Below, in pieces: positions 1 through 64,000 of a DNA stretch of 64,000 nucleotides. The notes under the pieces were generated by a model. The model worked only from the letters and a program-made list of their open reading frames with translations. It had not been told where the DNA came from and searched no databases. The stretch is taken from NCBI RefSeq assembly GCF_036429475.1, contig NZ_CP144125.1, forward strand, positions 1,364,001 to 1,428,000, written 5' to 3'. The DNA comes from Halalkalicoccus sp. CGA53 (GTDB lineage Archaea; Halobacteriota; Halobacteria; Halobacteriales; Halalkalicoccaceae). Every line of letters begins with the position of its first letter. The first letter of the stretch is position 1. Position numbers and translations under genes: made by a program.

Positions 1-315
1 CCGGACGTGCTGGCGGCGACCGTCGCCTGGAACCCCGAGATGGTCGAGCGGGCGACCTCCCGGGACCACTGCACCGTCCTGGTCCACGACGACCTGCCCG
101 ACAGGGAGCGCTGTGGCATCGGCATCTTCGACCACCGGGTGGGAATCTGCTGTCACGACGCGGACTCCAGAGCGCTCCTGGCGTGGATCGACACCGACGC
201 ACCCGAGGCCCGGGAGTGGGCGCTCTCGGTCTTCGAACGCTATCGCGACGAGGCACGACCGGCCGACGAGGCCGCCACGGCGACGCCGATCCCCGAGGGG
301 TTCACCGTCCCGTGA
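1..315 (+). CDS. FilR1-domain transcriptional regulator, C-terminal part (5' truncated by window edge)
   Basis: The frame is open from the first base, so the N-terminal part, including any winged-helix DNA-binding domain, lies outside the window. The visible 104 residues look like the end of the FilR1-type (formerly DUF1724) sensor domain of haloarchaeal ArsR/MarR-like repressors: an 'HDDLPDRERCGIGIFD' strand-turn, a 'GICCHD' strand, and the conserved closing helix 'DTDAPEAREWALSVFERYR'. The tail is a short acidic extension. It reads toward the next operon, 180 bp away, and could regulate it, but that is inference from adjacency only. Confidence 0.7.
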   Translation, partial: PDVLAATVAWNPEMVERATSRDHCTVLVHDDLPDRERCGIGIFDHRVGICCHDADSRALLAWIDTDAPEAREWALSVFERYRDEARPADEAATATPIPEGFTVP

Positions 316-417
316 CGATCGGTAGTAGCCGGTGTGTCGCTTTCGGCAGGATAGCCGCCCCACGACGCGATCTCTGCGACCGACCGAACTCCCGATTCGT
401 TCCCGGCGAACCGTCGC

Positions 418-440
418 TTTCACTCCGTGAAATATTTCAC
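418..440 (+). promoter_or_regulatory. Palindromic AT-rich promoter/operator ahead of the DUF4242 gene
   Basis: The hexamer TTTCAC occurs at 418-423, as its complement GTGAAA at 427-432, and again as TTTCAC at 435-440. The last two form the perfect 14-bp palindrome GTGAAATATTTCAC (427-440), with AAATATTT as a plausible TATA element at its centre. An operator overlapping a TATA box would let a dimeric repressor block TBP binding. The start codon is about 56 nt further on, consistent with a leadered mRNA carrying the Shine-Dalgarno site at 483-490. Confidence 0.45.
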
Positions 441-482
441 TAGGAATTTACAGTACCCCGGCGGTCGTAGCTCCCTGTGCGA

Positions 483-490
483 AGAGGTGA
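483..490 (+). promoter_or_regulatory. Shine-Dalgarno site for the DUF4242 gene
   Basis: AGAGGTGA matches seven of eight positions of the archaeal consensus GGAGGTGA and ends 5 nt before the ATG at 496. It decides the start: an in-frame ATG at 427 lies inside the promoter palindrome and has no such site. Confidence 0.6.
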
Positions 491-495
491 CAAAC

Positions 496-801
496 ATGAC
501 CGAAACCGAACTGGAGGACTACCTGATCCTCCGCAACCTGGACGAACCACTTCCCAGACACGAGTTCGAATCCGCTGCCGAACACGCCGTCGGGGTCGTA
601 CAGCAACTCGCCGACGAGGGTGTCGGTATCCGGTGGCTGAAGTCGGACGTGCGAACTCGAACCGACGGATCGGTCACGGGGACGTTCTGTCACTACCAGG
701 CGGAGAGCGAAAAGGCGCTGTACGAACACGCAGAGCGTGTGGGGCTTCCGGTGACCCGGATCGACCTCCGCGGCGAGACGATCGAAAACGGGGCCGGGTG
801 A
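496..801 (+). CDS. DUF4242-family small protein
   Basis: A 101-residue soluble protein resembling the DUF4242 family, a ferredoxin-like alpha/beta fold found in bacteria and haloarchaea; some actinobacterial members bind nickel. The N-terminus 'EDYLILRNLDEPLP' is the typical first strand, followed by a helix ('AAEHAVGVVQQL') and the strand-loop 'GIRWLKSDVRTRTDGSVTG', then 'TFCHYQAESEKALYEHAERVGLP'-like chemistry in which a Cys-His pair sits before the last helix. The start is fixed by the Shine-Dalgarno site. Its stop codon overlaps the GTG of the next gene, so the two are probably translated together. The biochemical function is unknown. Confidence 0.7.
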   Translation: MTETELEDYLILRNLDEPLPRHEFESAAEHAVGVVQQLADEGVGIRWLKSDVRTRTDGSVTGTFCHYQAESEKALYEHAERVGLPVTRIDLRGETIENGAG

Positions 802-1097
802 TCCGAGTGCGCTACGTCGTCACGATGACACACAGCACGGAGAACTGCTGGGCACGGGAGGAGAACGAGGGGAAAGCCACGGAGTGGATCGGTGGAATGG
901 AGGAGACGGCGGCCGACGCCGACGTCGAGGTACACGGGGCGTACGTCTGCCCGAACGAGCACACGTTCTACTTCGTGCTGGAAGCCGACTCCTTCGAAGG
1001 AGTCACCGCGTTCCTCGGACCACCCCTGCTCACCGACCACGACGCCCACGTCGCACCCGTCGTCTCGTTCGCGGAGGCCGAGCGTGCCGTGCGGTGA
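798..1097 (+). CDS. Small conserved protein coupled to the DUF4242 gene
   Basis: A 99-residue protein beginning 'VRYVVTMTHSTENCWAR' and running to 'VVSFAEAERAVR'. The alternating strand/helix pattern, an N-terminal strand with 'TMTHS', and a central 'HTFYFVLEADSFEGV' segment suggest a dimeric alpha+beta barrel like DUF3303 or DUF4242 proteins; I cannot assign it firmly. GTG at 798 overlaps the upstream TGA (GTGA), the usual sign of translational coupling; GTG at 807 or ATG at 825 are alternative starts. Being co-translated with a small protein of similar predicted fold suggests a heteromeric or shared stress/metal role, which is inference. Confidence 0.6.
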   Translation: MIRVRYVVTMTHSTENCWAREENEGKATEWIGGMEETAADADVEVHGAYVCPNEHTFYFVLEADSFEGVTAFLGPPLLTDHDAHVAPVVSFAEAERAVR

Positions 1098-1265
1098 GGG
1101 ACACGAACGGGGAGGACACACGCGGCGAGGGACCGCCGCACGACGAACGATCTGTCGCACTCACGGACGATCGCCGACCGAGCAGTACCGACTCGACTCT
1201 CGGCCTCTCACCGGGCGTGTATATCTCCGTCCGGGTCGGAGGGCTCTCCGAGGAGTGAAACCGAG

Positions 1266-2087
1266 ATGACCGACGACGGAGGAGTAGCCGACTACACCGA
1301 GGTGACCGACCGGCAGCGAGAGACTTGGTCGACCGGCGACTTCAACGAGGTCGCCAGACAGAACATCGTCATGGCCGAGGCGCTCTGCGAGGCGGTCGAC
1401 CCGCGCCCGGGCCAGCGCGTGCTGGACGTGGCCTGTGGCAGCGGAACGGCAGCGCTCGTCGCGGCGCGGCGGTACTGCGAGGTGACGGGCGTCGACTACG
1501 TCCCCGGACTGATCGAGCGCGCACGGGCCCGGGCGGCCGCCGCGGGCCTCGACGCGGAGTTCCACGTCGGGGACGCCCAGGAGCTACCGTTTCCCGACGA
1601 CAGCTTCGACGCGGTGCTCTCGGTCTACGGCGTGCAGTTCGCGCCGGACCAGGAGCGGGCGGCGAGCGAACTGCTCCGAGTCTGTCGTCCGGGCGGGACG
1701 ATCGGGCTCGCCGGTCCGATCCCCGAGGGCTGGAGCGGGGACTTCTTCGCCGCCCACGCCGAGTACGTCCCGCCGCCACCCGGCGTCGAACCGCCCCACC
1801 GGTGGGGAACGGACGACGGACTCGGCGAACTGCTCGGTGCGGGCGTTCGTTCGATCGAGAACGACCGACGGACGGCGCTGCAGTACTACCGGTCGGTCGA
1901 CCACGCCGTGGAGGTGTTCGGCACGTACTTCGGACCGACGGTCAGGGCGCTCGAGGCGATCGACGCGGAGGCAGGCGAGCGCCTCCGCGCGGATCTCGCG
2001 GCCGTCTTCGACCGGTACAACCGCGCGACCGACGGGACCGCGGTCGTCGAGAACCGGTACCTCCAGACCGTCGCGGTCCGTGCGTGA
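1266..2087 (+). CDS. Class I SAM-dependent methyltransferase
   Basis: A 273-residue methyltransferase of the UbiE/type 11 kind. Motif I 'VLDVACGSGTAA' (residues about 47-58) binds SAM, the acidic end of strand 2 is 'VTGVDYV', and motif II/III follows as 'GDAQELPFPDDSFDAVLSVYGVQF' in pieces. The C-terminal half (from 'GPIPEGWSGDFF' to 'RYLQTVAVRA') is the cap that would select the substrate, which I cannot name. A TATA-like 'GTATATCT' lies about 40 nt upstream near 1218. It stands alone between the DUF4242 pair and a convergent peptidase gene. Confidence 0.85.
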   Translation: MTDDGGVADYTEVTDRQRETWSTGDFNEVARQNIVMAEALCEAVDPRPGQRVLDVACGSGTAALVAARRYCEVTGVDYVPGLIERARARAAAAGLDAEFHVGDAQELPFPDDSFDAVLSVYGVQFAPDQERAASELLRVCRPGGTIGLAGPIPEGWSGDFFAAHAEYVPPPPGVEPPHRWGTDDGLGELLGAGVRSIENDRRTALQYYRSVDHAVEVFGTYFGPTVRALEAIDAEAGERLRADLAAVFDRYNRATDGTAVVENRYLQTVAVRA

Positions 2088-2246
2088 CCCACACGCGAAT
2101 CCCGTGGGGGACCTCGCTGGATGGGTAGCGGTCGTTTCGTCGAGTCCGACGGACACCCGAAAAACAGCCCCTCGTTTCGTCGGCTCCCCGCCCCGACGCC
2201 GAACCCGCTGTGCTCCTCGTCGGTGATCGCGTACCCACGCTCGTGC

Positions 2247-3386
2247 TCACTCCAACCGGGGGACGAGCGATCGGTGGTACTCGCCGAGGAGCTCGTAGCC
2301 ATCCTCGGTGACGAGTACGAGGTCCTCGATCCGGACGCCGCCGATCGTGCCGTCGTAGACGCCGGGTTCGACCGTGAGGACCATCCCGGGTTCGAGGGGC
2401 TCCGAGGATCGCATCGACGGTGCCTCGTGGAGGCTCACACCCACGCCGTGACCGATCCCGTGGGTGAACCCCGGCTCGCCGGTCGGGGAGAAGCCGTACG
2501 CGCCGATCTCCGCCGCGGCCTCGCGATGGACCTCGTTCGCGGGCGTTCCCGCCCCACTGGAGAGGGCGTCGAAGGCGGCGTCCTGTGCGCGTTCGACCGC
2601 GACGTGCGCCCGGCGCTCCCAGCCGCCCTCGCTCTCGACGACGAACGTGCGCGAGCAGTCGCCGTAGTAGCCGTCCGGACCGCGTGGCGAGAGGTCGAGA
2701 AGAACCGTCTCGCCCGGCACGATCGTGTCGTTGCCGGTGAAGTGGAGGTCGGCACACGAGGGCCCCGCACCGATCACGGTGTTGCCCGCGTCCGTCAGGC
2801 CCTCGGCTGCGAACGTCGCGTTCACCTCCCGTCTGAGCCGTTCGGTCGTGAGCGTCTCGCCCGCCCACCGCACGCCGTCGCCCTCGACGACCGCCTCCGC
2901 CAGCACCGTCTCCGCGCGGCGCATCCCCTCGACCGTCGCTGTCTGAACGGCTCTCAGGCGGTCGATCTCGGCGTCGCTCTTCACCGCACGCATCCCGTCC
3001 ACGACGGTCGTCGAGGCGAGGTCGTGACCGGCGCGTTCGAGGCGGACCGCCGTTTCGTGCGGGACGTGCGCCGGAACGAGCACGGTCGAGTCGGGTTCGA
3101 GGAGGTCCGCGGCGCGCTCGCTCGCGGTCTTCCGTGGGCCGTCTCCCGCCGGGAGTACGGTCCCCGGGAAGTCGCGTTCTGCCTGCTCGGCGAACAGCGC
3201 GGGCGCAGGGAGGAAGGCCTCGTCCTCCCGATAGACGAACGCGTAGGCCCTGTCTGGCCCGGAAAACCGCGTGAGGTACCGCAGATCGTCGTCGAAGCGG
3301 TCACCGACGTGAACGAACGCGTCTGCGTCGCGTTCGGCCAGTTCCGCGGCGATCGGCTCGTAGTCGGTGCGCAGCCGCCCGGCCAT
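2247..3386 (-). CDS. M24 family metallopeptidase (Xaa-Pro aminopeptidase/prolidase type)
   Basis: A 379-residue peptidase of the creatinase/prolidase fold. The N-terminal half is the creatinase-like domain; the C-terminal pita-bread domain has the five metal ligands in order: Asp in 'LLDLSPRG', Asp in 'GDCSRTF', His in 'HGIGHGVGVSLHE', Glu in 'LTVEPGVY' and Glu in 'VRIEDLVL'. It should remove N-terminal residues ahead of proline or cleave Xaa-Pro dipeptides in the cytosol. The start abuts the stop of the upstream helicase gene with no gap (ATG at 3386, helicase stop at 3387), so both are probably one transcript, though no functional link is obvious. Confidence 0.88.
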   Translation of the reverse strand: MAGRLRTDYEPIAAELAERDADAFVHVGDRFDDDLRYLTRFSGPDRAYAFVYREDEAFLPAPALFAEQAERDFPGTVLPAGDGPRKTASERAADLLEPDSTVLVPAHVPHETAVRLERAGHDLASTTVVDGMRAVKSDAEIDRLRAVQTATVEGMRRAETVLAEAVVEGDGVRWAGETLTTERLRREVNATFAAEGLTDAGNTVIGAGPSCADLHFTGNDTIVPGETVLLDLSPRGPDGYYGDCSRTFVVESEGGWERRAHVAVERAQDAAFDALSSGAGTPANEVHREAAAEIGAYGFSPTGEPGFTHGIGHGVGVSLHEAPSMRSSEPLEPGMVLTVEPGVYDGTIGGVRIEDLVLVTEDGYELLGEYHRSLVPRLE

Positions 3387-5222
3387 CTAATCCGCTCTGG
3401 GTGCCTCGGCCTCGCCGGTGAGTTCGGCGATGAGTTCGGTCGGCTCCTCGCCAGTCGGGCGGTTCCTGAGCAGCACGTCGATCGGGAGCGTCGGCGCGCC
3501 GTCGACGAGGTTCTGGAGCAGGACGAGTCGCTCGCGTGCCCGGCTCATCCCGACGTAGAACACCCGGCGCTCGTTGTCGGTGAGCACGGGTACCGGGTTC
3601 GTCGTCCGGGTGAACTCACCCTCGACCTCGATCCCCTGCTGGTCGACCGTCGCGGCCATCTGCTCGACGACTTTTTCGGTCAAATCGGTCGCGACGAAGA
3701 CGTGGTCGGCCTCGCGCCCCTTCGCGGAGTGGATCGTTCCTATTCTCACTCGGTTCGGGTCCATGTCGGCGTGCGAGCCACGGAAGTACGCCTCCATGCT
3801 TTTTCGCTGGAAGCTCGTGATCTTCCGGGACATGTCCGCCGCCGAGGCGGGGTCGGGCAGGAAGGGGACGCGACTCTTGATCTCCTCGGGCGTGACCTCG
3901 ATCTCGGTGAGGTCGTCCGCACCCTCGGCCTCCTTCCGGTCGTCGATCAGGGTGAACAGGTCGTCGCGGTCGTTCGTCCCGAACGCGCTGTCGGCGAACA
4001 TATCGGCGAGCCGTCTCGCTTCGAGGCCGTTCACCGCCTCGCCCTCGTCCAGTTTCTCGACGCCGCTCACGTACGCCGAGAGGCGGTCGGTCCACATCCG
4101 CTGGTCGGTGAGGATCTTGAAGGGCATCCCCTCGCCGATGAACTCGTCGATGAAGCCGAACATCTGATAGCGCGCCCTGAACAGCACCATCACCGTCTCG
4201 TCGGGCGTGGAGTTTATCGTCCCCCGCACGTTCCTGACCAGGTCGAGCATCGAGGGGTTCTCGACCGCCTCGACGATCCCGCCCTCCTTTCGCGGTTTGA
4301 GGTTCTTCTCCTGGCGGACCTCGATGTGACGCACCTCGGTCTGGACCACGTCGAGCACCCGGGAGGGGAGCCGGTAGGAGGTGTCGAGGATGACGTCCTC
4401 GCCCTCCTCTTCGAGCAGTAAGGACGGATCGGCGCCCTGCCAGGCGTAGACGACCTGGTCGTCGTCACCGGCGATCAGCACCCGCTTCATGTGGGGTTTC
4501 CACTCCTCGTAGACGTCGTACTGGAGTGTCGTGATGTCCTGGAACTCGTCGATCACGAGGTAGTCGACGTTCGGGACGAGCGAGCGCTGCTTTACGCGCT
4601 CTAACATGTCGGCGAAGCCGACGAGCCCCTCGTTGCCCTTGTGCGCCCGCCAGCCGCGGATCGCCTCGGGGATGTCGAGTCGGTCATCAGAGGAGGGCCA
4701 CGTGGGGGTGTACTTGTTCCCCTCCAGCGAGTTCGGGTCGAGCTCCGGAGGGAGCCGCACCGTCTCGATGTCCCACTGGAACGGGACGTCGTACCAGTCG
4801 GCGACCTCCCTGCTGGTGCGCTGGAGCCACTGGCTCGTCGCGATCACCTTGTTGCCGAGCGCGGTCGAGCGGGCCGTCCGGCGGTGTGCGCCCTCGTACT
4901 CGTCCTGGTACTCCAGCCCGTAGGCCTCACAGAACTCCTTTTTGTCCTTCTCGCCGACGACGTCGCCGCGCGAGAGGTCGAGCAGCTCGTACGCCTTCGC
5001 GTGCATCGTACAGACGTTGCCCTGGAGCGAGCGCGGCGAGACGTCGAGCCGTTCGGCGAGCCGTTCCCTGATCTCCGCGGCGGCCGCCCTGGTGTAGGAG
5101 ACGACGAGGATGTCGTTGACCGCGACGTCCTCCTCTAGGATCTCGTCCACGCGGTCTAAGAGCGCCGTCGTCTTCCCGGTGCCCGGGCCGCCGAACAGCC
5201 GGGTGACGTGAGAGTCGGTCAT
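3387..5222 (-). CDS. UvrD/Rep-like superfamily I DNA helicase
   Basis: A 611-residue ATP-dependent SF1A helicase. Motif I 'FGGPGTGKTTALLDRV' (residues about 10-25), Ia 'VVSYTRAAAAEIRERL', II 'VIDEFQDITTLQ', III 'IAGDDDQVVYAWQGAD', IV around 'SYRLPSRVLDVVQ', V 'TIHSAKGREADHVFVATD' and VI 'FYVGMSRARERLVLL' are all present, so it should be active. It is shorter than bacterial UvrD (about 720) because the 1B/2B insertions are reduced. It probably unwinds or clears protein from DNA in repair or replication restart. The gene reads directly into the M24 peptidase gene. Confidence 0.9.
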   Translation of the reverse strand: MTDSHVTRLFGGPGTGKTTALLDRVDEILEEDVAVNDILVVSYTRAAAAEIRERLAERLDVSPRSLQGNVCTMHAKAYELLDLSRGDVVGEKDKKEFCEAYGLEYQDEYEGAHRRTARSTALGNKVIATSQWLQRTSREVADWYDVPFQWDIETVRLPPELDPNSLEGNKYTPTWPSSDDRLDIPEAIRGWRAHKGNEGLVGFADMLERVKQRSLVPNVDYLVIDEFQDITTLQYDVYEEWKPHMKRVLIAGDDDQVVYAWQGADPSLLLEEEGEDVILDTSYRLPSRVLDVVQTEVRHIEVRQEKNLKPRKEGGIVEAVENPSMLDLVRNVRGTINSTPDETVMVLFRARYQMFGFIDEFIGEGMPFKILTDQRMWTDRLSAYVSGVEKLDEGEAVNGLEARRLADMFADSAFGTNDRDDLFTLIDDRKEAEGADDLTEIEVTPEEIKSRVPFLPDPASAADMSRKITSFQRKSMEAYFRGSHADMDPNRVRIGTIHSAKGREADHVFVATDLTEKVVEQMAATVDQQGIEVEGEFTRTTNPVPVLTDNERRVFYVGMSRARERLVLLQNLVDGAPTLPIDVLLRNRPTGEEPTELIAELTGEAEAPRAD

Positions 5223-5360
5223 TGCAACCGGACACGCCCGCCTGGATGATAAGCTCCGTGGGTTTCGATCGCTCCTGTCCCTCTTCGAGAGACGACAAGA
5301 TCCCCTCTAAGGAACCCTCTGGGGAGTCGAGTTCGAGGGACGTTCGGTCACGTCGGTCCG

Positions 5361-5534
5361 TTACCGAGGATGCCAGCCGCAGACCCCGCACTCGGTCGCG
5401 GATCGATCGTGAAGCCCACCACACTCCGGACACTGCTTTTTGTTGTACTCGGTCACCCAGCCCGCCGGACCGGTCTCGTGTCCACGCTGGGTGAGGAACT
5501 GGTCGAACAGGTCGTCGTGCTGTGCGGAGGCCAT
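5361..5534 (-). CDS. Small zinc-finger protein, HVO_0416-like
   Basis: A 57-residue protein starting 'MASAQHDDLFDQFLTQRG' and ending in a four-cysteine zinc ribbon: 'CPECGG' followed by 'ATECGVCGW'. This arrangement and the 'YNKKQCPECGGLHD' linker match the haloarchaeal HVO_0416 family of one-domain zinc proteins of unknown role. The frame is open further upstream (ATG at 5561), but the conserved family start is the ATG at 5534, whose upstream sequence carries an AT-rich 'TGTGATGGTGTG' stretch rather than coding sequence. It stands alone between the helicase and the bat-type regulator. Confidence 0.75.
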   Translation of the reverse strand: MASAQHDDLFDQFLTQRGHETGPAGWVTEYNKKQCPECGGLHDRSATECGVCGWHPR

Positions 5535-5639
5535 ACCTGTAGTGCTATGACACACCATCACATAAGTCCACCGCCCGTGCCAAAAGATGGCACGGGTGGC
5601 GCTCGGACCGGAGAGGTCGTCGCGACCCGTCGCTCGTGG

Positions 5640-6371
5640 TCAGTCGCTCGTGATCGTCCGTGGGCTGTCGGTGCTCGCGACGGTCGATTCGACGGTTCCC
5701 TCGTGGACCAGCTCCTCGATCACGGCCCGGTGTGCCCGGCGCAGACGCTCGGAGAGCGACTGGTGGCTGATGCCGAGCTCCTCCGAGAGTTCGCTCAGCG
5801 TGACCGCACGTGGGACGTCGTAGTAGCCGTTCTCGTAGGCCGCAGAGAGCGTCACCCGCTGGCCGTCGGTGAGGGTGTGTGGCTCCTCCGAGTCGATCGA
5901 GACGTCCTTGATCATCTCGACCGAGAGGTCGATCCCGGACGACTCACACCGCTGTACCGCATCCGAGAGCGCCGAGCGCTCCTCGAACAGGAGCCTGACA
6001 CACCAGTCGTGATCCCGCGTGTAGGCGTCGAGGATGATCCCCGCATCGTCCAGCAGGTGCTCGATCGCCTCGGCCCCTCGCACCCACTTCATCCGGTAGA
6101 GTCGACGGCCCGTGCCGTCGCTCAGCCGGTCGTAGCTCTCGATCGTCTCGTCGTCGTCGAGTGCGGCCTCGACCGTGTCGAGGTCGTCCGAGAACGCCCA
6201 GATCAACGGGATCGGCGCGTCGCTCCCGCTCGCGACGACCGTCTCGAGTTCGAATCGAACGTCCTTCACCGAACGTAGCGTCCCCTCCAGCACCGCCGCC
6301 TCCGCCGGAACGGACGCGACCGCGATCGTACTCTCCGATACGCCGCGCTCCTTGCTCTCCTCTCCGCGCAT
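5640..6371 (-). CDS. Bat-type helix-turn-helix transcriptional regulator
   Basis: A roughly 243-residue regulator of the bacterio-opsin-activator (HTH-10) family. The N-terminal part is a family-specific sensor-like region ('FELETVVASGSDAPIPLIWAF', split here by position); the C-terminal 60 residues hold the HTH: 'TLTDGQRVTLSAAYENGYY', 'VTLSELSEELGISHQSLSER' and 'LRRAHRAVIEELV'. It lacks PAS and GAF domains seen in full-length Bat. Either ATG at 6371 or 6380 could start it. It is divergent from nothing and sits 76 bp after the M32 peptidase gene on the same strand, so its target is not evident. Confidence 0.85.
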   Translation of the reverse strand: MRGEESKERGVSESTIAVASVPAEAAVLEGTLRSVKDVRFELETVVASGSDAPIPLIWAFSDDLDTVEAALDDDETIESYDRLSDGTGRRLYRMKWVRGAEAIEHLLDDAGIILDAYTRDHDWCVRLLFEERSALSDAVQRCESSGIDLSVEMIKDVSIDSEEPHTLTDGQRVTLSAAYENGYYDVPRAVTLSELSEELGISHQSLSERLRRAHRAVIEELVHEGTVESTVASTDSPRTITSD

Positions 6372-6447
6372 ACACCCCATGACGAAGATAACTACATCGT
6401 CCCGACGGATAACCGTTCTGCACGCTGTCTCGAAACGTGGGACCGGC

Positions 6448-7929
6448 TCACAGCCCGTAGAGCCCGCCGAACTTCTCCTCGGCGTAGGAGAGAAACGCCT
6501 CCGAACCGAACTCCTGCCCGGTCGCTACCCTCACCAGCTCCGACGTCTCGTACCGACAGCCGTGGCGGTGGACGCGCTCGGTGAGCCAGTCGTGGATCGG
6601 CCCGAACTCCCCCTCGCGGACCAGCGAGTCCACGTCGTACTCCTCGCGGATCGCCGCGTCGACCTGTGCCGATATCAGGCTGCCGATCGTGTACCCGTGG
6701 AAGGCGGCGAACCGCGAGGACCAGTGGATGTCCTGCAGGCAGCCCTCGCTGTCGGTCTCGGGCCGAACGCCGAGGTACTCCTCCATCCGATCGTTCCAGA
6801 GCCCCGGAATCTCGTCGACCTCGATCTTCCCCTCGACGAACGCCCGGCCGATCTCACACCGCAGCAGGACGTGGAGGTGGTAGGTGAGCTCGTCCGCCTC
6901 GACCCGGATGAGGTTGTCCGGGTCGACCCGGTTCACCGCCTCGTAGACCGTCTCCACGTCCAGGTCCTCGTGTCGTGGGAATCGATCTTCGAAAATCGGG
7001 AGGAACAGCTCCCAGAACGCCCGTGTTCGACCGACGTGGTTCTCCCAGAACCGCGACTGCGACTCGTGGACGCCGCTCGATCGCGGCTCCCCGAGGGGGT
7101 TCGAGTAGGCGTCCCGACGAAGTCCGAGCTGGTAGGTGGCGTGGCCGAACTCGTGGATCGTCGCCGTGAGCGCGTCGATCGGGTCGCCATCGCGAAAGCG
7201 GGTGGTGATCCGGCCGTCGAACTGGTTGCCGGCCATGAACGGGTGTGGCGCGGTGTCGAGCCTGCCGCGGTCCCAGTCGTACCCGAGGAGGTCGAGCGCG
7301 TCGCGGCTGAGCGCCATCTGCGTCGCCTCGTCGTAGCTCCCCTCCCAGGGCGAGGCGAGGTCGTCGCTCTCCCGGATCGCCTCGATCATCGGGACGAGTC
7401 CCTCCCTGAGCCGGTCGAAGACCGACTCGACCTCTGCGAGCGGGAGGCAGGGCTGGGCGTCCTCGTACATCACCTCGAACGGGCTCTTCTCGGGATCGAT
7501 CTGCTCGGCGCGCTCGACCTGGAGCTCGCGCAGGCGGGAGAGCGTCGGTGCGAACGCCGCGAAGTCGTCCGCTCGCTTCGCCTCCCGCCATGTCCGTGTC
7601 GCCTCGGCGCGCGTCCGAGCCAGCTCCTCGACGAGGTCACTCGGGACGCTCGCCGCCCGCTCGTGCTGACGGCGGACCTCGCGGACGACCGCCCGCTCCT
7701 CGTCGTCGAGCTCCTCGTTCCCGGCTCCGTCTATCGCCCGCGAGAGCCCGTCGCTCGTCAGTGCCTCGTGGCGAACGGTCGAGAGCGTCGAGAGCTGTTC
7801 CGCGCGGGCGGGCGTGCCGCCGTCGGGCATCATCACCTGCTGGTCCCAGCCGAGCACCCCGGCCGCGTGCCCGAGGTTCGCGACCCGTTCGTACCGCGCC
7901 AGGAGGTCGTCGTACGCGTCTGCGGACAT
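6448..7929 (-). CDS. M32 family metallocarboxypeptidase (Taq-type), copy A
   Basis: A 493-residue zinc carboxypeptidase that trims C-terminal residues from peptides. The zinc motif HEFGH is at residues 259-263, with the downstream conserved 'HESQSRFWENHVGR' about 25 residues later supplying the third ligand region, and the family block 'YLGVRPETDSEGCLQDIHWS' (exactly 20). Length fits the family. It is a paralogue of the gene at 10805-12322 and shares stretches of identical DNA with it. A permease/universal-stress pair lies between the two copies, which suggests peptide and amino-acid recycling as the local theme. Confidence 0.92.
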   Translation of the reverse strand: MSADAYDDLLARYERVANLGHAAGVLGWDQQVMMPDGGTPARAEQLSTLSTVRHEALTSDGLSRAIDGAGNEELDDEERAVVREVRRQHERAASVPSDLVEELARTRAEATRTWREAKRADDFAAFAPTLSRLRELQVERAEQIDPEKSPFEVMYEDAQPCLPLAEVESVFDRLREGLVPMIEAIRESDDLASPWEGSYDEATQMALSRDALDLLGYDWDRGRLDTAPHPFMAGNQFDGRITTRFRDGDPIDALTATIHEFGHATYQLGLRRDAYSNPLGEPRSSGVHESQSRFWENHVGRTRAFWELFLPIFEDRFPRHEDLDVETVYEAVNRVDPDNLIRVEADELTYHLHVLLRCEIGRAFVEGKIEVDEIPGLWNDRMEEYLGVRPETDSEGCLQDIHWSSRFAAFHGYTIGSLISAQVDAAIREEYDVDSLVREGEFGPIHDWLTERVHRHGCRYETSELVRVATGQEFGSEAFLSYAEEKFGGLYGL

Positions 7930-7973
7930 GGGTACCGTTGTTCACGCGACGGATATCAACGGTCGGGTAGCGG

Positions 7974-8681
7974 TCAGTCGCGGCGGACGACGATCACCGG
8001 ACAGAGCGCCTCCTCGACGATCCGCATCGGGACGTCCCCGAAGACCATCGTCCGGAGCGAGGGTTTCGTCTCCCCGATGACGACAGCGTCGGCCTCCTCC
8101 GTGGCCGCGAGGATCGTCGCGATGGGCTCCTCGGAGCGTTCGGTCCGGAGGTCGATCGAACCGGGGGGGACGCCCGCGGAGACGAGGCGTGCTCGCGCCC
8201 CGCGGAGCAGCAGGTCGGCCTCCCCCTCCTCTTCGTCCTCCCCGGAGACGTGAAAGAGCGTGATCGTCGTCGTCGTCCCGTTCGCGATCCTGGCGACGAC
8301 CTCGAGGATCCGTTCGAGGTTCGTCTCGCTCCTCACGGGGACGAGCACCCGTTCGAGGGACTCCGCGACGCCCGGGAAGAGCACCGAGCCGCACTCGCGT
8401 TCGACGGTGACCCGGTCGACCGTCTCCGCGCGATCCGGCGTGAACACGAGCAGCGGTTCGACCTCGGTTCCTCGATCCGAGAAGCCCTCGGCGAGCGCTT
8501 CGAGACGCTCTCTCGCTACCTCCTCGAAGTTCTCCCTGGCCTGCTCGGGTGGGGTTTGTTCCGGCACCTGGTAGGTGCCGAGCAGGACCACCCGCAGCGA
8601 GCCGACGAGGTCGTAGACGACCGACGGGAGCGTGACGTCCTCTCGCACCGAGACCGGGACGAGCGTGGTTCGTTTCGGCAT
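7974..8681 (-). CDS. Tandem universal stress protein (UspA-like)
   Basis: A 235-residue protein made of two UspA-like halves. The first ('TLVPVSVREDVTLPSVVYDL') is divergent; the second begins 'VLVPVRSETNLERILEVV' and ends with the usual 'ADAVVIGETKPS' and 'LCPVIVVRRD' strands. A clear G-2x-G-9x-G ATP-binding loop is not obvious, so nucleotide binding is uncertain. The ATG at 8681 lies 2 nt after the stop of the APC permease gene (8684), so the two are co-transcribed. Haloarchaeal amino-acid transporters are often linked or fused to Usp domains that are thought to tune transport. Confidence 0.85.
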   Translation of the reverse strand: MPKRTTLVPVSVREDVTLPSVVYDLVGSLRVVLLGTYQVPEQTPPEQARENFEEVARERLEALAEGFSDRGTEVEPLLVFTPDRAETVDRVTVERECGSVLFPGVAESLERVLVPVRSETNLERILEVVARIANGTTTTITLFHVSGEDEEEGEADLLLRGARARLVSAGVPPGSIDLRTERSEEPIATILAATEEADAVVIGETKPSLRTMVFGDVPMRIVEEALCPVIVVRRD

Positions 8682-8683
8682 GG

Positions 8684-10021
8684 TCAGTGCGCTCCTCGGA
8701 GAGAGACGTCCCGGCCGTAAAAAGCGTACCACAGGGCGGCGCCGACGAGCACCACACAGCCGACGAGTATCGAGAGGTTCGCCATGAAGTAGATCAGTCC
8801 GAAGCTCGAGACGGCGCCGACGGCTGGTAGGACCGGTGACCCCGGCATTCGGAAGCTCGGATCGTACCACCCCGGCTCCCGTCGGCGGAGCTCGATCACG
8901 GTGAGACAGATCAGCCCGTACATCACGAGGTGGAGGAAGGAGGCGACCTCCGCCAGGACCTCGACGCGTCCGAAGAGGACGAGCGCGAGGATCGGCCCGC
9001 CCGCGAGACCCAGGGCGACGTGTGGCGTACCGAAGCGCTCGTTGACGACGGCGACCCCGTCGGGCAGCAGCCTGTCCTTCGAGAGCGCGTAGATCGCCCG
9101 CGAGGACGAGAGGATCGAGGCGTTCGCGGAGGAGACCGTCGCGAGCAGTCCCGCGACGAGGATCGCTATCGCGCCGGGCGTGCCGGCGTACGAGCGGGCG
9201 ACCTCGACGGGGGCGGTCTCGCCGAGTTCGGCCAGCCGTTCGGCACCGAAGGCGCTCGTGGAGACGTAGATCATCACGACGTAGAGCGTGCCGACGACGA
9301 GCACGCTCCCGACCATGGCGATCGGGAGGTTCCGGCCCGGCTCTCTGATCTCTCCCGCGACGGTCGCGACCTGGACGAAGCCGAGGTAGGAGGTGAACAC
9401 CAGTGCCGCGGTCGTGAAGACCGGGGCGAGCCCGAACGGGGCGAACCGCTCGGGGACCTGTTCGGCGCCGAAGACGCCGAGGGAGTCGAGCACGCCGAAG
9501 ACGAGGAAGACGACCAGGATCGAGAGCAAGAGCGTGACGATGCCGTTCTGGAGCTCTCCCGCCTTCTCGGTTCCCCCGACACTCACCGCCGTGAGGACGA
9601 CCCCGCCGACGAGCGCGACGGCCGTGACGAACCAGCGATCGCCGCCGCCAGCGAGCGCCGCAGCGTACTCGCCGAAGCCGACGAGGTAGAACGCCGAGGC
9701 GAACACCAGCCCGGTCCAGAGGCTCAACCCCACGAGGCAGCCGAGAAAGGCACCGAAGCCGCGCGAGATGAAGTAATAGCCGCCACCGCTCTTCGGCATC
9801 GCCGTCGCGAGTTCGGAGGCCGGGAGCGCGACGAGCAGTGCGATCACCGCCCCGATGGCGAACGAGGCGGCCGCGGCCGGTCCCGCCCGGCCCGCCGCGA
9901 TCCCCGGGAAGACGAAGATGCCGGCGCCGATCATCGTCCCGATCCCTATGGCCAGCGCCGCCGTCAGGCCGAGCGTCCGCTCCAATTCCCGTTCCGTCTC
10001 GACCTGTACCTCTTGGGACAT
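8684..10021 (-). CDS. APC family amino-acid permease
   Basis: A 445-residue integral membrane protein with about 12 hydrophobic segments. The start '[24 protein letters not shown]' (in two pieces of the first helix) contains the G-T-M-I-G-A-G-I-F signature of APC-superfamily TM1, which coordinates the substrate carboxylate. '[15 protein letters not shown]' is the TM2-TM3 loop. Substrate is probably a cationic or neutral amino acid; sequence does not decide. It lacks the C-terminal Usp domains seen in longer haloarchaeal relatives, but the downstream gene, 2 nt away, supplies them as a separate protein. Confidence 0.88.
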
Positions 10022-10136
10022 ACCCCGCTTAGGGACCCGGTACAGAAGTATTCCGCTTCGATACCCGACCGCTTACCGGTCGGCTAACGGCTTCCGGCGA
10101 ACCATACCTATCCCCGTCGTCGTGCTCCGTTCGGGT

Positions 10137-10517
10137 ATGACCTGGGGAGTGAGGGAGGGAGAAGGGGAACGCGCCGTCTCGCCGGTCGTCGGCGTCGTGC
10201 TGATGGTCGCGATCACGGTCGTGCTCGCGGGGGCGGCGGGAGCGATGCTGCTTGGCTTCGGGCCGCTGGAGCCGGCACCGACGGTGAGCTACTCGTTCTC
10301 CTCGTCGGGCGACGAGTTGACGATCACCCACACCCACGGCAGAGCGATCGAGGCGGGGACGCTCACCGTCCACGGCGTGGCCGACGAGGACACCCTCGCA
10401 GGTGGATCGCGCGTCGGGACGTCGGTGACGGTCGAACCGGTCGACGAGACGATCCGGATCGTCTGGACGGGCATCGAGAGCGGGAGTTCGTACGTCCTCG
10501 GCGAGTACGGGGTCTGA
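10137..10517 (+). CDS. Archaeal type IV pilin-like protein
   Basis: A 126-residue protein with an N-terminal class III signal: a short charged leader 'EGERAVSPVVGVVLMVAIT' in which cleavage by the prepilin peptidase PibD is expected near A-V-S-P, followed by the hydrophobic pilin helix. The 'SPVVGVVLMVAITVVLA' block is the hallmark of the haloarchaeal Pilin_N (DUF1628) family. The rest is a beta-rich acidic head ending 'SGSSYVLGEYGV'. Such proteins assemble into adhesion pili or stay membrane-anchored. It is a solitary gene, divergent from the permease, with no pilus ATPase nearby, so an outside assembly machine would be needed. Confidence 0.8.
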   Translation: MTWGVREGEGERAVSPVVGVVLMVAITVVLAGAAGAMLLGFGPLEPAPTVSYSFSSSGDELTITHTHGRAIEAGTLTVHGVADEDTLAGGSRVGTSVTVEPVDETIRIVWTGIESGSSYVLGEYGV

Positions 10518-10541
10518 CGCGAGGATCGACGACGGGAAGCC

Positions 10542-10752
10542 TCAGCGAAGCCCCCGGAGTACGAGCACGAGTCCCGTGAGCGTGCCGAGGGCGACGAGGG
10601 CGATGCCGGCGATACCGAGCAGTTCGCCCGCTCTCGTACTCGGGGATCCGGTAGCCGTACTCCATAACCGCCGCCGAAAGCACCAACGAGAGCCCCGCGC
10701 CGAATATCGTGGTCGCGAGGTCGACGCCGAACGGGTTGCCGATGTCGGGCAT
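10542..10752 (-). pseudogene. Small two-helix membrane protein interrupted by a frameshift
   Basis: Starting at ATG 10752 the frame reads 'MPDIGNPFGVDLATTIFGAG' and a first membrane helix ending 'YGYRIPEYESG'; it then turns into an arginine-rich non-membrane sequence. In the +1 frame the sequence from about 10627 continues 'GELLGIAGIALVALGTLTG', a second good helix, and ends 'LRGLR' with TGA at 10544-10542. One inserted or deleted base near 10625-10635 therefore separates the two helices. The joined product would be about 70 residues. Either the gene is broken or the base call is wrong. Confidence 0.6.
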
Positions 10753-10804
10753 ACTCGTGAGAGACACGGCGGACGCGTAGTCGTGGTGCCGGCGGTTCAC
10801 GAGG

Positions 10805-12322
10805 TCAGAGGTCGTAGAGCGCGTCGTACTTCTCGGTGACGTACTCCACGAACGGTTCGGCGCTGTAGGGGTCGCCCGTTGCGACCTCCACGAGGTCGGG
10901 AGTGGTGTACCGGCAGCCGTGACGGTGGACGTTCTCGGTGAGCCAGTCGTGGATCGGGCCGAACTCGCCGTCTTCGACCAGCGCGTCCACGTCGTACTCC
11001 TCGCGGATCGTCGCGTCCAGCTGGGCGGCGAGCACGCTCCCGAGCGAGTAGGTCGGGAAGTAGCCGAACGAGCCGTGGCTCCAGTGGATGTCCTGCAGGC
11101 AGCCCTCGCTGTCGGTCTCCGGCCGGATCCCGAGGTACTCCTCGTACTTGTCGTTCCAGAGTTCGGGCACCTCATCCACCTCGATATCGCCCGCGATCAG
11201 CGCGCGTTCGACCTCGAACCGGATCACGATGTGGAGGTGGTAGGTGAGCTCGTCCGCCTCGACGCGGATGAGGTTGTCGTCGTAGACCTGGTTGACCGCC
11301 TCGTAGGCCTCCTCGACGCCGACCCCGGAGAGCTGTGGGAACCGCTCGCCGACGGTCGGGAGGAACAGCTCCCAGAACGCCCGCGTTCGACCGACGTGGT
11401 TCTCCCAGAACCGCGACTGCGACTCGTGGACGGTCAGGTCGCGGGCGCTGCCGAGCGGCGTGCCGTAGTGGTCGTCGGGCAGCCCGAGCGTGTACGTCGC
11501 GTGACCGAACTCGTGGATCGTGCTCATCACGGCGCCGATCGGATCGGCCTCGTCGTAGCGCGTCGTCACCCGGGCGTCGAACTGCGTCCCGGTCGAGAAC
11601 GGGTGTGGCGCGGTGTCGAGCCTGCCGCGGTCCCAGTCGTACCCGAGGAGGTCGAGCGCGTCGCGCGCGAGCGCCTCCTGGGTGTCGGCGTCGAACTCGC
11701 CCCCCCGGAGCGCCTCGGTCGCGAGGTCGGCGTCGCTCTCGCCGATCGCGTCGATCAGCGGGACGAGTTCGTCGCGGAGCTCCCCCAGGATCGCCTCCGC
11801 GGTCTCTAAGTCGAGGTACGGTTCGTAGTCGGCGAAGAGCACGGCGTACGGGTCGGCGTCGGGGTCGATCTGCCGGGCGTACTCGCGTTTCAGGTCGACG
11901 AGCTCCTCCAGCGCCGGCGCGAACGCCTCGAAGTCGTCCTCGGCTCTCGCCTCCGACCACAGCGGGTGTGCCTCGCTCGTCGTCCGCGAGATCTCCTCGA
12001 CGAGCTCGGTCTCGACGCGGGTGTTCCTGTCGTATCGCCGTCGCACCTCGCGAACGACCGCCCGCTGTCCCTCCGAGAGCGTCTCGCCCGCTACCCCCTC
12101 GAGGAACTCGCCCATCTCCTCGTCGGTGAGCTCCTCGTGGACGAGCGCCGAGAGCGTCGAGAGCTGCTCGGCGCGCGCGGTGACGCCCCCTTCCGGCATC
12201 ATCACCTCCTGGTCCCAGCGGAGCACGCCCGCGGCGTTGCCGATGTTCGAGAGCCGTTTCACCTTCGTCACGAACGCGTCGTAGGTCTCCGTCGCCTCGC
12301 TCGAGGCGGGTTCGCTCGCCAT
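10805..12322 (-). CDS. M32 family metallocarboxypeptidase (Taq-type), copy B
   Basis: A 505-residue zinc carboxypeptidase with HEFGH at residues 270-274 and the same accessory blocks as copy A ('HESQSRFWENHVGR', 'IRPETDSEGCLQDIHWS'). The catalytic half is much closer to copy A than the N-terminal half, and a 69-nt block (11597-11665) is identical to 7237-7305 of copy A. The N-terminal 14 residues ('ASEPASSEATETY') are an extension absent from copy A. Both copies keep all zinc ligands, so both are probably active and may differ in peptide preference. Confidence 0.92.
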   Translation of the reverse strand: MASEPASSEATETYDAFVTKVKRLSNIGNAAGVLRWDQEVMMPEGGVTARAEQLSTLSALVHEELTDEEMGEFLEGVAGETLSEGQRAVVREVRRRYDRNTRVETELVEEISRTTSEAHPLWSEARAEDDFEAFAPALEELVDLKREYARQIDPDADPYAVLFADYEPYLDLETAEAILGELRDELVPLIDAIGESDADLATEALRGGEFDADTQEALARDALDLLGYDWDRGRLDTAPHPFSTGTQFDARVTTRYDEADPIGAVMSTIHEFGHATYTLGLPDDHYGTPLGSARDLTVHESQSRFWENHVGRTRAFWELFLPTVGERFPQLSGVGVEEAYEAVNQVYDDNLIRVEADELTYHLHIVIRFEVERALIAGDIEVDEVPELWNDKYEEYLGIRPETDSEGCLQDIHWSHGSFGYFPTYSLGSVLAAQLDATIREEYDVDALVEDGEFGPIHDWLTENVHRHGCRYTTPDLVEVATGDPYSAEPFVEYVTEKYDALYDL

Positions 12323-12447
12323 ACCCCGGGTGAGAACGCCGACGGTATCAACGCCGTGGTATCGGAAGCCGACAGGGGCGGGTCGGCGCGTCGCGTCACT
12401 CGTCGTTCTCGGTCACTCCGCCGACCGTTCCGATCCGTCGGATCGTC

Positions 12448-13863
12448 TCATCCGTCGTCGTCGACGGTTGCGTTACCGACGTCGTCGGGCGGACCGGTCC
12501 CGTCGTCCGTGGCGTTATCGACGTCACCCGGTGGTCCGGGTGGGACGCCGTCATCGACCGGCGGATCGGGTGGGCCGTCAGCCCCGTCGTCGCCCTCGGG
12601 TCCGGGGTCGTCGTCGGTCTCGCCAGTCCCTCCGTCGTCCTCATTTCCCTCCTCGGGCTCCCCGTTGTCGTCCGCGTCGTCGTCGCCGTTCGTATCGTCG
12701 TCATCGGCCTCGCCGTCGCCGTTCAGGCCGTCGTCACCGTTCCCGTCCTCGTCGCTGTCGTCCGTCCCCTCGCTGTCGCTCTCGCCGCCGTCGTCATTTC
12801 CCTCCGCATCCTCCCCGTCATCGGTATCGCCGTCTCCGTCGTCGACCCCGTTCGAATCGTCGTCCTCGTCCCCGGCTTCGTCGTCACCGTTCCCATCCTC
12901 GCCGTTCGCGTCGTCGTCTCCGGGCTCGTCGCTCTCGCCGCTGTCGTCATTTCCCTCCGCATCCTCCGCATCGTCGTCCTCCTCGTCACCGATCACTACG
13001 TCGATCGGCTCGTCGTCGTTCTCCTCGTCCGTGTCGCCGTTCGACTCCTCGCCGTCGTCGGTCTCGCCAGCCCCTTCGTCGTCCTCATTTCCCTCCTCGG
13101 GCTCCTCGTCGTCTGCGTCACCGTTCGTATCGTCGACTTCGTCGTCGCCGTTCGCATCGTCATCGTCTTCCCCTTCGGGGGTGTCGTCCGCGTCGTCCGC
13201 GTCGTCATCGCCGTTTCCGTCGTCGTCTCCGTTCGCGTCGTCGTCCGCATCGTCCGTGTCGTCATCTGTCCCGGTGTCGTCGTCACCGGGGTCATCATTG
13301 TCACCTTCAGGGGTGTCGTCGGCGTCGTCGTCTCCGGTCGCTCCATCGTCGTCGGCGCCGTCGTCTCCTGCGGGTTGATCGTCGTCCGCTCCCTCGTCGT
13401 CCGTCTCCGCGGTGTCGTCCGCATCGTCGGTCTCCTCTGGTTCGTCGTCACCGGCCTCCACAGCGTCGTCTGCGTCGTCAGTCTCCGTCGTATCGTCGGT
13501 CTCCGTGGCGTCGTCCGTCTCTGCGGCGTCATCGGTCTCTCCAGCCTCGGTATCGTCGCTCTCCGGCGGGTCGGCGTCGTCATCGTCCACTGCTTCCGTC
13601 GGCGTCTCCTCGCCGTCGTCCGCATTGTCCGTCTCGTCCTCGGGCGTCTCGCCGTCCTCTCCGCCCACCGTCTCGCCTTCCGGTGGCTCGGGGGCCTCGT
13701 CGGCCGCGAAGAAGCCCGCCGGACCGAAGACGACCGCCGCGGCGAGCGCGAATATCACGAGTCCGAGGACGAGCACGAGCACCTGCGGCTGTCGCCACAG
13801 CGGCGGCTCCTCGGACTTCGCGGTCGTACCGAGCGAGCCTCCCGAGGACGACGAGTCGCTCAC
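12448..13863 (-). CDS. Membrane-anchored, extremely acidic low-complexity protein
   Basis: A 471-residue protein. After a short Ser/Gly-rich cytosolic tail and 'PPLWRQPQ', residues about 26-46 ('VLVLVLGLVIFALAAAVVFG') form one membrane helix. All that follows, some 420 residues, is Asp, Glu, Gly, Asn and Thr in quasi-repeats such as 'GDDDANGEDGNGDDEAG' and 'EPEEGNEDDEGAGETDD', with almost no hydrophobic or basic residues. It should be an unfolded polyanionic stalk on the outer face, possibly binding cations or carrying Thr/Asn-linked glycans. It could also be read as an open frame by composition bias, but the clean N-terminal anchor and start support it as real. No homologous family recognised. 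Confidence 0.65.
   Translation of the reverse strand: MSDSSSSGGSLGTTAKSEEPPLWRQPQVLVLVLGLVIFALAAAVVFGPAGFFAADEAPEPPEGETVGGEDGETPEDETDNADDGEETPTEAVDDDDADPPESDDTEAGETDDAAETDDATETDDTTETDDADDAVEAGDDEPEETDDADDTAETDDEGADDDQPAGDDGADDDGATGDDDADDTPEGDNDDPGDDDTGTDDDTDDADDDANGDDDGNGDDDADDADDTPEGEDDDDANGDDEVDDTNGDADDEEPEEGNEDDEGAGETDDGEESNGDTDEENDDEPIDVVIGDEEDDDAEDAEGNDDSGESDEPGDDDANGEDGNGDDEAGDEDDDSNGVDDGDGDTDDGEDAEGNDDGGESDSEGTDDSDEDGNGDDGLNGDGEADDDDTNGDDDADDNGEPEEGNEDDGGTGETDDDPGPEGDDGADGPPDPPVDDGVPPGPPGDVDNATDDGTGPPDDVGNATVDDDG
12449..13690. repeat. Low-complexity GAC/GAT/GAG-rich coding repeat
   Basis: About 1.24 kb built from degenerate trinucleotide runs (on the + strand TCGTCG, CGTCGTC and related units) with longer imperfect units, for example the segment reading 'CCTCATTTCCCTCCTCGGGC' at about 12639 and again at about 13084. 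It encodes the acidic region of the protein on the minus strand and makes long spurious serine- or arginine-rich frames on the other strand. Confidence 0.7.
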
Positions 13864-13907
13864 GATAGCCCCTCTACCCGGTCACGGCTAATAGGACTGG
13901 CCCTTTC

Positions 13908-14993
13908 TCATTCGAGAAACGCCTCCGATTCGGAGACGTTCCGGTAGATCCGGTAACACCGGCGGAGTACGTCGACCGAGACGCTCTCGGCCTCCGTGTG
14001 CGCCTCGCCCGGCTCCGCCGCGCCGCAGACGACACAGGCGGTGCCGGCCCGTGCGAGGCGGCCCGCGTCGGTCGCGTGGGGCTTCGTCACGAGTTCCGGT
14101 CTCGCTTCTTGACTCTCCGCTGCGGCGTCGAGGGTCGCCTCCGCGAACCTCCCGTCCGAACAGCGCATCGGGGGCAGGTCGCTCTCGACCTCCCACTCGA
14201 CGCCTTCGATCCGCGAGACGTCCTTGAGTGGGAGGTACTCGCCCGGAACCGTCCGCTCGTCGACCGTCGCCTCACAGCGCTCGGGGATGACGTTCATCGC
14301 GCTGCCGCCATCTATCTCGGTGACGGCGACGCTCCCCGAGAGATCGTGGCCGAAGACGCTCACCGTCGGGGCTTCCATCCCCCGGACGAGTCCGACCGCG
14401 TCGCACGCCCGGTAGATCGCGTTCTCGCCAGCCTCCGGTCGGCTCGCGTGTTCGGCCCTCCCGCGGGCGACGATCCGGCCACCACGTCGGCCCTTGTGTG
14501 CGATCACCACGTCGGTCACGTCCTCGCCCGAGTAGTTCGTAGAGCCCTCGCCGACGACCGCGTACTCCGGGGAGAACCCGTTCTCGATCGCGTAGCGTGC
14601 GCCTCTCCCACCCGTCTCCTCGCCGACGAAGCTCGCGAAGACGAGTTCGCAGGTTGGCTCCGCGTCTTCGAACGCGCACATCGCCGCCGCGACCGACCCC
14701 TTCATGTCCGCAGTGCCACGGCCGTAGAGCCTGCCGTCGCGCCCCTCGACCACGTACTCCCCGTCCTCGATCTGTCCCTCGTCCGGCGGCACGACGTCGT
14801 GGTGGCCGACGAGCGCGAGTTGGGGCCCCGAACTCGATCCTCTCCGGGCGATCACGTTCCCGACCGCGTCGCGCTCGACATCGGCGTCGGTCTCCTCGCG
14901 CAGCCAGCGCTCGATCAGGTCTCCGACGGCGGTCTCGTCCTCGTGGCTCGGGACCGTACACAGTTCTCGCGTCAGGCGCTCGACGTCGTCCAT
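13908..14993 (-). CDS. M20 family metallopeptidase/deacylase (DapE/ArgE-like)
   Basis: A 361-residue amidohydrolase with two zinc sites. Ligand regions in order: 'ALVGHHDVVPP' (His, then Asp as base region), 'GRGTADMKGSVAA' (Asp bridging), 'SFVGEETGGRGA' (general base Glu and Glu ligand), and 'TKPHATDAGRLA' near the C-terminus for the final His. A dimerisation lid lies in between ('HKGRRGGRIVARGRAEHASR'). It could be succinyl-diaminopimelate desuccinylase, an acetylornithine/acetyl-lysine deacetylase or a dipeptidase; no biosynthetic neighbours decide it. The nearby M32 peptidases favour a general peptide or acyl-amino-acid role, as inference. Confidence 0.83.
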   Translation of the reverse strand: MDDVERLTRELCTVPSHEDETAVGDLIERWLREETDADVERDAVGNVIARRGSSSGPQLALVGHHDVVPPDEGQIEDGEYVVEGRDGRLYGRGTADMKGSVAAAMCAFEDAEPTCELVFASFVGEETGGRGARYAIENGFSPEYAVVGEGSTNYSGEDVTDVVIAHKGRRGGRIVARGRAEHASRPEAGENAIYRACDAVGLVRGMEAPTVSVFGHDLSGSVAVTEIDGGSAMNVIPERCEATVDERTVPGEYLPLKDVSRIEGVEWEVESDLPPMRCSDGRFAEATLDAAAESQEARPELVTKPHATDAGRLARAGTACVVCGAAEPGEAHTEAESVSVDVLRRCYRIYRNVSESEAFLE

Positions 14994-15018
14994 GCGGGGC
15001 GCTGTGCGCTACAGGGGC

Positions 15019-15477
15019 TTAGTCGCGGTGTTCGCGATCGCCGGCCCCGGTCGGGGCCCCGTGCTCCATCGTCCGGTAGCGCGCGAGGTTCACCGCCGCG
15101 AAGAGGAAGACCGTGAGCGGGAGCGCGACCGCGATCCCGAAGAGGACGGCGTTCCCGGGGGAGGCGACGGCCGTCGAGAGCAGGAGGGCGGTAGAGGCGA
15201 CGGTCGTCGCGACGAGGACGAGCACCCAGGGTGTTTGGCGGGTCAGGAGGTCCTCCGGTTCCCGGGTGAACACCAGCCGATCCACGATTACCGAGAGCAG
15301 CGCGAGGCCGGTGACGACGATCGCGAGCGCGAGCGCGACGCCGGCGCGTTCGTTCCCGGGGACGACGTTGAGGACGCCGAAGAGGGCGTACAGCGCCACC
15401 GCGACGGCGCCGTAGAGGCCGAGCCAGAGCGCGGCGGCGACCCCGAGCGTGCCTCGCGTCGAGTCCATGCGCGACAT
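15019..15477 (-). CDS. Four-helix membrane protein of unknown function
   Basis: A 152-residue protein with four hydrophobic segments: 'VAAALWLGLYGAVAVALYAL', 'VALALAIVVTGLALLSVIVD', 'PWVLVLVATTVASTALLLST' and 'AVLFGIAVALPLTVFLFAAV'. A short loop 'FTREPEDLLTRQTP' joins helices two and three, and the tail is hydrophilic. ATG at 15477 or 15468 could be the start. It follows the divergent promoter of the PIN-ATPase gene and ends 26 bp before the M20 gene on the same strand. I do not recognise a family. Confidence 0.65.
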   Translation of the reverse strand: MSRMDSTRGTLGVAAALWLGLYGAVAVALYALFGVLNVVPGNERAGVALALAIVVTGLALLSVIVDRLVFTREPEDLLTRQTPWVLVLVATTVASTALLLSTAVASPGNAVLFGIAVALPLTVFLFAAVNLARYRTMEHGAPTGAGDREHRD

Positions 15478-15520
15478 CGCTCGGTGGCTCGCTTAGTCGT
15501 TTCCATCGTGCATGACACAC

Positions 15521-15530
15521 GCTTATACCC
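15521..15530 (+). promoter_or_regulatory. TATA box of the PIN-ATPase-KH gene
   Basis: GCTTATACCC lies with its centre 26 nt before the ATG at 15551. That spacing places transcription start at or next to the start codon, so the mRNA should be leaderless; no Shine-Dalgarno site is present. Confidence 0.55.
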
Positions 15531-15550
15531 GGTCCGACTCTACGCCACCC

Positions 15551-17413
15551 ATGAAGGTTCTTCCGGACACGAGCGTCGTTATCGACGGTCGTATCTCAGA
15601 GCGGATCCGCGACGGCAGCTACGACGGGGCGACGGTGTTGATCCCCGAGGCGGTCGTCGGGGAGCTCGAACACCAGGCGAACGAGGGCCACGACACCGGC
15701 TGGGACGGCCTAGAGGAGCTGAAACGGCTGGCCGACCTCGCCGACGAGGGGGCGATCGCGATCGAGTACGTCGGCCGACGGCCCGAGGCGATCGAACTCG
15801 ACCGGGCGAGCGAGGGAGAGATCGACGCGCTGATCCGAGACATCGCCGCCGAGGAGGGTGCCAGGTTCGTCACGAGCGACATCGTCCAGAGCGAGGTCGC
15901 CGAGGCGAAGGGCCTCGACGTGGAGTACGTCGCCCCGCGGGTCGAGGCGATCGACAGCCTTGACCTCGAGGGCTACTTCGACGGGGAGACGATGAGCGTC
16001 CACCTCAAGGCGGGCGTCGCGCCGATGGCCAAACGCGGGGCGATCGGCGAGATGGTCTACGAGCACGTCGCGGAGGGGAAACTGGACGCCGAGCGGATCG
16101 AGGAGATGGCGCGCGAGATCGAGACAGCGGCCAAGCGCTCGCGCGAGGGGTTCATCGAGCTGCGCGAGCCGGGGATGACGATCATCCAGTTCCGCGACTA
16201 CCGGATCGCCATCGCCCGGCCGCCGTTCAGTGATGGAATCGAGATCACCGCGGTTCGGCCGCTCGTGCAGACCGACCTCGACGACTACGAGTACGCCGAC
16301 GAGCTCCGCGACCGGCTGGTGTCTCGCCAGCGCGGGGTGCTGATCGCGGGGTCGCCCGGTGCCGGGAAGTCGACGTTCGCACAGGCGGTCGCGGGCTTTC
16401 TCGCCGACTCGGGCTACGCGGTGAAGACGATGGAGAAACCGCGGGACCTGCAGGTCGACGAGGGGATCACCCAGTACACGGCGCTCGGTGGATCCATGGA
16501 GAAGACCGCCGACGCACTGCTCATGGTCAGACCCGACTACACGATCTACGACGAGGTAAGAAAGACCTCCGACTTCCGCGTCTTCGCCGACATGCGGCTG
16601 GCGGGTGTCGGAATGGTCGGCGTCGTCCACGCCACCAGGGCGATCGACGCGCTCCAGCGCCTCATAGGAAGAGTCGAACTCGGGATGATCCCGCAGGTCG
16701 TCGATACGGTCGTCTACATCGAGGACGGGATGGTCCACACGGTCTACGACGTCACGACCGAGGTGAAAGTCCCCCACGGGATGACCGAGGAGGACCTCAC
16801 CCGGCCGGTGATCGTCATCCGGGACTACGAGACGGGCACGCCGGAGTACGAGATCTACACGTTCAACCGGCAGGTCGTCACGGTCCCGATCGGGGGCGAG
16901 GAGGAGGACGAGGGCGGCGTCGACCGGCTGGCCCGCCAGGAGATCGAACGCGAGATCCGCTCGATCGCGCGGGGATACGTCGACGTCGAACTCCAGAGTC
17001 AGAACCGCGCGGTGGTCTACGTCGAGGAGGACGACATCTCGTCGGTAATCGGCAAGGGCGGCGGGCGGATCACCGACGTCGAGAACCGGTTAGGGATCGA
17101 CATCGACGTGCGGACCCACGACGAGAAGCCCGGCGCGATCGGCGGAGGAAACGCGCCGAGCGGCGGGAGCGGGGGTCAGACCGAGCAAGCCAGCGAGACC
17201 GTCGTTCCAGAGATCACCTCCAGACACGTCCGGATCGAACTGGAGCGCGCCCAGCCCGGACAGACGGTCGAGGTGCGCGCGGAGGGGGAGTACCTCTTTA
17301 CGGCTACCGTGGGACGGGGTGGGGACATCCAGGTCTCGCGGGGCAGCGCCATCGCCGAGGAACTCGAGTACGCGATCGACCGGAAACAGGAGATCTCGGT
17401 CGTCGGCGCCTGA
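15551..17413 (+). CDS. PIN-domain, PilT-like ATPase, KH-domain fusion protein
   Basis: A 620-residue archaeal protein with three parts. Residues 1-140 are a PIN nuclease domain with acidic residues D6, E38, D92 and D110. Residues about 200-400 are a PilT/VirB11-like ATPase with Walker A 'GSPGAGKST' (267-275), 'DYTIYDEVRK' as Walker B region and 'GVVHATRAIDALQR'. Residues about 495-540 hold a KH RNA-binding motif 'VIGKGGGRI', and the last 60 form a TRAM-like small barrel ('GQTVEVRAEGEYLFTATVGR'). The family is conserved in archaea and thought to act on RNA; its exact substrate is unknown. An in-frame ATG at 15512 overlaps the promoter and is rejected. Confidence 0.9.
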   Translation: MKVLPDTSVVIDGRISERIRDGSYDGATVLIPEAVVGELEHQANEGHDTGWDGLEELKRLADLADEGAIAIEYVGRRPEAIELDRASEGEIDALIRDIAAEEGARFVTSDIVQSEVAEAKGLDVEYVAPRVEAIDSLDLEGYFDGETMSVHLKAGVAPMAKRGAIGEMVYEHVAEGKLDAERIEEMAREIETAAKRSREGFIELREPGMTIIQFRDYRIAIARPPFSDGIEITAVRPLVQTDLDDYEYADELRDRLVSRQRGVLIAGSPGAGKSTFAQAVAGFLADSGYAVKTMEKPRDLQVDEGITQYTALGGSMEKTADALLMVRPDYTIYDEVRKTSDFRVFADMRLAGVGMVGVVHATRAIDALQRLIGRVELGMIPQVVDTVVYIEDGMVHTVYDVTTEVKVPHGMTEEDLTRPVIVIRDYETGTPEYEIYTFNRQVVTVPIGGEEEDEGGVDRLARQEIEREIRSIARGYVDVELQSQNRAVVYVEEDDISSVIGKGGGRITDVENRLGIDIDVRTHDEKPGAIGGGNAPSGGSGGQTEQASETVVPEITSRHVRIELERAQPGQTVEVRAEGEYLFTATVGRGGDIQVSRGSAIAEELEYAIDRKQEISVVGA

Positions 17414-17500
17414 GGGGGCGAATCGGCGTGGCCGGATCGTCGCGCTCGACCGGACGATGCTCTCGCTCGCCGAGCGATAGAGAGAGAAGGGAGTCGCCGT

Positions 17501-17782
17501 TCAGTCGCCGCAGCAGGGACTGGTCTCCGTGCCGCCGTCGGCGGCGATCGCCTCGCCGTCGAGCGTGTAGAGGTTCTGTCTCGCGTCGGCGAAGTAGATG
17601 TCCTCGTTGACGATACCGATCGTCTGCAAGCGTTCGAGCGCGTACCTGACCGTACGCGCCGAGAGCATCGACTCCTCGACGATCTGCTTCTGCGTCAGCG
17701 AGCCGTTGTACTCCAGGACCTTGAAGACGAGTTTCGCGCTCGGGGGCAGGTCCGTCAACCCCTCTGCCTCTGATCCAGCCAT
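17501..17782 (-). CDS. MarR-like winged helix DNA-binding protein
   Basis: A 93-residue single-domain winged-helix protein: helix 'LPPSAKLVFKVLEYN', HTH 'LTQKQIVEESMLSARTVRYA' and wing 'VNEDIYFADARQNLYTL'. It ends with 'CCGD', a double cysteine at the C-terminus that could be redox- or metal-sensitive. Length and pattern match a conserved haloarchaeal HTH family. The start at 17782 is supported by a TATA-like element 25 nt upstream (17803-17812). It is convergent with the PIN-ATPase gene. Confidence 0.8.
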   Translation of the reverse strand: MAGSEAEGLTDLPPSAKLVFKVLEYNGSLTQKQIVEESMLSARTVRYALERLQTIGIVNEDIYFADARQNLYTLDGEAIAADGGTETSPCCGD

Positions 17783-17802
17783 CGTTACGTTTCGAAACGC
17801 TA

Positions 17803-17812
17803 CACGCTCATA
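17803..17812 (-). promoter_or_regulatory. TATA box of the winged-helix gene
   Basis: On the minus strand the element reads CTTTATGAGC and is centred about 26 nt before the ATG at 17782. A short palindrome, CGTTTCGAAACG (17787-17798), lies between it and the start and could be an operator for autoregulation. Confidence 0.45.
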
Positions 17813-18007
17813 AAGCTTGATCATCTGCCACCGTGTGACATGCTCGATCGGTAACGGGTTCCTCCGCTCGCGCACACGATGGAAGGGCCACGAGACCGAC
17901 GTCGGAACCCGACGATCGGTCGGATCGGCCGTTCGCGGTCCGGAGCGACCGGTGAGAACCCCGGTCCAAACGAACCCCTTTTCACCCACCCTGACCGACT
18001 GTAGGGT

Positions 18008-18310
18008 ATGTCGACCGAAGCCGTCGAAGCCCGCTCGGCGCACATCCGGGCGGTCACCGTGACGATGGTCGCGACGCTCGCCGGCGTCCTCGCGGCGGTC
18101 CTCTCGGGGTCGTTCGCGTCGGGCGCGGGGGACCCGCTCGCGCTCGCCATCCTCGTCGGGGTCATCCTCGTGCAGTTCCCGGCGATGAAGCTCGTGGGGA
18201 TCGTCGAGGAGTACTCGACGAAGGACAAACTGTTCGTCTCGTTCATGAGCTTCTGTCTCTGGTTCGTCACCTGGGGCATCCTCCTGACCACCGACACCCA
18301 GGTCTTCTAG
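18008..18310 (+). CDS. EMC6-like small membrane protein
   Basis: A 100-residue protein with three hydrophobic segments ('AVTVTMVATLAGVLAAVLSG', 'LALAILVGVILVQFPAMKLV', 'FVSFMSFCLWFVTWGILLTT'). The pattern and the acidic loop 'GIVEEYSTKDK' match the haloarchaeal EMC6-like family; eukaryotic EMC6 is part of a membrane-protein insertion complex. It ends 1 nt before the RLI gene, so the two are co-transcribed; pairing with a ribosome-recycling factor fits a role near membrane-bound translation, as inference. A weak TATA-like 'CCTTTTCACC' sits 25 nt upstream. Confidence 0.72.
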   Translation: MSTEAVEARSAHIRAVTVTMVATLAGVLAAVLSGSFASGAGDPLALAILVGVILVQFPAMKLVGIVEEYSTKDKLFVSFMSFCLWFVTWGILLTTDTQVF

Positions 18311-18311
18311 C

Positions 18312-20141
18312 ATGGCGAGCGACAGCATCGCGGTCGTCGACCTGGACCGGTGCCAGCCCGACCGCTGTAACTACGAGTGTGCGAACTACTGCCCGCCCAA
18401 CCGGACCGGAAAGGAGTGTATCACGCTCCGGGGCGACGCCGCCGAGGAGGGCGAGATCGAGGGGACGCCCGATCAGGTGAAGATCAGCGAGGAGATCTGT
18501 CTGGGCGAGACCTGCGGGATCTGCGTCGAGAAGTGCCCGTTCGACGCGATCGAGATCATCAACCTCCCCCAGGAACTCACCGAAGATCCGGTGCACAGAT
18601 ACGGCGAGAACGCCTTCTCGCTCTACGGCCTGCCGGTCCCGGTCGACGGCCAGGTCACGGGGCTCCTCGGTCCGAACGGGATCGGGAAGTCGACGGCTGT
18701 CCGGATCCTCGCGGGCGAGATGACGCCGAACCTCGGCCAGTACGTCGAGGAGCCGTCCTGGGAGGCGGTGCTCGACGCCTACCGCGGAACAGAGCTCCAG
18801 GAGTACATCGAGGGGGTCCGTGACGGCGAGGTGACCGTCGCGCGCAAACCGCAGTACGTGGATGGGATCCCCGACCAGTTCGACGGGACGACGATCGACC
18901 TGCTCTCGCGGACCGACGAGCGGGACGTGCTCGACGACCTGGTCGAGCGGCTCTCGATCGCGCCGGTGATCGACCAGGAGATCGGCGATCTCTCCGGCGG
19001 CGAACTCCAGCGGGTGGCGATCGCCGCCTGTCTCGCCCGCGACGCCGACTTCTACTTCCTCGACGAGATCACCCCCTACCTCGACATCGGCCAGCGGGTG
19101 ACGGTCGCCCGCCTGCTCAGGGAACTCGTCGAGGAGGACGAGGAACGGTCGATGCTCGTCGTCGAACACGATCTCGCGATCCTCGACCTGCTCTGTGACA
19201 ACCTCCACGTCGCCTACGGCGAGCCGGGGGCGTTCGGCGTCATCACGGACCCGAAGAGCGTACGGAAGGGGATCAACGAGTACCTCTCGGGCTACCTCGA
19301 CAACGAGAACATGCGGATCCGGCCCGAGGCGATCGAGTTCGAGGAACACGCTCCCAGAGCCGTCGCCCACCGCGACCTCCTCGCGGCCTACCCGGCGATG
19401 GAGAAGTCCTACGGCGAGGACGCCTTCTCGCTCTCGGTCGAGGGCGGGGAGATCAGGGAGAACGAGGTGCTGGGGATCGTCGGCCCGAACGGGATCGGGA
19501 AGTCGACGTTCGCGAGGCTGCTCGCCGGTCGGATCGACCCCGACGACGGCGAGACCGACCTGGAGTTGGAGATCGCCTACAAACCGCAGTACGTTGAGAT
19601 CGACCAGCCGATGCGCGTCGACGTCTTCCTCTCCTCGATCACCGACCGCTTTGGCTCCTCGCACTGGAACACGGAGGTCGCCGGACCGCTGCAGCTCGGC
19701 CGGATCATGGAGCAGAACCTCACCGACCTCTCCGGGGGCGAGCGCCAGCGGGTGGCGATCGCCGCCTGCCTCTCGAAGAACGCGGACGTCTACCTGCTCG
19801 ACGAGCCGAGCGCTCACTTAGACGTCGAGCAGCGCGTGCTCGCGACGCGGGCGATCCGCAGACACGCCGAGCGGACCGACGCGACCGTGCTCGTCATCGA
19901 CCACGACATCTACATGATCGATCTGCTCGCGGATCGTCTCCTGGTGTTCGAGGGCGAACCCGCCGAACGCGGGCGGGCGAGCCAGCCACAGGAGATGCGC
20001 GAGGGGATGAACGCCTTCCTCTCGGAGCTCGACGTCACGTTCCGCCGCGACGAGCGGACGAGCAGGCCGCGGATCAACAAGCCCGACAGTCAGCTCGACC
20101 GCGAGCAGAAACGACAGGGCGAGTACTACTACGCGCCGTAG
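18312..20141 (+). CDS. rli: Ribosome recycling ATPase RLI (ABCE1)
   Basis: A 609-residue soluble ABC protein that splits ribosomes into subunits after termination. Two 4Fe-4S sites lie at the N-terminus: 'CQPDRCNYECANYCPPN' and 'CLGETCGICVEKCPFDAI'. Each of two ATPase domains has a Walker A 'GPNGIGKST' and a signature ('LSGGELQR' and 'LSGGERQR'), with Walker B 'FYFLDEITPYLD' in the first and 'VYLLDEPSAHLD' in the second. Domain order and length are those of all archaeal members. It follows the EMC6-like gene by 1 nt. Confidence 0.97.
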   Translation: MASDSIAVVDLDRCQPDRCNYECANYCPPNRTGKECITLRGDAAEEGEIEGTPDQVKISEEICLGETCGICVEKCPFDAIEIINLPQELTEDPVHRYGENAFSLYGLPVPVDGQVTGLLGPNGIGKSTAVRILAGEMTPNLGQYVEEPSWEAVLDAYRGTELQEYIEGVRDGEVTVARKPQYVDGIPDQFDGTTIDLLSRTDERDVLDDLVERLSIAPVIDQEIGDLSGGELQRVAIAACLARDADFYFLDEITPYLDIGQRVTVARLLRELVEEDEERSMLVVEHDLAILDLLCDNLHVAYGEPGAFGVITDPKSVRKGINEYLSGYLDNENMRIRPEAIEFEEHAPRAVAHRDLLAAYPAMEKSYGEDAFSLSVEGGEIRENEVLGIVGPNGIGKSTFARLLAGRIDPDDGETDLELEIAYKPQYVEIDQPMRVDVFLSSITDRFGSSHWNTEVAGPLQLGRIMEQNLTDLSGGERQRVAIAACLSKNADVYLLDEPSAHLDVEQRVLATRAIRRHAERTDATVLVIDHDIYMIDLLADRLLVFEGEPAERGRASQPQEMREGMNAFLSELDVTFRRDERTSRPRINKPDSQLDREQKRQGEYYYAP

Positions 20142-20203
20142 TCTCCCCTTCGTCCGAGCCTCGCGCGTGCAACGCTTTTCGGCACCCGGAGTCTCCTGCG
20201 GAT

Positions 20204-20872
20204 ATGACCGACGACGAAGGGCGGGAACGGGAGCCGGACGGAGACGGCTCGGGTCTGCGCGAGACGCTTGAGGGGTGGTTCGTGACCGGCGCGGTGCTCT
20301 TCATCCCGCTGGTGGTCACGCTGATCGTCCTCCAGTTCGCACTGGATTTCATTTCCTCGGTCCTCGTTCCGGTCGTCCGGGTCGTGAACTACCTCCTCCC
20401 GTTTTCGGTCCCGAACCCGGTGATCGAACTGGGGAGCGTGCTCGCGTTCCTCCTCGTCCTGCTCGTCACGGGCGCGATCGCACGCGGCACGGCCGATCAC
20501 GTCTCGAAGGAGTGGTTCGACGGGCTCATCGAGTCGATCCCCCTGCTCGGAGCGGTCTACCGGGGCTTTCGCCAGATGAGCGAGATCCTCCTCTCGGACG
20601 ACTCCGACAGCTTCGAGGAGGTGAAGCTGATCGAAGTCCCCCACGAGGAGACGTATCGCCTCGGCTTCCTGACCGCGGAGACGCCGCCGGAGATCGAGGA
20701 GGCGGCCGGCCACGAGGAGATGTGTACGGTCTTCCTGCCGAACCCGCCGAACCCGAGCGGCGGGTCGCTGCTCTTCGTCCCCACGGATCGGGTTCTTGAC
20801 GTGGACATGACCGTCGAAGAAGGGCTCCAGACGATCGTCACTACCGGCGTCGCGACGGCTCCCGAGGAGTGA
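20204..20872 (+). CDS. DUF502 family membrane protein
   Basis: A 222-residue protein. A charged head leads to helix one ('GAVLFIPLVVTLIVLQFALD') and, after 'PFSVPNPVIELG', helix two ('VLAFLLVLLVTGAIARG'). The family-typical 'IPLLGAVYRGFRQM' and 'FLPNPPNPSGGSLLFVP' follow, then a soluble C-terminal domain. DUF502 proteins are widespread in bacteria, plants and haloarchaea with no settled function. TATA-like 'ACGCTTTTCG' lies about 27 nt before the ATG. It is 62 bp after rli but has its own promoter-like element. Confidence 0.85.
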   Translation: MTDDEGREREPDGDGSGLRETLEGWFVTGAVLFIPLVVTLIVLQFALDFISSVLVPVVRVVNYLLPFSVPNPVIELGSVLAFLLVLLVTGAIARGTADHVSKEWFDGLIESIPLLGAVYRGFRQMSEILLSDDSDSFEEVKLIEVPHEETYRLGFLTAETPPEIEEAAGHEEMCTVFLPNPPNPSGGSLLFVPTDRVLDVDMTVEEGLQTIVTTGVATAPEE

Positions 20873-20935
20873 GCGACTCCCGACCGCCGGGTTCGGTGTT
20901 CCTTCTCGACTCTCGTGACCCGTGCGACCGTTCTC

Positions 20936-21133
20936 TCAGCCGTTTCCTTCGGACGCCTCTCCGTTCTCGTCCGAGCCGTCGCCGAACAGATCGAGGGTCT
21001 CGGTCATCGCCCACGGCAGTACGATCATCGCTCCGGTGACGCCGAGAAAGCCCGTGACGAGCAGCCCCGTCGGCGGGTCGTCGTGCGAGCCGGTCGCGAG
21101 GAGGACGAACGAGCCGATTCCCAGCCCGGCCAT
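20936..21133 (-). CDS. Small membrane protein with uncertain start
   Basis: From ATG 21133 the product has 65 residues: a first helix 'MAGLGIGSFVLLATG', a loop, a second helix 'GLLVTGFLGVTGAMIVLPWA' and an acidic tail. The codons before the ATG, back to the TGA at 21167-21169, read 'TRWSDLVLGLG', which looks like the natural N-terminus of the first helix, yet no ATG, GTG or TTG precedes it in frame. The start has either moved to 21133 or been lost. It is directly downstream of, and in the same frame as, the 21167-21439 gene. Confidence 0.5.
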   Translation of the reverse strand: MAGLGIGSFVLLATGSHDDPPTGLLVTGFLGVTGAMIVLPWAMTETLDLFGDGSDENGEASEGNG

Positions 21134-21166
21134 CCCGAGGCCGAGGACGAGGTCAGACCACCGGGT

Positions 21167-21439
21167 TCAGGACTCCTCGAGTGCGGGTTCGAGATCCGCG
21201 AGCCACCAGTCTGAACCCTCTCCATCAGCGTCGGTAGACGGTCGCTCCGGCCCCAGTACGACGTTCAGCGCGGATGGGCCGCCGGCGACGAGCAGCACCC
21301 CGACGCCGACCGCGACGAGCGCCACCAGTCCGGCCAGCGGCACCCCCCGGGTCTGAGTCAGCAGGAACGCCGTCACGAACGCGAGGACCGACAACCCCGC
21401 ACAGATCCCCCGGACGGTGGCGATGAACGACGCTCGCAT
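21167..21439 (-). CDS. Small two-helix membrane protein
   Basis: A 90-residue protein with helices 'GICAGLSVLAFVTAFLLTQT' and 'LAGLVALVAVGVGVLLVAGG' and a soluble acidic tail ending 'DLEPALEES'. No family recognised. A TATA-like 'AGTTTATATG' (minus strand, about 21461-21470) sits about 25-30 nt before the ATG at 21439 and makes it the first gene of a two-gene unit with the ORF at 20936-21133. Confidence 0.6.
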   Translation of the reverse strand: MRASFIATVRGICAGLSVLAFVTAFLLTQTRGVPLAGLVALVAVGVGVLLVAGGPSALNVVLGPERPSTDADGEGSDWWLADLEPALEES

Positions 21440-21460
21440 CGGCGCGCCCTACTGACTGAT

Positions 21461-21472
21461 AGTTTATATGTC
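21461..21472 (-). promoter_or_regulatory. TATA box of the small membrane protein gene
   Basis: The + strand reads ATAGTTTATATGTC around 21459-21472. Read on the minus strand this gives CATATAAACT, centred about 27 nt ahead of the ATG at 21439, consistent with a leaderless transcript. Confidence 0.5.
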
Positions 21473-21490
21473 TGTCGACCCGACGGTCCG

Positions 21491-22768
21491 TCACTCCCCA
21501 GTCAGCCGCACCAGCACGTCGTCGCGGTCGGTCGGGAACGGGTCGTCCTCGTCCGTCCTCCCGTCCCGGTTCGACGTGATCGCGTAGAGCTCGCCCTCCG
21601 GCCCCGCTTCGACGTGGCGGATCCGCCCGAGTGCGCCCGCGAGGGCGCTGTACGACGCCGCGGTGTATCCCTCGTAGTACCACTCCTCGTCGTAGCGAGT
21701 CGCGTCCTCGCCCTCGATTTCGGGCGGATCGTCGCTCTCCGCCACCGCCACGACGTTGAGTCGCTGCGAGCGGAGCCCCGCGACAAGCAGCTTGCCCTCC
21801 CACTCGGGGATCGCGCTTTCGCCGTAGTAACAGAGCCCGGACGGCGCCCACGTCGTCCGCGGACCGGTGTTCACGAGCGGCGGGACCACACCCTCGAACT
21901 CGTCGTATGGACCTTCCTGCTCGTCCCCCGGCGGGCCGCGGGCGTCGGGCCAGCCGTAGTCACCACCCGGTATCAGAACGTTCACCTCGTCCCGCGCTCC
22001 CGGTCCGTGTTCGGCGATCACCGGGGTGCCGTCGGGAAGCCAGTCGATCCCCTGCGGGTTCCGGTGACCGAGCGTGTAGACCCGCGGATCGGCACCGGAA
22101 CCGAGGTCCGGGTTCCCCTCCGCGGGTCCGCCTTCGGCCGTCACTCTCAGTACTTTCCCCGCGAGCGAGGCCGGGTCCCGCGTCTCGTCCAGCCGTTCGG
22201 CGTCGCCCGTACAGATCCAGAGGCGATCGTCCGGTCCGAACGCGATCCGCCCGCCGTTGTGTGTCGTCTCCGCGGGGATCCCGTCGACGATCACCTCGCG
22301 ACTCCCCTCGACGTCCTCGGCGTCGACGTCGAAGCGGACCACCCGGTTCACTCCTTCCTCCGAGGTGTAGTAGACGTAGACGAACGCCGGCTCCGGATAC
22401 CTCGGATCGGCTGCTACCCCTAGCGTCCCACCCTCGCCACCCTCGACCCACCACGGCGCATCTTCCGCACCGGGATCGAGCGCCTCCGCGTCGATGGCGT
22501 CGTCGGGTTCGGCGAGCGCCGAGAGTTCGTCGCCGTCGAGCCTGAGGACCCGGCCCGTCCGCTCGGTCAGGAAGAGCTCGCCGGTCGACACGGCCGTTAC
22601 GTCCCATGGGATCTCGAGGTTCCGGACGAGCACGTCGAAGGAGGCGTCGTCCCCGGCGTCGTCACCGGGCACATTCGCGGAGGGAACCCCGTCGAGACAG
22701 CCGGAGAGCGCGACACTCGACGCGCCGAGGCCGAGGAGGAGCCCCCGGCGCGTCCGGGAGGGGTGCAT
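21491..22768 (-). CDS. PQQ-dependent sugar dehydrogenase, lipoprotein
   Basis: A 425-residue secreted protein of the soluble glucose/sorbosone dehydrogenase beta-propeller family. The N-terminus 'RTRRGLLLGLGASSVALSGC' carries a twin-arginine-like motif and a lipobox with Cys for lipid anchoring outside the membrane. Family motifs include 'LEIPWDVTAVSTGELFLTER' (start of the propeller), 'THNGGRIAFGPDDRLWI' and 'YTLGHRNPQGIDW', the last two near the PQQ and calcium site. It oxidises aldose sugars and passes electrons on. The frame is open much further upstream; ATG 22768 is chosen because the signal peptide starts there. A halocyanin gene lies divergently 137 bp away and could be its electron acceptor. 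Confidence 0.88.
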   Translation of the reverse strand: MHPSRTRRGLLLGLGASSVALSGCLDGVPSANVPGDDAGDDASFDVLVRNLEIPWDVTAVSTGELFLTERTGRVLRLDGDELSALAEPDDAIDAEALDPGAEDAPWWVEGGEGGTLGVAADPRYPEPAFVYVYYTSEEGVNRVVRFDVDAEDVEGSREVIVDGIPAETTHNGGRIAFGPDDRLWICTGDAERLDETRDPASLAGKVLRVTAEGGPAEGNPDLGSGADPRVYTLGHRNPQGIDWLPDGTPVIAEHGPGARDEVNVLIPGGDYGWPDARGPPGDEQEGPYDEFEGVVPPLVNTGPRTTWAPSGLCYYGESAIPEWEGKLLVAGLRSQRLNVVAVAESDDPPEIEGEDATRYDEEWYYEGYTAASYSALAGALGRIRHVEAGPEGELYAITSNRDGRTDEDDPFPTDRDDVLVRLTGE

Positions 22769-22905
22769 GGACCGAGGTTCGTCCGAACGGCCGAAAACGT
22801 GTCGGGTAGCTCGATCGGACGAGGCGATCGCGATCGACCGTGTTCGGATCGGTCCCCGACCGCCGTTCGGCGCGCTTTTGCGCTTCGACGGACTGACACT
22901 CACAC

Positions 22906-23457
22906 GTGTCCGAACCACGAGTGTCCCGTCGGACGGTCCTGGCCTCCGGTGGCGCCGTTCTCGCGTTCGGTGTCGCGGGGTGTCTCGGGAACGACGAGGA
23001 CGAGTCCGGGCTCGGAAACCCGGAACCGTACGTCGAAGTCCGGGCGACGAGTGAGGGAGGCGACCGGTTCGATCCCGCGATCGTCCACCTCGTCCGAGGG
23101 GGGACCGTCGAGTGGATCGCCGACGAGGACGGTCACGACGTCGTCGCGTACCACCCGGACACGCACGGTTCGCGATCTCGAATGCCCGCCGGGACGGAGC
23201 CGTGGGCGAGCGGCCCGCTCCAGGAGGGCGAGTCGTTCGACCACGAGTTCGAGACCGAAGGGGTCTACGACTACGCCTGTACGCGCCACGAGGACTCGGG
23301 GATGACCGGAACGGTCGTCGTCGCCTGGCCGGAACCCGAGGGTCAATCTGCCCTCGAACCGCCGGAAGGGGAGTACCCGGACGCTGCGGCCGACTCGATC
23401 GACCGCCGGAGACGACGGGTCCGCGAGTTCCTCGAGGAGGAACACGGACGGGAGTGA
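22906..23457 (+). CDS. Halocyanin-like blue copper protein
   Basis: A 183-residue secreted electron carrier. 'SRRTVLASGGAVLAFGVAGC' is a Tat-type signal with a lipobox. The cupredoxin domain has the copper ligands expected: a His in 'EDGHDVVAYH' (first ligand), then 'YDYACTRHEDSGMTG' giving Cys, His and Met. The C-terminal tail is charged and rich in Arg and Glu. Start is GTG at 22906, directly before the signal peptide; no in-frame ATG fits. It probably takes electrons from a membrane or lipoprotein dehydrogenase; the PQQ dehydrogenase across the shared promoter region is a candidate. Confidence 0.88.
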   Translation: MSEPRVSRRTVLASGGAVLAFGVAGCLGNDEDESGLGNPEPYVEVRATSEGGDRFDPAIVHLVRGGTVEWIADEDGHDVVAYHPDTHGSRSRMPAGTEPWASGPLQEGESFDHEFETEGVYDYACTRHEDSGMTGTVVVAWPEPEGQSALEPPEGEYPDAAADSIDRRRRRVREFLEEEHGRE

Positions 23458-23502
23458 GAGCCGTCGTCACGAACCGGTCGGTCCCCGCTCCGTTCGATCG
23501 GA

Positions 23503-24048
23503 TCACTCGCGCGGCTCGTCGGGGTCGAAGCCGTACCACGTCGCGACCCGCGAGATCGCGTGTTCGTGGGCGTACCAGAGGACGGCGACGGCGACGACGA
23601 TAATCACGGCGTCCTCGATTCCGCCCATCAGCCCGAGCCCGACGATCAGCGTGGTCGCACACGCCGCCGGGTGGTTCGTCTTCGTCACCAGCATCGTGGC
23701 CGTCGTGAGCATCATCGCGACCGTCGCGCTCGCCGAGAGGTAGACGAGTTCCATCGTGAACGCGGGGTCCGGCCGGGCGAAGACGACGTACGCACTGACG
23801 TCGTTCGCGAACAGTTCGTAGGCGAGCAACCCCGAAACCACCGCGACAGCGTGGCCACCGATGACGTGATACGGCCCCTCCTCGCGGGGCTGCTCGCCGG
23901 TCGCGAGCAGGTACGCCGACGGCCCCAGACTCGGGAAGAGAAACGGTCTCCCCGTGACGAGCGTGATGAGTCCCAGCACGGCGAAGTGGAAGAAGGTGTT
24001 CAGCGTCGCGCTGTACTCGTCTCGCAGGTCGAGCTCAAACCCGGCCAT
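23503..24048 (-). CDS. HPP family membrane protein
   Basis: A 181-residue protein with four to five hydrophobic segments. The family signature appears as 'RPFLFPSLGPSAYLLATG' and, further on, 'TNHPAACATTLIVGLGLMG' with the HPA variant of the His-Pro-Pro motif. HPP proteins are membrane proteins; a cyanobacterial and plant member moves nitrite. The start at 24048 precedes 'GFELDLRDEYSATLN'; the upstream in-frame ATG at 24126 adds a non-conserved stretch. It is convergent with the halocyanin gene. Confidence 0.83.
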   Translation of the reverse strand: MAGFELDLRDEYSATLNTFFHFAVLGLITLVTGRPFLFPSLGPSAYLLATGEQPREEGPYHVIGGHAVAVVSGLLAYELFANDVSAYVVFARPDPAFTMELVYLSASATVAMMLTTATMLVTKTNHPAACATTLIVGLGLMGGIEDAVIIVVAVAVLWYAHEHAISRVATWYGFDPDEPRE

Positions 24049-24248
24049 ACCGGTTCCCTCCGACGGTCGATCCCGGGTCGACAATCGACCGGACGATTCG
24101 GCCGGCGGATCCCGACCCGAGCACACCTGCGGCCGTCATCGACCGTCCCTGTGGGCTACAGCGACAAGTGTCGTCCCCCTGCACAGTCCCTTCGATCGCC
24201 GGCCCGGCCGTCGATATCGTATTTGAGCGGTAGGACAGACGAACCAGC

Positions 24249-24770
24249 TCAGAACAGCGTCCGCTGGCAGGTCCCACAGAGCGTCTGCTCTTTGATATCG
24301 ACCTCGCGAACGGTCGGCGAGAAGTTCATCACACAGCGCTTGTTGTCGCAGTGTTCGAGCCCGAGGGTGTGGCCGATCTCGTGGACGACCTCCTTTCTGA
24401 CCCGGTCGCCGAACACCTCGCGGGCGCTCTTCTGTGAGAAGCCGCCGTCGCTCGCCGTCTGGAGCCGATACGTCGAGATGACGCTACCCTTCCCGTCCAG
24501 GTAGGCCAGCCCGAAGACGTAGTTCCGGCGGCGGTAGTAGAGGTCCTTCGCGGTGATGCCGATGTTCTTCTCGCCGGCGCCGACGCGGCTGACGAGCTCG
24601 ATGAACTCCTCCGCGCGGTGTTGATCGCGGTTCCTGTCGTAGGACCCGTCCGGGATCGGCTGCTCGCTCGCGACGGTCACCTCGCAGTCGTAGACCGACC
24701 GGAGCCCCGAGGAGGCTTCGCGTTTGACCTCGGCGGGGAGCTCGCCAACCGGCACGATGTCGACGTGCAT
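24249..24770 (-). CDS. amzA: Archaemetzincin zinc protease
   Basis: A 173-residue cytosolic metzincin. The active site 'HEIGHTLGLEH' begins at residue 130 with the three His ligands and catalytic Glu131; C141, C146, and the pair C165/C168 form the structural zinc site, and Met148 is the met-turn. This is the archaemetzincin signature, found in archaea and vertebrates. Substrates are unknown. The ATG at 24770 is supported by a TATA element 25-32 nt upstream on the minus strand (24795-24802). The gene is divergent from a UPF0146 gene 36 bp away. Confidence 0.93.
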   Translation of the reverse strand: MHVDIVPVGELPAEVKREASSGLRSVYDCEVTVASEQPIPDGSYDRNRDQHRAEEFIELVSRVGAGEKNIGITAKDLYYRRRNYVFGLAYLDGKGSVISTYRLQTASDGGFSQKSAREVFGDRVRKEVVHEIGHTLGLEHCDNKRCVMNFSPTVREVDIKEQTLCGTCQRTLF

Positions 24771-24794
24771 GGAAACTCGTATGGGGGCCGCTGT

Positions 24795-24802
24795 CATAAA
24801 TA
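24795..24802 (-). promoter_or_regulatory. TATA box of amzA
   Basis: The plus strand CATAAATA reads TATTTATG on the minus strand, centred 28 nt before the ATG of amzA at 24770. It lies only about 5 nt before the GTG of the divergent UPF0146 gene, so it cannot serve that gene. Confidence 0.55.
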
Positions 24803-24806
24803 CGTC

Positions 24807-25205
24807 GTGCAAGACGCGACCCGATACGCGCTCTGCGACGCGCTCTCGGCGTACGACCCGCTCGTCGAGGTCGGGATCGGCCGCCGCCCCGGGGTCGCCG
24901 CCGCGCTCGCCGGGCGGGGCCACGCCGTCACCGCGACCGACGTCGTGGAGCGAGCGGTCCCCGAGGGCGTCCGGTTCGTCCGCGACGACGTGACCGAACC
25001 CAGGACCGAGATCTACGCCGACGCGGCGGCGCTCTACGCGCTCAACGCTCCCCCCGAACTCCACCGCCCGATCCGTGACCTCGCCCGGGAGGTAGGTGCA
25101 GCCTTTCGCTTCACCACGCTCGGAACCGACCCGCCGACGGTGCCAGCCGAGACGCGGACGCTCCCCGAGGAGACGCTCTATCTCGCGACCGAGGGACCGG
25201 GATAA
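24807..25205 (+). CDS. UPF0146 family protein
   Basis: A 132-residue protein with a Rossmann-like core. '[20 protein letters not shown]' resembles SAM-binding motif I, and '[20 protein letters not shown]' supplies the acidic end of strand 2, followed by '[20 protein letters not shown]'. These fit UPF0146, a set of short archaeal methyltransferase-like proteins with no defined activity. GTG at 24807 is the most likely start: no in-frame ATG exists close by and the conserved part begins here. Downstream, the HAD gene follows after 38 bp on the same strand. Confidence 0.78.
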
Positions 25206-25243
25206 TCGACAGCGATTTACACGAACTCCTCCATTCGCCGTCC

Positions 25244-26152
25244 ATGAACGCAGACGCGGTCGTTCTCGACATCGACGGGGTGCTCGTGGACGTCGCCGAC
25301 TCCTACCGCCGGGCGATCGTCGAGTCGGTCGCGACGTGCTACGGGGAGACGATCGAGCGATCGTCGATCCAGCGGTTCAAGGACGCGGGCGGGTTCAACA
25401 ACGACTGGGTGCTCACCGAGGCGGTGGCGCTGTTCGTCCTCGCACGCGAGGAGGGGTATCCGGGGGACGTGGACGGGTTCACCGCACGGGTCGCAGAGCG
25501 CGGCGGCGGGCTCTCAGGTGCGCGCACGGTCGTCCGCGACGCGCTTACCGAGACGGACGCCGATCGCATCGAGACGCGGCTTGACCCGGCAGAACTCAGA
25601 ACGGTCTTCCAGTGGCTCTACCTCGGTAGCGACCTCTACGCCGAACTCGAAGGGGGGGACCCGCCCGAGGCCGGTCCCGAGCGCTCTCCGGGGTTCATCC
25701 ACGACGAACCGGTGATCGTCACCCCGGAGACGATCGAGACGCTCACCGAACGCTACCCCGTGGGGGTCGTGACCGGTCGCCCCCGTGCGGAGGCCGAGAT
25801 CGCGCTCGAGCGGGTCGGCCTCGACATCCCTCCGGAGCACCGGTTCACGATGGACGACTGGGAGGAGGGGAAGCCCCACCCGAGGGCCCTGCTGACGCTC
25901 GGAGAGCGGTTCGAGGCCGCCTCGGTTCCGTTCGTCGGCGATATCCTCGACGACGTGCGGACGGCGGTGAACGCCGACCGGGAGGACTCCCTGCGGAGCT
26001 ACCACGGGATCGGCGTGCTCACCGGTGGGCTCACGGGGGCGGAAGGGAGGCGGAAGTTCGAGGCCGCCGGCGCGAGCGCGGTGTTGGAGTCGGTGAACGA
26101 CCTCCCCGACCTGCTCGACCGATCTCCGAGTAGCCGCTCTCGGAAGGCTTAG
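25244..26152 (+). CDS. HAD superfamily hydrolase, TIGR01548 type
   Basis: A 302-residue HAD phosphatase. Motif I is '[17 protein letters not shown]' with the nucleophile Asp and +2 Asp; motif II/III regions are '[16 protein letters not shown]' (Thr) and '[11 protein letters not shown]' (Lys); motif IV is '[14 protein letters not shown]'. Length and the insert '[20 protein letters not shown]' match TIGR01548, a family linked in some genomes with histidine biosynthesis. Substrate unknown. The start at 25244 is preceded by a TATA-like 'GCGATTTACACG' around 25212-25221. Confidence 0.85.
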
Positions 26153-26176
26153 GGCGGGCGAGTCTCACCCTGGGGT

Positions 26177-26842
26177 ATGCGACTCGCACTCCTCGGAGGC
26201 ACCGGCGATATCGGCGAGGGACTGGCGCTGCGGTGGGCACGCGACACCGACCACGAGGTGCTCGTCGGCTCGCGCGACCCGGACCGTGCCAGAGACCGCG
26301 TCGAGGAGTACAAGGAGATCCTCGCCGAGGACGGTGCCGAAGGGACGATCAAGGGATTCGAGAACGGGATGGCGGCCGACCGGGCGGACGTCGTCGTCCT
26401 CTCGGTCCCGCCGTACCACGTCGAGAGCACGGTCGAGTCGGTCGCCGACCGGATCGGCGACGCGATCCTCGTGAGTCCTGCGGTCGGGATCAAACGCGAC
26501 GACGAGGGCTTTCACTACCATCGCCCGCCAGCGGGGAGCGTCACGGCGCTCGCGGCGGAGGCCGCCCCCGACGACGTTCCCGTGGTAGGAGCGTTCCACA
26601 GCCTGCCGGCGAGTCGACTCTCGGATCTGGGAGACGACCTCGGCTTCGACACGCTCGTCGTCGGCGACGATCGCGACGCGAACCGAGAGATCGCAGCGCT
26701 CGCCGACGAGATCGACGGATTACGCGTCTTCGAAGCGGGTCCGCTCGCGAACGCCGCCGAAGTAGAAAGTCTCACGCCGCTTCTGATCAACCTCGCCCGG
26801 TTCAACCGGGAGCTGGATCACGTCGGCGTCCGTTTCGACTGA
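26177..26842 (+). CDS. npdG: F420-dependent NADP reductase-like protein
   Basis: A 221-residue oxidoreductase that moves hydride between reduced F420 and NADP. The N-terminal Rossmann fold starts 'MRLALLGGTGDIGEGLALRW' with GxGxxG-like 'GGTGDIG', followed by 'VLVGSRDPDRARDR', where S-R would read the 2'-phosphate of NADP. 'VVVLSVPPYHVEST' and the C-terminal 'FEAGPLANAAEVESLTPLLI' are family-typical. It follows the HAD gene by 24 bp. Two more F420 genes (cofE, mer) are at 60-61.7 kb. Confidence 0.87.
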   Translation: MRLALLGGTGDIGEGLALRWARDTDHEVLVGSRDPDRARDRVEEYKEILAEDGAEGTIKGFENGMAADRADVVVLSVPPYHVESTVESVADRIGDAILVSPAVGIKRDDEGFHYHRPPAGSVTALAAEAAPDDVPVVGAFHSLPASRLSDLGDDLGFDTLVVGDDRDANREIAALADEIDGLRVFEAGPLANAAEVESLTPLLINLARFNRELDHVGVRFD

Positions 26843-26855
26843 GTCCGGGACCCGA

Positions 26856-27149
26856 TCAGGCCGACTCGATCACGACGGTGCCGTCCGCGCCGGCGACGAC
26901 GCGGTACTCGCCGTACTGAAAGACGACGTACGCGTCCGGGTCGGCCGTCTCGCCCTGTGGTGAGAACAGCGAGTCCAGCGCCTCCGGATCGATCCAGCCG
27001 TAGAGCGGTTCGAGGTCGACCGGATCGACCCCCTCTTCCTCCGCGAGGGCGGTGATGATCGTCTCCGCGATCGATCCGGGACCCCCCCAGTCGTGGACGA
27101 CTTCGATCGATCCGCACTCCGCCTGCCTCCCCACGTGCTCGAATGCCAT
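26856..27149 (-). CDS. HalOD1 output-domain protein
   Basis: A 97-residue single-domain protein. The start 'SIEVVHDWGGPGSIAETIIT' and the middle 'LAEEEGVDPVDLEPLYGWID' followed by 'EALDSLFSP' and 'YVVFQYGEYRVVAGADGTVV' match HalOD1, a haloarchaeal output domain found alone or after sensor domains. Ligand unknown. The ATG at 27149 precedes the conserved region; an earlier in-frame ATG at 27170 adds six non-conserved residues. A TATA element lies at 27201-27210. Convergent with npdG. Confidence 0.75.
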   Translation of the reverse strand: MAFEHVGRQAECGSIEVVHDWGGPGSIAETIITALAEEEGVDPVDLEPLYGWIDPEALDSLFSPQGETADPDAYVVFQYGEYRVVAGADGTVVIESA

Positions 27150-27200
27150 ACCTACACGTGACGTCTCCACGGGTTGAACTCGCGGGCTTACCTGTACGCT

Positions 27201-27210
27201 CTTTATATGA
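27201..27210 (-). promoter_or_regulatory. TATA box, probable promoter of the HalOD1 gene
   Basis: CTTTATATGA on the plus strand reads TCATATAAAG on the minus strand, about 50 nt before the HalOD1 ATG (27149). The surrounding 30 nt are the most AT-rich part of this region, and may also help end transcription of the bat-type gene that stops at 27234. Confidence 0.4.
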
Positions 27211-27233
27211 TTCTCTATCGTAAATGTCCGGTG

Positions 27234-27881
27234 TCAGCCGTCGTCCACTGCCAGCTGTGTCTCGACGAGGCGTTTGGTCGCCCTGCGGAGCCGACCGCTC
27301 GTGGCGGTCGGCGAGATACCGAGTTCCTCGGCGAGGTCGGAGAGCGAGAGCGCCCGGGGCTCCTCGAAGTAGCCCGACTCGTAGGCGGTGACGAGCACCT
27401 CGTACTGCGCGTCGGTGAGCCCCACCCCGCCCATCTCGGGGAGCTGATCCGCGCTGTAGAGCTGTTCGGTACGGATCGTGATCCCCTCGCGCTCGCAGTG
27501 TTCTCGCAGGCCCACGAACGTCTCGCGGTCGGGGACCTGGAGCCTGACGAGCCAGCCGTCGCGGTCGCTCTCCGCGGAGAGGATGGCGATGCCGAGTTCG
27601 AGGATCGTCGGGATCGGCTCGGTCCACGCGTCCGTGCTCGTGATCCGGTAGATCCGCTTTCGGTCGGTCTCCGCGACCACGACGGCGTCGGTGACGCTCG
27701 GGTCGGCCTCGAGGGCCTCGTCGACCGCCTCGAAGTCGGGGGCACGGACCGAGAAGAAGGCGAACGGAGCCACCGGATCGATCGCCGCCTGCCACTCCGT
27801 CCGGATGTGGGCGTCGGGCAGCGCCCGGATCGTCTCCGAGAGGACGATGGAGGGGTGGGCGAGGTGGACGTCGGCGATCAT
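27234..27881 (-). CDS. Bat-type helix-turn-helix transcriptional regulator
   Basis: A 215-residue regulator of the HTH-10 family. The sensor half begins 'MIADVHLAHPSIVLSETIRA' and contains 'ITSTDAWTEPIPTILELGIA'; the DNA-binding part is 'LTDAQYEVLVTAYESGYFE', 'LSLSDLAEELGISPTATSGR' and 'LRRATKRLVETQL'. It is related to, but clearly different from, the regulator at 5640-6371. It is 19 bp after the thioredoxin gene on the same strand, so the two may be co-transcribed and the regulator might respond to redox state, which is inference. Confidence 0.85.
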   Translation of the reverse strand: MIADVHLAHPSIVLSETIRALPDAHIRTEWQAAIDPVAPFAFFSVRAPDFEAVDEALEADPSVTDAVVVAETDRKRIYRITSTDAWTEPIPTILELGIAILSAESDRDGWLVRLQVPDRETFVGLREHCEREGITIRTEQLYSADQLPEMGGVGLTDAQYEVLVTAYESGYFEEPRALSLSDLAEELGISPTATSGRLRRATKRLVETQLAVDDG

Positions 27882-27900
27882 TCCGGGGCCCGGCGCTCGC

Positions 27901-28170
27901 TTACGCCCCGGCTTCTTCGAGCGCGTTCTCGATGTCGTTGCGCTGGGTCACGCCGACGAACCGCTCGACGACGCCGTCGTCGTTCTCGACGACGAGCGTC
28001 GGCAGCGATCGGACCTGGTACTCGTTCGCCGTCTCCTGTTCCTCGTCGACGTTGACTTTCTGGAGGCGAAAGCGGTCGCCCCACTCCTCTTCGATGTCCT
28101 CGAGGATCGGGTCCTGGGTCTTGCAGGGGCCACACCAGTCGGCGTAGAAGTCGTACAGGGTCACTCCCAT
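27901..28170 (-). CDS. Thioredoxin
   Basis: An 89-residue thioredoxin with active site WCGPC in 'YDFYADWCGPCKTQDPIL', the cis-proline loop 'VRSLPTLVVEND' and the C-terminal helix 'NDIENALEEAG'. It should reduce protein disulfides in the cytosol. ATG 28170 is chosen because the fold begins there ('MGVTLYDFYADW'); the frame is open to 28200. Slightly short compared with bacterial thioredoxin-1 (about 105). Confidence 0.9.
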   Translation of the reverse strand: MGVTLYDFYADWCGPCKTQDPILEDIEEEWGDRFRLQKVNVDEEQETANEYQVRSLPTLVVENDDGVVERFVGVTQRNDIENALEEAGA

Positions 28171-28241
28171 TGTAGGCCACCGTTGCCGGGCCGCTCGCAT
28201 AAGGGTTTCCTCACACCGTCGACCGGTCGAGACGGACGAAA

Positions 28242-28251
28242 AGCTTATTCG
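28242..28251 (+). promoter_or_regulatory. TATA box of the Sec61-beta gene
   Basis: AGCTTATTCG is centred 27 nt before the ATG at 28274, giving a leaderless mRNA for Sec61-beta. No Shine-Dalgarno site is present. Confidence 0.5.
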
Positions 28252-28273
28252 GGGTGCGCGGCCACCTGCGAGT

Positions 28274-28435
28274 ATGGACAGAGGTCAGAACAGCGGTGGG
28301 CTGATGTCGAGTGCGGGGCTGGTCAGGTACTTCGACGCGGAGGACAGAAACGCCCCGACGCTCGACCCGAAGTCGGTCATGGCGTTCGCGGTCCTCTTCG
28401 GCGTCTTCATCCAGATCCTGAACGTCGTCGTGTAG
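28274..28435 (+). CDS. secG: Preprotein translocase subunit Sec61-beta (SecG)
   Basis: A 53-residue tail-anchored subunit of the SecYEG/Sec61 channel. The cytosolic part has the conserved 'SGGLMSSAGLVRYFDAED' stretch, followed by 'APTLDPKSVMAF', and the single membrane helix is 'AFAVLFGVFIQILNVVV'. Composition and order match archaeal Sec61-beta exactly. It is 36 bp upstream of pdxT on the same strand; the two may share a transcript, although a TATA-like 'GGCTTTTCCC' precedes pdxT. Confidence 0.93.
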   Translation: MDRGQNSGGLMSSAGLVRYFDAEDRNAPTLDPKSVMAFAVLFGVFIQILNVVV

Positions 28436-28471
28436 CGCGAGGCTTTTCCCCCGACCGGCGGTAGCTGGAGT

Positions 28472-29068
28472 ATGAGCCTGCGAGCCGGCGTCGTCGCCGT
28501 TCAGGGCGACGTCACGGAACACGCCGACGCGATCCTCGGGTCGGGTGAACGCCACGGCCGGTCGGTCGAGGCGAGCGAGATCAGATCGGGAGGGGTCGTC
28601 CCGGACTGCGACCTCCTCTTGCTCCCGGGCGGCGAGTCGACGACGATCTCCCGACTGCTCGCGCGCGAGGGGATCGACGAGGAGATCCGCGCACACGTCG
28701 CCGCCGGAAAGCCCGTCCTCGCCACCTGCGCCGGGCTGATCGTCGCCTCGACCGACGCGAACGACGAGCGCGTCAGCCCGCTCGACGTCCTCGACGTCAC
28801 CGTCGACCGCAACGCCTTCGGCCGGCAGCGCGACAGTTTCGAGGCCCCGATCGAGGTGGAGGGTCTCGCCGACCCCTTCCCCGCGGTGTTCATCCGCGCG
28901 CCGCTGATCGACTCGGTCGGGGCGGACGTGGAGGTGCTCGCCGACTGGGAGGGCAGACCCGTCGCGGTGCGCGAGGGCTCCGTCGTGGGCACCTCGTTTC
29001 ACCCCGAACTCACCGACGACCCGCGGATCCACGGCCTCGCCTTCTTCGACGCGCTCACGGCCGAGTAG
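28472..29068 (+). CDS. pdxT: Pyridoxal 5'-phosphate synthase glutaminase subunit PdxT
   Basis: A 198-residue class I glutamine amidotransferase that feeds ammonia to PdxS (PdxS is not in the window). It starts 'RAGVVAVQGDVTEHADAI' and has the nucleophile Cys in 'VLATCAGLIVA', the oxyanion-strand 'LLPGGESTTISRLL', and the His-Glu pair in 'VGTSFHPELTDDPRIHG'. All catalytic residues are present. Length is normal. Confidence 0.95.
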   Translation: MSLRAGVVAVQGDVTEHADAILGSGERHGRSVEASEIRSGGVVPDCDLLLLPGGESTTISRLLAREGIDEEIRAHVAAGKPVLATCAGLIVASTDANDERVSPLDVLDVTVDRNAFGRQRDSFEAPIEVEGLADPFPAVFIRAPLIDSVGADVEVLADWEGRPVAVREGSVVGTSFHPELTDDPRIHGLAFFDALTAE

Positions 29069-29069
29069 C

Positions 29070-29084
29070 GGGGTCTTTTACCCC
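29070..29084 (+). promoter_or_regulatory. Probable promoter element of the bifunctional nuclease gene
   Basis: GGGGTCTTTTACCCC is a 5-bp inverted repeat with a T-rich loop directly after pdxT. The core CTTTTACC is 25 to 30 nt before the ATG at 29104 and so fits a TATA box; the hairpin could equally help terminate pdxT transcription. Confidence 0.35.
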
Positions 29085-29103
29085 TCGCGCCGTTCGGAGA
29101 GCT

Positions 29104-29562
29104 ATGAACGCATCGATCGACGCGGTCCGGGTCGCCGGTACTCCGAACGGGCCGGTCCCGGTCGTCGTCCTCGCGGTCGACGGCGAAGAGGACGTCCTCC
29201 CGATCTTCATCGGCTTCGCCGAGGCCGAGAGCATCGCGGCTGGCGTCGACGCCCGCGACGTCGGCCGACCGCTCACCCACGACCTGCTGCTCGACGTGAT
29301 GGAGGAACTCGGCGGCCGACTCGACCGGATCGTCGTCACCGGGATCGAGGAGAGCGAGGAGGGTGGGACGTACCTCGCCGACCTCCACCTCGTCGGCCCG
29401 CTCTCGGAGCACACCGTCGACGCACGGCCGAGCGACTCGCTCGCGCTCGCCGCCCGGACGAACGCCCCGATCGAGGTCGAGGAGGGTGTCTTCGAGGCCG
29501 GTCGGACCTCGCCCGCCGAGTTCGCCGACCTCGCCGACATCCGCGAGGTGCAGCCGGTATGA
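29104..29562 (+). CDS. Bifunctional nuclease (DUF151/BFN) family protein
   Basis: A 152-residue protein of the bifunctional nuclease domain family. 'VVVLAVDGEEDVLPIFIGFA' and 'AEAESIAAGVDARDVGRPLT' are the conserved first half; 'HDLLLDVMEELGGRLDRIVV' and 'VDARPSDSLALAARTNAPI' the second, the latter being the family's most conserved block. A plant relative has RNase and DNase activity. The stop overlaps the hisE start (ATGA at 29559-29562), so both are made from one message. Confidence 0.88.
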   Translation: MNASIDAVRVAGTPNGPVPVVVLAVDGEEDVLPIFIGFAEAESIAAGVDARDVGRPLTHDLLLDVMEELGGRLDRIVVTGIEESEEGGTYLADLHLVGPLSEHTVDARPSDSLALAARTNAPIEVEEGVFEAGRTSPAEFADLADIREVQPV

Positions 29563-29864
29563 CCGGGAGCGAGGGAAGCGCCGAGGAGATCGTCGACGAA
29601 CTGTTCGCGGTGATCGAGGACCGGAGGGAGAACCTCCCGGAGGGGTCGTACACGACGTCGCTGTTCACCCACGAGAAGGGCGAGAACGCGGTGCTCGAGA
29701 AACTCGGCGAGGAGACGACCGAACTGATCCTCGCGGCGAAGGACGACGACCGGGAGGAACTCGCCCACGAGGCCGCCGACATCGTCTACCACCTGCTGGT
29801 CCTGCTCTCGATGAAGGGGATGGACGTCTCGGACCTGCGCGCCGAACTCGCCCGACGACGCTGA
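29559..29864 (+). CDS. hisE: Phosphoribosyl-ATP pyrophosphatase HisE
   Basis: A 101-residue all-alpha NTP pyrophosphatase for step two of histidine biosynthesis. The family motifs 'NLPEGSYTTSLFTHE', 'KLGEETTELILAAKDDD' and 'ELAHEAADIVYHLLVLLS' carry the E-E-x-x-E and E-x-x-D metal-binding residues. The start overlaps the stop of the bifunctional nuclease gene by four bases. No other histidine genes are adjacent, as usual in haloarchaea. Confidence 0.93.
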   Translation: MTGSEGSAEEIVDELFAVIEDRRENLPEGSYTTSLFTHEKGENAVLEKLGEETTELILAAKDDDREELAHEAADIVYHLLVLLSMKGMDVSDLRAELARRR

Positions 29865-29905
29865 CGCCGGGGTATCGTTATCGCGCTCGCGGACGAGAGG
29901 TGGAT

Positions 29906-30307
29906 ATGAAGCGCATCGCGTTCGTCGGCGGCCGAAACGCCGGGACGAGTCAGATGGCGGCCGCGTTCGCCGAGCGCGAGGCGAAGCGCCGCGGCCTCGA
30001 CGTCGAGGTGGTGACGGGCGGGGTCGAACCGGGCGTGGGCGTCGACGAGGCGGCGGCCGAGACGATGGACGAGCTGGGGATCGACGTTCGAGACCGGACC
30101 CCCCGGAAGCTCTCGACGGACGAACTCCACGGGGTCGACCTGCTGGTGACGATGAACCGGCCGGCGGAGGCCGTCCGGCCAGACGGCTGGGACGGCGAGA
30201 GCCGGACCTGGGACGTGCCGATCACGGACGAACTCGACCGGGAGACCGCTCGAAACCAGCGTGACGTGATCGAACGACGGGTCTCAAAACTGTTCGATAC
30301 GCTCTAG
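29906..30307 (+). CDS. LMW phosphatase/ArsC-like protein lacking catalytic residues
   Basis: A 133-residue protein of the low-molecular-weight phosphotyrosine phosphatase/arsenate reductase fold. It aligns along its length with the intact paralogue at 47084-47509, including 'VVTGGV', the 'RTPRKL' block, 'VTMN' and 'DGWDGESRTWDV'. But the P-loop is 'VGGRNAGTSQ': the catalytic Cys is Gly8 and the phosphate-binding Arg is Thr14. The Asp-Pro general-acid loop is also changed ('DVPITDE'). It is therefore very unlikely to be a phosphatase; it may bind a ligand or partner. It lies 41 bp after hisE. Confidence 0.8.
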   Translation: MKRIAFVGGRNAGTSQMAAAFAEREAKRRGLDVEVVTGGVEPGVGVDEAAAETMDELGIDVRDRTPRKLSTDELHGVDLLVTMNRPAEAVRPDGWDGESRTWDVPITDELDRETARNQRDVIERRVSKLFDTL

Positions 30308-30624
30308 CTCTCGACGCGCTCGAAGCGGTGGCGGACGACTTCGCTGTCGTCGTTCCACTCGAAGTTCCCGCCGTGGACGGCGACCATCCGCTCCCTGTAG
30401 CTCTCGAGATCGGGCGAGCCCTCCGCCCGGGCGTCCTCGTCGGTCAGGTCGCCCAGTGTGCGCTCGTCGACGTCGGTCACCTCGAACTCCGTTCCATCTA
30501 TCTCGAACGTATCGCCCTCCTCCGCGTAAGCGTGCCCGCGGTGGAGCTGGGTGATCTCGCCTTCCTTCGCCAGCCCGATCACGTGGTCGTTCGGAAGCAG
30601 GGTGCCGGGATCGATCTCTGCCAT
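30304..30624 (-). CDS. ASCH domain protein
   Basis: A 106-residue protein of the ASCH/PUA-like fold expected to bind RNA or nucleotides. The order 'LLPNDHVIGLAKEGEITQLH', 'GHAYAEEGDTFEIDGTEFEV' and 'RTLGDLTDEDARAEGSPDLE' with 'GGNFEWNDDSEVVRHRFE' matches the haloarchaeal ASCH family. It is convergent with the upstream gene: both stop codons share the palindrome CTAG at 30304-30307. The function is unknown; some ASCH proteins hydrolyse N4-acetylcytidine. Confidence 0.82.
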   Translation of the reverse strand: MAEIDPGTLLPNDHVIGLAKEGEITQLHRGHAYAEEGDTFEIDGTEFEVTDVDERTLGDLTDEDARAEGSPDLESYRERMVAVHGGNFEWNDDSEVVRHRFERVES

Positions 30625-30705
30625 ACCGGGGACCGTAGGGCTGTGGGTGCTTAGTTCCCGTTCGTCGGCGCAGGTTTAGGTGGGACTCGCGCGTACCGCT
30701 CGGAG

Positions 30706-31869
30706 ATGACGCGCTATCGCGCGGAGGCCGAGTTCGACACCCTCCGATCGCTTCGGGTCCACCGCCCCGGCTTCGAGACGTTCGTCGGCTCGCTCGACCA
30801 CCGCCGCCACGGCTTTCCAGACCCCCTCTCGGTCTCGACTGCACGAGCCGAACACGACGAACTGGTCGCCGTGCTCGAGGGCGAGGGTCTCGAGGTCAGG
30901 TACCTCCACGACGACCTCGACGGAGTCACGCTCGACTCACTCCTCGGGGACTCGGTTTCCCTCCCCGACCAGGTCCGAACGGCACTCGCCGAGATGTCGC
31001 CCGCCGACCGGCTCACGGCCGTCGCCACCGGCCTCCGAGCGACGCTGGACGGTCACCAGAACGACCCGGAGATCGAAGTCGCGATGAGCGGGGTCGCCTC
31101 GAACCTCTACTTCCAGCGGGACGATCAGCTCCTCGCCGACCGCAGCCCGGTGGTCTGCCGGCCGTACAGCGAGGTCCGGGTCCGGGAGATGCCGCTCGTC
31201 CGGGCAGGGTGGGAGTCGCTCGGCGAAGACCCCATCGTTGCCGGCCCGGAACCGATCGAGGGCGGGGATTTCCTCCCACTCGACGAGTTCGCGCTTCTCA
31301 TGGTCTCTGCGGCCCTCGACGGCGAGGAGCACGTGCTCCGGACGAGCGTCGCGGCCGGGGAGGCGCTGCTGGAGTCGGGTGCACTCGGCTACGAGGAGGT
31401 CGGCCTCGTCCGCGCGCCGCTCGAAGCGGATCGACGGGAGGCGGCGTCTCGGGGACGGGAGAGTCGGCTGATGCACCTCGACGGCTGGTGTAACGTCCCC
31501 GCGGAGGGCCTCGCGGTCGTCCGGGAGTCGCTCGCGGAGGAGGCGACGGTCGAGGTCTACCGTAGAGAGGGGGACGGCTACCGCCACGACCGCACCGAAC
31601 GGAGCCTGCTGGCATATCTGAGGAGGAAGGAGTACGAGACGATCGACGCGCCGTACGACGAGCGGTGGGCGACGAACTTCCTCACGATCGACGACGGGAC
31701 GGTCGTGGCGGTCGCCGAGAGCACACAGGGAACAGAGGGCCAGACGATCCGACGGATGCGGGAGGCGGGGATAGAGGTCGTCCCGGACGGCGTGGGGATG
31801 CGGGTGAACGAACTGACGAAGGGCGGCGGGGCGGTTCACTGCATGACCCAGCCGATCGCTCGGACGTGA
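30706..31869 (+). CDS. Arginine deiminase-family amidinohydrolase
   Basis: A 387-residue guanidine-modifying enzyme. Landmarks are 'LYFQRDDQ' (the F-x-R-D motif), 'EGGDFLPL' (Glu, Asp), 'MHLDGWCNV' (catalytic His with Asp) and the C-terminal 'GGGAVHCMTQPI' with nucleophile Cys379. These fit arginine deiminase (arginine to citrulline plus ammonia) better than dimethylarginase, but the sequence does not settle it. No arcB or arcC genes are adjacent, so it does not look like the usual fermentation cluster. A short remnant of a second copy lies at 33919-33979. Confidence 0.85.
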   Translation: MTRYRAEAEFDTLRSLRVHRPGFETFVGSLDHRRHGFPDPLSVSTARAEHDELVAVLEGEGLEVRYLHDDLDGVTLDSLLGDSVSLPDQVRTALAEMSPADRLTAVATGLRATLDGHQNDPEIEVAMSGVASNLYFQRDDQLLADRSPVVCRPYSEVRVREMPLVRAGWESLGEDPIVAGPEPIEGGDFLPLDEFALLMVSAALDGEEHVLRTSVAAGEALLESGALGYEEVGLVRAPLEADRREAASRGRESRLMHLDGWCNVPAEGLAVVRESLAEEATVEVYRREGDGYRHDRTERSLLAYLRRKEYETIDAPYDERWATNFLTIDDGTVVAVAESTQGTEGQTIRRMREAGIEVVPDGVGMRVNELTKGGGAVHCMTQPIART

Positions 31870-31922
31870 TGGGATCGATGAGGGCGTGACGCTCCACAGT
31901 CGTCCGGTCGACCGACGACAGA

Positions 31923-32507
31923 TCAGTCGGTCCCTCCCCCCGAACCCGATGTCTCCGGATCTCGCTCCGGGGTGTCGCTCGTGGATCCGTCGTCGGCGAC
32001 AACCCCGTCGCCGTCCTCGCCGACGGTCTTCTCGACCTCTTTGCTCACCGTCTCGCCGACGGTCTCCTCGACCTCCTTGCTGACGGTCTCCTCGACTCGC
32101 TCGGCCATTTCGTCGACCTCTTTGCTCACCGTCTCGCCGACGGTCTTCTCGACCTCTTTGCTGACCGTGTCGCCCACCGTCCTCTCGACCTTCTCGACTT
32201 CTTTGCTGACGGTCTCGCCGACGGTCTTCTCGACCTCCTTGCTGACGGTCTCACCGACGGTCTTCTCGACCTCCTTGCTGACGGTCTCACCGACGGTCTT
32301 CTCGACCCGCTCGGCGACCTCGCGGGTCATCCAGTCGGGGTCGAATCGGGCCATCTTCCACGCGATGTGGATCACGTACGAGACCAACACCCCCAGCCCG
32401 AACGCGACACCGACGCCGGTCCCGGCCGTGAGGATGAGCGCGATCGAGACGAAGATCATCAGCCCGTAGGCGAGGTCGACGACGAAGTCGACGCGAATCG
32501 GGTTCAT
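31923..32507 (-). CDS. Membrane-anchored coiled-coil repeat protein
   Basis: A 194-residue protein. Residues about 8-55 hold two membrane helices ('LAYGLMIFVSIALILTAGTG' and 'VAFGLGVLVSYVIHIAWKMA'). After 'RFDPDWMTREVAERV' come about eight copies of a 12-residue unit 'EKTVGETVSKEV', varied as 'ERTVGDTVSKEV' and 'EETVGETVSKEV', giving a charged amphipathic helix. The tail is acidic and Gly/Ser-rich. The repeat should project into cytosol or surface as a coiled coil or apolipoprotein-like helix. ATG 32507 is chosen because membrane helices begin there. No known family is evident. Confidence 0.72.
   Translation of the reverse strand: MNPIRVDFVVDLAYGLMIFVSIALILTAGTGVGVAFGLGVLVSYVIHIAWKMARFDPDWMTREVAERVEKTVGETVSKEVEKTVGETVSKEVEKTVGETVSKEVEKVERTVGDTVSKEVEKTVGETVSKEVDEMAERVEETVSKEVEETVGETVSKEVEKTVGEDGDGVVADDGSTSDTPERDPETSGSGGGTD
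32022..32310. repeat. 36-bp tandem repeat encoding the 12-residue coiled-coil unit
   Basis: About eight imperfect copies of a 36-bp unit (typical pieces 'GACGGTCTTCTCGACCTC' and 'CTTGCTGACGGTCTC'). Two neighbouring copies near 32216-32290 are almost identical in DNA, including third positions, which shows recent expansion. The array is interrupted twice by 'CTCGACTCGCTCGGCC'-like spacers. Confidence 0.75.
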
Positions 32508-32711
32508 CGTCCGTCCACCCCGATCGGTCCTGCCCGGCCGCTCTCTGTGGCCATTACCGGAGAACGGGGCTCCAGACGGGTATAGCCACGCATCCATCGG
32601 CGCGGTACGGGTCCGGCGAACGGTCGTTTTCCGACCGCCGGAGACGTCCGCACGCAACCGCCGTCCGAGCGGAGACCGACCCCTTAACCACCTCCACGGC
32701 CTTCGGTCGGT

Positions 32712-33887
32712 ATGACCGAACCTCTGTTGCTCCTCGGTGTAGCGGTCGCGCTGTTCGTCGGTTTCAACATCGGCGGCGCGACGACCGGACCGGCGTTCGG
32801 CCCGGCGGTCGGTTCGAACGCCATCTCGAAGACGGGGGCGGCGGCGCTGATGTCGGTATTCTTCTTGGTCGGCGCCTGGACGATCGGTCGCGAGGTCGTC
32901 GACACGCTGGGCAACGATCTCGTCACCGACTCGGCGGTGTTCACGATCGAGTCGAGCATCGTCGTCCTCTTTTTCATCGGCGGGGCGCTGTTCGTGGGTA
33001 ACTACTACGGCGTCCCCGCGTCGACGTCGATGACCGCCGTCGGGGCCATCGCGGGCCTCGGCGTCGCGACGGGGGAGCTGAACTGGGCCGTGATGGGCGA
33101 GATCGCCGTCTGGTGGATCGTCGCGCCGATCGTCGGCTTCTGGATATCGGGGATGATCGGCCGCTACCTCTATCCGCGGCTCAACCGGTGGGTGGCGATC
33201 ACGGCCAGCCCCGGCCCGCTCGTCGAACTCGATAGCTCCGGCACGCTCCCTCGACCGGCCCCCGGTCCGAACACCACCAGACGGGAGCTGGGCGGGGCCG
33301 TCGTCGTCGTCAGCATCGGCTGTCTGATGGCCTTCTCCTCGGGCACCTCCAACATCGCGAACGCGATCGCCCCGCTGGTGGGCGCGGGCGTCGACATCGA
33401 CCTGATGATCCTCCTCGGCTGCGTCGCCGTCGCCATCGGCGCGTTCACGATCGCCCGCCGGACGCTCGACACGCTCGGCAACGAGATCACCGACCTCCCC
33501 CTGACGGCGGCGATCGTCGTCGCGATCGTCTCCTCGACGATCGTGATCGGCCTCTCGGCGATCGGTATCCCTGCCTCGTTCGTCATCATCGCGACGACCT
33601 CAATCGTCGGGCTCGGCTGGGGACGCGCGACCCGGAGCGCGACGCTCGTGGAGGTGATCCGGGGCGAGCGGACGACGGCCCTCTCCGTCGGCGCGCTCGC
33701 GAAGGAGCAGCCGGGCGAGGACGCCCCGCCGATCGGCGAGGAGGAACCCGAGGAGATCCCCACGGCGGCGGACCTGTTCGACCCCGCAACGACCGGCCGC
33801 GTGATCGCCGTACAGAACGTCGTTCCGGTCATCTCGACGGTCGGCGCCTACCTGACGTTCACCGTACTGTTCGGCGTCTGGTGGTGA
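32712..33887 (+). CDS. Inorganic phosphate transporter, PiT family
   Basis: A 391-residue membrane protein with about ten helices in two halves. The PiT signatures are 'GFNIGGATTGPAFGPAVG' near the N-terminus (GANDVxN-like, degenerate) and 'FSSGTSNIANAIAPLVGAG' in the second half, the usual repeated phosphate/sodium site. A cytosolic insert 'AKEQPGEDAPPIGEEEPEEI' lies between late helices. It should import phosphate with a cation. It lies between the arginine deiminase gene and the remnant of a second deiminase. Confidence 0.85.
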   Translation: MTEPLLLLGVAVALFVGFNIGGATTGPAFGPAVGSNAISKTGAAALMSVFFLVGAWTIGREVVDTLGNDLVTDSAVFTIESSIVVLFFIGGALFVGNYYGVPASTSMTAVGAIAGLGVATGELNWAVMGEIAVWWIVAPIVGFWISGMIGRYLYPRLNRWVAITASPGPLVELDSSGTLPRPAPGPNTTRRELGGAVVVVSIGCLMAFSSGTSNIANAIAPLVGAGVDIDLMILLGCVAVAIGAFTIARRTLDTLGNEITDLPLTAAIVVAIVSSTIVIGLSAIGIPASFVIIATTSIVGLGWGRATRSATLVEVIRGERTTALSVGALAKEQPGEDAPPIGEEEPEEIPTAADLFDPATTGRVIAVQNVVPVISTVGAYLTFTVLFGVWW

Positions 33888-33918
33888 CCGATCGTCTCGG
33901 GGTCGTGTCGTCGATCCG

Positions 33919-33979
33919 TTCACCGCGGGGATGCGGCGGGGCGGTTCACTGTCCGACGCAGCCGATCGATCGAACGTAA
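33919..33979 (+). pseudogene. Remnant of a second arginine deiminase gene (3' end only)
   Basis: From 33933 to 33983, 43 of 51 bases match 31823-31873, the last codons of the deiminase gene. Read in frame the remnant gives 'GGAVHCPTQPIDRT' then TAA, against 'GGAVHCMTQPIART' in the intact gene; the catalytic Cys and its flanks are kept, and four of the eight differences are silent. Upstream, 'CGCGGGGATGC' (33924-33934) matches the intact copy again after an internal 21-bp deletion. The rest of the gene is gone. Confidence 0.65.
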
Positions 33980-34144
33980 CGGGTTCGGTGTCCGACGCGA
34001 TCCGTTCGTAGTGCTTCATGGAGCGCATCCGGTGGCGAACGCTTCCCTCGCGGGGTTCGGGTTCGGAGGGGGGTCAGCTGACGTTGTTCCCTCCTGAGGC
34101 GGAGACGATCTATCGTGGCAGACGGACCTCATGATAATTCATAA

Positions 34145-34156
34145 CTAATTATATGC
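34145..34156 (+). promoter_or_regulatory. TATA box of the FAD oxidase gene
   Basis: TAATTATATGCG within the only strongly AT-rich stretch of the region, about 38 nt before the ATG at 34189. That spacing predicts a leader of about 10 nt. Confidence 0.4.
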
Positions 34157-34188
34157 GGTAGCCCGGCGTTCTAGAGGGGCGATCGACG

Positions 34189-35583
34189 ATGGAACTCCCG
34201 ACGACACCCGTGGACGGCGATGCGATAGCGGAGCTCGAAGCGTCGTTCCGTGGTCCGGTGCACCGACCGGCGGACGACGGATACGACGAGGCCCGGACGG
34301 TGTACAACGCGATGATCGATCGCCGGCCGGCCGTCGTCGCTCGCCCCACGGGGGCCGCGGACGTGATGACCGCCGTCGATTTCGCCCGCGAACGGGAGCT
34401 CCTGATCGCCGTGAAAGGCGGTGGGCACAACGTCGCCGGGAACGCCGTCTGTGACGACGGCCTGATGATCGACCTCGCTCTCATGTCGTCGGTTCGCGTC
34501 GACCCCGCCGCCCGAACGGTCCGCGTCGGTCCGGGCGCGAGACTGGGGGATCTCGACCACGAGACGGCCCCGTTCGGCCTCGTCGTCCCCGCCGGTGTCG
34601 TCTCGATCACCGGTGTCGCGGGGCTGGCGCTCGGTGGCGGCTTCGGCTACCTCTGCCGGAAGTACGGGCTGACGATCGACAACCTCCGGTCGGTGGACCT
34701 CGTGAGGGCTGATGGCGAACTCGTTCGAGCCACCGAGGACGAACACCCCGACCTGTTCTGGGGCGTCAGGGGTGGGAGCGGCAACTTCGGGATCGTCACG
34801 AGCTTCGAGTTCGACCTGCACGAACTCGAGGAGGTCCTCGCCGGACTGGTCGTCTACCGGGCGGAGGAGGCACACTCGGTCGTCCGGTCGTGGTGGGAAA
34901 ACGCGTCCGAAGCCCCCGACGAACTCTCGGTGTGGCTCAACTTCTCTCACGCCGCTCCCGAACCGTTCATCCCCGAGGAACACCACGGCGAACGGGTCCT
35001 CTCGGTCGTCCCGATCTACGCGGGCGATATCGAGGACGGTCCTGACGAAATCGCCCCGTTTCGCGAACTGGGCGACCCTATCGCCGATACGGTCGAACCC
35101 CGGCGGTTCGTCGACTGGCAGCGGGCGTTCGACGACTCGTACCCGGCGGGTGAGCGGTACTTCTGGAAGTCGCACAACTTCAGGTCCCCGTCGCCCGAGG
35201 CGCTCGATCGTATCACGGAGTATGCCGTCGCGCCGCCGACGCCGGAGACGAGGGTCTCAGTGACGCACCTCGGCGGAGCGGTCAACCGGGTCCCACGCGA
35301 CGCGACCGCGTATCCACACCGAGACGCCGACTTCCTGGTGAACATCACGACGCGCTGGGCGGACCCCGCGATGGACGAGGAGTGTATCCGCTGGACCCGG
35401 GAGTACTTCGAGGCGCTGGCTCCCCACGCGACGGGTGGGACCTACGTGAACTTCACGACCGAACCGGAGGGTGAGCAGTCGATGGCCTATCTGGAGAACT
35501 ACGATCGGCTGGTCGCACTCAAAAACGAGTGGGATCCGGACAACCGCTTCAGGCTGAACCAGAACGTCGCACCGACCGCCTGA
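34189..35583 (+). CDS. FAD-linked oxidase (berberine-bridge-enzyme-like)
   Basis: A 464-residue flavoprotein of the PCMH-type FAD oxidase family. The FAD domain has 'LIAVKGGGHNVAGNAVCDDG', where the His is the expected 8-alpha-histidyl attachment site, then 'GVAGLALGGGFGYLCRKYGL' and 'WGVRGGSGNFGIVTSFEF'. The Cys that forms the second covalent bond in bicovalent members (TCPxVG region) is replaced ('GVVSITGVAG'). The C-terminus 'YDRLVALKNEWDPDNRFRLN' is the BBE motif. It oxidises an unknown alcohol, sugar or heterocycle. It stands alone with its own promoter. Confidence 0.87.
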   Translation: MELPTTPVDGDAIAELEASFRGPVHRPADDGYDEARTVYNAMIDRRPAVVARPTGAADVMTAVDFARERELLIAVKGGGHNVAGNAVCDDGLMIDLALMSSVRVDPAARTVRVGPGARLGDLDHETAPFGLVVPAGVVSITGVAGLALGGGFGYLCRKYGLTIDNLRSVDLVRADGELVRATEDEHPDLFWGVRGGSGNFGIVTSFEFDLHELEEVLAGLVVYRAEEAHSVVRSWWENASEAPDELSVWLNFSHAAPEPFIPEEHHGERVLSVVPIYAGDIEDGPDEIAPFRELGDPIADTVEPRRFVDWQRAFDDSYPAGERYFWKSHNFRSPSPEALDRITEYAVAPPTPETRVSVTHLGGAVNRVPRDATAYPHRDADFLVNITTRWADPAMDEECIRWTREYFEALAPHATGGTYVNFTTEPEGEQSMAYLENYDRLVALKNEWDPDNRFRLNQNVAPTA

Positions 35584-35679
35584 AGGCGCTTCCGGCTCGT
35601 CTCACCGCCCTCGTACGCCACCATACCTCGGAAGAGTAGATGGCTCGTATCTATCGCGGCGGTTCCGTCGAATTCGTAG

Positions 35680-36048
35680 CTAGCTCACCACCGCACCGAT
35701 CCCGCCCGCGAGCGCGCTCTCGAGTGCCATCACGAGCGAGATGACCAGCGCGATCGCGAAGATCCCGAAGCCGGCGACCGCGCCGGTTGCGGCACCGACC
35801 GGTCCCGCGGCGAGGCCGACGACGCTGATCGCGATCCAGAGGACGAGTCCGGAGACGACGCCGCCGAGCGCGCCCGCGAGCGCGCCGTGCCAGAACCCGC
35901 GGAGGAAGCCGCCGCTGGCGAGGTAGCCCGCGAGGAAGCCGCCGACGAGCCCCGCGGTGAGCTGGCCCAGGCCGGGGAGCGTGAGCCCGACCAGCCCGAC
36001 GAGAACGATCACGACGAAGCCGATACCGACCGCACGCCAGTCTGTCAT
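35680..36048 (-). CDS. DUF5518 family membrane protein
   Basis: A 122-residue protein with four hydrophobic, glycine-rich segments: 'AVGIGFVVIVLVGLVGLTLP', 'LTAGLVGGFLAGYLASGG', 'GALAGALGGVVSGLVLWIAI' and 'AVAGFGIFAIALVISLVMAL'. The central 'GFLRGFWHGALAGALGG' is typical of DUF5518, a haloarchaeal family of unknown role. It is divergent from the NOG1-type GTPase, 89 bp away. Confidence 0.78.
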   Translation of the reverse strand: MTDWRAVGIGFVVIVLVGLVGLTLPGLGQLTAGLVGGFLAGYLASGGFLRGFWHGALAGALGGVVSGLVLWIAISVVGLAAGPVGAATGAVAGFGIFAIALVISLVMALESALAGGIGAVVS

Positions 36049-36137
36049 GGACGCTCTACGCCGTCGAGGGAGAAAACGCCTCGGCTGGCGCTCTCCGACA
36101 ACGGACGGCTTTTCCGTGGCGACGGCGTAGTTCGGCC

Positions 36138-37097
36138 ATGATTTTCGAGAACCTCCCCACCGTGCCGACGTCGGAGGAGCTCATCGACAAGGCGTTCTCG
36201 CGGGCGGCGCGTGCGGGCCGGTCGAAGAGCGGCCTCGACGCCCAGGCGTCGATGCTCCAGACGGCGTCGAACATCCTCTCCGACAACCTCCAGAACGTGA
36301 TCACCGAGTGGCCCGACTTCGAGACGGTCGACCCCTTCTACTACGAACTCGCCGACGCGATCGTCGACGTGGACGAACTCCGACAGTCGCTCTCGCGCGT
36401 GCAGTGGGCCTCGCGACAGACGAAGAAGATCGGCCGCGAGGCACAGGGTAAGCTCCGCGGCGAGACGGAGATGGCGAGAAAGACGAGAAAGCAGGCGTTC
36501 GCGCGGATGGCGGAGGTCGTGCGACAGGTAGACGACGACCTCCTCGCGATCAACGAGGCCAGAAACGACCTCAGAGACCTGCCGGACATCCGCCCGGACG
36601 AGCCGACGATCGTCGTCGCTGGCTACCCCAATGTAGGTAAATCCTCGTTCGTCAACAGCGTCACGCGGGCGCGAAACGAGATCGCGGAGTACCCCTTCAC
36701 CACGAGGGGGATCTACGTCGGCCACACGGAACGCGATCACGTCCGCTACCAGATCGTCGACACCCCCGGGCTGCTCGACCGGCCCCCCGAGGAGCGAAAC
36801 GAGATCGAGTCGCAGGCGGTCTCGGCGATCACCCACCTCGCCGACGCCGTCCTCGTCTTCCTCGACGCGAGCCTCGACTGTGGCTACCCGCTCGACGTCC
36901 AGCTCGAACTCCAGGAGGTGATCGAGCGCGAGTTCGACGAGATCCCCGTCATCACCGTCTGCAACAAGGCCGACCGCTCGACCGACGTCGAGGCCGACCA
37001 CTACGTGAGCGTCGCGGAGGACGAGGGCGTCGAGGAACTGCTCGACGCCGCGATCGAGGCGATCGGCTACGAGCCGACGCTGCCGTTCGAGGACTGA
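36138..37097 (+). CDS. NOG1-type GTPase
   Basis: A 319-residue OBG/HflX-like GTPase of the NOG1 family, which in eukaryotes helps to build the large ribosomal subunit. The N-terminal helical domain spans residues 1-155; the G domain carries G1 'GYPNVGKSSFVN', G2 region 'YPFTTRGIYVGH', G3 'DTPGLLDRPPEER' and G4 'NKAD'. It is the normal archaeal length and lacks the eukaryotic C-terminal extension. Confidence 0.92.
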   Translation: MIFENLPTVPTSEELIDKAFSRAARAGRSKSGLDAQASMLQTASNILSDNLQNVITEWPDFETVDPFYYELADAIVDVDELRQSLSRVQWASRQTKKIGREAQGKLRGETEMARKTRKQAFARMAEVVRQVDDDLLAINEARNDLRDLPDIRPDEPTIVVAGYPNVGKSSFVNSVTRARNEIAEYPFTTRGIYVGHTERDHVRYQIVDTPGLLDRPPEERNEIESQAVSAITHLADAVLVFLDASLDCGYPLDVQLELQEVIEREFDEIPVITVCNKADRSTDVEADHYVSVAEDEGVEELLDAAIEAIGYEPTLPFED

Positions 37098-37244
37098 GAG
37101 CGGTTCGCCGTTCGATTCACGTCACTCTCGATCGACCCTCGTCGGGCGTCGAAGACGATTCACTCGTGATCGCCCTTGGGAAGGGGATTCCCACCCGACG
37201 GGAATCGTGGGTGCGATTACGGTCTCCGGCGGCCGAGTCGACGT

Positions 37245-37607
37245 ATGGACCGATCGTCCACGCCGCAGGACTCTGAGACAGACTGGTCGTGGGACAGAGA
37301 GTGCGATCCGGACCGGTTCGCTAGCGTGCTCGCCGACCCGGTCGCCCGGGCGATGTTCGAGCGGGCCGACGAGCCGATCACCGTCGGTGAACTCGCCGTC
37401 GAACTGGACCTTCCCTCGTCGACCGCCTACAGGAAGGTGGCGACGCTCTGTGAGACCGGGCTGTTGACGGAGCTGCGTCGATTCCGGACCGACGACCCGC
37501 CCTCGGAGTACGTGCGTACGGTAGACAGCGTCTCGGTGGTCTACGACGACGTGACGAGCGTCGAGTGTGTCACGAACGGGATAACGGTCTGTCGGACGGA
37601 GGGCTGA
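37245..37607 (+). CDS. ArsR-like winged-helix regulator
   Basis: A 120-residue protein with a central winged helix: 'ASVLADPVARAMFERA' (helix 1), 'ITVGELAVELDLPSSTAYRK' (HTH) and 'LCETGLLTELRRFRT' (recognition and wing), then a short beta-rich end with two Cys residues (positions about 108 and 114). The start at 37245 precedes a hydrophilic 25-residue head; the frame is open upstream to 37176 but that part is not conserved-looking. It is convergent with the SIMPL gene. Ligand and targets unknown. Confidence 0.78.
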   Translation: MDRSSTPQDSETDWSWDRECDPDRFASVLADPVARAMFERADEPITVGELAVELDLPSSTAYRKVATLCETGLLTELRRFRTDDPPSEYVRTVDSVSVVYDDVTSVECVTNGITVCRTEG

Positions 37608-37628
37608 GTCGATTCCCGGATCGCAGAA

Positions 37629-38270
37629 TTACGGTCCGGCCGAATCGAACACGGCCGTCACGTGTGCAGAGACGGTTACCGGACCCGACTCGACCCGCGT
37701 CCGCTCGCTTTCGTCCTTCGCGGTGTCGAGGACGACGTCCCGTCCGCTCACCTGGTACGGCCGGAGATCCCCGCTCGCCGTCGAGAGGGCGAGAATCCCG
37801 CCGAGGGTGAGATCCGCGCTCTCGGCGAGCACCCTCGCGTCCGAACGAGCGCTCGCCACCGAACGGCGGAGCGCCTCCTCCCGCATCGTCTCCCTCGTCT
37901 CCCTTCGCAGCGTGAAGCGGATCTGATTCATCCCGACGAGGCCGACGGTGGTGGCGTCGATCACCTCTCCGATCCGGGCGAGGTCGTGTAGCTCGACCTC
38001 GAAACCATGACTTCCCCTGAACCGGCGCTCCTCGTCTCCCGACCTCCGGTGGTCCTCCCGCATCTGGAAGTGTGTCGTGTGGATTCGGTCCTCGTCGAGT
38101 CCGAGGTCGGCGAACGTCTCGTCGAGGCGTTTCACGCCCGCTGCGACGGTCTCCCTGTCCGCTTCCGGCGTGTCCTCGACGGTCTCCACCGCGAGGACGA
38201 GTTCGGCCGCGTCGGCGTCGGTCTCCACGCTCGCGCTCGTATCGACCGTGATCTCCCGTCCGTCGCTCAT
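37629..38270 (-). CDS. SIMPL (DUF541) domain protein
   Basis: A 213-residue protein of the SIMPL/DUF541 family: N-terminal strand 'REITVDTSASVETDADAAEL', central 'LGLDEDRIHTTHFQMRE', and C-terminal 'SGRDVVLDTAKDESERTRVE' with 'GPVTVSAHVTAVFD'. Unlike bacterial members it shows no signal peptide from ATG 38270, so it may be cytosolic. Function in archaea unknown. A TATA-like element (GGTATACCGG, 38289-38298) lies about 25 nt upstream of the ATG. Divergent from the antiporter gene. Confidence 0.85.
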   Translation of the reverse strand: MSDGREITVDTSASVETDADAAELVLAVETVEDTPEADRETVAAGVKRLDETFADLGLDEDRIHTTHFQMREDHRRSGDEERRFRGSHGFEVELHDLARIGEVIDATTVGLVGMNQIRFTLRRETRETMREEALRRSVASARSDARVLAESADLTLGGILALSTASGDLRPYQVSGRDVVLDTAKDESERTRVESGPVTVSAHVTAVFDSAGP

Positions 38271-38288
38271 GAGGTTCTTCACCGTCCA

Positions 38289-38298
38289 CCGGTATACC
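38289..38298 (-). promoter_or_regulatory. TATA box of the SIMPL gene
   Basis: CCGGTATACC on the plus strand is a perfect palindrome that contains TATA and is centred about 24 nt before the SIMPL gene ATG at 38270. Confidence 0.4.
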
Positions 38299-38383
38299 TG
38301 TTCTCGCCCTACCCGTTTGACGACCGCCCCCGCTACCACCGGATTGAAGCCACCCTGTCGAGTTGTCGGAGCGACGACCACCG

Positions 38384-40477
38384 ATGCTTCCTCTCGCTAC
38401 CGGCCCCTCGCTCACCCCACCGTTCGACGACCCGATCCTGATATTCGCCATCGCGATGTGTGCGTTCCTGCTTGCGCCGCTGGTCTTCGAGCGTTACCGT
38501 CTCCCCGGCATCATCGGGGTGATCGTCGTCGGGGCGGCGATCGGTCCCAATGGAATAGGACTGCTCGACCGCACCGAGACGTTCGTCCTGCTAGGCGAGG
38601 TGGGCCTGGTCTACCTGATGTTCGTCGCCGGCCTGGAGATCGACCTCGACGAGTTCGTCGAGAACCGCGAGATGAGCGTCGTCTTCGGCGCGCTCTCGTT
38701 TCTCCTTCCGCAGGCGATCGGGACCGTCTTCGGCATCACCATCCTCGGGTTCGATCTCCCCACCGCGGCGCTCTACGCGGCCATCTTCTCCTCACACACG
38801 CTGCTCGCCTACCCGATCGTCAACCGGCTGGGGATCGCGAAGAACGACGCCGTCACCGCGGCGATCGGTGGGACGATCCTCACCGACACCGCGGCGCTGC
38901 TCGTCCTCGCGATCGCGATCGGCGCGGCCGCCGGCGATCTCACCCTCGGCTTCTGGGCGGAGCTGGGAATCGGGCTCTCGGTCTTCTTCGCCGGCGTCTG
39001 GATCCTGGTACCGAGGCTCGGCCGATTCTTCTTCCGGAATGTGCCCGACGAGAGCTACTACGAGTTCCTCTTCGTGATAGCCGTACTGTTCGTCTGTGCG
39101 TTCGTCGCGGAGCTCGCCGGCGTCAAGCACATCATCGGGGCGTTCCTCGCTGGCCTCGCGCTCAACCGGCTGATCCCGCAGACCGGCACGCTGATGAACC
39201 GGATCGAGTTCGTCGGCAACGCGCTGCTCATCCCCTTCTTTCTCATATCGGTGGGAATGCTCGTCGACGTCGCGGTGATCGTCGAGGGTCCGGAGACGCT
39301 CGTCATTGCCGGATCGATCGTCGTCCTCATGCTCTCGACGAAGCTCGTGGCGTCGTTCGCGACCGGGGCGATCTACGACTACACGGTCCCCGAACGGCTG
39401 ACGATGTTCTCGCTGTCTGCGGGCCAGGCCGCCGCCGCGCTCGCGATCACGCTCATCGGCTTCGATCTCGGCCTGTTCGACGAGCCGATGGTCAACGGCG
39501 TCGTCGTGATGATCCTCGTCGTGAGCGTGATCAGCCCGGCGCTCTCCGAACGGTACGGCCGGAGGATCGTCGAGGCCGAGGAGCAGGCGGAGTACGACCC
39601 CGGCGAGGCCCCGCCGCGCGTGCTCGTCCCGCTCTCTGGCAACTCCGAGACGCTCGAACGGCTGCTCGACTTTGGGATGCTCGTCCGCGAGTCGGGCGGG
39701 AACGAGCCGCTCCGGGCGATGACGGTCGTCCGTGGCGACTTGACGGATCCGATCCGCGGCTCGCGGGGGCGAGGGGACGACGCCACCGGCGCGGAGGTCG
39801 CCGAGGCGGAGGAGGTGCTGACCCACGCCGAGGAGTACGTCTCCGGGGCCGAGGTGCCGATCGAGACACAGACGCACGTCGACGAGAACGTCGTCACGGG
39901 GATCCTCCGGGCGGTCGAGGAGAACCGGATTCGAACCGTCATCACCGGCTGGCCAGGCACGCGCCGCTTCGGTTCGCGGCTGTTCGGCGGGACGATCGAC
40001 CAGCTCGTAGAACGGAGCACACAGCTCGTGCTCGTCTCGAAGCTGGAGGAGAAGCTCAACGTCGCGGATCGGGTGGTCTGTCTGCTCCCCGGCCGGATCG
40101 CCTCCCACCCCGGCTTCTACGAGGCGGTCGGCGTGGTGAAGACCGTCGCGGACCAGCTCGGCGTCGAGCTCGTCTGTCTCGTCGCCGGCGCGAACGCCGA
40201 GCGGTACGAGGAGCTGATCGACGCGGTCGAACCCGACACCACGCTCTCAGTCGAGACGGTCCCGATCGGGCCAACGATGGACGACGCGGTGGCCGAACAC
40301 GTCGGGGAGACCGACCTGTTCGTCGCGATCAGTCCCCGACCGAACGCCCGAGGCTGGCGTTCGGACCTCTCGGATCTCCCGGACCGCCTCGTCTCCTCGC
40401 CGGCGGCCAACGTCGTCGTCACGTACCCCGCCGAGGAGGACAGCTCCGACCGACGCCGGTTCCTCCGGGTCGGCTGA
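38384..40477 (+). CDS. CPA2-type cation:proton antiporter with C-terminal Usp-like domains
   Basis: A 697-residue protein. Residues 1-390 form a Kef/NapA-like antiporter of about 12 helices, with 'GIIGVIVVGAAIGPNGIGLL', the paired 'GGTILTDTAALLVL' and 'ELAGVKHIIGAFLAGLALNR' regions carrying ion-binding acids. Residues about 410-690 are two universal-stress-like cytosolic domains ('RVLVPLSGNSETLERLLDFG', 'DRVVCLLPGRIASHPGF'). It should exchange Na+ or K+ for protons and be gated by a nucleotide. ATG 38384 is preferred to a TTG 21 nt upstream. It is head-to-head with the SIMPL gene. Confidence 0.88.
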   Translation: MLPLATGPSLTPPFDDPILIFAIAMCAFLLAPLVFERYRLPGIIGVIVVGAAIGPNGIGLLDRTETFVLLGEVGLVYLMFVAGLEIDLDEFVENREMSVVFGALSFLLPQAIGTVFGITILGFDLPTAALYAAIFSSHTLLAYPIVNRLGIAKNDAVTAAIGGTILTDTAALLVLAIAIGAAAGDLTLGFWAELGIGLSVFFAGVWILVPRLGRFFFRNVPDESYYEFLFVIAVLFVCAFVAELAGVKHIIGAFLAGLALNRLIPQTGTLMNRIEFVGNALLIPFFLISVGMLVDVAVIVEGPETLVIAGSIVVLMLSTKLVASFATGAIYDYTVPERLTMFSLSAGQAAAALAITLIGFDLGLFDEPMVNGVVVMILVVSVISPALSERYGRRIVEAEEQAEYDPGEAPPRVLVPLSGNSETLERLLDFGMLVRESGGNEPLRAMTVVRGDLTDPIRGSRGRGDDATGAEVAEAEEVLTHAEEYVSGAEVPIETQTHVDENVVTGILRAVEENRIRTVITGWPGTRRFGSRLFGGTIDQLVERSTQLVLVSKLEEKLNVADRVVCLLPGRIASHPGFYEAVGVVKTVADQLGVELVCLVAGANAERYEELIDAVEPDTTLSVETVPIGPTMDDAVAEHVGETDLFVAISPRPNARGWRSDLSDLPDRLVSSPAANVVVTYPAEEDSSDRRRFLRVG

Positions 40478-40552
40478 TCCCGTCTCGATGAACGGAACGT
40501 TTCGTGTGCAAGCGAAGCCCTCGATCGGGTCGTCCCGGTTCCGCGTCGTGCC

Positions 40553-40744
40553 GTGCCTGTCGGAAACCTCGATCCGATCGACGTCGTAACGGACGATCAG
40601 AACGACTCGGTACAGGACGTCGCGGCGGACGACGGGGCGCTCACCGGTATCGTCTCGCTCGACGACCTCGTCGCGCCGATCGACGAACAGCTCGAGGAGG
40701 TCTCGGACAGGATCGAGGCCCAGTCGCCCGAGCACAGCCCCTGA
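40553..40744 (+). pseudogene. CBS-domain protein remnant with internal deletion
   Basis: From GTG 40553, 63 codons read 'MPVGNLDPIDVVTDDQNDSV' and then jump straight to 'DDGALTGIVSLDDLVAPIDE', 'QLEEVSDRIEAQSPEHSP'. Haloarchaeal CBS-pair proteins of about 140 residues begin with a similar P-V-x-x-I-M-x-x-D-V-V-T stretch and end with 'D-G-x-L-x-G-I-V-T-L-D-D-L' plus a similar helix; the roughly 75 residues between these, most of both CBS domains, are absent. The reading frame is intact, but the fold cannot form. It might still be expressed as a small peptide. Confidence 0.55.
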
Positions 40745-40807
40745 ACCGGTCTCGGGACCGGTAGATGTCGGTGGTCGTCCGTTCACGGCCGTCCGAACGC
40801 GGTCCGT

Positions 40808-41236
40808 TCAGTCGCTCCGTCTCCCGTAGGCCGCGCTCCCCAGTTCCTGGTAGGCGGCGTGTGCGGCGTACTCCTCGAGCCGGGGCTCGCGGCAGTACCT
40901 GATCGTCTCGCTGTGCGTGTCGAACTCCACCGCTCCCGTCCGCTCTAGCTTCGGTAACGACTCCCCGACGAGCGTCTCGGTGAGTTCTCCCGTTTCGAGG
41001 CCCGCTGCCGAGTCGAGGCACGTCTCGATCAGCCGGACTGCCTCCTCGAGTTCGTCGACGGAGGCCGCGTCGACGTCGCGCTGGACGAAGTAGTAGAGGA
41101 CGTACCGGCAGTACCGCTCCGAGAGGACGGCGAAGACCGCGTCCAGCGACGGGGGTGTCCGTCCCCGTTCGGTCACTGGACTCACCGGACAGCCCCGTTC
41201 TCGGCAACCCCACCCACGATACTCCCTCTCCCCCAT
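40808..41236 (-). CDS. DUF7344 domain protein
   Basis: A 142-residue haloarchaeal protein. The DUF7344 winged-helix-like domain starts 'SLDAVFAVLSERYCRYVLYY' and ends 'LPKLERTGAVEFDTHSETIR' followed by 'YCREPRLEEYAAHAAYQEL'. The head has four cysteines in a short stretch ('GWGCRERGCPVSP' has two; two more lie in the core), so metal binding is possible. ATG 41236 is preferred because a strong TATA element sits 25 nt upstream. It is probably a DNA-binding or signalling protein; no target is evident. Confidence 0.75.
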   Translation of the reverse strand: MGEREYRGWGCRERGCPVSPVTERGRTPPSLDAVFAVLSERYCRYVLYYFVQRDVDAASVDELEEAVRLIETCLDSAAGLETGELTETLVGESLPKLERTGAVEFDTHSETIRYCREPRLEEYAAHAAYQELGSAAYGRRSD

Positions 41237-41257
41237 TCGAACTCTACAACGGTCATT

Positions 41258-41270
41258 CCTTATAATTATT
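41258..41270 (-). promoter_or_regulatory. TATA box of the DUF7344 gene
   Basis: CCTTATAATTATT on the plus strand (AATAATTATAAGG on the minus strand) lies about 27 nt before the ATG at 41236. It also marks the end of an open but promoter-interrupted frame that continues to 41449. Confidence 0.55.
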
Positions 41271-41507
41271 CCCGGTGACCGGAGAGCCGTTTCCCTTCGA
41301 CCCCCAACGGCTTCGTCTCCCGGCGTCCGGAGCGACGGATCACCGCGCGATCGGCCGCGGTCGGCCGCGACTCCGACGATCGGACGGTCGTACTCCGCGA
41401 GGACCGACTCGACGCCCGCACGTTCGTCCTCGTCGACGAGGAGCTTCACCAGACGAACGGGAGGGCTACGGAGGGGTCTCGGAAAGCACGCTACCGGCAG
41501 GCTCAGG

Positions 41508-42824
41508 CTACCGTTCGGTTATCTCGACGAACCGAACCTGCACCGAAACCTCGTCGTCGGTGTGCTGGTTGATCCGGGAGTGGAGCCTCTCGGCGAGCTC
41601 CGGGTCCGCCTCGTCGGGCGGCACCCCTATGGTGACGATCACCGTGTCCACCTGCCGGGTCATCGCCACCCGGTCGGCCTGCTGGAACTCCGCCTCGTCG
41701 TCGAGGATGAACTCCACGTCCGCGAGCACGTAGCTGTCGTACTCCTCGGAGAGCACGTCGTCGATCTCCGACTGTGCCTCCGACTCGAACGCGGAGAGCT
41801 GGTAGGAGGTGTAGGTCACCCCGCCGAGGAAGGCCGTGCAGACGAGCGCGGCGACGGCGAAGGCGGCGACGTGTTTGCGGAACTTCCCGCGGGCGATGTC
41901 GGTCTCCATCCAGCTGGTCGGCCGGTAGCCGGCGTACCAGAGCGTGAGCAGCCCCGCGAGGTTCACCGAGATGACGTTCACGAGGGTGAGGACGGTCGCC
42001 CCGGCGGCGGCCAGCGGCAGCCCCCAGGCGATCGCGATGCCGGCGGCCGCGGCGGGCGGGATCAGCGCCGCGGCGATCATCACGCCGACGAGTGCGACCG
42101 AGATGCCCGTCGCGATGCTGATCACGCCCGCGACGCCAGCGCCGAGCGCGACGGCGAGCAGGAGCACTCCGGGGGTAAAGCGCTCGCTGATCTCCGTGAT
42201 CGCCGCCGGATCGAGTCCGGGAGGGACGATGTGGAGCGTCCGGACGACCCAGGCGAAGACCGCAGCGCTGCCGATGGCGAGGAAGACGCCGATCGCCTGG
42301 TACTTCAGCCCCTTCTTGAACAGCTCGTCGTCGTTCACGACGGTGCCGACGCTCGCGGCCAGCGCGGGCCCGATCAGCGGTGCGATCACCATCGAGCCGA
42401 CGACGACGGCTGGTGAATCGAGCAACAGCCCCGCGGTCGCGACGACGGCGCTGATCACCGTCATCGTGACGTAGACGTCGAAGGAGGGTGTGAGTCCGGT
42501 CGCTTCGGCCTGGAGTTCCTGTCTCGAGATCCGCTCCTCGTCGACGTCGTCGCTCGCAAAGCGCTCTTCGAGCTCATCGAAGCGCTCGGACTCGACGGTC
42601 TCGGCGCTCAGCACCACCGTGTACGACTCGCGCTCGACGCCGAGTTCGACGAGCCGGTCGAGGATCGGCTCGACCGCGCTCTTCGGCAGCGGGACGTACG
42701 CGACGCCTTCGACCTCTCGGGTGCTCGTCTCGTCGGTGAGCACGTAGTCGATCCCCTCCTCCGTGAGGTGTTCCTCGATCGCGTCCCCCTTGCCGGCCGG
42801 GATCAGCACCTGAAGCAGACGCAC
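41508..42824 (-). CDS. TIGR00341 (DUF389) family membrane protein
   Basis: A 438-residue protein. The N-terminal 110 residues are a ferredoxin-like cytosolic domain ('MRLLQVLIPAGKGDAIEEHL'), then five to six helices with the DUF389 core 'VVGSMVIAPLIGPALAASVG' and 'AAALIPPAAAAGIAIAWGLP', and a C-terminal soluble domain ('LADVEFILDDEAEFQQAD'). TIGR00341 proteins are conserved in haloarchaea and some bacteria with no settled function. It follows the MFS gene by 41 bp on the same strand. Confidence 0.85.
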   Translation of the reverse strand: MRLLQVLIPAGKGDAIEEHLTEEGIDYVLTDETSTREVEGVAYVPLPKSAVEPILDRLVELGVERESYTVVLSAETVESERFDELEERFASDDVDEERISRQELQAEATGLTPSFDVYVTMTVISAVVATAGLLLDSPAVVVGSMVIAPLIGPALAASVGTVVNDDELFKKGLKYQAIGVFLAIGSAAVFAWVVRTLHIVPPGLDPAAITEISERFTPGVLLLAVALGAGVAGVISIATGISVALVGVMIAAALIPPAAAAGIAIAWGLPLAAAGATVLTLVNVISVNLAGLLTLWYAGYRPTSWMETDIARGKFRKHVAAFAVAALVCTAFLGGVTYTSYQLSAFESEAQSEIDDVLSEEYDSYVLADVEFILDDEAEFQQADRVAMTRQVDTVIVTIGVPPDEADPELAERLHSRINQHTDDEVSVQVRFVEITER

Positions 42825-42865
42825 AGCGGAGTCAACGAAATCGGCGGGGAAGTAGTCTCTGGTGG

Positions 42866-44092
42866 CTACTGCAGTCGGGCGGCCCCGATGATCGCCCCCG
42901 CCCCGACGACCGCGGCGACGCCCACGACGCCGAAGACCGGGTCGTACGTCCCGAGCGTGTCGTGGGTGACGCCTGCGAGATACGGCGCGAGCAGCCCGCT
43001 CACGGCGAACGCCCCGGAGACGAGCCCGAAGACCGCGCCGATGTTCACCCGGCCGAAGAGATCAGCAGTCAACGGCGCGAGCAGCGCGCCGTTCCCGCCG
43101 TAGGCCAGCCCGTAGACCGCCGCGAAGCCGAGGATCGCCGCCGCGCTCCCCGCCCCGATCAGCGAGAGCGTCGCCACGCCCATCACCGCCGAGCAGGTCG
43201 CGAACGTGCGCGCTCTCCCCACCCGATCCGCGGCGTGACCGATCACCACCCGGCCGACCGCGCTCGCTCCGCCGAGCGCGCCGAGGGCGGCCGCGCCGAC
43301 GGCCCGCGAGATCCCCAGGTCGACGACGTGGAGCACGAGGTGCGAGAGGACGACGTAGAGCGTCGAGTAGACGAGCACCCAGCCGAGGAAGAGGGCGAGA
43401 AACGACGGGCTGCGAGCCACCCGGAGGACGTCCGAGAGCCCCTCGCGCAGGGTGAGCGTCCCCTCCTCGCCGAACCCGCCGTCGACCTCCCCTGCGGGGA
43501 CCTCTCCCGGGTCGGGTCGGCCGCGGATCAGCGCGGTGGCGCCGACGAGCGCGAGCGCGGTCCCTCCGGCGAGGACGAGCATCGTCGAGCGCCAGCCGAC
43601 CCGGACGATCAGCGCGTCGGTCGCGGGCGCGACGACGAGCATCCCCACCCCGAGTCCGGCGGAGGCGAGCCCACCCGCGAGACCGAGTCTGCGGTCGAAC
43701 CACCGTGGGACCGTCGCGTAGGAGACGACGTAGACCACGCTCAGTCCGACCCCCGTCAGCACCCCGTAAGTGAAGACGAACGCGAGGAGGGAGCCGACGA
43801 GGCTCGTCGCGACCAGGCCGGTACAGAGGACGGCTCCGCCGAGGACGAGCATCCTGCGGGTACCGTAGCGGTCGACGAGCACGCCGACGCCGGCGCCGCC
43901 GACGTAGAGCATCACCGTCTGGACGCCGAAGGCGACGCTCGTGAGCCCGCGCGAGCGGCCGAACTCGGCGAGGATGGCGTCGGCGAGCACGCCGAACGAA
44001 TAGGAGAGGCCGAAGACGACGAACGAGCCGAGGAAACAGCCGACGACGACGACCCAGCCGGTGTACAGACCTCTTCGATCGTCGCCGGTCAT
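42866..44092 (-). CDS. MFS transporter, OFA/monocarboxylate-like
   Basis: A 408-residue membrane protein with 12 helices. The first helix 'WVVVVGCFLGSFVVFGLSYS' with 'FGVLADAILAEFGRSRG', and the loop 'GVLVDRYGTRRMLVLGG' between helices two and three (the MFS G-x-x-x-D-R/K motif A), are typical of the oxalate/formate and monocarboxylate porter group. The second half repeats the motif as 'IGHAADRVGRARTFA'. The substrate may be a short organic anion. It is next to an AtoE-type carrier, which suggests local work on carboxylic acids, as inference. Confidence 0.85.
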   Translation of the reverse strand: MTGDDRRGLYTGWVVVVGCFLGSFVVFGLSYSFGVLADAILAEFGRSRGLTSVAFGVQTVMLYVGGAGVGVLVDRYGTRRMLVLGGAVLCTGLVATSLVGSLLAFVFTYGVLTGVGLSVVYVVSYATVPRWFDRRLGLAGGLASAGLGVGMLVVAPATDALIVRVGWRSTMLVLAGGTALALVGATALIRGRPDPGEVPAGEVDGGFGEEGTLTLREGLSDVLRVARSPSFLALFLGWVLVYSTLYVVLSHLVLHVVDLGISRAVGAAALGALGGASAVGRVVIGHAADRVGRARTFATCSAVMGVATLSLIGAGSAAAILGFAAVYGLAYGGNGALLAPLTADLFGRVNIGAVFGLVSGAFAVSGLLAPYLAGVTHDTLGTYDPVFGVVGVAAVVGAGAIIGAARLQ

Positions 44093-44149
44093 CGCTCGTG
44101 TTCACCTACCACGGACCGGGATAAAACGTCCGAGGGTTCGGACGCCGGC

Positions 44150-45538
44150 TCAGTAGGGGAGGAAGTAGAGCCCGAGGGCGAAGACGGGCGTCAACACGAC
44201 CATGATGATGAGCGTGTAGCCGAGGATGTCCCGCGCCCTGACCTTCGTGATCCCCAGCAAGGGGATCGCCCAGAACGGCTGGAACATGTTCGTCCACATG
44301 TCACCCGTCCCGTAGGCGATGATCGCCTGCCCTGGTGGGACGCCGAGTTCGTTCGCCGTCTCGCCGATGATCCCGCCGATGATCCCCCACTCGCCGCCGC
44401 CGCTCGGGACGAAGAAGTTCATGATCCCGCCGAGGATCCAGGCGAACACCGGGAACGTCGCGGGTGTCGCGACGCCGAGGAGGAACTCCGCGATCAGGTC
44501 CGAGAGCCCGGAGTTCTCGACGATACCGAGGATGCCGGCGTAGAACGGGAACTGGAGGATGATGCCCGCAGAGCTCTCGGTCGCGTCGCGGATCGCGCCC
44601 ATGTACGCCGTCGGGGTCCCGTAGAGGAACAGCCCGAGGGCGATGAAGAGGAAGTTGAAGACGTTGAGGTCGAGCGCCTCGCCGATGCCGGCGGTCGCGA
44701 AGTGCTGAACGAGGTAGACCATCATGCCGAACCCGACGAGGTACGCAACGAGACGGCTGTCGTTGAGTCGATCGGAGGGGTTGGTCGGCTCCTGGCCACC
44801 GTCGGTGGCGACCTCTCGCTCGGTTGCTTCCGAGACGAGTTCGGGGGCGTACTCCTCGATCCCGACCGCGTTCTCCTCCTCGGGTGCGAGGAAGTACAGT
44901 AACGGGACGACGGTGAGGAAGACGAGGATCGCGATCCCGAACGCGTAGACGGTGAAGACGCTCTCGGAGAGCGGGACGACGCCGATGATGTCGACGAAGA
45001 CGTGGTCTTCGGTCGCCGAGAGCAGCCCCGCGCTGGTCGAGGGGCCGACGTGCCAGATCACCTGGCTCGTGTAGCCGGCGGCGCACAGGAGCGGGTAGTG
45101 AAACGTCATCCCGCGCTGGAGGCCGGCGCGCGCGACGAAGACGGCGAAGATCGCGCCCACGATCAGCCCGACCCCCCAGTGGAAGTAGCCCGCCAGCATC
45201 GCGACGGCCGCGACGAGCGCAGCGGCCTGAGCACCGCTGTTGGGAACGGACGCGATCCTGTTCAACAGCCCGCTCACCTGCTTCGAGTCCGCGACCGCGT
45301 AGCCGGTCACCAGCACCAGCACCATCTGCATCCCGAACTCGAGGAGCACCCAGAAGCCGTCGTACCAGTTGACGATGTTCTCGAGCGGACCGTCCGGCGT
45401 GAGCACGAGCGCCGCGGCGTACGCGATCAGCGTGAGCATGATCGCGAAGATGAACGGGCTCGGAACCCACCGCTCGGACCAGTTCGCCACCCCTTGCCCG
45501 ACGCGCTGTAACCCTCCCTGTGAGCTACTCGCTGCCAT
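44150..45538 (-). CDS. Short-chain fatty acid transporter, AtoE family
   Basis: A 462-residue membrane protein of the TIGR00366/AtoE family, with about 12 helices. Family blocks include 'WVPSPFIFAIMLTLIAYAAA', 'GVGLIVGAIFAVFVARAG' and 'FVPSGGGEWGIIGGIIGETA' with 'GDMWTNMFQPFWAIPLLG'. It should take up acetoacetate, butyrate or similar acids. The gene is divergent from the HisD-family gene and 57 bp ahead of the MFS gene, so the two carriers may share regulation. Confidence 0.87.
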   Translation of the reverse strand: MAASSSQGGLQRVGQGVANWSERWVPSPFIFAIMLTLIAYAAALVLTPDGPLENIVNWYDGFWVLLEFGMQMVLVLVTGYAVADSKQVSGLLNRIASVPNSGAQAAALVAAVAMLAGYFHWGVGLIVGAIFAVFVARAGLQRGMTFHYPLLCAAGYTSQVIWHVGPSTSAGLLSATEDHVFVDIIGVVPLSESVFTVYAFGIAILVFLTVVPLLYFLAPEEENAVGIEEYAPELVSEATEREVATDGGQEPTNPSDRLNDSRLVAYLVGFGMMVYLVQHFATAGIGEALDLNVFNFLFIALGLFLYGTPTAYMGAIRDATESSAGIILQFPFYAGILGIVENSGLSDLIAEFLLGVATPATFPVFAWILGGIMNFFVPSGGGEWGIIGGIIGETANELGVPPGQAIIAYGTGDMWTNMFQPFWAIPLLGITKVRARDILGYTLIIMVVLTPVFALGLYFLPY

Positions 45539-45679
45539 GTGACGTGAGAGCTATCACCAGGGATAATAAAGCTGCGCGTTCCGGTATCCACCCGAGTAGA
45601 GCCCTCTGAGTGGCGTTCTGTCCCGTCTCTCCGGGTGATCCGAACCGACCTCACCGCCTCCGTACGACGGCGGTACTGC

Positions 45680-45690
45680 CGGTATTATGT
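45680..45690 (+). promoter_or_regulatory. TATA box of the HisD-family gene
   Basis: CGGTATTATGT is centred about 27 nt before the ATG at 45713, so the message should be leaderless. The in-frame upstream start at 45635 lies ahead of this element and is rejected. Confidence 0.5.
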
Positions 45691-45712
45691 GGCCCACGCT
45701 CTAGCCCTGCGT

Positions 45713-46990
45713 ATGGGACGCGAGCCAACGTACCTCAAGGAGACGGAACGGCCGTCGCTCGAGGTAGCCCAGGAGGTCACGGAGTCGGTCGCCGAGATCG
45801 TCGCGAGCGTCAGAGACGGGGGGGACGAGGCGCTGTTCGACCTCACCGAGAAGTTCGACGGCGTCACCAGAGACGCGGTCCGCGTCTCGGAGAGCGAGAT
45901 CGAGGCAGCCTACGACTCCCTCTCGGGGGACGACCGGGAGGCGATCGACGAGACGATCGCGAACGTCCGGACGTTCCACGAGGAACAGCGAGAGCACGTC
46001 GAGGGTTTCGAGCGCGAGTTCGGCGACGGGATCGTTCTCGGCCAGCGCGTCGTCCCGGTCGAGACGGCGGGCGTCTACGTCCCCGGCGGCCGCTACCCGC
46101 TCGTCGCCTCGCCCGCGATGACGATCGTCCCGGCCGTCGTCGCGGGCGTCGACCGGATCGTCGCCTGCGCGCCCCCGCAGGACGACGGGACGATCCAGCC
46201 GGCACAGCTCTACGCGATGGACCGCGCCGGCGCGGACGAGGTCTACTGTGCGGGCGGCGCACAGGCGATCGCCGCGATGGCCTACGGCACCGAGTCGGTC
46301 CCGTCCGTGGACGTCGTCACCGGCCCGGGCAACGTCTACACGACCGAGGCGAAACGGCAGGTGTTCGGGCGGGTCGGGATCGACTTCCTCGCCGGCCCCA
46401 CGGAGGTGCTGATCCTGGTCGACGAGACGGCCGACCCGGCGCTCGTCGCGACAGACGTCCTCGCGCAGGCCGAACACGACACGGAGTCGCGGGCGATCCT
46501 CGTCTCGACGGACGAAGCCACGGCGAGAGAGACGATAGAGGAGATCGAACGGCAGCTCCCCGACCTCCCGACCGAGGAGATCGCACGCGAGTCCTGGAAG
46601 ACCAACGGGGAGGTCGTGGTGGCGGAGGACGACGAGACGGCGATCGAGGTCGCGAACGAGTACGCGATGGAACACCTCCAGGTGATGGCCGACGAGCCGC
46701 GACGCTTCTTCGACGGACTGCGCAACTACGGCTCGCTCTTTCTCGGTCATCACTCCCCTGTCGTCTTCGGGGACAAGGCGGTCGGGACGAACCACTGCCT
46801 GCCGACGCTCGAGGTCGCCCGCTACAGCGGCGGTATCTGGGTCGGGACCTACCTGAAGACGCTCACCCACCAGCAGCTCACCGCCGACGGCGCGGCGTCG
46901 ATCGCCCCACACGCGGCGAAGATCTGCGAACTCGAGGGCACCCACGCCCATCGGTTCTCCGCGGAGGCCCGCTTCGGGGACGATGAATAG
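45713..46990 (+). CDS. HisD-family NAD-dependent dehydrogenase (histidinol or sulfopropanediol dehydrogenase)
   Basis: A 425-residue zinc-dependent alcohol dehydrogenase. Catalytic residues of HisD are kept: Gln and His in 'LAQAEHDTES', Glu-His in 'AMEHLQVMA', Asp and His in 'GDKAVGTNHCLPT', and the C-terminal His in 'ELEGTHAHRFS'. However 'AGVYVPGGRYPLVASPAMTI', 'YGSLFLGHHSPVVFGDKAVG' and 'GGIWVGTYLKTLTHQQL' look closer to the HpsN-type branch (2,3-dihydroxypropane-1-sulfonate dehydrogenase) than to biosynthetic HisD. The neighbours are organic-acid carriers and an SDR, not histidine genes. I call the family with confidence and the substrate not. Confidence 0.8.
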   Translation: MGREPTYLKETERPSLEVAQEVTESVAEIVASVRDGGDEALFDLTEKFDGVTRDAVRVSESEIEAAYDSLSGDDREAIDETIANVRTFHEEQREHVEGFEREFGDGIVLGQRVVPVETAGVYVPGGRYPLVASPAMTIVPAVVAGVDRIVACAPPQDDGTIQPAQLYAMDRAGADEVYCAGGAQAIAAMAYGTESVPSVDVVTGPGNVYTTEAKRQVFGRVGIDFLAGPTEVLILVDETADPALVATDVLAQAEHDTESRAILVSTDEATARETIEEIERQLPDLPTEEIARESWKTNGEVVVAEDDETAIEVANEYAMEHLQVMADEPRRFFDGLRNYGSLFLGHHSPVVFGDKAVGTNHCLPTLEVARYSGGIWVGTYLKTLTHQQLTADGAASIAPHAAKICELEGTHAHRFSAEARFGDDE

Positions 46991-47083
46991 GCCGCCGGAC
47001 GGAGATCGGGACCGGGCGGCGATCACTGCCGCGCCGTCGGCCAGTGACGGGTTTTACTACGGGCGGCCGAGAAACCTGGGACG

Positions 47084-47509
47084 ATGAAACTCGCGTTCGT
47101 CTGCGTCGGAAACGCGGGACGGAGCCAGCTGGCGAGCGCGCTCGCCGAGGCGGAGCGAGAGCGCCGCGACCTCTCGCCGGAGATCGTCACCGGCGGGACC
47201 GACTCGCGCGACCGCGTCCATCCGGAGGTCGTCGAGGTGCTCGCCGAGGAGGGCATCGATATCGGGGACCGACGTCCCCGGAAGATCAGGCCCGAGGACG
47301 TCGAGGACGCGAATCACGTCGTGACGATGGGTTGCTCGATCGAGGAGTTCCGGCCGGAGGGCTGGAGCGGGACGACCGAGACCTGGGAGGTAGAACACCC
47401 GGACGGGGAGGATCTCGACGACTATCGCGCACAGCGCGAGGAGATCCGAGAGCGGGTGCGCTCGCTGTTCGATCGGATCGAGGCCGGTGAGTTCGCAGAC
47501 GCCTCCTGA
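47084..47509 (+). CDS. Low-molecular-weight phosphatase/arsenate reductase-like protein
   Basis: A 141-residue protein with an intact LMW phosphatase P-loop: 'FVCVGNAGRSQLA', nucleophile Cys7, phosphate-binding Arg13. The acid region is 'TWEVEHPDGEDLDDY'. It could be a protein phosphatase or a thioredoxin-coupled arsenate reductase; no ars genes flank it, so phosphatase is as likely. It is the active paralogue of the 29906-30307 protein, with which it shares 'VTGG', 'RPRK', 'VTM' and 'ETWEV' blocks. It follows the HisD-family gene by 93 bp on the same strand. Confidence 0.85.
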   Translation: MKLAFVCVGNAGRSQLASALAEAERERRDLSPEIVTGGTDSRDRVHPEVVEVLAEEGIDIGDRRPRKIRPEDVEDANHVVTMGCSIEEFRPEGWSGTTETWEVEHPDGEDLDDYRAQREEIRERVRSLFDRIEAGEFADAS

Positions 47510-47601
47510 GGGAATGAGGTCTCATACGGACCGCTGTACGTCATTTCCGGAAACCGCGACCGCACTGCGGTTGCTCCGATAGATCGTTACAGCAGACCGC
47601 A

Positions 47602-48372
47602 TCAGTACCAGGTCGTCCCGGCGTCGACGTTGATATCCTGTGCGGTGACGTGACGTGCCTCCTCGCTCGCGAGGAACGTCGCCATCGCCGCGACGTCCTC
47701 GGCCTCGACGAGCCGCCCGAGCGCGGTGTCGTCGGTGAACACCGCCCGCTTCGCCTCGTCGTAGGAGACACCCATCCGCTCGGCCTGCGCCTCGATCACC
47801 CGATCGATCCGCGGCCCCCGGGTGGCACCCGGACAGATCGCGTTCACGGTGACGTCGTCCTCGCCGAGTTCGAACGCGAGCGTTCTCGTCAGCCCGATCA
47901 CCGCCATCTTCGAGGCGGTGTAGGGCGTGCGGTCGGCGAGCGGTCGTTTCCCGCTGATCGACGAGACGTTTATCACGCTCGCCCGGTCGCTCCCTCGGAG
48001 GTGCGCTACGGCGTGTTTCGTCGTCAGGAAGAGGCCGGTAACGTTCACCGCCATCGTCCGCTCTATCTCCTCGCGTTCGACCTCCTCAATCGGCGCGGTC
48101 GGCCCCGCGATGCCGGCGTTGTTCACGAGGCAGTCGAGGCCGCCGAACCGTTCGACCGTCGCCTCGATCGCGCGTTCGATCGACGCCTCGTCGGTCACGT
48201 CGGTTTCGACCGGAAGCGCTCTCTCGGTATCCTCGATCAGCTCCGCCGTCTCGTATCGGCCGTCGCTTCGCGCCGCGAGCGCCACGTTCGCGCCACGATC
48301 GGCGAACGCGAGCGCTATCTCGCGGCCGATCCCTCCACTCGCACCGGTGACGAAGACCGTGCGTCCGTTCAT
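47602..48372 (-). CDS. Short-chain dehydrogenase/reductase (SDR)
   Basis: A 256-residue classical SDR. The cofactor motif is 'VFVTGASGGIGREIALAF', with R-S after strand 2 ('ALAARSDGRYE') pointing to NADP or mixed use. 'LVNNAGIAGP', catalytic Ser in 'VINVSSISGKR', 'TPYTASKMAVIGL' (Tyr, Lys) and 'ICPGATRGPRI' follow; the end 'DINVDAGTTWY' is normal. Substrate unknown. Convergent with the LMW phosphatase gene and 600 bp from the HisD-family gene. Confidence 0.9.
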   Translation of the reverse strand: MNGRTVFVTGASGGIGREIALAFADRGANVALAARSDGRYETAELIEDTERALPVETDVTDEASIERAIEATVERFGGLDCLVNNAGIAGPTAPIEEVEREEIERTMAVNVTGLFLTTKHAVAHLRGSDRASVINVSSISGKRPLADRTPYTASKMAVIGLTRTLAFELGEDDVTVNAICPGATRGPRIDRVIEAQAERMGVSYDEAKRAVFTDDTALGRLVEAEDVAAMATFLASEEARHVTAQDINVDAGTTWY

Positions 48373-48393
48373 GGGCGAGGTGTCCGGCACGAG

Positions 48394-48403
48394 GGCATAA
48401 GTA
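48394..48403 (-). promoter_or_regulatory. TATA box of the SDR gene
   Basis: GGCATAAGTA on the plus strand reads TACTTATGCC on the minus strand, centred 26 nt before the SDR ATG at 48372. A leaderless transcript is implied. Confidence 0.5.
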
Positions 48404-48420
48404 CTCGCCTCGCGGCGGGC

Positions 48421-48669
48421 TCACTCCCGGCGGCGTCGCACGTTGCGGTACTGCTCTCTGAGGTACGTCGTCCCGAGGTAGATCAGCACGAGCGGGCCGA
48501 GCAGTTCGAACAGGAGTCCGCCGAACACCGACGGGCCGGAGACGGCGAGCCTGAGGAGCCAGACGGCCGCGACGACGAGCGCGGTGACGGCGAGCAGCCC
48601 TCTGAGGCCGATCCCGATCGGCCCCGGCGGCTCGTCGCTCGCGAAGCGTGGCCCTCCCTCCTCGGTCAT
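48421..48669 (-). CDS. Small two-helix membrane protein
   Basis: An 82-residue protein: a hydrophilic head ('[19 protein letters not shown]'), then helices '[20 protein letters not shown]' and '[20 protein letters not shown]', and a basic end '[14 protein letters not shown]'. The arginine-rich cytosolic tail is a good positive-inside signal. No family recognised. It stops 49 bp before the SDR start, on the same strand, and is divergent from engB. Confidence 0.6.
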
Positions 48670-48778
48670 ACGACCGGAGATCCGCTGCCGTCGCATTAAC
48701 CTTCGGACACCCGACCGCGTGTCCGATCGGCTCCCGTCGAACCACAGCCGTTTACCCCTTCCCCCGCCTCACGTCACC

Positions 48779-49399
48779 ATGTTCGAAGAGCGACCCGACC
48801 GCGGTGCCGAGATCGTCCTCGTCGGCCGGTCGAACGTCGGGAAGTCGACGCTGATGCGCGAACTCACCGGACACAGCGTCTCGACCGGGCAGAAGCCGGG
48901 GGTGACCCGCAGACCGAACCACTTCGACTGGGCCGAGCGAGACTTCATGATCTCCGACCTCCCCGGCTTCGGCTTCATGAGCGGCGTCCCCGAGGAGGTC
49001 AGAGAGGGGATCAAGACCGACGTGGTGCGCTACGTCGAGGAGAACGCCGATTCGATCCTCGTGGGGGTGCTCGTCGTCGACGGGAAGGCGGTAATCGACG
49101 TGATCGACCGTCACACGGATCGGGGAGAGATCCCCCACGACGTCGAGCTGTTCTCGTTTCTCCAGGAACTGGGGATCCCCACGGTCGTCGCGGTGAACAA
49201 GATGGACAAAGTGAGCGAGAAGGACGAGCGCCTCAACGCGCTCTGCGATCGTCTCGGGCTGCTCCCGCCGTGGCAGCAGTGGCGGGACACGATCGCTCCG
49301 GTCACCGCGAAGAAGGGACGGATCGAGCCCCTACGCGAGTCGCTCGGGAGCCACCTCCACGAGGCGAAGCGCGACGACCTGCTCGGCTACGTCGGCTGA
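48779..49399 (+). CDS. engB: GTP-binding protein EngB (YihA)
   Basis: A 206-residue TRAFAC GTPase for large-subunit ribosome assembly. G1 '[14 protein letters not shown]', G2 Thr in '[13 protein letters not shown]', G3 '[10 protein letters not shown]' and G4 'VAVNKMDKV' are all present. Slightly longer than bacterial EngB because of a C-terminal helix. The start is ATG 48779, with a TATA-like 'CGTTTACCCC' about 25 nt upstream. It follows a divergent promoter shared with the small membrane protein gene. Confidence 0.92.
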
Positions 49400-49483
49400 C
49401 CGGCGACGTCGACGCCCTCTCCCACGTCGCTCGCCTGCACGTGCGGGCAGGAGGGCTACCCGGGCGAGTGCCGAACCCGACCC

Positions 49484-49588
49484 ATGGCCGACACGATCGA
49501 CCGGCCCGGAAGCGGGGGTCACGGGACGACCGACCACGAGTCGAGCACCGAGTACGCGTTCGTCCCTCGGGAGGCGGGCGAGCGATGA
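49484..49588 (+). CDS. Possible 34-residue small protein
   Basis: ATG 49484 opens a short frame 'MADTIDRPGSGGHGTTDHES' and on to 'EYAFVPREAGER', ending TGA at 49586-49588. Its stop overlaps the ATG of the next gene (ATGA at 49585-49588), the coupling seen elsewhere in this genome. The composition is acidic and glycine-rich. It could be a leader peptide for translation of the next gene or chance. Confidence 0.3.
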   Translation: MADTIDRPGSGGHGTTDHESSTEYAFVPREAGER

Positions 49589-49896
49589 GCTTCGAGACGT
49601 ACACGCTCTCGGTGCGCGAGGCCGAAACCGAGGAAGGGATCAGCGTCGACCTCACGACCGAGGACGGGGCGATCGAACGCTCGGCGTGGATCGACTACGA
49701 CGACCACGGCCTGACGACGGGCGAGGGCGAGCGCCCGGCCGAGCGGACGAGTCGGTTCGAGACCGACGCGAGGAGGACCGACCTCCAGATCGTCCACGAC
49801 GGGGGCGCGTTCGACGTGCAGGTCCGCGGGGACTCTGGCGTGCTCGACCGGGTCCGGGTCGACGCCGACGAGTGGAACCTCACGCTGGTCGAGTAG
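49585..49896 (+). CDS. Hypothetical acidic protein
   Basis: A 103-residue protein with a beta-rich pattern: 'MSFETYTLSVREAETEEGIS', 'VDLTTEDGAIERSAWIDYDD' and 'HDGGAFDVQVRGDSGVLDRV'. No signal peptide, no membrane segment, no cysteine. Codon and amino-acid use match the neighbours. Family not recognised. Start ATG 49585 overlaps the stop of the short frame before it. Confidence 0.6.
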   Translation: MSFETYTLSVREAETEEGISVDLTTEDGAIERSAWIDYDDHGLTTGEGERPAERTSRFETDARRTDLQIVHDGGAFDVQVRGDSGVLDRVRVDADEWNLTLVE

Positions 49897-49986
49897 TCCG
49901 GCGGAACACACGACGGGGAGGGGGTCCGAAGCGGCCATCGCGGCCGCCTCCGGTAGCTTCTTTCGCGCGAGCGGAGTCGACTCCCC

Positions 49987-51339
49987 ATGTCGCTTTCCTC
50001 CGAGCGGACGACCGAGATCGACCGCGTGCTCGACCGCTGGATGATCGACGAGGGCGTCCCCGGCGCGAGCGTCGCGGTGCTCACGGGCGACGAGATCGGG
50101 TACACCGCGGGGTACGGCTCTCGTGACCTGGCCTCGAACGCTCCAGCCACCCCCGACACGCTCTACGGCATCGGTTCGGTCACGAAGTCGTTCACCGCGC
50201 TCTCTGCGCTCCAACTCGTAGAGAGGGACGAACTCTCGCTCGACGAGCCGATCGGGACCTACCTCGACCGCGAGGGGCTCCCCGAGGCCACTGTCCACGA
50301 CCTGCTCACCCACTCGTCGGGGATGCCGTCGCTCGCGGTGAGCGAGGCGCTGCTCTCACGGCAGGCGGGGATGGAGGAGGCGGGCGTCCCGCTGGGGGAC
50401 AGAGAGGACTTCTACCGCCACCTCCGGGGCGCCCGCGAGGAGTGGGCCGGAACCCCGGAGGGACGGTTCATGTACTCGAACTCGGGGTACATGCTGGTCG
50501 CCGACGCGGTGTCGGAGATCGACGGCCGCCCGTTCGCGCAGGTGGTGGAGGAAGAGATCCTCTCGCCGCTTGGGATGGAGCGCTCGACGTTCTCCGAAGA
50601 GCGATTCGAGGCCGATCCGGACACGATGACGCCGTACGAGCTGACCGACGAGGGTGTGGAAGAGCGTTCACTCCCCATCAGAGAGCTGAGCCAGGGCCCC
50701 GGCGGGCTGTTGAGTTCGGTCGTCGAACTCGCGAGCTACCTCCGGCTCCAGCTCGGCGGGGGCGCGGTCGACGGCGAACGAATCGTGAGCGCGGCGCTGC
50801 TCGCCCGGGCGCACGAGGGCCACACCGAGACGCCGGTCGGTCCGTACGGGTACGGCTGGCGCACCCGGGAGGTGGCGGGCGAGCGCGTGATCGGCCACGG
50901 CGGGTCGATCGGCGTCGCGACCGCCTACCTCGGCTTCCTCCCGGATCGGGAGATGGGTGTCGCCGTCCTCTGCAACACCGGTCCCGGATACTCGACCTAC
51001 GCGCTCGCCCAGGAGGTCGTCGCCGCCGCGCTCGGGGAGGACCCGGACGAGGTCGCCGAGCGCGTTCGTCGGAGGCGGATGGACCGGCTCTGTGGCGAGT
51101 ACGAGACGTATCGCGGGATCAAACGTGCGCGGGTCGAGCGCCAGGGCGAGGGATTGGTCCTCACGTTCGAGGACGCCTTCGGCGGCGCGCCGCTGCCGCT
51201 CGTCCCGGAGGACGAGCGACTGGCGGGCTATCGGTTCACGACGCCTGCGGCCTCCGGTGTGCCCCAGTCGGTGCTGTTCGAGGTGAGTGGTGAGGAGGTA
51301 GACTGCTACGTCGATCGGTGGCGGCTGCACAGGCAGTAG
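49987..51339 (+). CDS. Serine hydrolase, beta-lactamase class C family
   Basis: A 450-residue penicillin-recognising-fold enzyme. The catalytic Ser64 and Lys67 are in 'GSVTKSFTALSAL'; Tyr163-x-Asn165 in 'FMYSNSGYMLVADAV'; the third motif is 'IGHGGSIGVATAY'. From about residue 350 there is an extra domain of beta strands ('YETYRGIKRARVERQGEGLV') common in archaeal relatives. No signal peptide is evident, so it is likely cytosolic and hydrolyses esters or D-amino peptides rather than antibiotics. Single gene. Confidence 0.88.
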   Translation: MSLSSERTTEIDRVLDRWMIDEGVPGASVAVLTGDEIGYTAGYGSRDLASNAPATPDTLYGIGSVTKSFTALSALQLVERDELSLDEPIGTYLDREGLPEATVHDLLTHSSGMPSLAVSEALLSRQAGMEEAGVPLGDREDFYRHLRGAREEWAGTPEGRFMYSNSGYMLVADAVSEIDGRPFAQVVEEEILSPLGMERSTFSEERFEADPDTMTPYELTDEGVEERSLPIRELSQGPGGLLSSVVELASYLRLQLGGGAVDGERIVSAALLARAHEGHTETPVGPYGYGWRTREVAGERVIGHGGSIGVATAYLGFLPDREMGVAVLCNTGPGYSTYALAQEVVAAALGEDPDEVAERVRRRRMDRLCGEYETYRGIKRARVERQGEGLVLTFEDAFGGAPLPLVPEDERLAGYRFTTPAASGVPQSVLFEVSGEEVDCYVDRWRLHRQ

Positions 51340-51508
51340 CCGTAAGGTGTTTCGAACGCTCACGAACCCTCGATATCCTGCTCTCCGGTCCGTCGACCTC
51401 GAAGTATTCGACACGGAGGCACGGATCGAACTCGATCCTCGCTGCGACGATTCGTCGACGTCCGATACTCTCTGGGAGAGCCGTGAAGGCTCTACGAGGT
51501 GGAGAGAC

Positions 51509-52150
51509 CTAGCTCTCGGCGGGCGTAATCCGGTCGGCCGACGTCTCGCGAAGGGTCATGCACGTCCCCGAGAGACGGGCGACCGACTTCCCCTCCTCGT
51601 TCGTGATCTCGCACTCCGCGACGCCGATCGTACGACCCTTGTGGAGGACTCGACCGACCGCCTCCAGGCGTCCGGTCCAGACCGGTCGCAGGAAGTTCAC
51701 CGTGAGCTCGACCGTGGTGAACGATTCGTCCGCTCCGACGGTGCTCATGTCCGCGGTGCTCAGGGCGGCGTCGCCGACGTCACAGAGGACGCCGCCGTGG
51801 ACCGTCCCCATGGGGTTCTCGTGCTCCGGCCCGACGTCGAGTGCCCACCGTGACTCGCCGTCGCCCATCGACAGGAGTTCGAGACCGAGTAGCCCCCCCA
51901 GCGGCCACGTGGGGTAGTCGTCGCTCGCCATCCTGGCGAACCCGTCCGGTCCGCGGAAACCACCCTCCCGCGTGAACGCGACCGCCTCCTCCACCTCGAC
52001 ATCCTCCACCTCGACACGGTGAAGCGTGGCCTCACGAACCAGCCCGGCCAGGTCGTCCGTCACGGACTGTAACCGCTCGTACTCCTTTCGGTCGAACTCG
52101 ATCGTCAGGGCCGCCGATTCCTCGCCCGTCCCCGGTGGTGCCTCGGCCAT
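51509..52150 (-). CDS. PaaI-like hotdog thioesterase with N-terminal extension
   Basis: A 213-residue protein. The C-terminal 140 residues are a hotdog fold with 'HENPMGTVHGGVLCDVGDAA' (the HGG active-site helix) and 'VELTVNFLRPVWTGRLEAVG', typical of PaaI-type acyl-CoA thioesterases. The N-terminal 60 residues, 'TIEFDRKEYERLQSVTDDLA' and on, look like a ribbon-helix-helix or small regulatory element rather than part of the fold. It probably hydrolyses acyl-CoA. Confidence 0.83.
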   Translation of the reverse strand: MAEAPPGTGEESAALTIEFDRKEYERLQSVTDDLAGLVREATLHRVEVEDVEVEEAVAFTREGGFRGPDGFARMASDDYPTWPLGGLLGLELLSMGDGESRWALDVGPEHENPMGTVHGGVLCDVGDAALSTADMSTVGADESFTTVELTVNFLRPVWTGRLEAVGRVLHKGRTIGVAECEITNEEGKSVARLSGTCMTLRETSADRITPAES

Positions 52151-52278
52151 ATCTGGTTCTCGCTAGAGATCTCGTCGGTACAGCAGGTGTCGACTGCCTT
52201 CGCTACCGAGGAACGCTCGCACTCCGTACGCAATGCTACGTGTCAACTCTTCTCTCCCGAGTTCTGCGACCACTCGGA

Positions 52279-52944
52279 TCAGACCGATCGGATCCGATCG
52301 GCACGCACCTCGAGCGGCCTCGCGTGGTGACAGATCGGCGCTTCCGCCGGCTTCTCGAACCCGTTGGCCGCGAACAGCCCGTTCTCGCGGACCGTCACGT
52401 CCGCGGTCGCGAGCCGCCACGGCTCGTGGTCGACCTCGCCCACGTAGAGCCGTCCGCGATCACTCTCGGTGAAAAACCGGTAGTTCTCGACGAGGAACGC
52501 CTCCAGACTCCCCCGCTCGACCGGGCGGTGTGTTCCACTGACCTCGACCGTCGCGTCGAACGCCGCCGGCGGTACACCCGTACTCGTCCGCCGGCTCCGG
52601 ATCTCGATTCGCTCTCCCCGACGATCGAAGCGCATCCGGGCGCGGTAGTACGGCAGACGAAAGACCCGCCGTGCGAGCGCGACCGAGAGCCGGTCGTCGG
52701 CGTCGAGGCTGAAGAAGTAGACGCCCGACTCGCGCTCGACGTAGGTCCGCAGGTTGAGTTCGGGGAACGACCGTCCGAGTCTCTCGGGTAGGCCCCGCGG
52801 CCGGATCGCCTCCATCACGAACGGCACGACGCCGAGGTACGCCTTTTCCTGGTGTGTCGCCACGTCGAGGCGGTCCGGGAGTCGTCCCTGTACGACCGCA
52901 GGCTCCACCGGCCAGTGACAGAAGACGCCGTCCCGCCAGCGCAT
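52279..52944 (-). CDS. YqjF-like (DUF2071) protein, copy 1
   Basis: A 221-residue protein. It starts 'MRWRDGVFCHWPVEPAVVQ' and carries the DUF2071 landmarks 'LPDRLDVATHQEKAYLGVV', 'PELNLRTYVERESGVYFFSL' and 'LEAFLVENYRFFTES'. YqjF proteins are small beta-barrel proteins of the acetoacetate-decarboxylase-like fold with no defined substrate. The frame is open further upstream; GTG starts before 52944 cannot be excluded. It has a paralogue 77 bp upstream on the same strand. Confidence 0.78.
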   Translation of the reverse strand: MRWRDGVFCHWPVEPAVVQGRLPDRLDVATHQEKAYLGVVPFVMEAIRPRGLPERLGRSFPELNLRTYVERESGVYFFSLDADDRLSVALARRVFRLPYYRARMRFDRRGERIEIRSRRTSTGVPPAAFDATVEVSGTHRPVERGSLEAFLVENYRFFTESDRGRLYVGEVDHEPWRLATADVTVRENGLFAANGFEKPAEAPICHHARPLEVRADRIRSV

Positions 52945-53021
52945 CGAGAGCACCGATGCCACGTCCGAGCTACGTACCGAAACCGTATCGGGGTTCCCAT
53001 CCCGGTCGTCGCTGTGCCCGC

Positions 53022-53708
53022 TCACCGGGAGAGCGATTGCGGTCGTTCGACGCGTATCCGGAGCGACCGGGCGCACGCACACCGCGGGTCGGTCCCGGGT
53101 GGGCTGAGCCCCTCGCGCCGGAACAGCCCGTCCGCGTCGACCTCACCGACAGCCTCGGCGGGGAGCAACTCCCACGGGTGGTGGTCTATCTCTCCCTCGA
53201 CGAGGCGGCCGAACCGGGTGTCCGCGACGTACCGGTACCGTTCCACGAGGAAGGCGTCGAGTGAGCCCTCTTCCGCACGGTACGGTGTTCCACCGCACTC
53301 GAACCGACCGGAGAAGAGCGTCCGGTCGTCCGCTCGGCACCGAACCGTCACGTCGCCGTCGCCGGCGGTGTGCGAGAGATCCGCGTGGGCGTACGGCAGG
53401 CCGAACAGGTATCGACCGGGAACCGCCGAGAGCGGGTCGCCCGTGGCGAGCGCGAGGAAGTAGACCCCTTCCTCGCGTCCGCCACTCGTGTAGGTCCGGA
53501 GGTTGAGCTGTGCGAACGACCTCCCGCCGACGGGAACGCCGAACGGCCGCACGCCGTCGACCGCGAGGGCGACGACGCTCACCCAGGCGCTGTCGTCGTA
53601 CGTCGCCGGTTCGAGTCCGTTCGGGAGCCGTCGCCGCACCTGGTCCGTGTCGACCGGCCAGTGACAGAAGACCACGTCGCGCACCCGGAGCGACACGACC
53701 GGAGCCAT
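53022..53708 (-). CDS. YqjF-like (DUF2071) protein, copy 2
   Basis: A 228-residue paralogue of the previous gene: 'VRDVVFCHWPVDTDQVRRR', 'AQLNLRTYTSGGREEGVYF', 'LDAFLVERYRYVADTRFG' and the end 'DPRCACARSLRIRVERP'. The pair keep 'F-C-H-W-P-V' and 'L-N-L-R-T-Y', so both fold alike, but identity is only moderate, an old duplication. Its ATG at 53708 overlaps the TGA of the dehydrogenase (TGATG), so it is translated with that gene. Confidence 0.8.
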   Translation of the reverse strand: MAPVVSLRVRDVVFCHWPVDTDQVRRRLPNGLEPATYDDSAWVSVVALAVDGVRPFGVPVGGRSFAQLNLRTYTSGGREEGVYFLALATGDPLSAVPGRYLFGLPYAHADLSHTAGDGDVTVRCRADDRTLFSGRFECGGTPYRAEEGSLDAFLVERYRYVADTRFGRLVEGEIDHHPWELLPAEAVGEVDADGLFRREGLSPPGTDPRCACARSLRIRVERPQSLSR

Positions 53709-54631
53709 CAGACGAGTCGGTTCGTCAGGTCGTCGCCGTCCTCGATCCGTCGGAGGTTGTCCGTTACGAGCCCCGCCACGTCCTCGTAGTACTCGCGGGT
53801 GTACGCCGAGGCGTGGGGCGTGACGATCACCTCGTCCATCCCCCACAGCGGCGAGTCGTGTGGCAGCGGCTCGACCTCGAAGACGTCGAGGGCGGCCCCC
53901 CTGATTCCGTCCGATTCGAGGGCCTCGATCAGCGCGTCCTCGTCGACGACCGATCCCCGCGAGACGTTGATCAGGTAGCTCTCCTCGCTCATGGCCCCGA
54001 GGACGTCGGCGTCGATCAGCCGTTCGGTCTCGCCCGACAGCGGTACGGAGACGGCGACGAACGTCGCATCCGAGACCGCCTCGTGGAGCTCGTCGGGAGT
54101 GTAGACCCGCGAGACGCCCTCGACCTGTTCGCCCGAGCGGCGGACGCCGGCGACCTCCATCCCGAGCGCGGTCGCTCGCTCGGCGATCCCGGTCCCGATG
54201 GTGCCGAGGCCGACGACGCAGAGCGACTCGCTGGAGAGGGTGAAGGCCTCGTCCCAGGCGGGCCGGCGCCAGACCGGTTCGTGCTGGAAGTCCCGGTAGC
54301 GGTGGTGGCGACGGGCGAACGAGAGGAGGTAGCCCAGCACCGTCTCGCCGACGCTCGTCCCGTGGATGCCCGCGCTGTTCGTGAGGGTCGTCCCCGCGTC
54401 CTCGAACTCCGAGAGGGGAAAGCGGTCGTAGCCCGCCTGGATCGAGTGGACCCACTCGACCTCGAAGAAGGCGTCGCGGTGTGCGAGGGTGACGATCCCG
54501 TCGTACTCGCCGATCTCGTCGTCGCCGACGACCGAGACGTCGGGATGGACCTCCGAAAGCGTCGATACGAGCCGTTCGGGCGGGAAGACGCCGACGACGG
54601 AGTCGTGGACCCCGAGGCGATCGATCTGCAT
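53708..54631 (-). CDS. D-2-hydroxyacid dehydrogenase
   Basis: A 307-residue NAD-dependent dehydrogenase. The nucleotide loop is 'VVGLGTIGTGIAERATALG'; catalytic Arg in 'LINVSRGSVVDEDAL', Glu in 'DVFEVEPLPHDSPLW' and His in 'VIVTPHASAYTREYY' complete the triad. After strand 2 'AGVRRSGEQ' has R-R-S in place of Asp, suggesting NADP preference. It probably reduces glyoxylate, hydroxypyruvate or another 2-keto acid. First gene of a unit with the YqjF-like gene, sharing one base. Confidence 0.88.
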   Translation of the reverse strand: MQIDRLGVHDSVVGVFPPERLVSTLSEVHPDVSVVGDDEIGEYDGIVTLAHRDAFFEVEWVHSIQAGYDRFPLSEFEDAGTTLTNSAGIHGTSVGETVLGYLLSFARRHHRYRDFQHEPVWRRPAWDEAFTLSSESLCVVGLGTIGTGIAERATALGMEVAGVRRSGEQVEGVSRVYTPDELHEAVSDATFVAVSVPLSGETERLIDADVLGAMSEESYLINVSRGSVVDEDALIEALESDGIRGAALDVFEVEPLPHDSPLWGMDEVIVTPHASAYTREYYEDVAGLVTDNLRRIEDGDDLTNRLV

Positions 54632-54836
54632 ACCGGCGCTTCGTCGGGCACGCCGATGAGTGTTCTGGAGTCGGCCGTTCAGAGCCGTGGGTCGCTCTCG
54701 GACGCTATCGCCCGTCAGGAGTGGGTGGCTCGGTGTGAATCGCTCTCGTCACACGGGGCTCGGCGGGGGTAACGCCTCGTCATCGCCACCGGCTCCCGAT
54801 TGGAGGCCGGTACCCAAAAACCACGCGTCGCGGAGC

Positions 54837-56945
54837 TCAGTACGAGAGGAGCGAGGCGTCCCGCTCGCCCCGGAGGTGGTGCTCGATATCGTCCAGACGC
54901 CAGCCGAGCGGCGAGACGACGCTCTCGGTCGCCCGGAGGAGTTCTCGCCGGTAGAACGCGGGATCGTATCCCGCCGCCTCGAACGGGAGGCGCACGCGCT
55001 CTCGCGCGCTCGCCCCGTCGTCGACGACGACGAACGCCACCGACTGGCCGGGCGCTCGCGCCATCCCGTGGCGGTCGTACCGACGGAGCGCGCTCACCGT
55101 CCGAGTCTCGCGGGTGTACTCTTCGGGCCGCTTCGAGACCCGCTTCCGGATCACCAGTTCCTCGACCGGTACCGCCCCGCGCTCGAGTTCCCTCACGTAG
55201 CGTCCCGCGCGGTCGCAGACCGCGGCCGGGTCGCGGTGTTCGTCGAGGACCCGGACCAGCTCCCGCTGGGCGTCGGCGACGTACTCGGGCGTACTCCGCT
55301 GACGACACTCGATCCCCCTGTACGTGTAGCGGTCCTCGTCCGCGACCCTCCCGAAGTAGCGCATCAGCGCCCCCGCGTTCGATCCCCGTCGCGGGACGAA
55401 ACAGACCCAGTCGTACTCGGCTTCGACCTCGAGCGCGATCCCCGTATCGCGGGAAATCCGCTCGGCGACCGGTCCGAGCGCCGCCGTCTCCCGATCGGGG
55501 TCCGGCCGCACCCAGAGGCTGTCGACGATCCCGTGGACGACCCGCCACCCGTTCGCCTCGAGGACCTCCTTCGAGCGCAGCAGGAGGTCCCGCGCGATCG
55601 CGTTGATCGCCTCGTGACACTCGATCCGGCCGAACTTCGCGTTCCGGTAGCCCTGGTAGCCGAAACAGCTCACCAGGATCCACTTGATCGCCCCGGATTT
55701 CGCCCGGAGCGCGGCGGCCTCCTCCTCGTCGTCGGTCTCCGCGAGCCGCCGTTTGTACCGGGCGCGGTCGTCGAGCAGCGGCCCCAGGACGTCGGGGAGG
55801 AAGCCCGGCTCGTCACAGACGTTGTACCCGAGTTCGGGGACGTCCTCCCGTCCCTCGTGACACGCACAGAGCACGGTGTCGGGGCTGACGTTGTACTCGC
55901 GGATGATCCGCGGGTAGAGCGAGGCGAAGTCGATCTCGACGACCCCCTCGTGGAGACCCACCTCCGGGTCGAACGTGAACCCCCCGCGGTCGGCCGCGTG
56001 CAGCGTGCGGACGTCCTTGAACGCCTCCGGCCGCCACTTCTGCCACGGGACGAGCACGCCCCTGTCGAGCGCCTTTCTGACCTGGATCGACGTGAGGATC
56101 GTCCCGATCGAGCCCCAGGCGGCCTCCTGGAGCGGCCGCCACGACCGGCGAACGAGGTAGAGGAGTCCGTCGAGACGCGACTCCGCCCAGAGGAAGCTGT
56201 TCGAGGTGTCGACGATCGCTCGGCCGGGGACGTCGTAGCGCGCCGGCGAGTGGCCCACGGTTCCATAACTCTCGAACGTGTTCGCGCCGGCCAGCTTCCG
56301 CCAGCCCGGCCCCCGACCCAGCGGGAGGTCGACCCCGGCCGCGAGCGCGCGCTTCGACAACAGCGGGATCAGTCCGCCGTCGCTCAGCACTAGCACGTCC
56401 GGGTCGACCCGTTCGAGCCGGCGGACTACTGTACCGAGCACGGCGTCCTCGTCGCCCTCGACGGGTTCGCCGTCGAGGACGAGCCCCGCGAGCTCCTCGT
56501 CGGCCAGCGCCCGCTCGCCGATCCGGATCGAGAGCCCCTCCAGTGGCTCCCCGGGCGTCGGGTCGGTGCCCGTCTCGACGCAGTAGCGAAACCCCGGGGC
56601 GAGGTCGACGTTGAACAGTCGGTAGGTCCCCGGCGGCTCTCGACCGATCTCCCGCTCCCGGAGGATCCGCGTCGCGAGCGTCCGTGGGGCGTCGTGACTC
56701 TCGACGGTCACCCGGAGGACGCGCTCCGGTTCGGGCGATCCGAATTCGGTCTGCCACGACTCGAACCCGATCCCGACGACGAGCCGCTCGTCCGCCAGTC
56801 GTTCGCGTAGCGTCTCGAGACGACGCTCCTCGCCCGCGACGTAGATCCTCGGGCGGTAGCCCTCGACCCGTCGGCTCCGGACCTTCCCCCCCTCGCGGCG
56901 CCACTCGACGACCGCGTCCTCGAGGAAGTCGAACGCGAACGGCAT
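54837..56945 (-). CDS. polB2: Divergent family-B DNA polymerase (PolB2-like)
   Basis: A 702-residue family-B polymerase. Motif A 'EIDFASLYPRII' is intact (Asp339). Motif B region is 'AIKWILVSCFGYQGYRNAKF' (Lys421, Tyr430). Motif C, normally Y-G-D-T-D-S, is 'VHGIVDSLWV': the first Asp is Ile473, the second, Asp475, remains. The exonuclease part has lost Exo I (D-x-E is 'VDLAPG') and Exo II ('VLVLSDGGLIPLLS'), so proofreading should be absent. This is the PolB2 pattern; whether it polymerises is open, but the metal-binding Asp pair 339/475 is kept. Start ATG 56945 is 1 nt after the DUF8156 stop. Confidence 0.85.
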   Translation of the reverse strand: MPFAFDFLEDAVVEWRREGGKVRSRRVEGYRPRIYVAGEERRLETLRERLADERLVVGIGFESWQTEFGSPEPERVLRVTVESHDAPRTLATRILREREIGREPPGTYRLFNVDLAPGFRYCVETGTDPTPGEPLEGLSIRIGERALADEELAGLVLDGEPVEGDEDAVLGTVVRRLERVDPDVLVLSDGGLIPLLSKRALAAGVDLPLGRGPGWRKLAGANTFESYGTVGHSPARYDVPGRAIVDTSNSFLWAESRLDGLLYLVRRSWRPLQEAAWGSIGTILTSIQVRKALDRGVLVPWQKWRPEAFKDVRTLHAADRGGFTFDPEVGLHEGVVEIDFASLYPRIIREYNVSPDTVLCACHEGREDVPELGYNVCDEPGFLPDVLGPLLDDRARYKRRLAETDDEEEAAALRAKSGAIKWILVSCFGYQGYRNAKFGRIECHEAINAIARDLLLRSKEVLEANGWRVVHGIVDSLWVRPDPDRETAALGPVAERISRDTGIALEVEAEYDWVCFVPRRGSNAGALMRYFGRVADEDRYTYRGIECRQRSTPEYVADAQRELVRVLDEHRDPAAVCDRAGRYVRELERGAVPVEELVIRKRVSKRPEEYTRETRTVSALRRYDRHGMARAPGQSVAFVVVDDGASARERVRLPFEAAGYDPAFYRRELLRATESVVSPLGWRLDDIEHHLRGERDASLLSY

Positions 56946-56946
56946 C

Positions 56947-57264
56947 TCACTCCGGACGCCCTCCCACCCGCTCGTCGCCCCCGTCCGCCCCGACGCTCTC
57001 CTTGTCTCCACCGTCCCCGACCGCGTCGACCGCCTCCCGGAGCTGACGGAGTTCGCGTTCGTGCGAGAGCAGCATCGATAGCAGGACCACTGGCTCCGGA
57101 TCGGTCGCGTTCAGCTGGCCGGCCGCCGCGGCGTGGCGCTCGGCTCGCTCGAACAGTCGATCGAAGTCGGCCTGCCACCCTCGCCTGAGCCCCCGCCGGT
57201 AGGGCGCACACCGCTCCCGGTACCGCCGGAGGAACTCCCGGTAGGTGGGGTTCGTCCGGCCCAT
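56947..57264 (-). CDS. DUF8156-type small protein
   Basis: A 105-residue haloarchaeal protein, beginning 'MGRTNPTYREFLRRYRERCA' then 'GLRRGWQADFDRLFERAERH' and 'ATDPEPVVLLSMLLSHEREL'. It is all-helical with a basic N-terminus and an acidic tail. I match it to DUF8156 from memory of the 'GRTNPTYR' start. It is flanked at 1 nt on both sides by the RecA-like and the PolB genes, so it is very likely a partner of both. It may bridge them or bind DNA with its basic helix, which is inference. Confidence 0.72.
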   Translation of the reverse strand: MGRTNPTYREFLRRYRERCAPYRRGLRRGWQADFDRLFERAERHAAAAGQLNATDPEPVVLLSMLLSHERELRQLREAVDAVGDGGDKESVGADGGDERVGGRPE

Positions 57265-57265
57265 C

Positions 57266-57961
57266 TCACCCCTCCACCCACCCGAGGGGGGCGTCGACCG
57301 GGTCGAGCGGTCCGACACCGATCTCGGTACCCGTATCGACCGCACCGAACAGCGCCACCCAGTACGGGATCGTCGTCTGCCAGTAGCCGCCGTCCCAGTA
57401 GCAGGTCGTCTCGAACGACTCCCCCGAGAACGCGAAGCCGAACGGCGTCTCCCGGCAGGCGAGCTCGGTATCGGCGGCGACGGCCAGGCTGTCGGCGGCG
57501 GGGTCTTCGGCCGTCGTCGTCACCAGGACGGGGACGTCGACGGCCGACGCGAGATTCGAGAGCACCGCGAGCGTCGCGTCGAGGAGGTGCTCGGCCCGGT
57601 CGGCGTCGAGGTCCGGGTCGCGGTAGAGCGCGGTCACCGCGGGGGCGACCACCAACGAGGTCCGGCCGGTTACCAGGCCCGGAAGCCGTCGGACCAGCGA
57701 GTGGTGCTGGTAGGCGGTGAACGCCCGTGCGATCCGGAGGCTGTCCAGCGTGCGCTCGGCGGGGGCCGCCCCGTAGAGCGCGTACGTCGCGGCGTGGTTC
57801 CGCGCGTCGATCCAGAACGCCGAGCCCGGTCGCCGCCGCAGTCGGTCGGCCACGAGCGCCGGGAGCGCGGGCGAGCGCGGACGCGGCAGCCGCAGGAGCG
57901 CGAGCCCCGGATCGAGCGCCGGGAGCCCGTGACGGTCGTGGCCTGTGGTGGTCGTCGCCAT
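57266..57961 (-). CDS. RecA-fold protein without Walker A (ImuA/RadA-like)
   Basis: A 231-residue protein aligned by pattern with the RadA/RecA core. 'RTLDSLRIARAFTAYQHHSL' resembles the RadA 'N-I-x-V-A-R-A' strand-helix, 'VAPAVTALYRDPDLDADRAE' the Walker B/L1 part, and 'AADTELACRETPFGFAFSG' the C-terminal strands. The N-terminal 'GLALLRLPRPRSPALPALVA' stands where GxxxxGK[T/S] should be; no Walker A exists. It should therefore not hydrolyse ATP as RecA does. ATG 57961 is the likely start; 58027 is possible. First gene of the operon with the DUF8156 and PolB2 genes. Confidence 0.75.
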   Translation of the reverse strand: MATTTTGHDRHGLPALDPGLALLRLPRPRSPALPALVADRLRRRPGSAFWIDARNHAATYALYGAAPAERTLDSLRIARAFTAYQHHSLVRRLPGLVTGRTSLVVAPAVTALYRDPDLDADRAEHLLDATLAVLSNLASAVDVPVLVTTTAEDPAADSLAVAADTELACRETPFGFAFSGESFETTCYWDGGYWQTTIPYWVALFGAVDTGTEIGVGPLDPVDAPLGWVEG

Positions 57962-57972
57962 CTCTCGGCTCA

Positions 57973-57997
57973 CATATACTCGATCGGTGAGATAAGT
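57973..57997 (-). promoter_or_regulatory. Promoter region of the RecA-like/DUF8156/PolB2 operon
   Basis: Two TATA-like elements read on the minus strand: AGTATATG (57973-57980, centre 15 nt before the ATG) and ACTTATCT (57988-57995, centre about 30 nt before it). The second fits a leaderless start at 57961; the first is too close unless translation begins elsewhere. Which one is used decides the N-terminus. Confidence 0.4.
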
Positions 57998-58208
57998 CGT
58001 CGCCGTCCGCACGGTGAAAGTGGACACGTCTTCTCCAGTAAGGGACGTAAATACAGCCGCCGTCGATAGTGGATCGTTGACGATCGCGTCGATCAGCGCG
58101 GCAGAACCGACACTGTTCCCATTTCCGTTCGAACTCCTGGACGAACGCGATTCCGGATCTGGAACGGGGTCCGACCGGAACTGATTCGCGATCCCGCGGA
58201 AACCGGGA

Positions 58209-59342
58209 TCACCGACGCCACTGGGCCCGTCGCTTGTGTTCCTCCGCGACCCGTTCGATCGCGCGCTCGTCGAGGACGCCCTCCTCGGTGACGACCCCGA
58301 CGAACAGCTCCGGAGGCACCTCCTCGAAGATCTCCGCGAGGACCGTCAGGGCCGCACTCCCCTCGTAGAGCGCCGATCGGTTGCCTTCCTCCAGATCGAC
58401 CGGCCCCACCCGGACCTTGTCGGTCGCGGCGACCGCGTAGACCGGCACGTCGTACCGTTCCGCGACGACGGCCGCGGTGTGGGTGCCGACCTTGTTCACG
58501 ACCGTGCCGTCGGCGAGCACCGAATCGGCCCCGACGAGCACGGTGTCGGCGTCCCCGAGAACGCCCGCGACCCGCCCGTCGAAGGTGAGCGTCACGTCGA
58601 GGCCCTCGCTCGCGAGGCGTTCCGCGACGCCGACGCCCTCGTTCCCCGGTCGGGATTCGAGGACGACCGCGCTCTCCACGCTCGCCTTCCGGATCGCCTC
58701 GAACACCGTGCCCGACCGCGAGAGGGTGAGCACCCGGTCCCCGAGGAGCGCGGCGGCCTCGCGGGCGGCGCGTCGGTCCGCGTCCCACGCCCGATCGAGT
58801 TCCTCGGTCGCCGCACGGAGGAGCGCTCCCGACGTCTGTCCCTCGCTCGCGGCCGCCATCGCGCGGTCGATACGGTTCTCGACGACGGCCATCGTCGGTC
58901 GGGCGTCGAGCAGGCGCTCTGCGACCGAGACGAGGTCGCCCCACCCCTCGTCCCCCCCGTTTCCTCTCCCTGCGGCGACCGCCCGGTCGCGGAGCACCTC
59001 GAGCGCGCGAACCGAGACGTACGCCGCGCCGTGGCTCCGGTCGTCACGGACCGTCTCGACCGTGGGACCGACGACCTCGTAGACCGCCCATCCCTCCGGA
59101 TCGAGATCGGCCGGAGAGACCCACTCGCCGTCGGTTCTCGTGGTGCAGTCGAACAGACACGGCCGGCCACCCACGATCGGGTCGCCGACCCGGACGAGTT
59201 CGCAGGCGTCCGCGAGACCGAGCTCCGAGAGCGCGTCGCCGATCGCCGATTCGAGGTCCTCGCCGGTCGCCGTCGGGATCGAACCGTCGCGGAGGAGCAG
59301 CTCGCTCCGGTGACGGATCACGGGGTGGACGGTGTCGGCCAT
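58209..59342 (-). CDS. eIF2B-alpha-like protein with decayed N-terminal NUDIX region
   Basis: A 377-residue protein. The C-terminal 280 residues are an eIF2B-alpha/ribose-1,5-bisphosphate isomerase-like Rossmann domain, with 'TLSRSGTVFEAIRKASVESA', 'VLVGADSVLADGTVVNKVGT' and 'PVYAVAATDKVRVGPVDLEE'. The N-terminal 110 residues resemble the NUDIX domain fused to this protein in other haloarchaea ('HPVIRHRSELLLRDG', 'ADACELVRVGDP', 'PCLFDCTTR'), but the NUDIX box is shortened and its Glu residues are missing ('DALSELGLADA'). The isomerase part should work; the hydrolase part should not. Confidence 0.78.
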   Translation of the reverse strand: MADTVHPVIRHRSELLLRDGSIPTATGEDLESAIGDALSELGLADACELVRVGDPIVGGRPCLFDCTTRTDGEWVSPADLDPEGWAVYEVVGPTVETVRDDRSHGAAYVSVRALEVLRDRAVAAGRGNGGDEGWGDLVSVAERLLDARPTMAVVENRIDRAMAAASEGQTSGALLRAATEELDRAWDADRRAAREAAALLGDRVLTLSRSGTVFEAIRKASVESAVVLESRPGNEGVGVAERLASEGLDVTLTFDGRVAGVLGDADTVLVGADSVLADGTVVNKVGTHTAAVVAERYDVPVYAVAATDKVRVGPVDLEEGNRSALYEGSAALTVLAEIFEEVPPELFVGVVTEEGVLDERAIERVAEEHKRRAQWRR

Positions 59343-59400
59343 TGAGAGACGAACGCACGCGGTCGGCATGACTTTGAGGGGCCGTCACGAATCGCCGAGC

Positions 59401-59901
59401 ATGAAACGGGTGCTCCTCATGAGCGACACACACGTCCCCTCGCGGGCGGCCCGACTCCCGCCGTGGGTGGACGACCTGCTCCCCGAGGTCGACCACGTGA
59501 TCCACGCCGGGGACTTCGACTCGCCGGAGGCGTACGACCGGATCGACGAGCGAGCGACCGACCTCACCGCGGTCAGGGGTAACACCGACCCACCGTCGCT
59601 CGGCCTGCCCCGGGTCGCCACGCTCGACGTCGAGGAGGTCCGCTTCGTCGTCACCCACGGCGACGGGCCGACACACTCCTACCGGGATCGGGTCGCCGAG
59701 ACCGCCGCGGCGAACGCCGAGGGGACGACCGTCGGCGTCTCGGGGCACACCCACGCCATCCACGACGATCGCGTCGACGGGATCAGGCTCCTGAACCCGG
59801 GGAGCGCGAGCGGTGCCATGCCGGCGCGACGACAGAGCGTACTCCTCGTCGAGGTCGACGGTGAGTCGGTCACGGTGACGCGAAGGGAGCGCGAGCGATA
59901 G
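59401..59901 (+). CDS. YfcE/MJ0936-type metallophosphoesterase
   Basis: A 166-residue calcineurin-like phosphodiesterase. Metal ligands are in 'LLMSDTHVPS' (Asp, His), 'VIHAGDFDSPEAY' (Asp), 'AVRGNTDPP' (Asn), 'VVTHGDGPTHSY' (His) and 'GVSGHTHAIH' (His-x-His). It fits the archaeal YfcE family that cleaves phosphodiesters such as cyclic nucleotides or bis-pNPP. The ATG at 59401 starts the fold; the frame is open to 59332 but that overlaps the divergent gene. It has 43 bp before cofE. Confidence 0.9.
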   Translation: MKRVLLMSDTHVPSRAARLPPWVDDLLPEVDHVIHAGDFDSPEAYDRIDERATDLTAVRGNTDPPSLGLPRVATLDVEEVRFVVTHGDGPTHSYRDRVAETAAANAEGTTVGVSGHTHAIHDDRVDGIRLLNPGSASGAMPARRQSVLLVEVDGESVTVTRRERER

Positions 59902-59944
59902 CCGGTGTCGGCGGCCTTTTCACCCGCGCACGCCCAGGTCGGGT

Positions 59945-60718
59945 ATGCACCTCATCGCCGTTCCCGACCTGCCGGAGGTCCGCGAGGGCGACGACCTCGG
60001 GGCCCTGATCGGGGACCGGATCGACCTCGACCCGGACGACGTCCTCTGCGTCGCGAGCACGGTCGTCTCGAAGGCCGAGGGTCGGAGCGCCTCGCTCTCG
60101 GCGTTCCCGGCGGGACCGCGCGCCCGGGAGATCGCGGATCGCTTGTCCGGAATCCACGACGAGGAGAAGGACCCGCGGTTCGCACAGGCAGTGCTGGAAG
60201 AGAGCGTCGAACTGCTGATGGAGGCGCCGTTCCTGCTCACGGAGACGCGCTTCGGCCACGTCTGTGTGAACGCCGGGATCGACCGCTCGAACACCGGTGG
60301 GGCGGACCTGCTGTTGCTCCCGAGACGACCCACCGAGAGCGCGTCGCGGATCCGCGACGGTCTCGAGTACGGGAACCCGGTGATCGTCACGGACACCTGC
60401 GGCCGGCCCTTTCGCCACGGCCAGCGCGGGGTCGCCCTCGGCTGGACGGGGATGCCCGCGAGTCGGGACTGGCGCGGCGAGGCGGATCGAGAGGGGAGAG
60501 AGCTCGGGGTGACGGTCGAGAACGTGATCGACGAACTGGCGGCGGCGGCGAACCTCGTGACCGGTGAAGGGGCGGGCGGGACGCCGGCGGTCGTCGTCCG
60601 GGGCTTCGAGTTCGGCGATCTCGGGGGCAGCGACGAGCACTTTCGAGCCGTGGAGACCGACTTCGTCCGCCAGGCGCTGCGTGGCTGGTCCTACGACGAG
60701 GGGGGTGCGGAAGGGTGA
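59945..60718 (+). CDS. cofE: Coenzyme F420-0:L-glutamate ligase CofE
   Basis: A 257-residue enzyme that adds glutamates to F420-0 using GTP. Landmarks are 'VLCVASTVVSKAEGR' near the N-terminus, 'CVNAGIDRSNTGG' and 'PVIVTDTCGRPFRHGQRGVA' with 'LGWTGMPASRDWRG' in the centre, and 'AANLVTGEGAGGTPAVVVRG' near the end. All are family-typical. The stop overlaps the GTG of mer by four bases (GTGA at 60715-60718). TATA-like 'GGCCTTTTCACC' lies about 28 nt upstream. Confidence 0.94.
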   Translation: MHLIAVPDLPEVREGDDLGALIGDRIDLDPDDVLCVASTVVSKAEGRSASLSAFPAGPRAREIADRLSGIHDEEKDPRFAQAVLEESVELLMEAPFLLTETRFGHVCVNAGIDRSNTGGADLLLLPRRPTESASRIRDGLEYGNPVIVTDTCGRPFRHGQRGVALGWTGMPASRDWRGEADREGRELGVTVENVIDELAAAANLVTGEGAGGTPAVVVRGFEFGDLGGSDEHFRAVETDFVRQALRGWSYDEGGAEG

Positions 60719-61683
60719 TCGGGGTCGAGCTCACGCCCGAGCACCCGGTCGAGCGGATGGCCGAGTTGGGCACCGCGGCGGAGGCGGCCAGCTTCGAGGC
60801 CGCGCTCGCGAGCTGTCACTACAACAACCGCGACCCGTTCGTCGCGCTCTCCCGGATCGCCCGCGAGACGGAGACGATCCGACTGGGTCCGGGCGTCGCG
60901 AACCCCTACGAGGTCCATCCCGTCTCGCTCGCCTCGCGGGTCGCCACGCTCTCCGAGACGAGCGGCGGCCGCGCGGTCTTCGGGATCGGGCCCGGGGACC
61001 GTTCGACGCTCTCGTCGCTCGGCGTCGAGCAGGAGCGCCCGCTCCGGCGAGTGCTGGAGGCGTTCAACGTGGCTGCGGACCTCTTCTCCGGCGAACGGGT
61101 CGACCACGACGGGACGTTCTCCGCCGAGAGTGCGGCGCTCAACTTCGAGGTGGGCGATATCCCGATCTACGTCGGGGCGCAGGGTCCGCATATGCTCAGG
61201 ATGAGCGCGAAACACGCCGACGGCGTCCTCTACAACGGTGCCCATCCCGAGGACGTCGCCTGGGCGGCGGGACAGGTCGAACGGGGTCTAGAGGAGCGGC
61301 CCGACGAACGTGGGTCGTTCGACTTCACGGTCTTCGCGAGCACGAGCGTCGCAGCCGAGCGGGAGGCGGCGGTCGAGGCCGCCCGGCCGCCGGTGGCGTT
61401 CATCGCGAGCGGGGCCGCTCCCCCGGTGCTGGATCGCCACGGTATCGACGCCGAGCGCGCCGAGGAGATCGGCGAGCGCCTCTCGGCGGGGTCGTTCTCG
61501 GAGGCGTTCTCCCTCGTTACGGGACCGATGATCGAGGCGTTCTGCGTCGCCGGGACGCCGGCGGAGGTGGAGAGCCGGTTCGACGCGATTCTCGAGACGT
61601 CTGACGGGATCGTGGTGGGATCGCCACTGGGACCGGATCTGGAGGAGGCGATCTCGCTCACCGGTGACGCGCTCTCCCGATGA
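60715..61683 (+). CDS. mer: F420-dependent methylene-tetrahydropterin reductase-like (Mer, LLM family)
   Basis: A 322-residue flavin/F420 LLM-class barrel. 'IGVELTPEHPVERMAELGTA' opens the barrel; 'CHYNNRDPFVALSRIA', 'RLGPGVANPYEVHPVSLASR', 'GIGPGDRSTLSSLG' and 'VGAQGPHMLRMSAKHADGVL' match Mer, which reduces methylene- to methyl-tetrahydro(methano)pterin with F420H2. Haloarchaea make no methane, so it probably works on a folate in C1 metabolism. Start GTG 60715 overlaps the end of cofE, tying the enzyme to cofactor synthesis. Confidence 0.88.
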   Translation: MIGVELTPEHPVERMAELGTAAEAASFEAALASCHYNNRDPFVALSRIARETETIRLGPGVANPYEVHPVSLASRVATLSETSGGRAVFGIGPGDRSTLSSLGVEQERPLRRVLEAFNVAADLFSGERVDHDGTFSAESAALNFEVGDIPIYVGAQGPHMLRMSAKHADGVLYNGAHPEDVAWAAGQVERGLEERPDERGSFDFTVFASTSVAAEREAAVEAARPPVAFIASGAAPPVLDRHGIDAERAEEIGERLSAGSFSEAFSLVTGPMIEAFCVAGTPAEVESRFDAILETSDGIVVGSPLGPDLEEAISLTGDALSR

Positions 61684-61742
61684 AGGGGGTCGTCTCGCAC
61701 CCCCGCCACAGGGGGCGATCACTCCCCGGTCCCTCCGTCGGA

Positions 61743-61967
61743 TCACTCGCCGCGTTCCTGCGGCGGGGCGCGACCGACCTGTTCGGGGAGGAGGGCGCTC
61801 ACGACGCCGCCGGCGGCCAGACCGAAGAAGACGACGATCGCGCCAGCCAGGATGAGGTTCCCGACGAGCATCATCAGCACGTTGAAGACGGCGTTGACCG
61901 GGTCGCCCGTCGCGACCTCGAAGAAGTAACCCATCATCTCCACCGTGTCCGTGAAGGGGTTGACCAT
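61743..61967 (-). CDS. Small two-helix membrane protein
   Basis: A 74-residue protein from ATG 61967 (ATG 61976 is an alternative). It starts 'MVNPFTDTVEMMGYFFEVAT', then has helices 'AVFNVLMMLVGNLILAGAIV' and 'VVFFGLAAGGVVSALLPE' (overlapping into one long hydrophobic region) and a basic/acidic end 'GRAPPQERGE'. The N-terminal block looks conserved among haloarchaeal small membrane proteins. Convergent with mer; divergent from the DUF7573 gene. Confidence 0.65.
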   Translation of the reverse strand: MVNPFTDTVEMMGYFFEVATGDPVNAVFNVLMMLVGNLILAGAIVVFFGLAAGGVVSALLPEQVGRAPPQERGE

Positions 61968-62044
61968 ACTCGACATCTGGAACGGCCCCTACTTGTCCCT
62001 ACCGTCTTCGGCAGGCCTTTGTCCGCCGCCGGTCTCCGCCACGT

Positions 62045-62272
62045 ATGGAGGAGTCGACGCTCGACGCGTTCGCGGAGGCGTCGGGGGTCGAGGATTCCTC
62101 GTCGCGCGACGAGGAATCCTCGAACGGGACGGGGGACGAGGACCCGCCCTCGGTGCGCGTCACCTACCGGTTCTCGACGGAGCCTCGCGAGTGCGTCCGG
62201 TGTGGCGAGTCGGGGCGCGAACACTGGGCGGGCGACGGGGGGTTCGTCTGTCCAGCCTGCGTGGAGTGGTAG
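62045..62272 (+). CDS. DUF7573 zinc-ribbon protein
   Basis: A 75-residue haloarchaeal protein: a variable, acidic low-complexity head ('VEDSSSRDEESSNGTGDEDP') and a C-terminal zinc ribbon with C-x-x-C pairs 'CVRCGESG' and 'CPACVEW'. The order 'tyrosine-rich strand, CxxC, W, GGFVCPACVEW' fits DUF7573. The head is encoded partly by a perfect 36-bp palindrome. A role in nucleic-acid binding is possible but not shown. Confidence 0.75.
   Translation: MEESTLDAFAEASGVEDSSSRDEESSNGTGDEDPPSVRVTYRFSTEPRECVRCGESGREHWAGDGGFVCPACVEW
62088..62123. repeat. Perfect 36-bp palindrome inside the DUF7573 gene
   Basis: The 18-base arm TCGAGGATTCCTCGTCGC (62088-62105) is followed immediately by its exact reverse complement (62106-62123), with no spacer and no mismatch. 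The two arms encode the low-complexity stretch around 'EDSSSRDEES'. It could extrude as a cruciform or form a strong mRNA hairpin near the 5' end of the gene. Confidence 0.9.
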
Positions 62273-62324
62273 CGGGCCGCTCCGTGGATCCGTGATCGGC
62301 TCTCCGAGGCGGCGACGGGGAACG

Positions 62325-62345
62325 GTTACGAAACAGTAACGTTAC
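62325..62345 (+). promoter_or_regulatory. GTTAC/GTAAC repeat upstream of the MoxR gene
   Basis: GTTAC (62325-62329), GTAAC (62336-62340) and GTTAC (62341-62345) alternate; the last two form the palindrome GTAACGTTAC. The site is about 75 nt before the MoxR ATG and could bind a regulator or be part of its promoter. No convincing TATA box is seen next to it. Confidence 0.3.
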
Positions 62346-62420
62346 GGTTCTCCGGGCGCTACCACGGTACAACGTCCCGGGCCTCGTGGTGTGTGACCGG
62401 GTGACGTGGTGTATGCCCTC

Positions 62421-63413
62421 ATGACGGATTCGAACCCCTCACAGTCGTCGTCCGCGAGACGCTCGGAGGAGCCGCTGGTCGCACAGCGACCCGAGCCGCT
62501 CTCGTTCTCGGAGGCGAGCGCGCTCGCGGAGCGGGTCGTCGAGAACGTCGAACGCGTGATCGTCGGCCAGCGCGACGCGATCGAGGACGTGCTGATCGCG
62601 CTGCTCGGCCGTGGCCACGTCCTCATCGAGGACGTCCCCGGGGTAGGGAAGACGATGCTCGCCCGCTCGATCGCCCGGTCGATCGACTGCTCGTTCCGGC
62701 GGGTGCAGTTCACCCCCGACCTGCTGCCCTCGGACATCACCGGCGCGAACGTCTTCAACCAGCGGACCCGCGAGTTCGAGTTCAACGAGGGACCGGTGTT
62801 CGCGAACGTCGTCCTCGGCGACGAGATCAACCGCGCGCCGCCGAAGGCGCAGTCAGCTCTCCTCGAAGCGATGGAGGAGACGCAGGTGACCGTCGACGGC
62901 ACCACCCACCCCCTGCCCCGTCCGTTCACCGTCATCGCGACGCAGAACGCGGTCGAGCCGTCTCGCACCTACGAGCTCCCGATCGCCGAACTCGACCGGT
63001 TCATGAAGAAGATCCACCTCGGCTACCCCGAGGAGCGAGACGAGATCGAGGTGCTCGATCGGGTCGTCGGGGCACACCCGATCGAGACGCTCGAACCCGT
63101 CGCCGGGGTCGACGAGATCAGACGCGCCAGAGAGAGCGTCGCCGCGGTGACGGTGAAGGAGCCGGTGCGGGTCTACGCGACGCGACTGGCCTCCTACACG
63201 CGCGAACACGCGACGCTCGGGGTGAGCCCCCGGGGAACGCTCGCGCTGCTCCGCGCGGCACAGGGCCGTGCGCTGTTCTCGGGTCGCGAGTACGTCACCC
63301 CGGACGACGTCCAGTGGGAGGCGCCGACGGTGATGGGACATCGGATCGTCACCGACGAGACTGCCGAGGGATCGCTCGTCGACCGGGCGCTCGAGACGGT
63401 CCCGGTCCCATGA
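62421..63413 (+). CDS. MoxR family AAA+ ATPase
   Basis: A 330-residue AAA+ chaperone. After a Ser-rich head, Walker A is 'EDVPGVGKTMLARSIARS', the helix-2 insert region 'FTPDLLPSDITGANVF', Walker B 'VVLGDEINRAPPKAQSALLE', sensor 1 'FTVIATQNAVEPSRTY' and sensor 2 near 'VSPRGTLALLRAAQG'. MoxR proteins act with a DUF58 and von Willebrand factor partners to assemble or insert metal into proteins. The stop overlaps the start of the DUF58 gene (ATGA), which supports that pairing. ATG 62421 is chosen over an in-frame GTG 15 nt upstream. Confidence 0.92.
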   Translation: MTDSNPSQSSSARRSEEPLVAQRPEPLSFSEASALAERVVENVERVIVGQRDAIEDVLIALLGRGHVLIEDVPGVGKTMLARSIARSIDCSFRRVQFTPDLLPSDITGANVFNQRTREFEFNEGPVFANVVLGDEINRAPPKAQSALLEAMEETQVTVDGTTHPLPRPFTVIATQNAVEPSRTYELPIAELDRFMKKIHLGYPEERDEIEVLDRVVGAHPIETLEPVAGVDEIRRARESVAAVTVKEPVRVYATRLASYTREHATLGVSPRGTLALLRAAQGRALFSGREYVTPDDVQWEAPTVMGHRIVTDETAEGSLVDRALETVPVP

Positions 63414-64000
63414 AGGTCACGCGACGCGGCTGGACCGTCGCGCTCGTCGCCGTCGCCGGCTTCGCGATGGCGTCGCTGTTCGGCGCGCGCTCGCTGAACG
63501 CGCTGGTCGCCCCCGCGCTGATCGCGCTCGCGTTCGCCGCACTCTCGGTCTCCCGGATCGACCGGCCCGGCGTCGAGCGACCCTCGCCCGAACCGGGATT
63601 CCCCGGCGAGCGTCGCACGATCGAGACGACGATCGAGAGCGACTCGGCCGCGCTTGTCACCGTCGAGGAGGAGTTCGCCGAGGGGCTCTCGCCGAAACGG
63701 ACCCGCTTCGAGACGACGCTCGACGCCGGGGCGCTCGAGACCGAGGTCGAACTCCGTTCCCGGGGAGCGTACCGCCTCGGACCGCTCACGCTCACCGTCA
63801 CCGACCCGTTCGGCCTCGTCTCCCGGTCGTTCGGCTACACCACCGCGACGGAGGTAGTGATCTACCCGAGGATCCACGACCTGGAGGGCCCCGGCCGGTA
63901 CGACCTGAGCGTCTTCCCCGAGGCCGAACGGGCCGAGCGCCGCCAGGAGTTCGATCGCCTCCGGATGTACGAACGCGGCGACTCGCTGCGCGACGTCCAC
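63410..64000 (+). CDS. DUF58 domain protein, N-terminal part (3' truncated by window edge)
   Basis: The first 197 residues of a DUF58 protein. It starts 'MKVTRRGWTVALVAVAGFAM', with two membrane helices up to about residue 48, then a beta-rich region ('ELRSRGAYRLGPLTLTVTDP', 'FGLVSRSFGY') and the family block 'FDRLRMYERGDSLRDVH', where R-x-Y-x-x-G-D leads into a vWA-like domain that would continue outside. ATG 63410 overlaps the MoxR stop. The MoxR-DUF58 pair is a common operon in bacteria and haloarchaea. Confidence 0.88.
   Translation, partial: MKVTRRGWTVALVAVAGFAMASLFGARSLNALVAPALIALAFAALSVSRIDRPGVERPSPEPGFPGERRTIETTIESDSAALVTVEEEFAEGLSPKRTRFETTLDAGALETEVELRSRGAYRLGPLTLTVTDPFGLVSRSFGYTTATEVVIYPRIHDLEGPGRYDLSVFPEAERAERRQEFDRLRMYERGDSLRDVH

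Follow-up and report, generated by a model that had tools for sequence, protein, structure and literature searches.

A probable haloarchaeal PolB2 mutasome operon in Halalkalicoccus sp. CGA53 and two candidate damage-response elements in the promoters of its relatives

Three adjacent genes of Halalkalicoccus sp. CGA53, encoding iRadA, PPB2 and PolB2, very probably (we put the probability at about 0.86) constitute a haloarchaeal PolB2 mutasome operon that is transcribed upon DNA damage. Product identity, sequence motifs, gene linkage and the promoters of related operons carry this reading, and the complex, its extender activity and its induction are those expected from published relatives. DNA damage would lead to a single mRNA giving all three proteins. 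By analogy with those relatives, PolB2, active and lacking proofreading, would extend distorted or mispaired primer ends beyond lesions; iRadA, unable to bind or hydrolyse ATP, would dock on PolB2 as RadA subunits dock in a filament, and a PPB2 trimer would bring its MGRT arm close to both the active site and the DNA.

The initial annotation had suggested a possible archaeal mutasome, and the dead RecA-fold protein, the small helical protein and the exonuclease-less polymerase on which it relied do agree with the published descriptions (PMC4104785, PMC11791011); the idea is not new. Makarova, Krupovic and Koonin (2014) predicted an archaeal operon of PolB2, arCOG07300 and an inactivated RadA, haloarchaea included (PMC4104785). 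Timinskas and colleagues (2025) modelled a PolB2:iRadA:PPB2(3) pentamer for 40 species, introduced the name mutasome for it and drew a comparison with Pol V (PMC11791011). The optional clamp-binding motif aside, the operon described here fits every tested defining protein and gene-order feature of that system (protein families and their gene order, the MGRT arm of PPB2, the dead Walker motifs of iRadA, and the changed motif C and lost exonuclease of PolB2); there is no categorical difference, and it is a haloarchaeal member. What the present analysis adds is two putative, apparently interchangeable control elements; we found no promoter elements described in these two papers, and no published account of PolB2 mutasome control in haloarchaea.

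The genome comprises 4.04 Mb in two contigs, and the window, i.e. the whole stretch of 64,000 nucleotides analysed, corresponds to C2:1364001-1428000. The three genes are complete open reading frames (Table 1), and each stop codon is separated from the next ATG by one base (57265 and 56946), in agreement with the same-strand arrangement with 1-nt gaps noted initially. The iRadA ATG is preceded, 12 nt upstream, by an in-frame GTG. Elsewhere in the window, an adjacent pair of plus-strand open reading frames (59945-61683) resembles, by eye, a CofE-type F420 ligase and a luciferase-like F420-dependent oxidoreductase.

Table 1. Features of the PolB2 operon and its promoter region (window positions)
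Feature	Position	Strand	Remarks
PolB2	54837..56945	-	702 aa, family-B DNA polymerase
PPB2 (arCOG07300)	56947..57264	-	105 aa, helical, PolB2 partner; N-terminus MGRTNPTYR with Arg3 and Arg9
iRadA	57266..57961	-	231 aa; RadA/Rad51-family core domain lacking Walker A, Walker B and the N-terminal domain
TATA-like element GACTTATCT	57990..57998	-	Putative; between box and start codon, assigned by inspection from its position
UV-B-box-like element GTCCACTTTCA	58015..58025	-	2 mismatches to TTTCACTTTCA; 64 nt before the iRadA ATG

Within the class, 262 of 392 genomes have PolB2, in many cases with at least two copies. The order iRadA-PPB2-PolB2 is kept in 58/60 haloarchaeal PolB2 loci of a first set and in 35/39 loci of a second (93/99 in total), a sample picked by similarity to the window PolB2 and hence favouring intact operons. 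Because the trio recurs in this order in both sets, the linkage is more than chance, and the genes are seldom separated, as the initial proposal required. The intergenic gaps of the sampled loci have medians of -1 and 5 nt, and in many operons iRadA and PPB2 overlap by a constant 14 nt. Examination of the neighbourhoods detected no iRadA near the PolB2 genes of loci L026, L051, L109 and L113-L115; the PPB2 of L026 is, moreover, without the MGRT arm. In L034, PPB2 and PolB2 are separated by an insertion of about 2 kb, and in L029 (G273:C1:2761743-2763842) polB2 has an in-frame TGA and is apparently broken, next to intact iRadA and PPB2 genes.

The first product had been described as RadA-like without a Walker A motif, and this was borne out. 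Inspection of the 231 residues found no GxxxxGK[ST]; in the AlphaFold model (pLDDT 89), a loop at residues 26-31, between strand 19-25 and helix 32-43, occupies the place of the P-loop, and in the profile alignment the Walker B Asp of RadA corresponds to Pro. The sequence begins at the ATPase core, the N-terminal helical domain being missing. As a single sequence it matched NCBIfam RadB (3e-6) and, just below the cut-off, Pfam Rad51 (2e-4). A profile of 43 relatives matched Pyrococcus RadA in the PDB (3e-12), followed by Rad51, DMC1 and RadB, and neither RecA nor ImuA appeared in the match list; of the RadA and ImuA relationships raised initially, only the former was recovered. The best Foldseek matches were the ATPase domains of RadA and DMC1 (E about 1e-10, TM about 0.6); the model thus has the RadA fold, in agreement with the RecA-type fold proposed initially. 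Judged by these profiles and the predicted model, the first product is iRadA, a RadA/Rad51-family protein with inactivated ATPase motifs. In the published models, a Rad51-type oligomerisation motif mediates the binding of PolB2 to iRadA (PMC11791011). The C-terminus of iRadA (PVDAPLGWVEG) has no clamp-binding (PIP) motif.

The second product had been called a DUF8156 protein. In the Pfam version searched, no model of that name matched the window protein or any of 39 homologues, and no family was convincing; the label could not be substantiated. In an alignment of 40 sequences, G2, R3 and T7 of the N-terminus are invariant and M1, T4, N5, P6 and R9 are conserved in at least 90%. An MGRT N-terminal arm is diagnostic of PPB2, formerly arCOG07300 (PMC11791011), and by its sequence we identify the second product as this protein. 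It had been pictured as a linker, and in the published models it does touch both partners; there it is a trimer with its N-terminal MGRT arm inside the cleft, and so a subunit rather than a simple linker (PMC11791011).

The promoter of the operon was considered together with those of related loci. A UV-B box, TTTCACTTTCA, has been defined for Halobacterium radA1, top6B, vng17 and vng280 (PMC2556686), about 50-60 nt before the start. Within it is ACTTTC, the UV-promoter hexamer of Sulfolobus; in Sulfolobus acidocaldarius, the upsE promoter lost its activity when this hexamer was replaced (PMC5817253). With at most one mismatch, the box occurs in 13 of 58 iRadA promoters (class 1), as against 0.12 in shuffles, which here and below carry no correction for kinship among related, non-independent loci. 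Exact copies stand at -60 to -72 in seven related loci, and an eighth locus has one at -112. The class-1 sites inspected elsewhere include radA (four), top6B (two) and a small Cys-rich protein (seven), and in the present genome top6B is preceded at 59 nt by an exact box, CTTCACTTACA is in the radA promoter and CTTCACTTTCAC precedes a gene for the small Cys-rich protein, which we regard as an unnamed member of the UV group. The latter (about 50 aa, with an end like ECxCGAVTVTV) is situated 46-61 nt behind a UV-B box in L094, L177, L183, L184, L190, L191, L192 and L206. A search of this genome for ACTTTCACTTTCAC with at most one mismatch gave none; reversing ACTTTCACTTTCAC merely gives this tandem again with a one-base shift, so that the reversed pattern is no valid control.

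The published set of UV-B box genes does not include a PolB2 operon, and the window copy is degenerate, holding a single ACTTTC (58016-58021). From this sequence comparison, we consider that the operon probably belongs, at about two chances in three, to the radA/top6B UV-response group, through a weakened ACTTTC-type box at -64. The alternative is that the box is fortuitous and the operon not under damage control, the damage-induced work being done by a second full iRadA-PPB2-PolB2 operon of the same genome (locus L023, contig C1 of 280 kb, 231000-243000). That operon encodes a PolB2 53% identical to the window PolB2 and has an Orc1/Cdc6 gene upstream, both the operon and the Orc1/Cdc6 gene carrying the repeat element described below; its existence and the two mismatches of the window box speak for this alternative. 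However, the position at -64 agrees with that of the box in related class-1 operons, a match as good within -75 to -55 occurs in 0.1% of dinucleotide shuffles, and in the PolB2 tree five class-1 loci, all of which carry the box, join the window operon in a well-supported clade. We regard a fortuitous box as rather doubtful, and prefer membership of the UV group.

A second group of promoters (class 2) has the direct repeat TCGGAA-N3-TCGGAA, with a strict match in 27 of the 58 iRadA promoters (0.14 in shuffles). A weight matrix, which was built on part of the first locus set and for which the Orc promoters and the second locus set are the held-out tests, found it in 37/58 (1.2 in shuffles), nearly always at -59. 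Among the 35 promoters of the held-out loci, class 2 was found in 14 (shuffles 1.2) and class 1 in two (shuffles 0.04), leaving 19 unclassified. In the 58-promoter sample the two classes are mutually exclusive, and they replace each other several times on the PolB2 tree, with 6-7 changes for class 1. An Orc1/Cdc6 gene is close to 27 of the 37 class-2 operons, usually just upstream, and to none of the 15 class-1 operons (p 7e-7 by count); on the tree, this association comes down to four well-supported independent pairs, of which three to four agree and none oppose, too few for significance. The linkage is weaker in the held-out loci (10/14 class-2, 8/19 unclassified and 0/2 class-1). All four linked Orc1/Cdc6 genes tested scored above the cut-off of TIGR02928.

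Of 28 promoters of the Orc1/Cdc6 gene itself, 22 have the same repeat (0.5 in shuffles), at about -60; in L025, L027, L029, L031, L037, L066, L069, L071, L075 and L076, the repeat lies about 60 nt before the starts of both iRadA and Orc1/Cdc6. When 194 genomes were searched for TCGGAA-N3-TCGGAAAC independently of PolB2, there were 48 sites among the matches listed, and none for the reversed-pattern control. Thirty of these sites were inspected: 13 precede Orc1/Cdc6 (11 of them at 58-60 nt from the start), two are 59 nt before iRadA and 15 are not followed by a recognised gene. A reading of the repeat as a replication-origin ORB is not favoured, since the repeat lacks a G-string, is direct and has the same spacing to the start of each of the two genes. 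Makarova et al. described a very divergent RadA family, arCOG07763, in haloarchaea with an Orc2 gene nearby (PMC4104785). Sulfolobus Orc1-2 binds its own promoter at a hexamer which damage-response promoters contain as well (PMC9738581), and thus an Orc1/Cdc6 paralogue regulating its own gene together with damage genes has a precedent. By analogy, the linked Orc1/Cdc6 is a candidate regulator, and the TCGGAA repeat its candidate operator, in haloarchaea. Whether haloarchaeal PolB2 mutasomes are damage-switched through two interchangeable operators about 60 nt before the start, a tandem-ACTTTC UV-B box and a TCGGAA repeat bound by Orc1/Cdc6, is in our view evenly balanced.

The third product matches NCBIfam NF004418 over its full length (883 bits, cut-off 692), and its model (pLDDT 89) matches archaeal PolB structures with E of about 1e-40. 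The initial description of its motifs proved accurate. Motif A, D339-F-x-S-L-Y-P, is intact, with D339 and Y344 invariant in 40 relatives; in motif C, H-G-I-V-D475-S, H471 and D475 are likewise invariant. Alignment with Pyrococcus PolB (Y-I-D-T-D-G) puts Ile where that enzyme has the first motif C Asp, and shows the Exo I and Exo II residues to be missing. D319-R320, also invariant in the 40 relatives, represents the D(K/R) motif before the palm; we equate it with the published 253-DK-254 by position rather than by direct alignment. The C-terminus, RDASLLSY, is a weak DxxLxxY candidate for clamp binding; this motif is absent from many members of the PolB2 mutasome (PMC11791011).

The first proposals, of 2008-2014, held PolB2 to be catalytically dead and gave the complex a structural or regulatory role at stalled forks or origins. 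The replaced Asp of motif C, the lost exonuclease motifs and the linkage of many loci to Orc1/Cdc6 fit such a role, which is discussed in PMC4104785. Nevertheless, the invariance of the motif A Asp, H471 and D475 makes retained catalysis of haloarchaeal PolB2 plausible, and Sulfolobus Dpo2 (PolB2) is a robust, exonuclease-less extender polymerase despite the same change in motif C (PMC8764526); by this analogy, the Ile should be compatible with activity. We therefore hold a dead polymerase to be improbable and an active, proofreading-less PolB2 the better reading. Dpo2, which is damage-induced, shares with the window PolB2 the pattern of catalytic motifs, the operon partners and the presumed extender role, whereas its damage response is run by Orc1-2 via a hexamer element and haloarchaea have two alternative elements. 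A point against the main reading is that Haloferax volcanii tolerates the deletion of polB2, according to an unpublished result quoted in a review (PMC7776575).

The closer parallel of the operon is Pol V/Pol zeta, rather than the ImuA-ImuB-DnaE2 module invoked initially. According to the published models, it is like the E. coli Pol V mutasome (UmuD'2C-RecA) in having a polymerase on a RecA/Rad51-family protein with a filament-type contact and a small-subunit arm close to the active site; unlike it, Pol V has a Y-family polymerase, an active RecA and a UmuD' dimer in place of the PPB2 trimer. The likeness to ImuA-ImuB-DnaE2, a dead RecA-fold protein within a mutagenic module, is a functional one. 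Common descent with that bacterial module, for which a dead RecA-fold protein beside an error-prone polymerase in a damage-associated operon might speak, is very improbable and largely refuted, as iRadA is of the RadA rather than the RecA type by both profile and fold searches, ImuB (Y-family) and DnaE2 (C-family) are both absent from the operon, and bacterial PolB2 operons are reported to be transfers of the archaeal module (PMC11791011).

Damage-bypass polymerases set the archaeal mutation rate under stress, and we found no published regulator for haloarchaeal damage regulons in the literature. The question of control becomes testable now that there are defined promoter elements, an Orc1/Cdc6 protein as candidate regulator and one genome with two full operon copies. 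If the proposal of two operators is true, there would be two damage regulons in haloarchaea, and the UV-B box/ACTTTC would be a damage element common to crenarchaea and haloarchaea; if ACTTTC is indeed shared with Sulfolobus, archaea would have an equivalent of the SOS box that spans two distant phyla.
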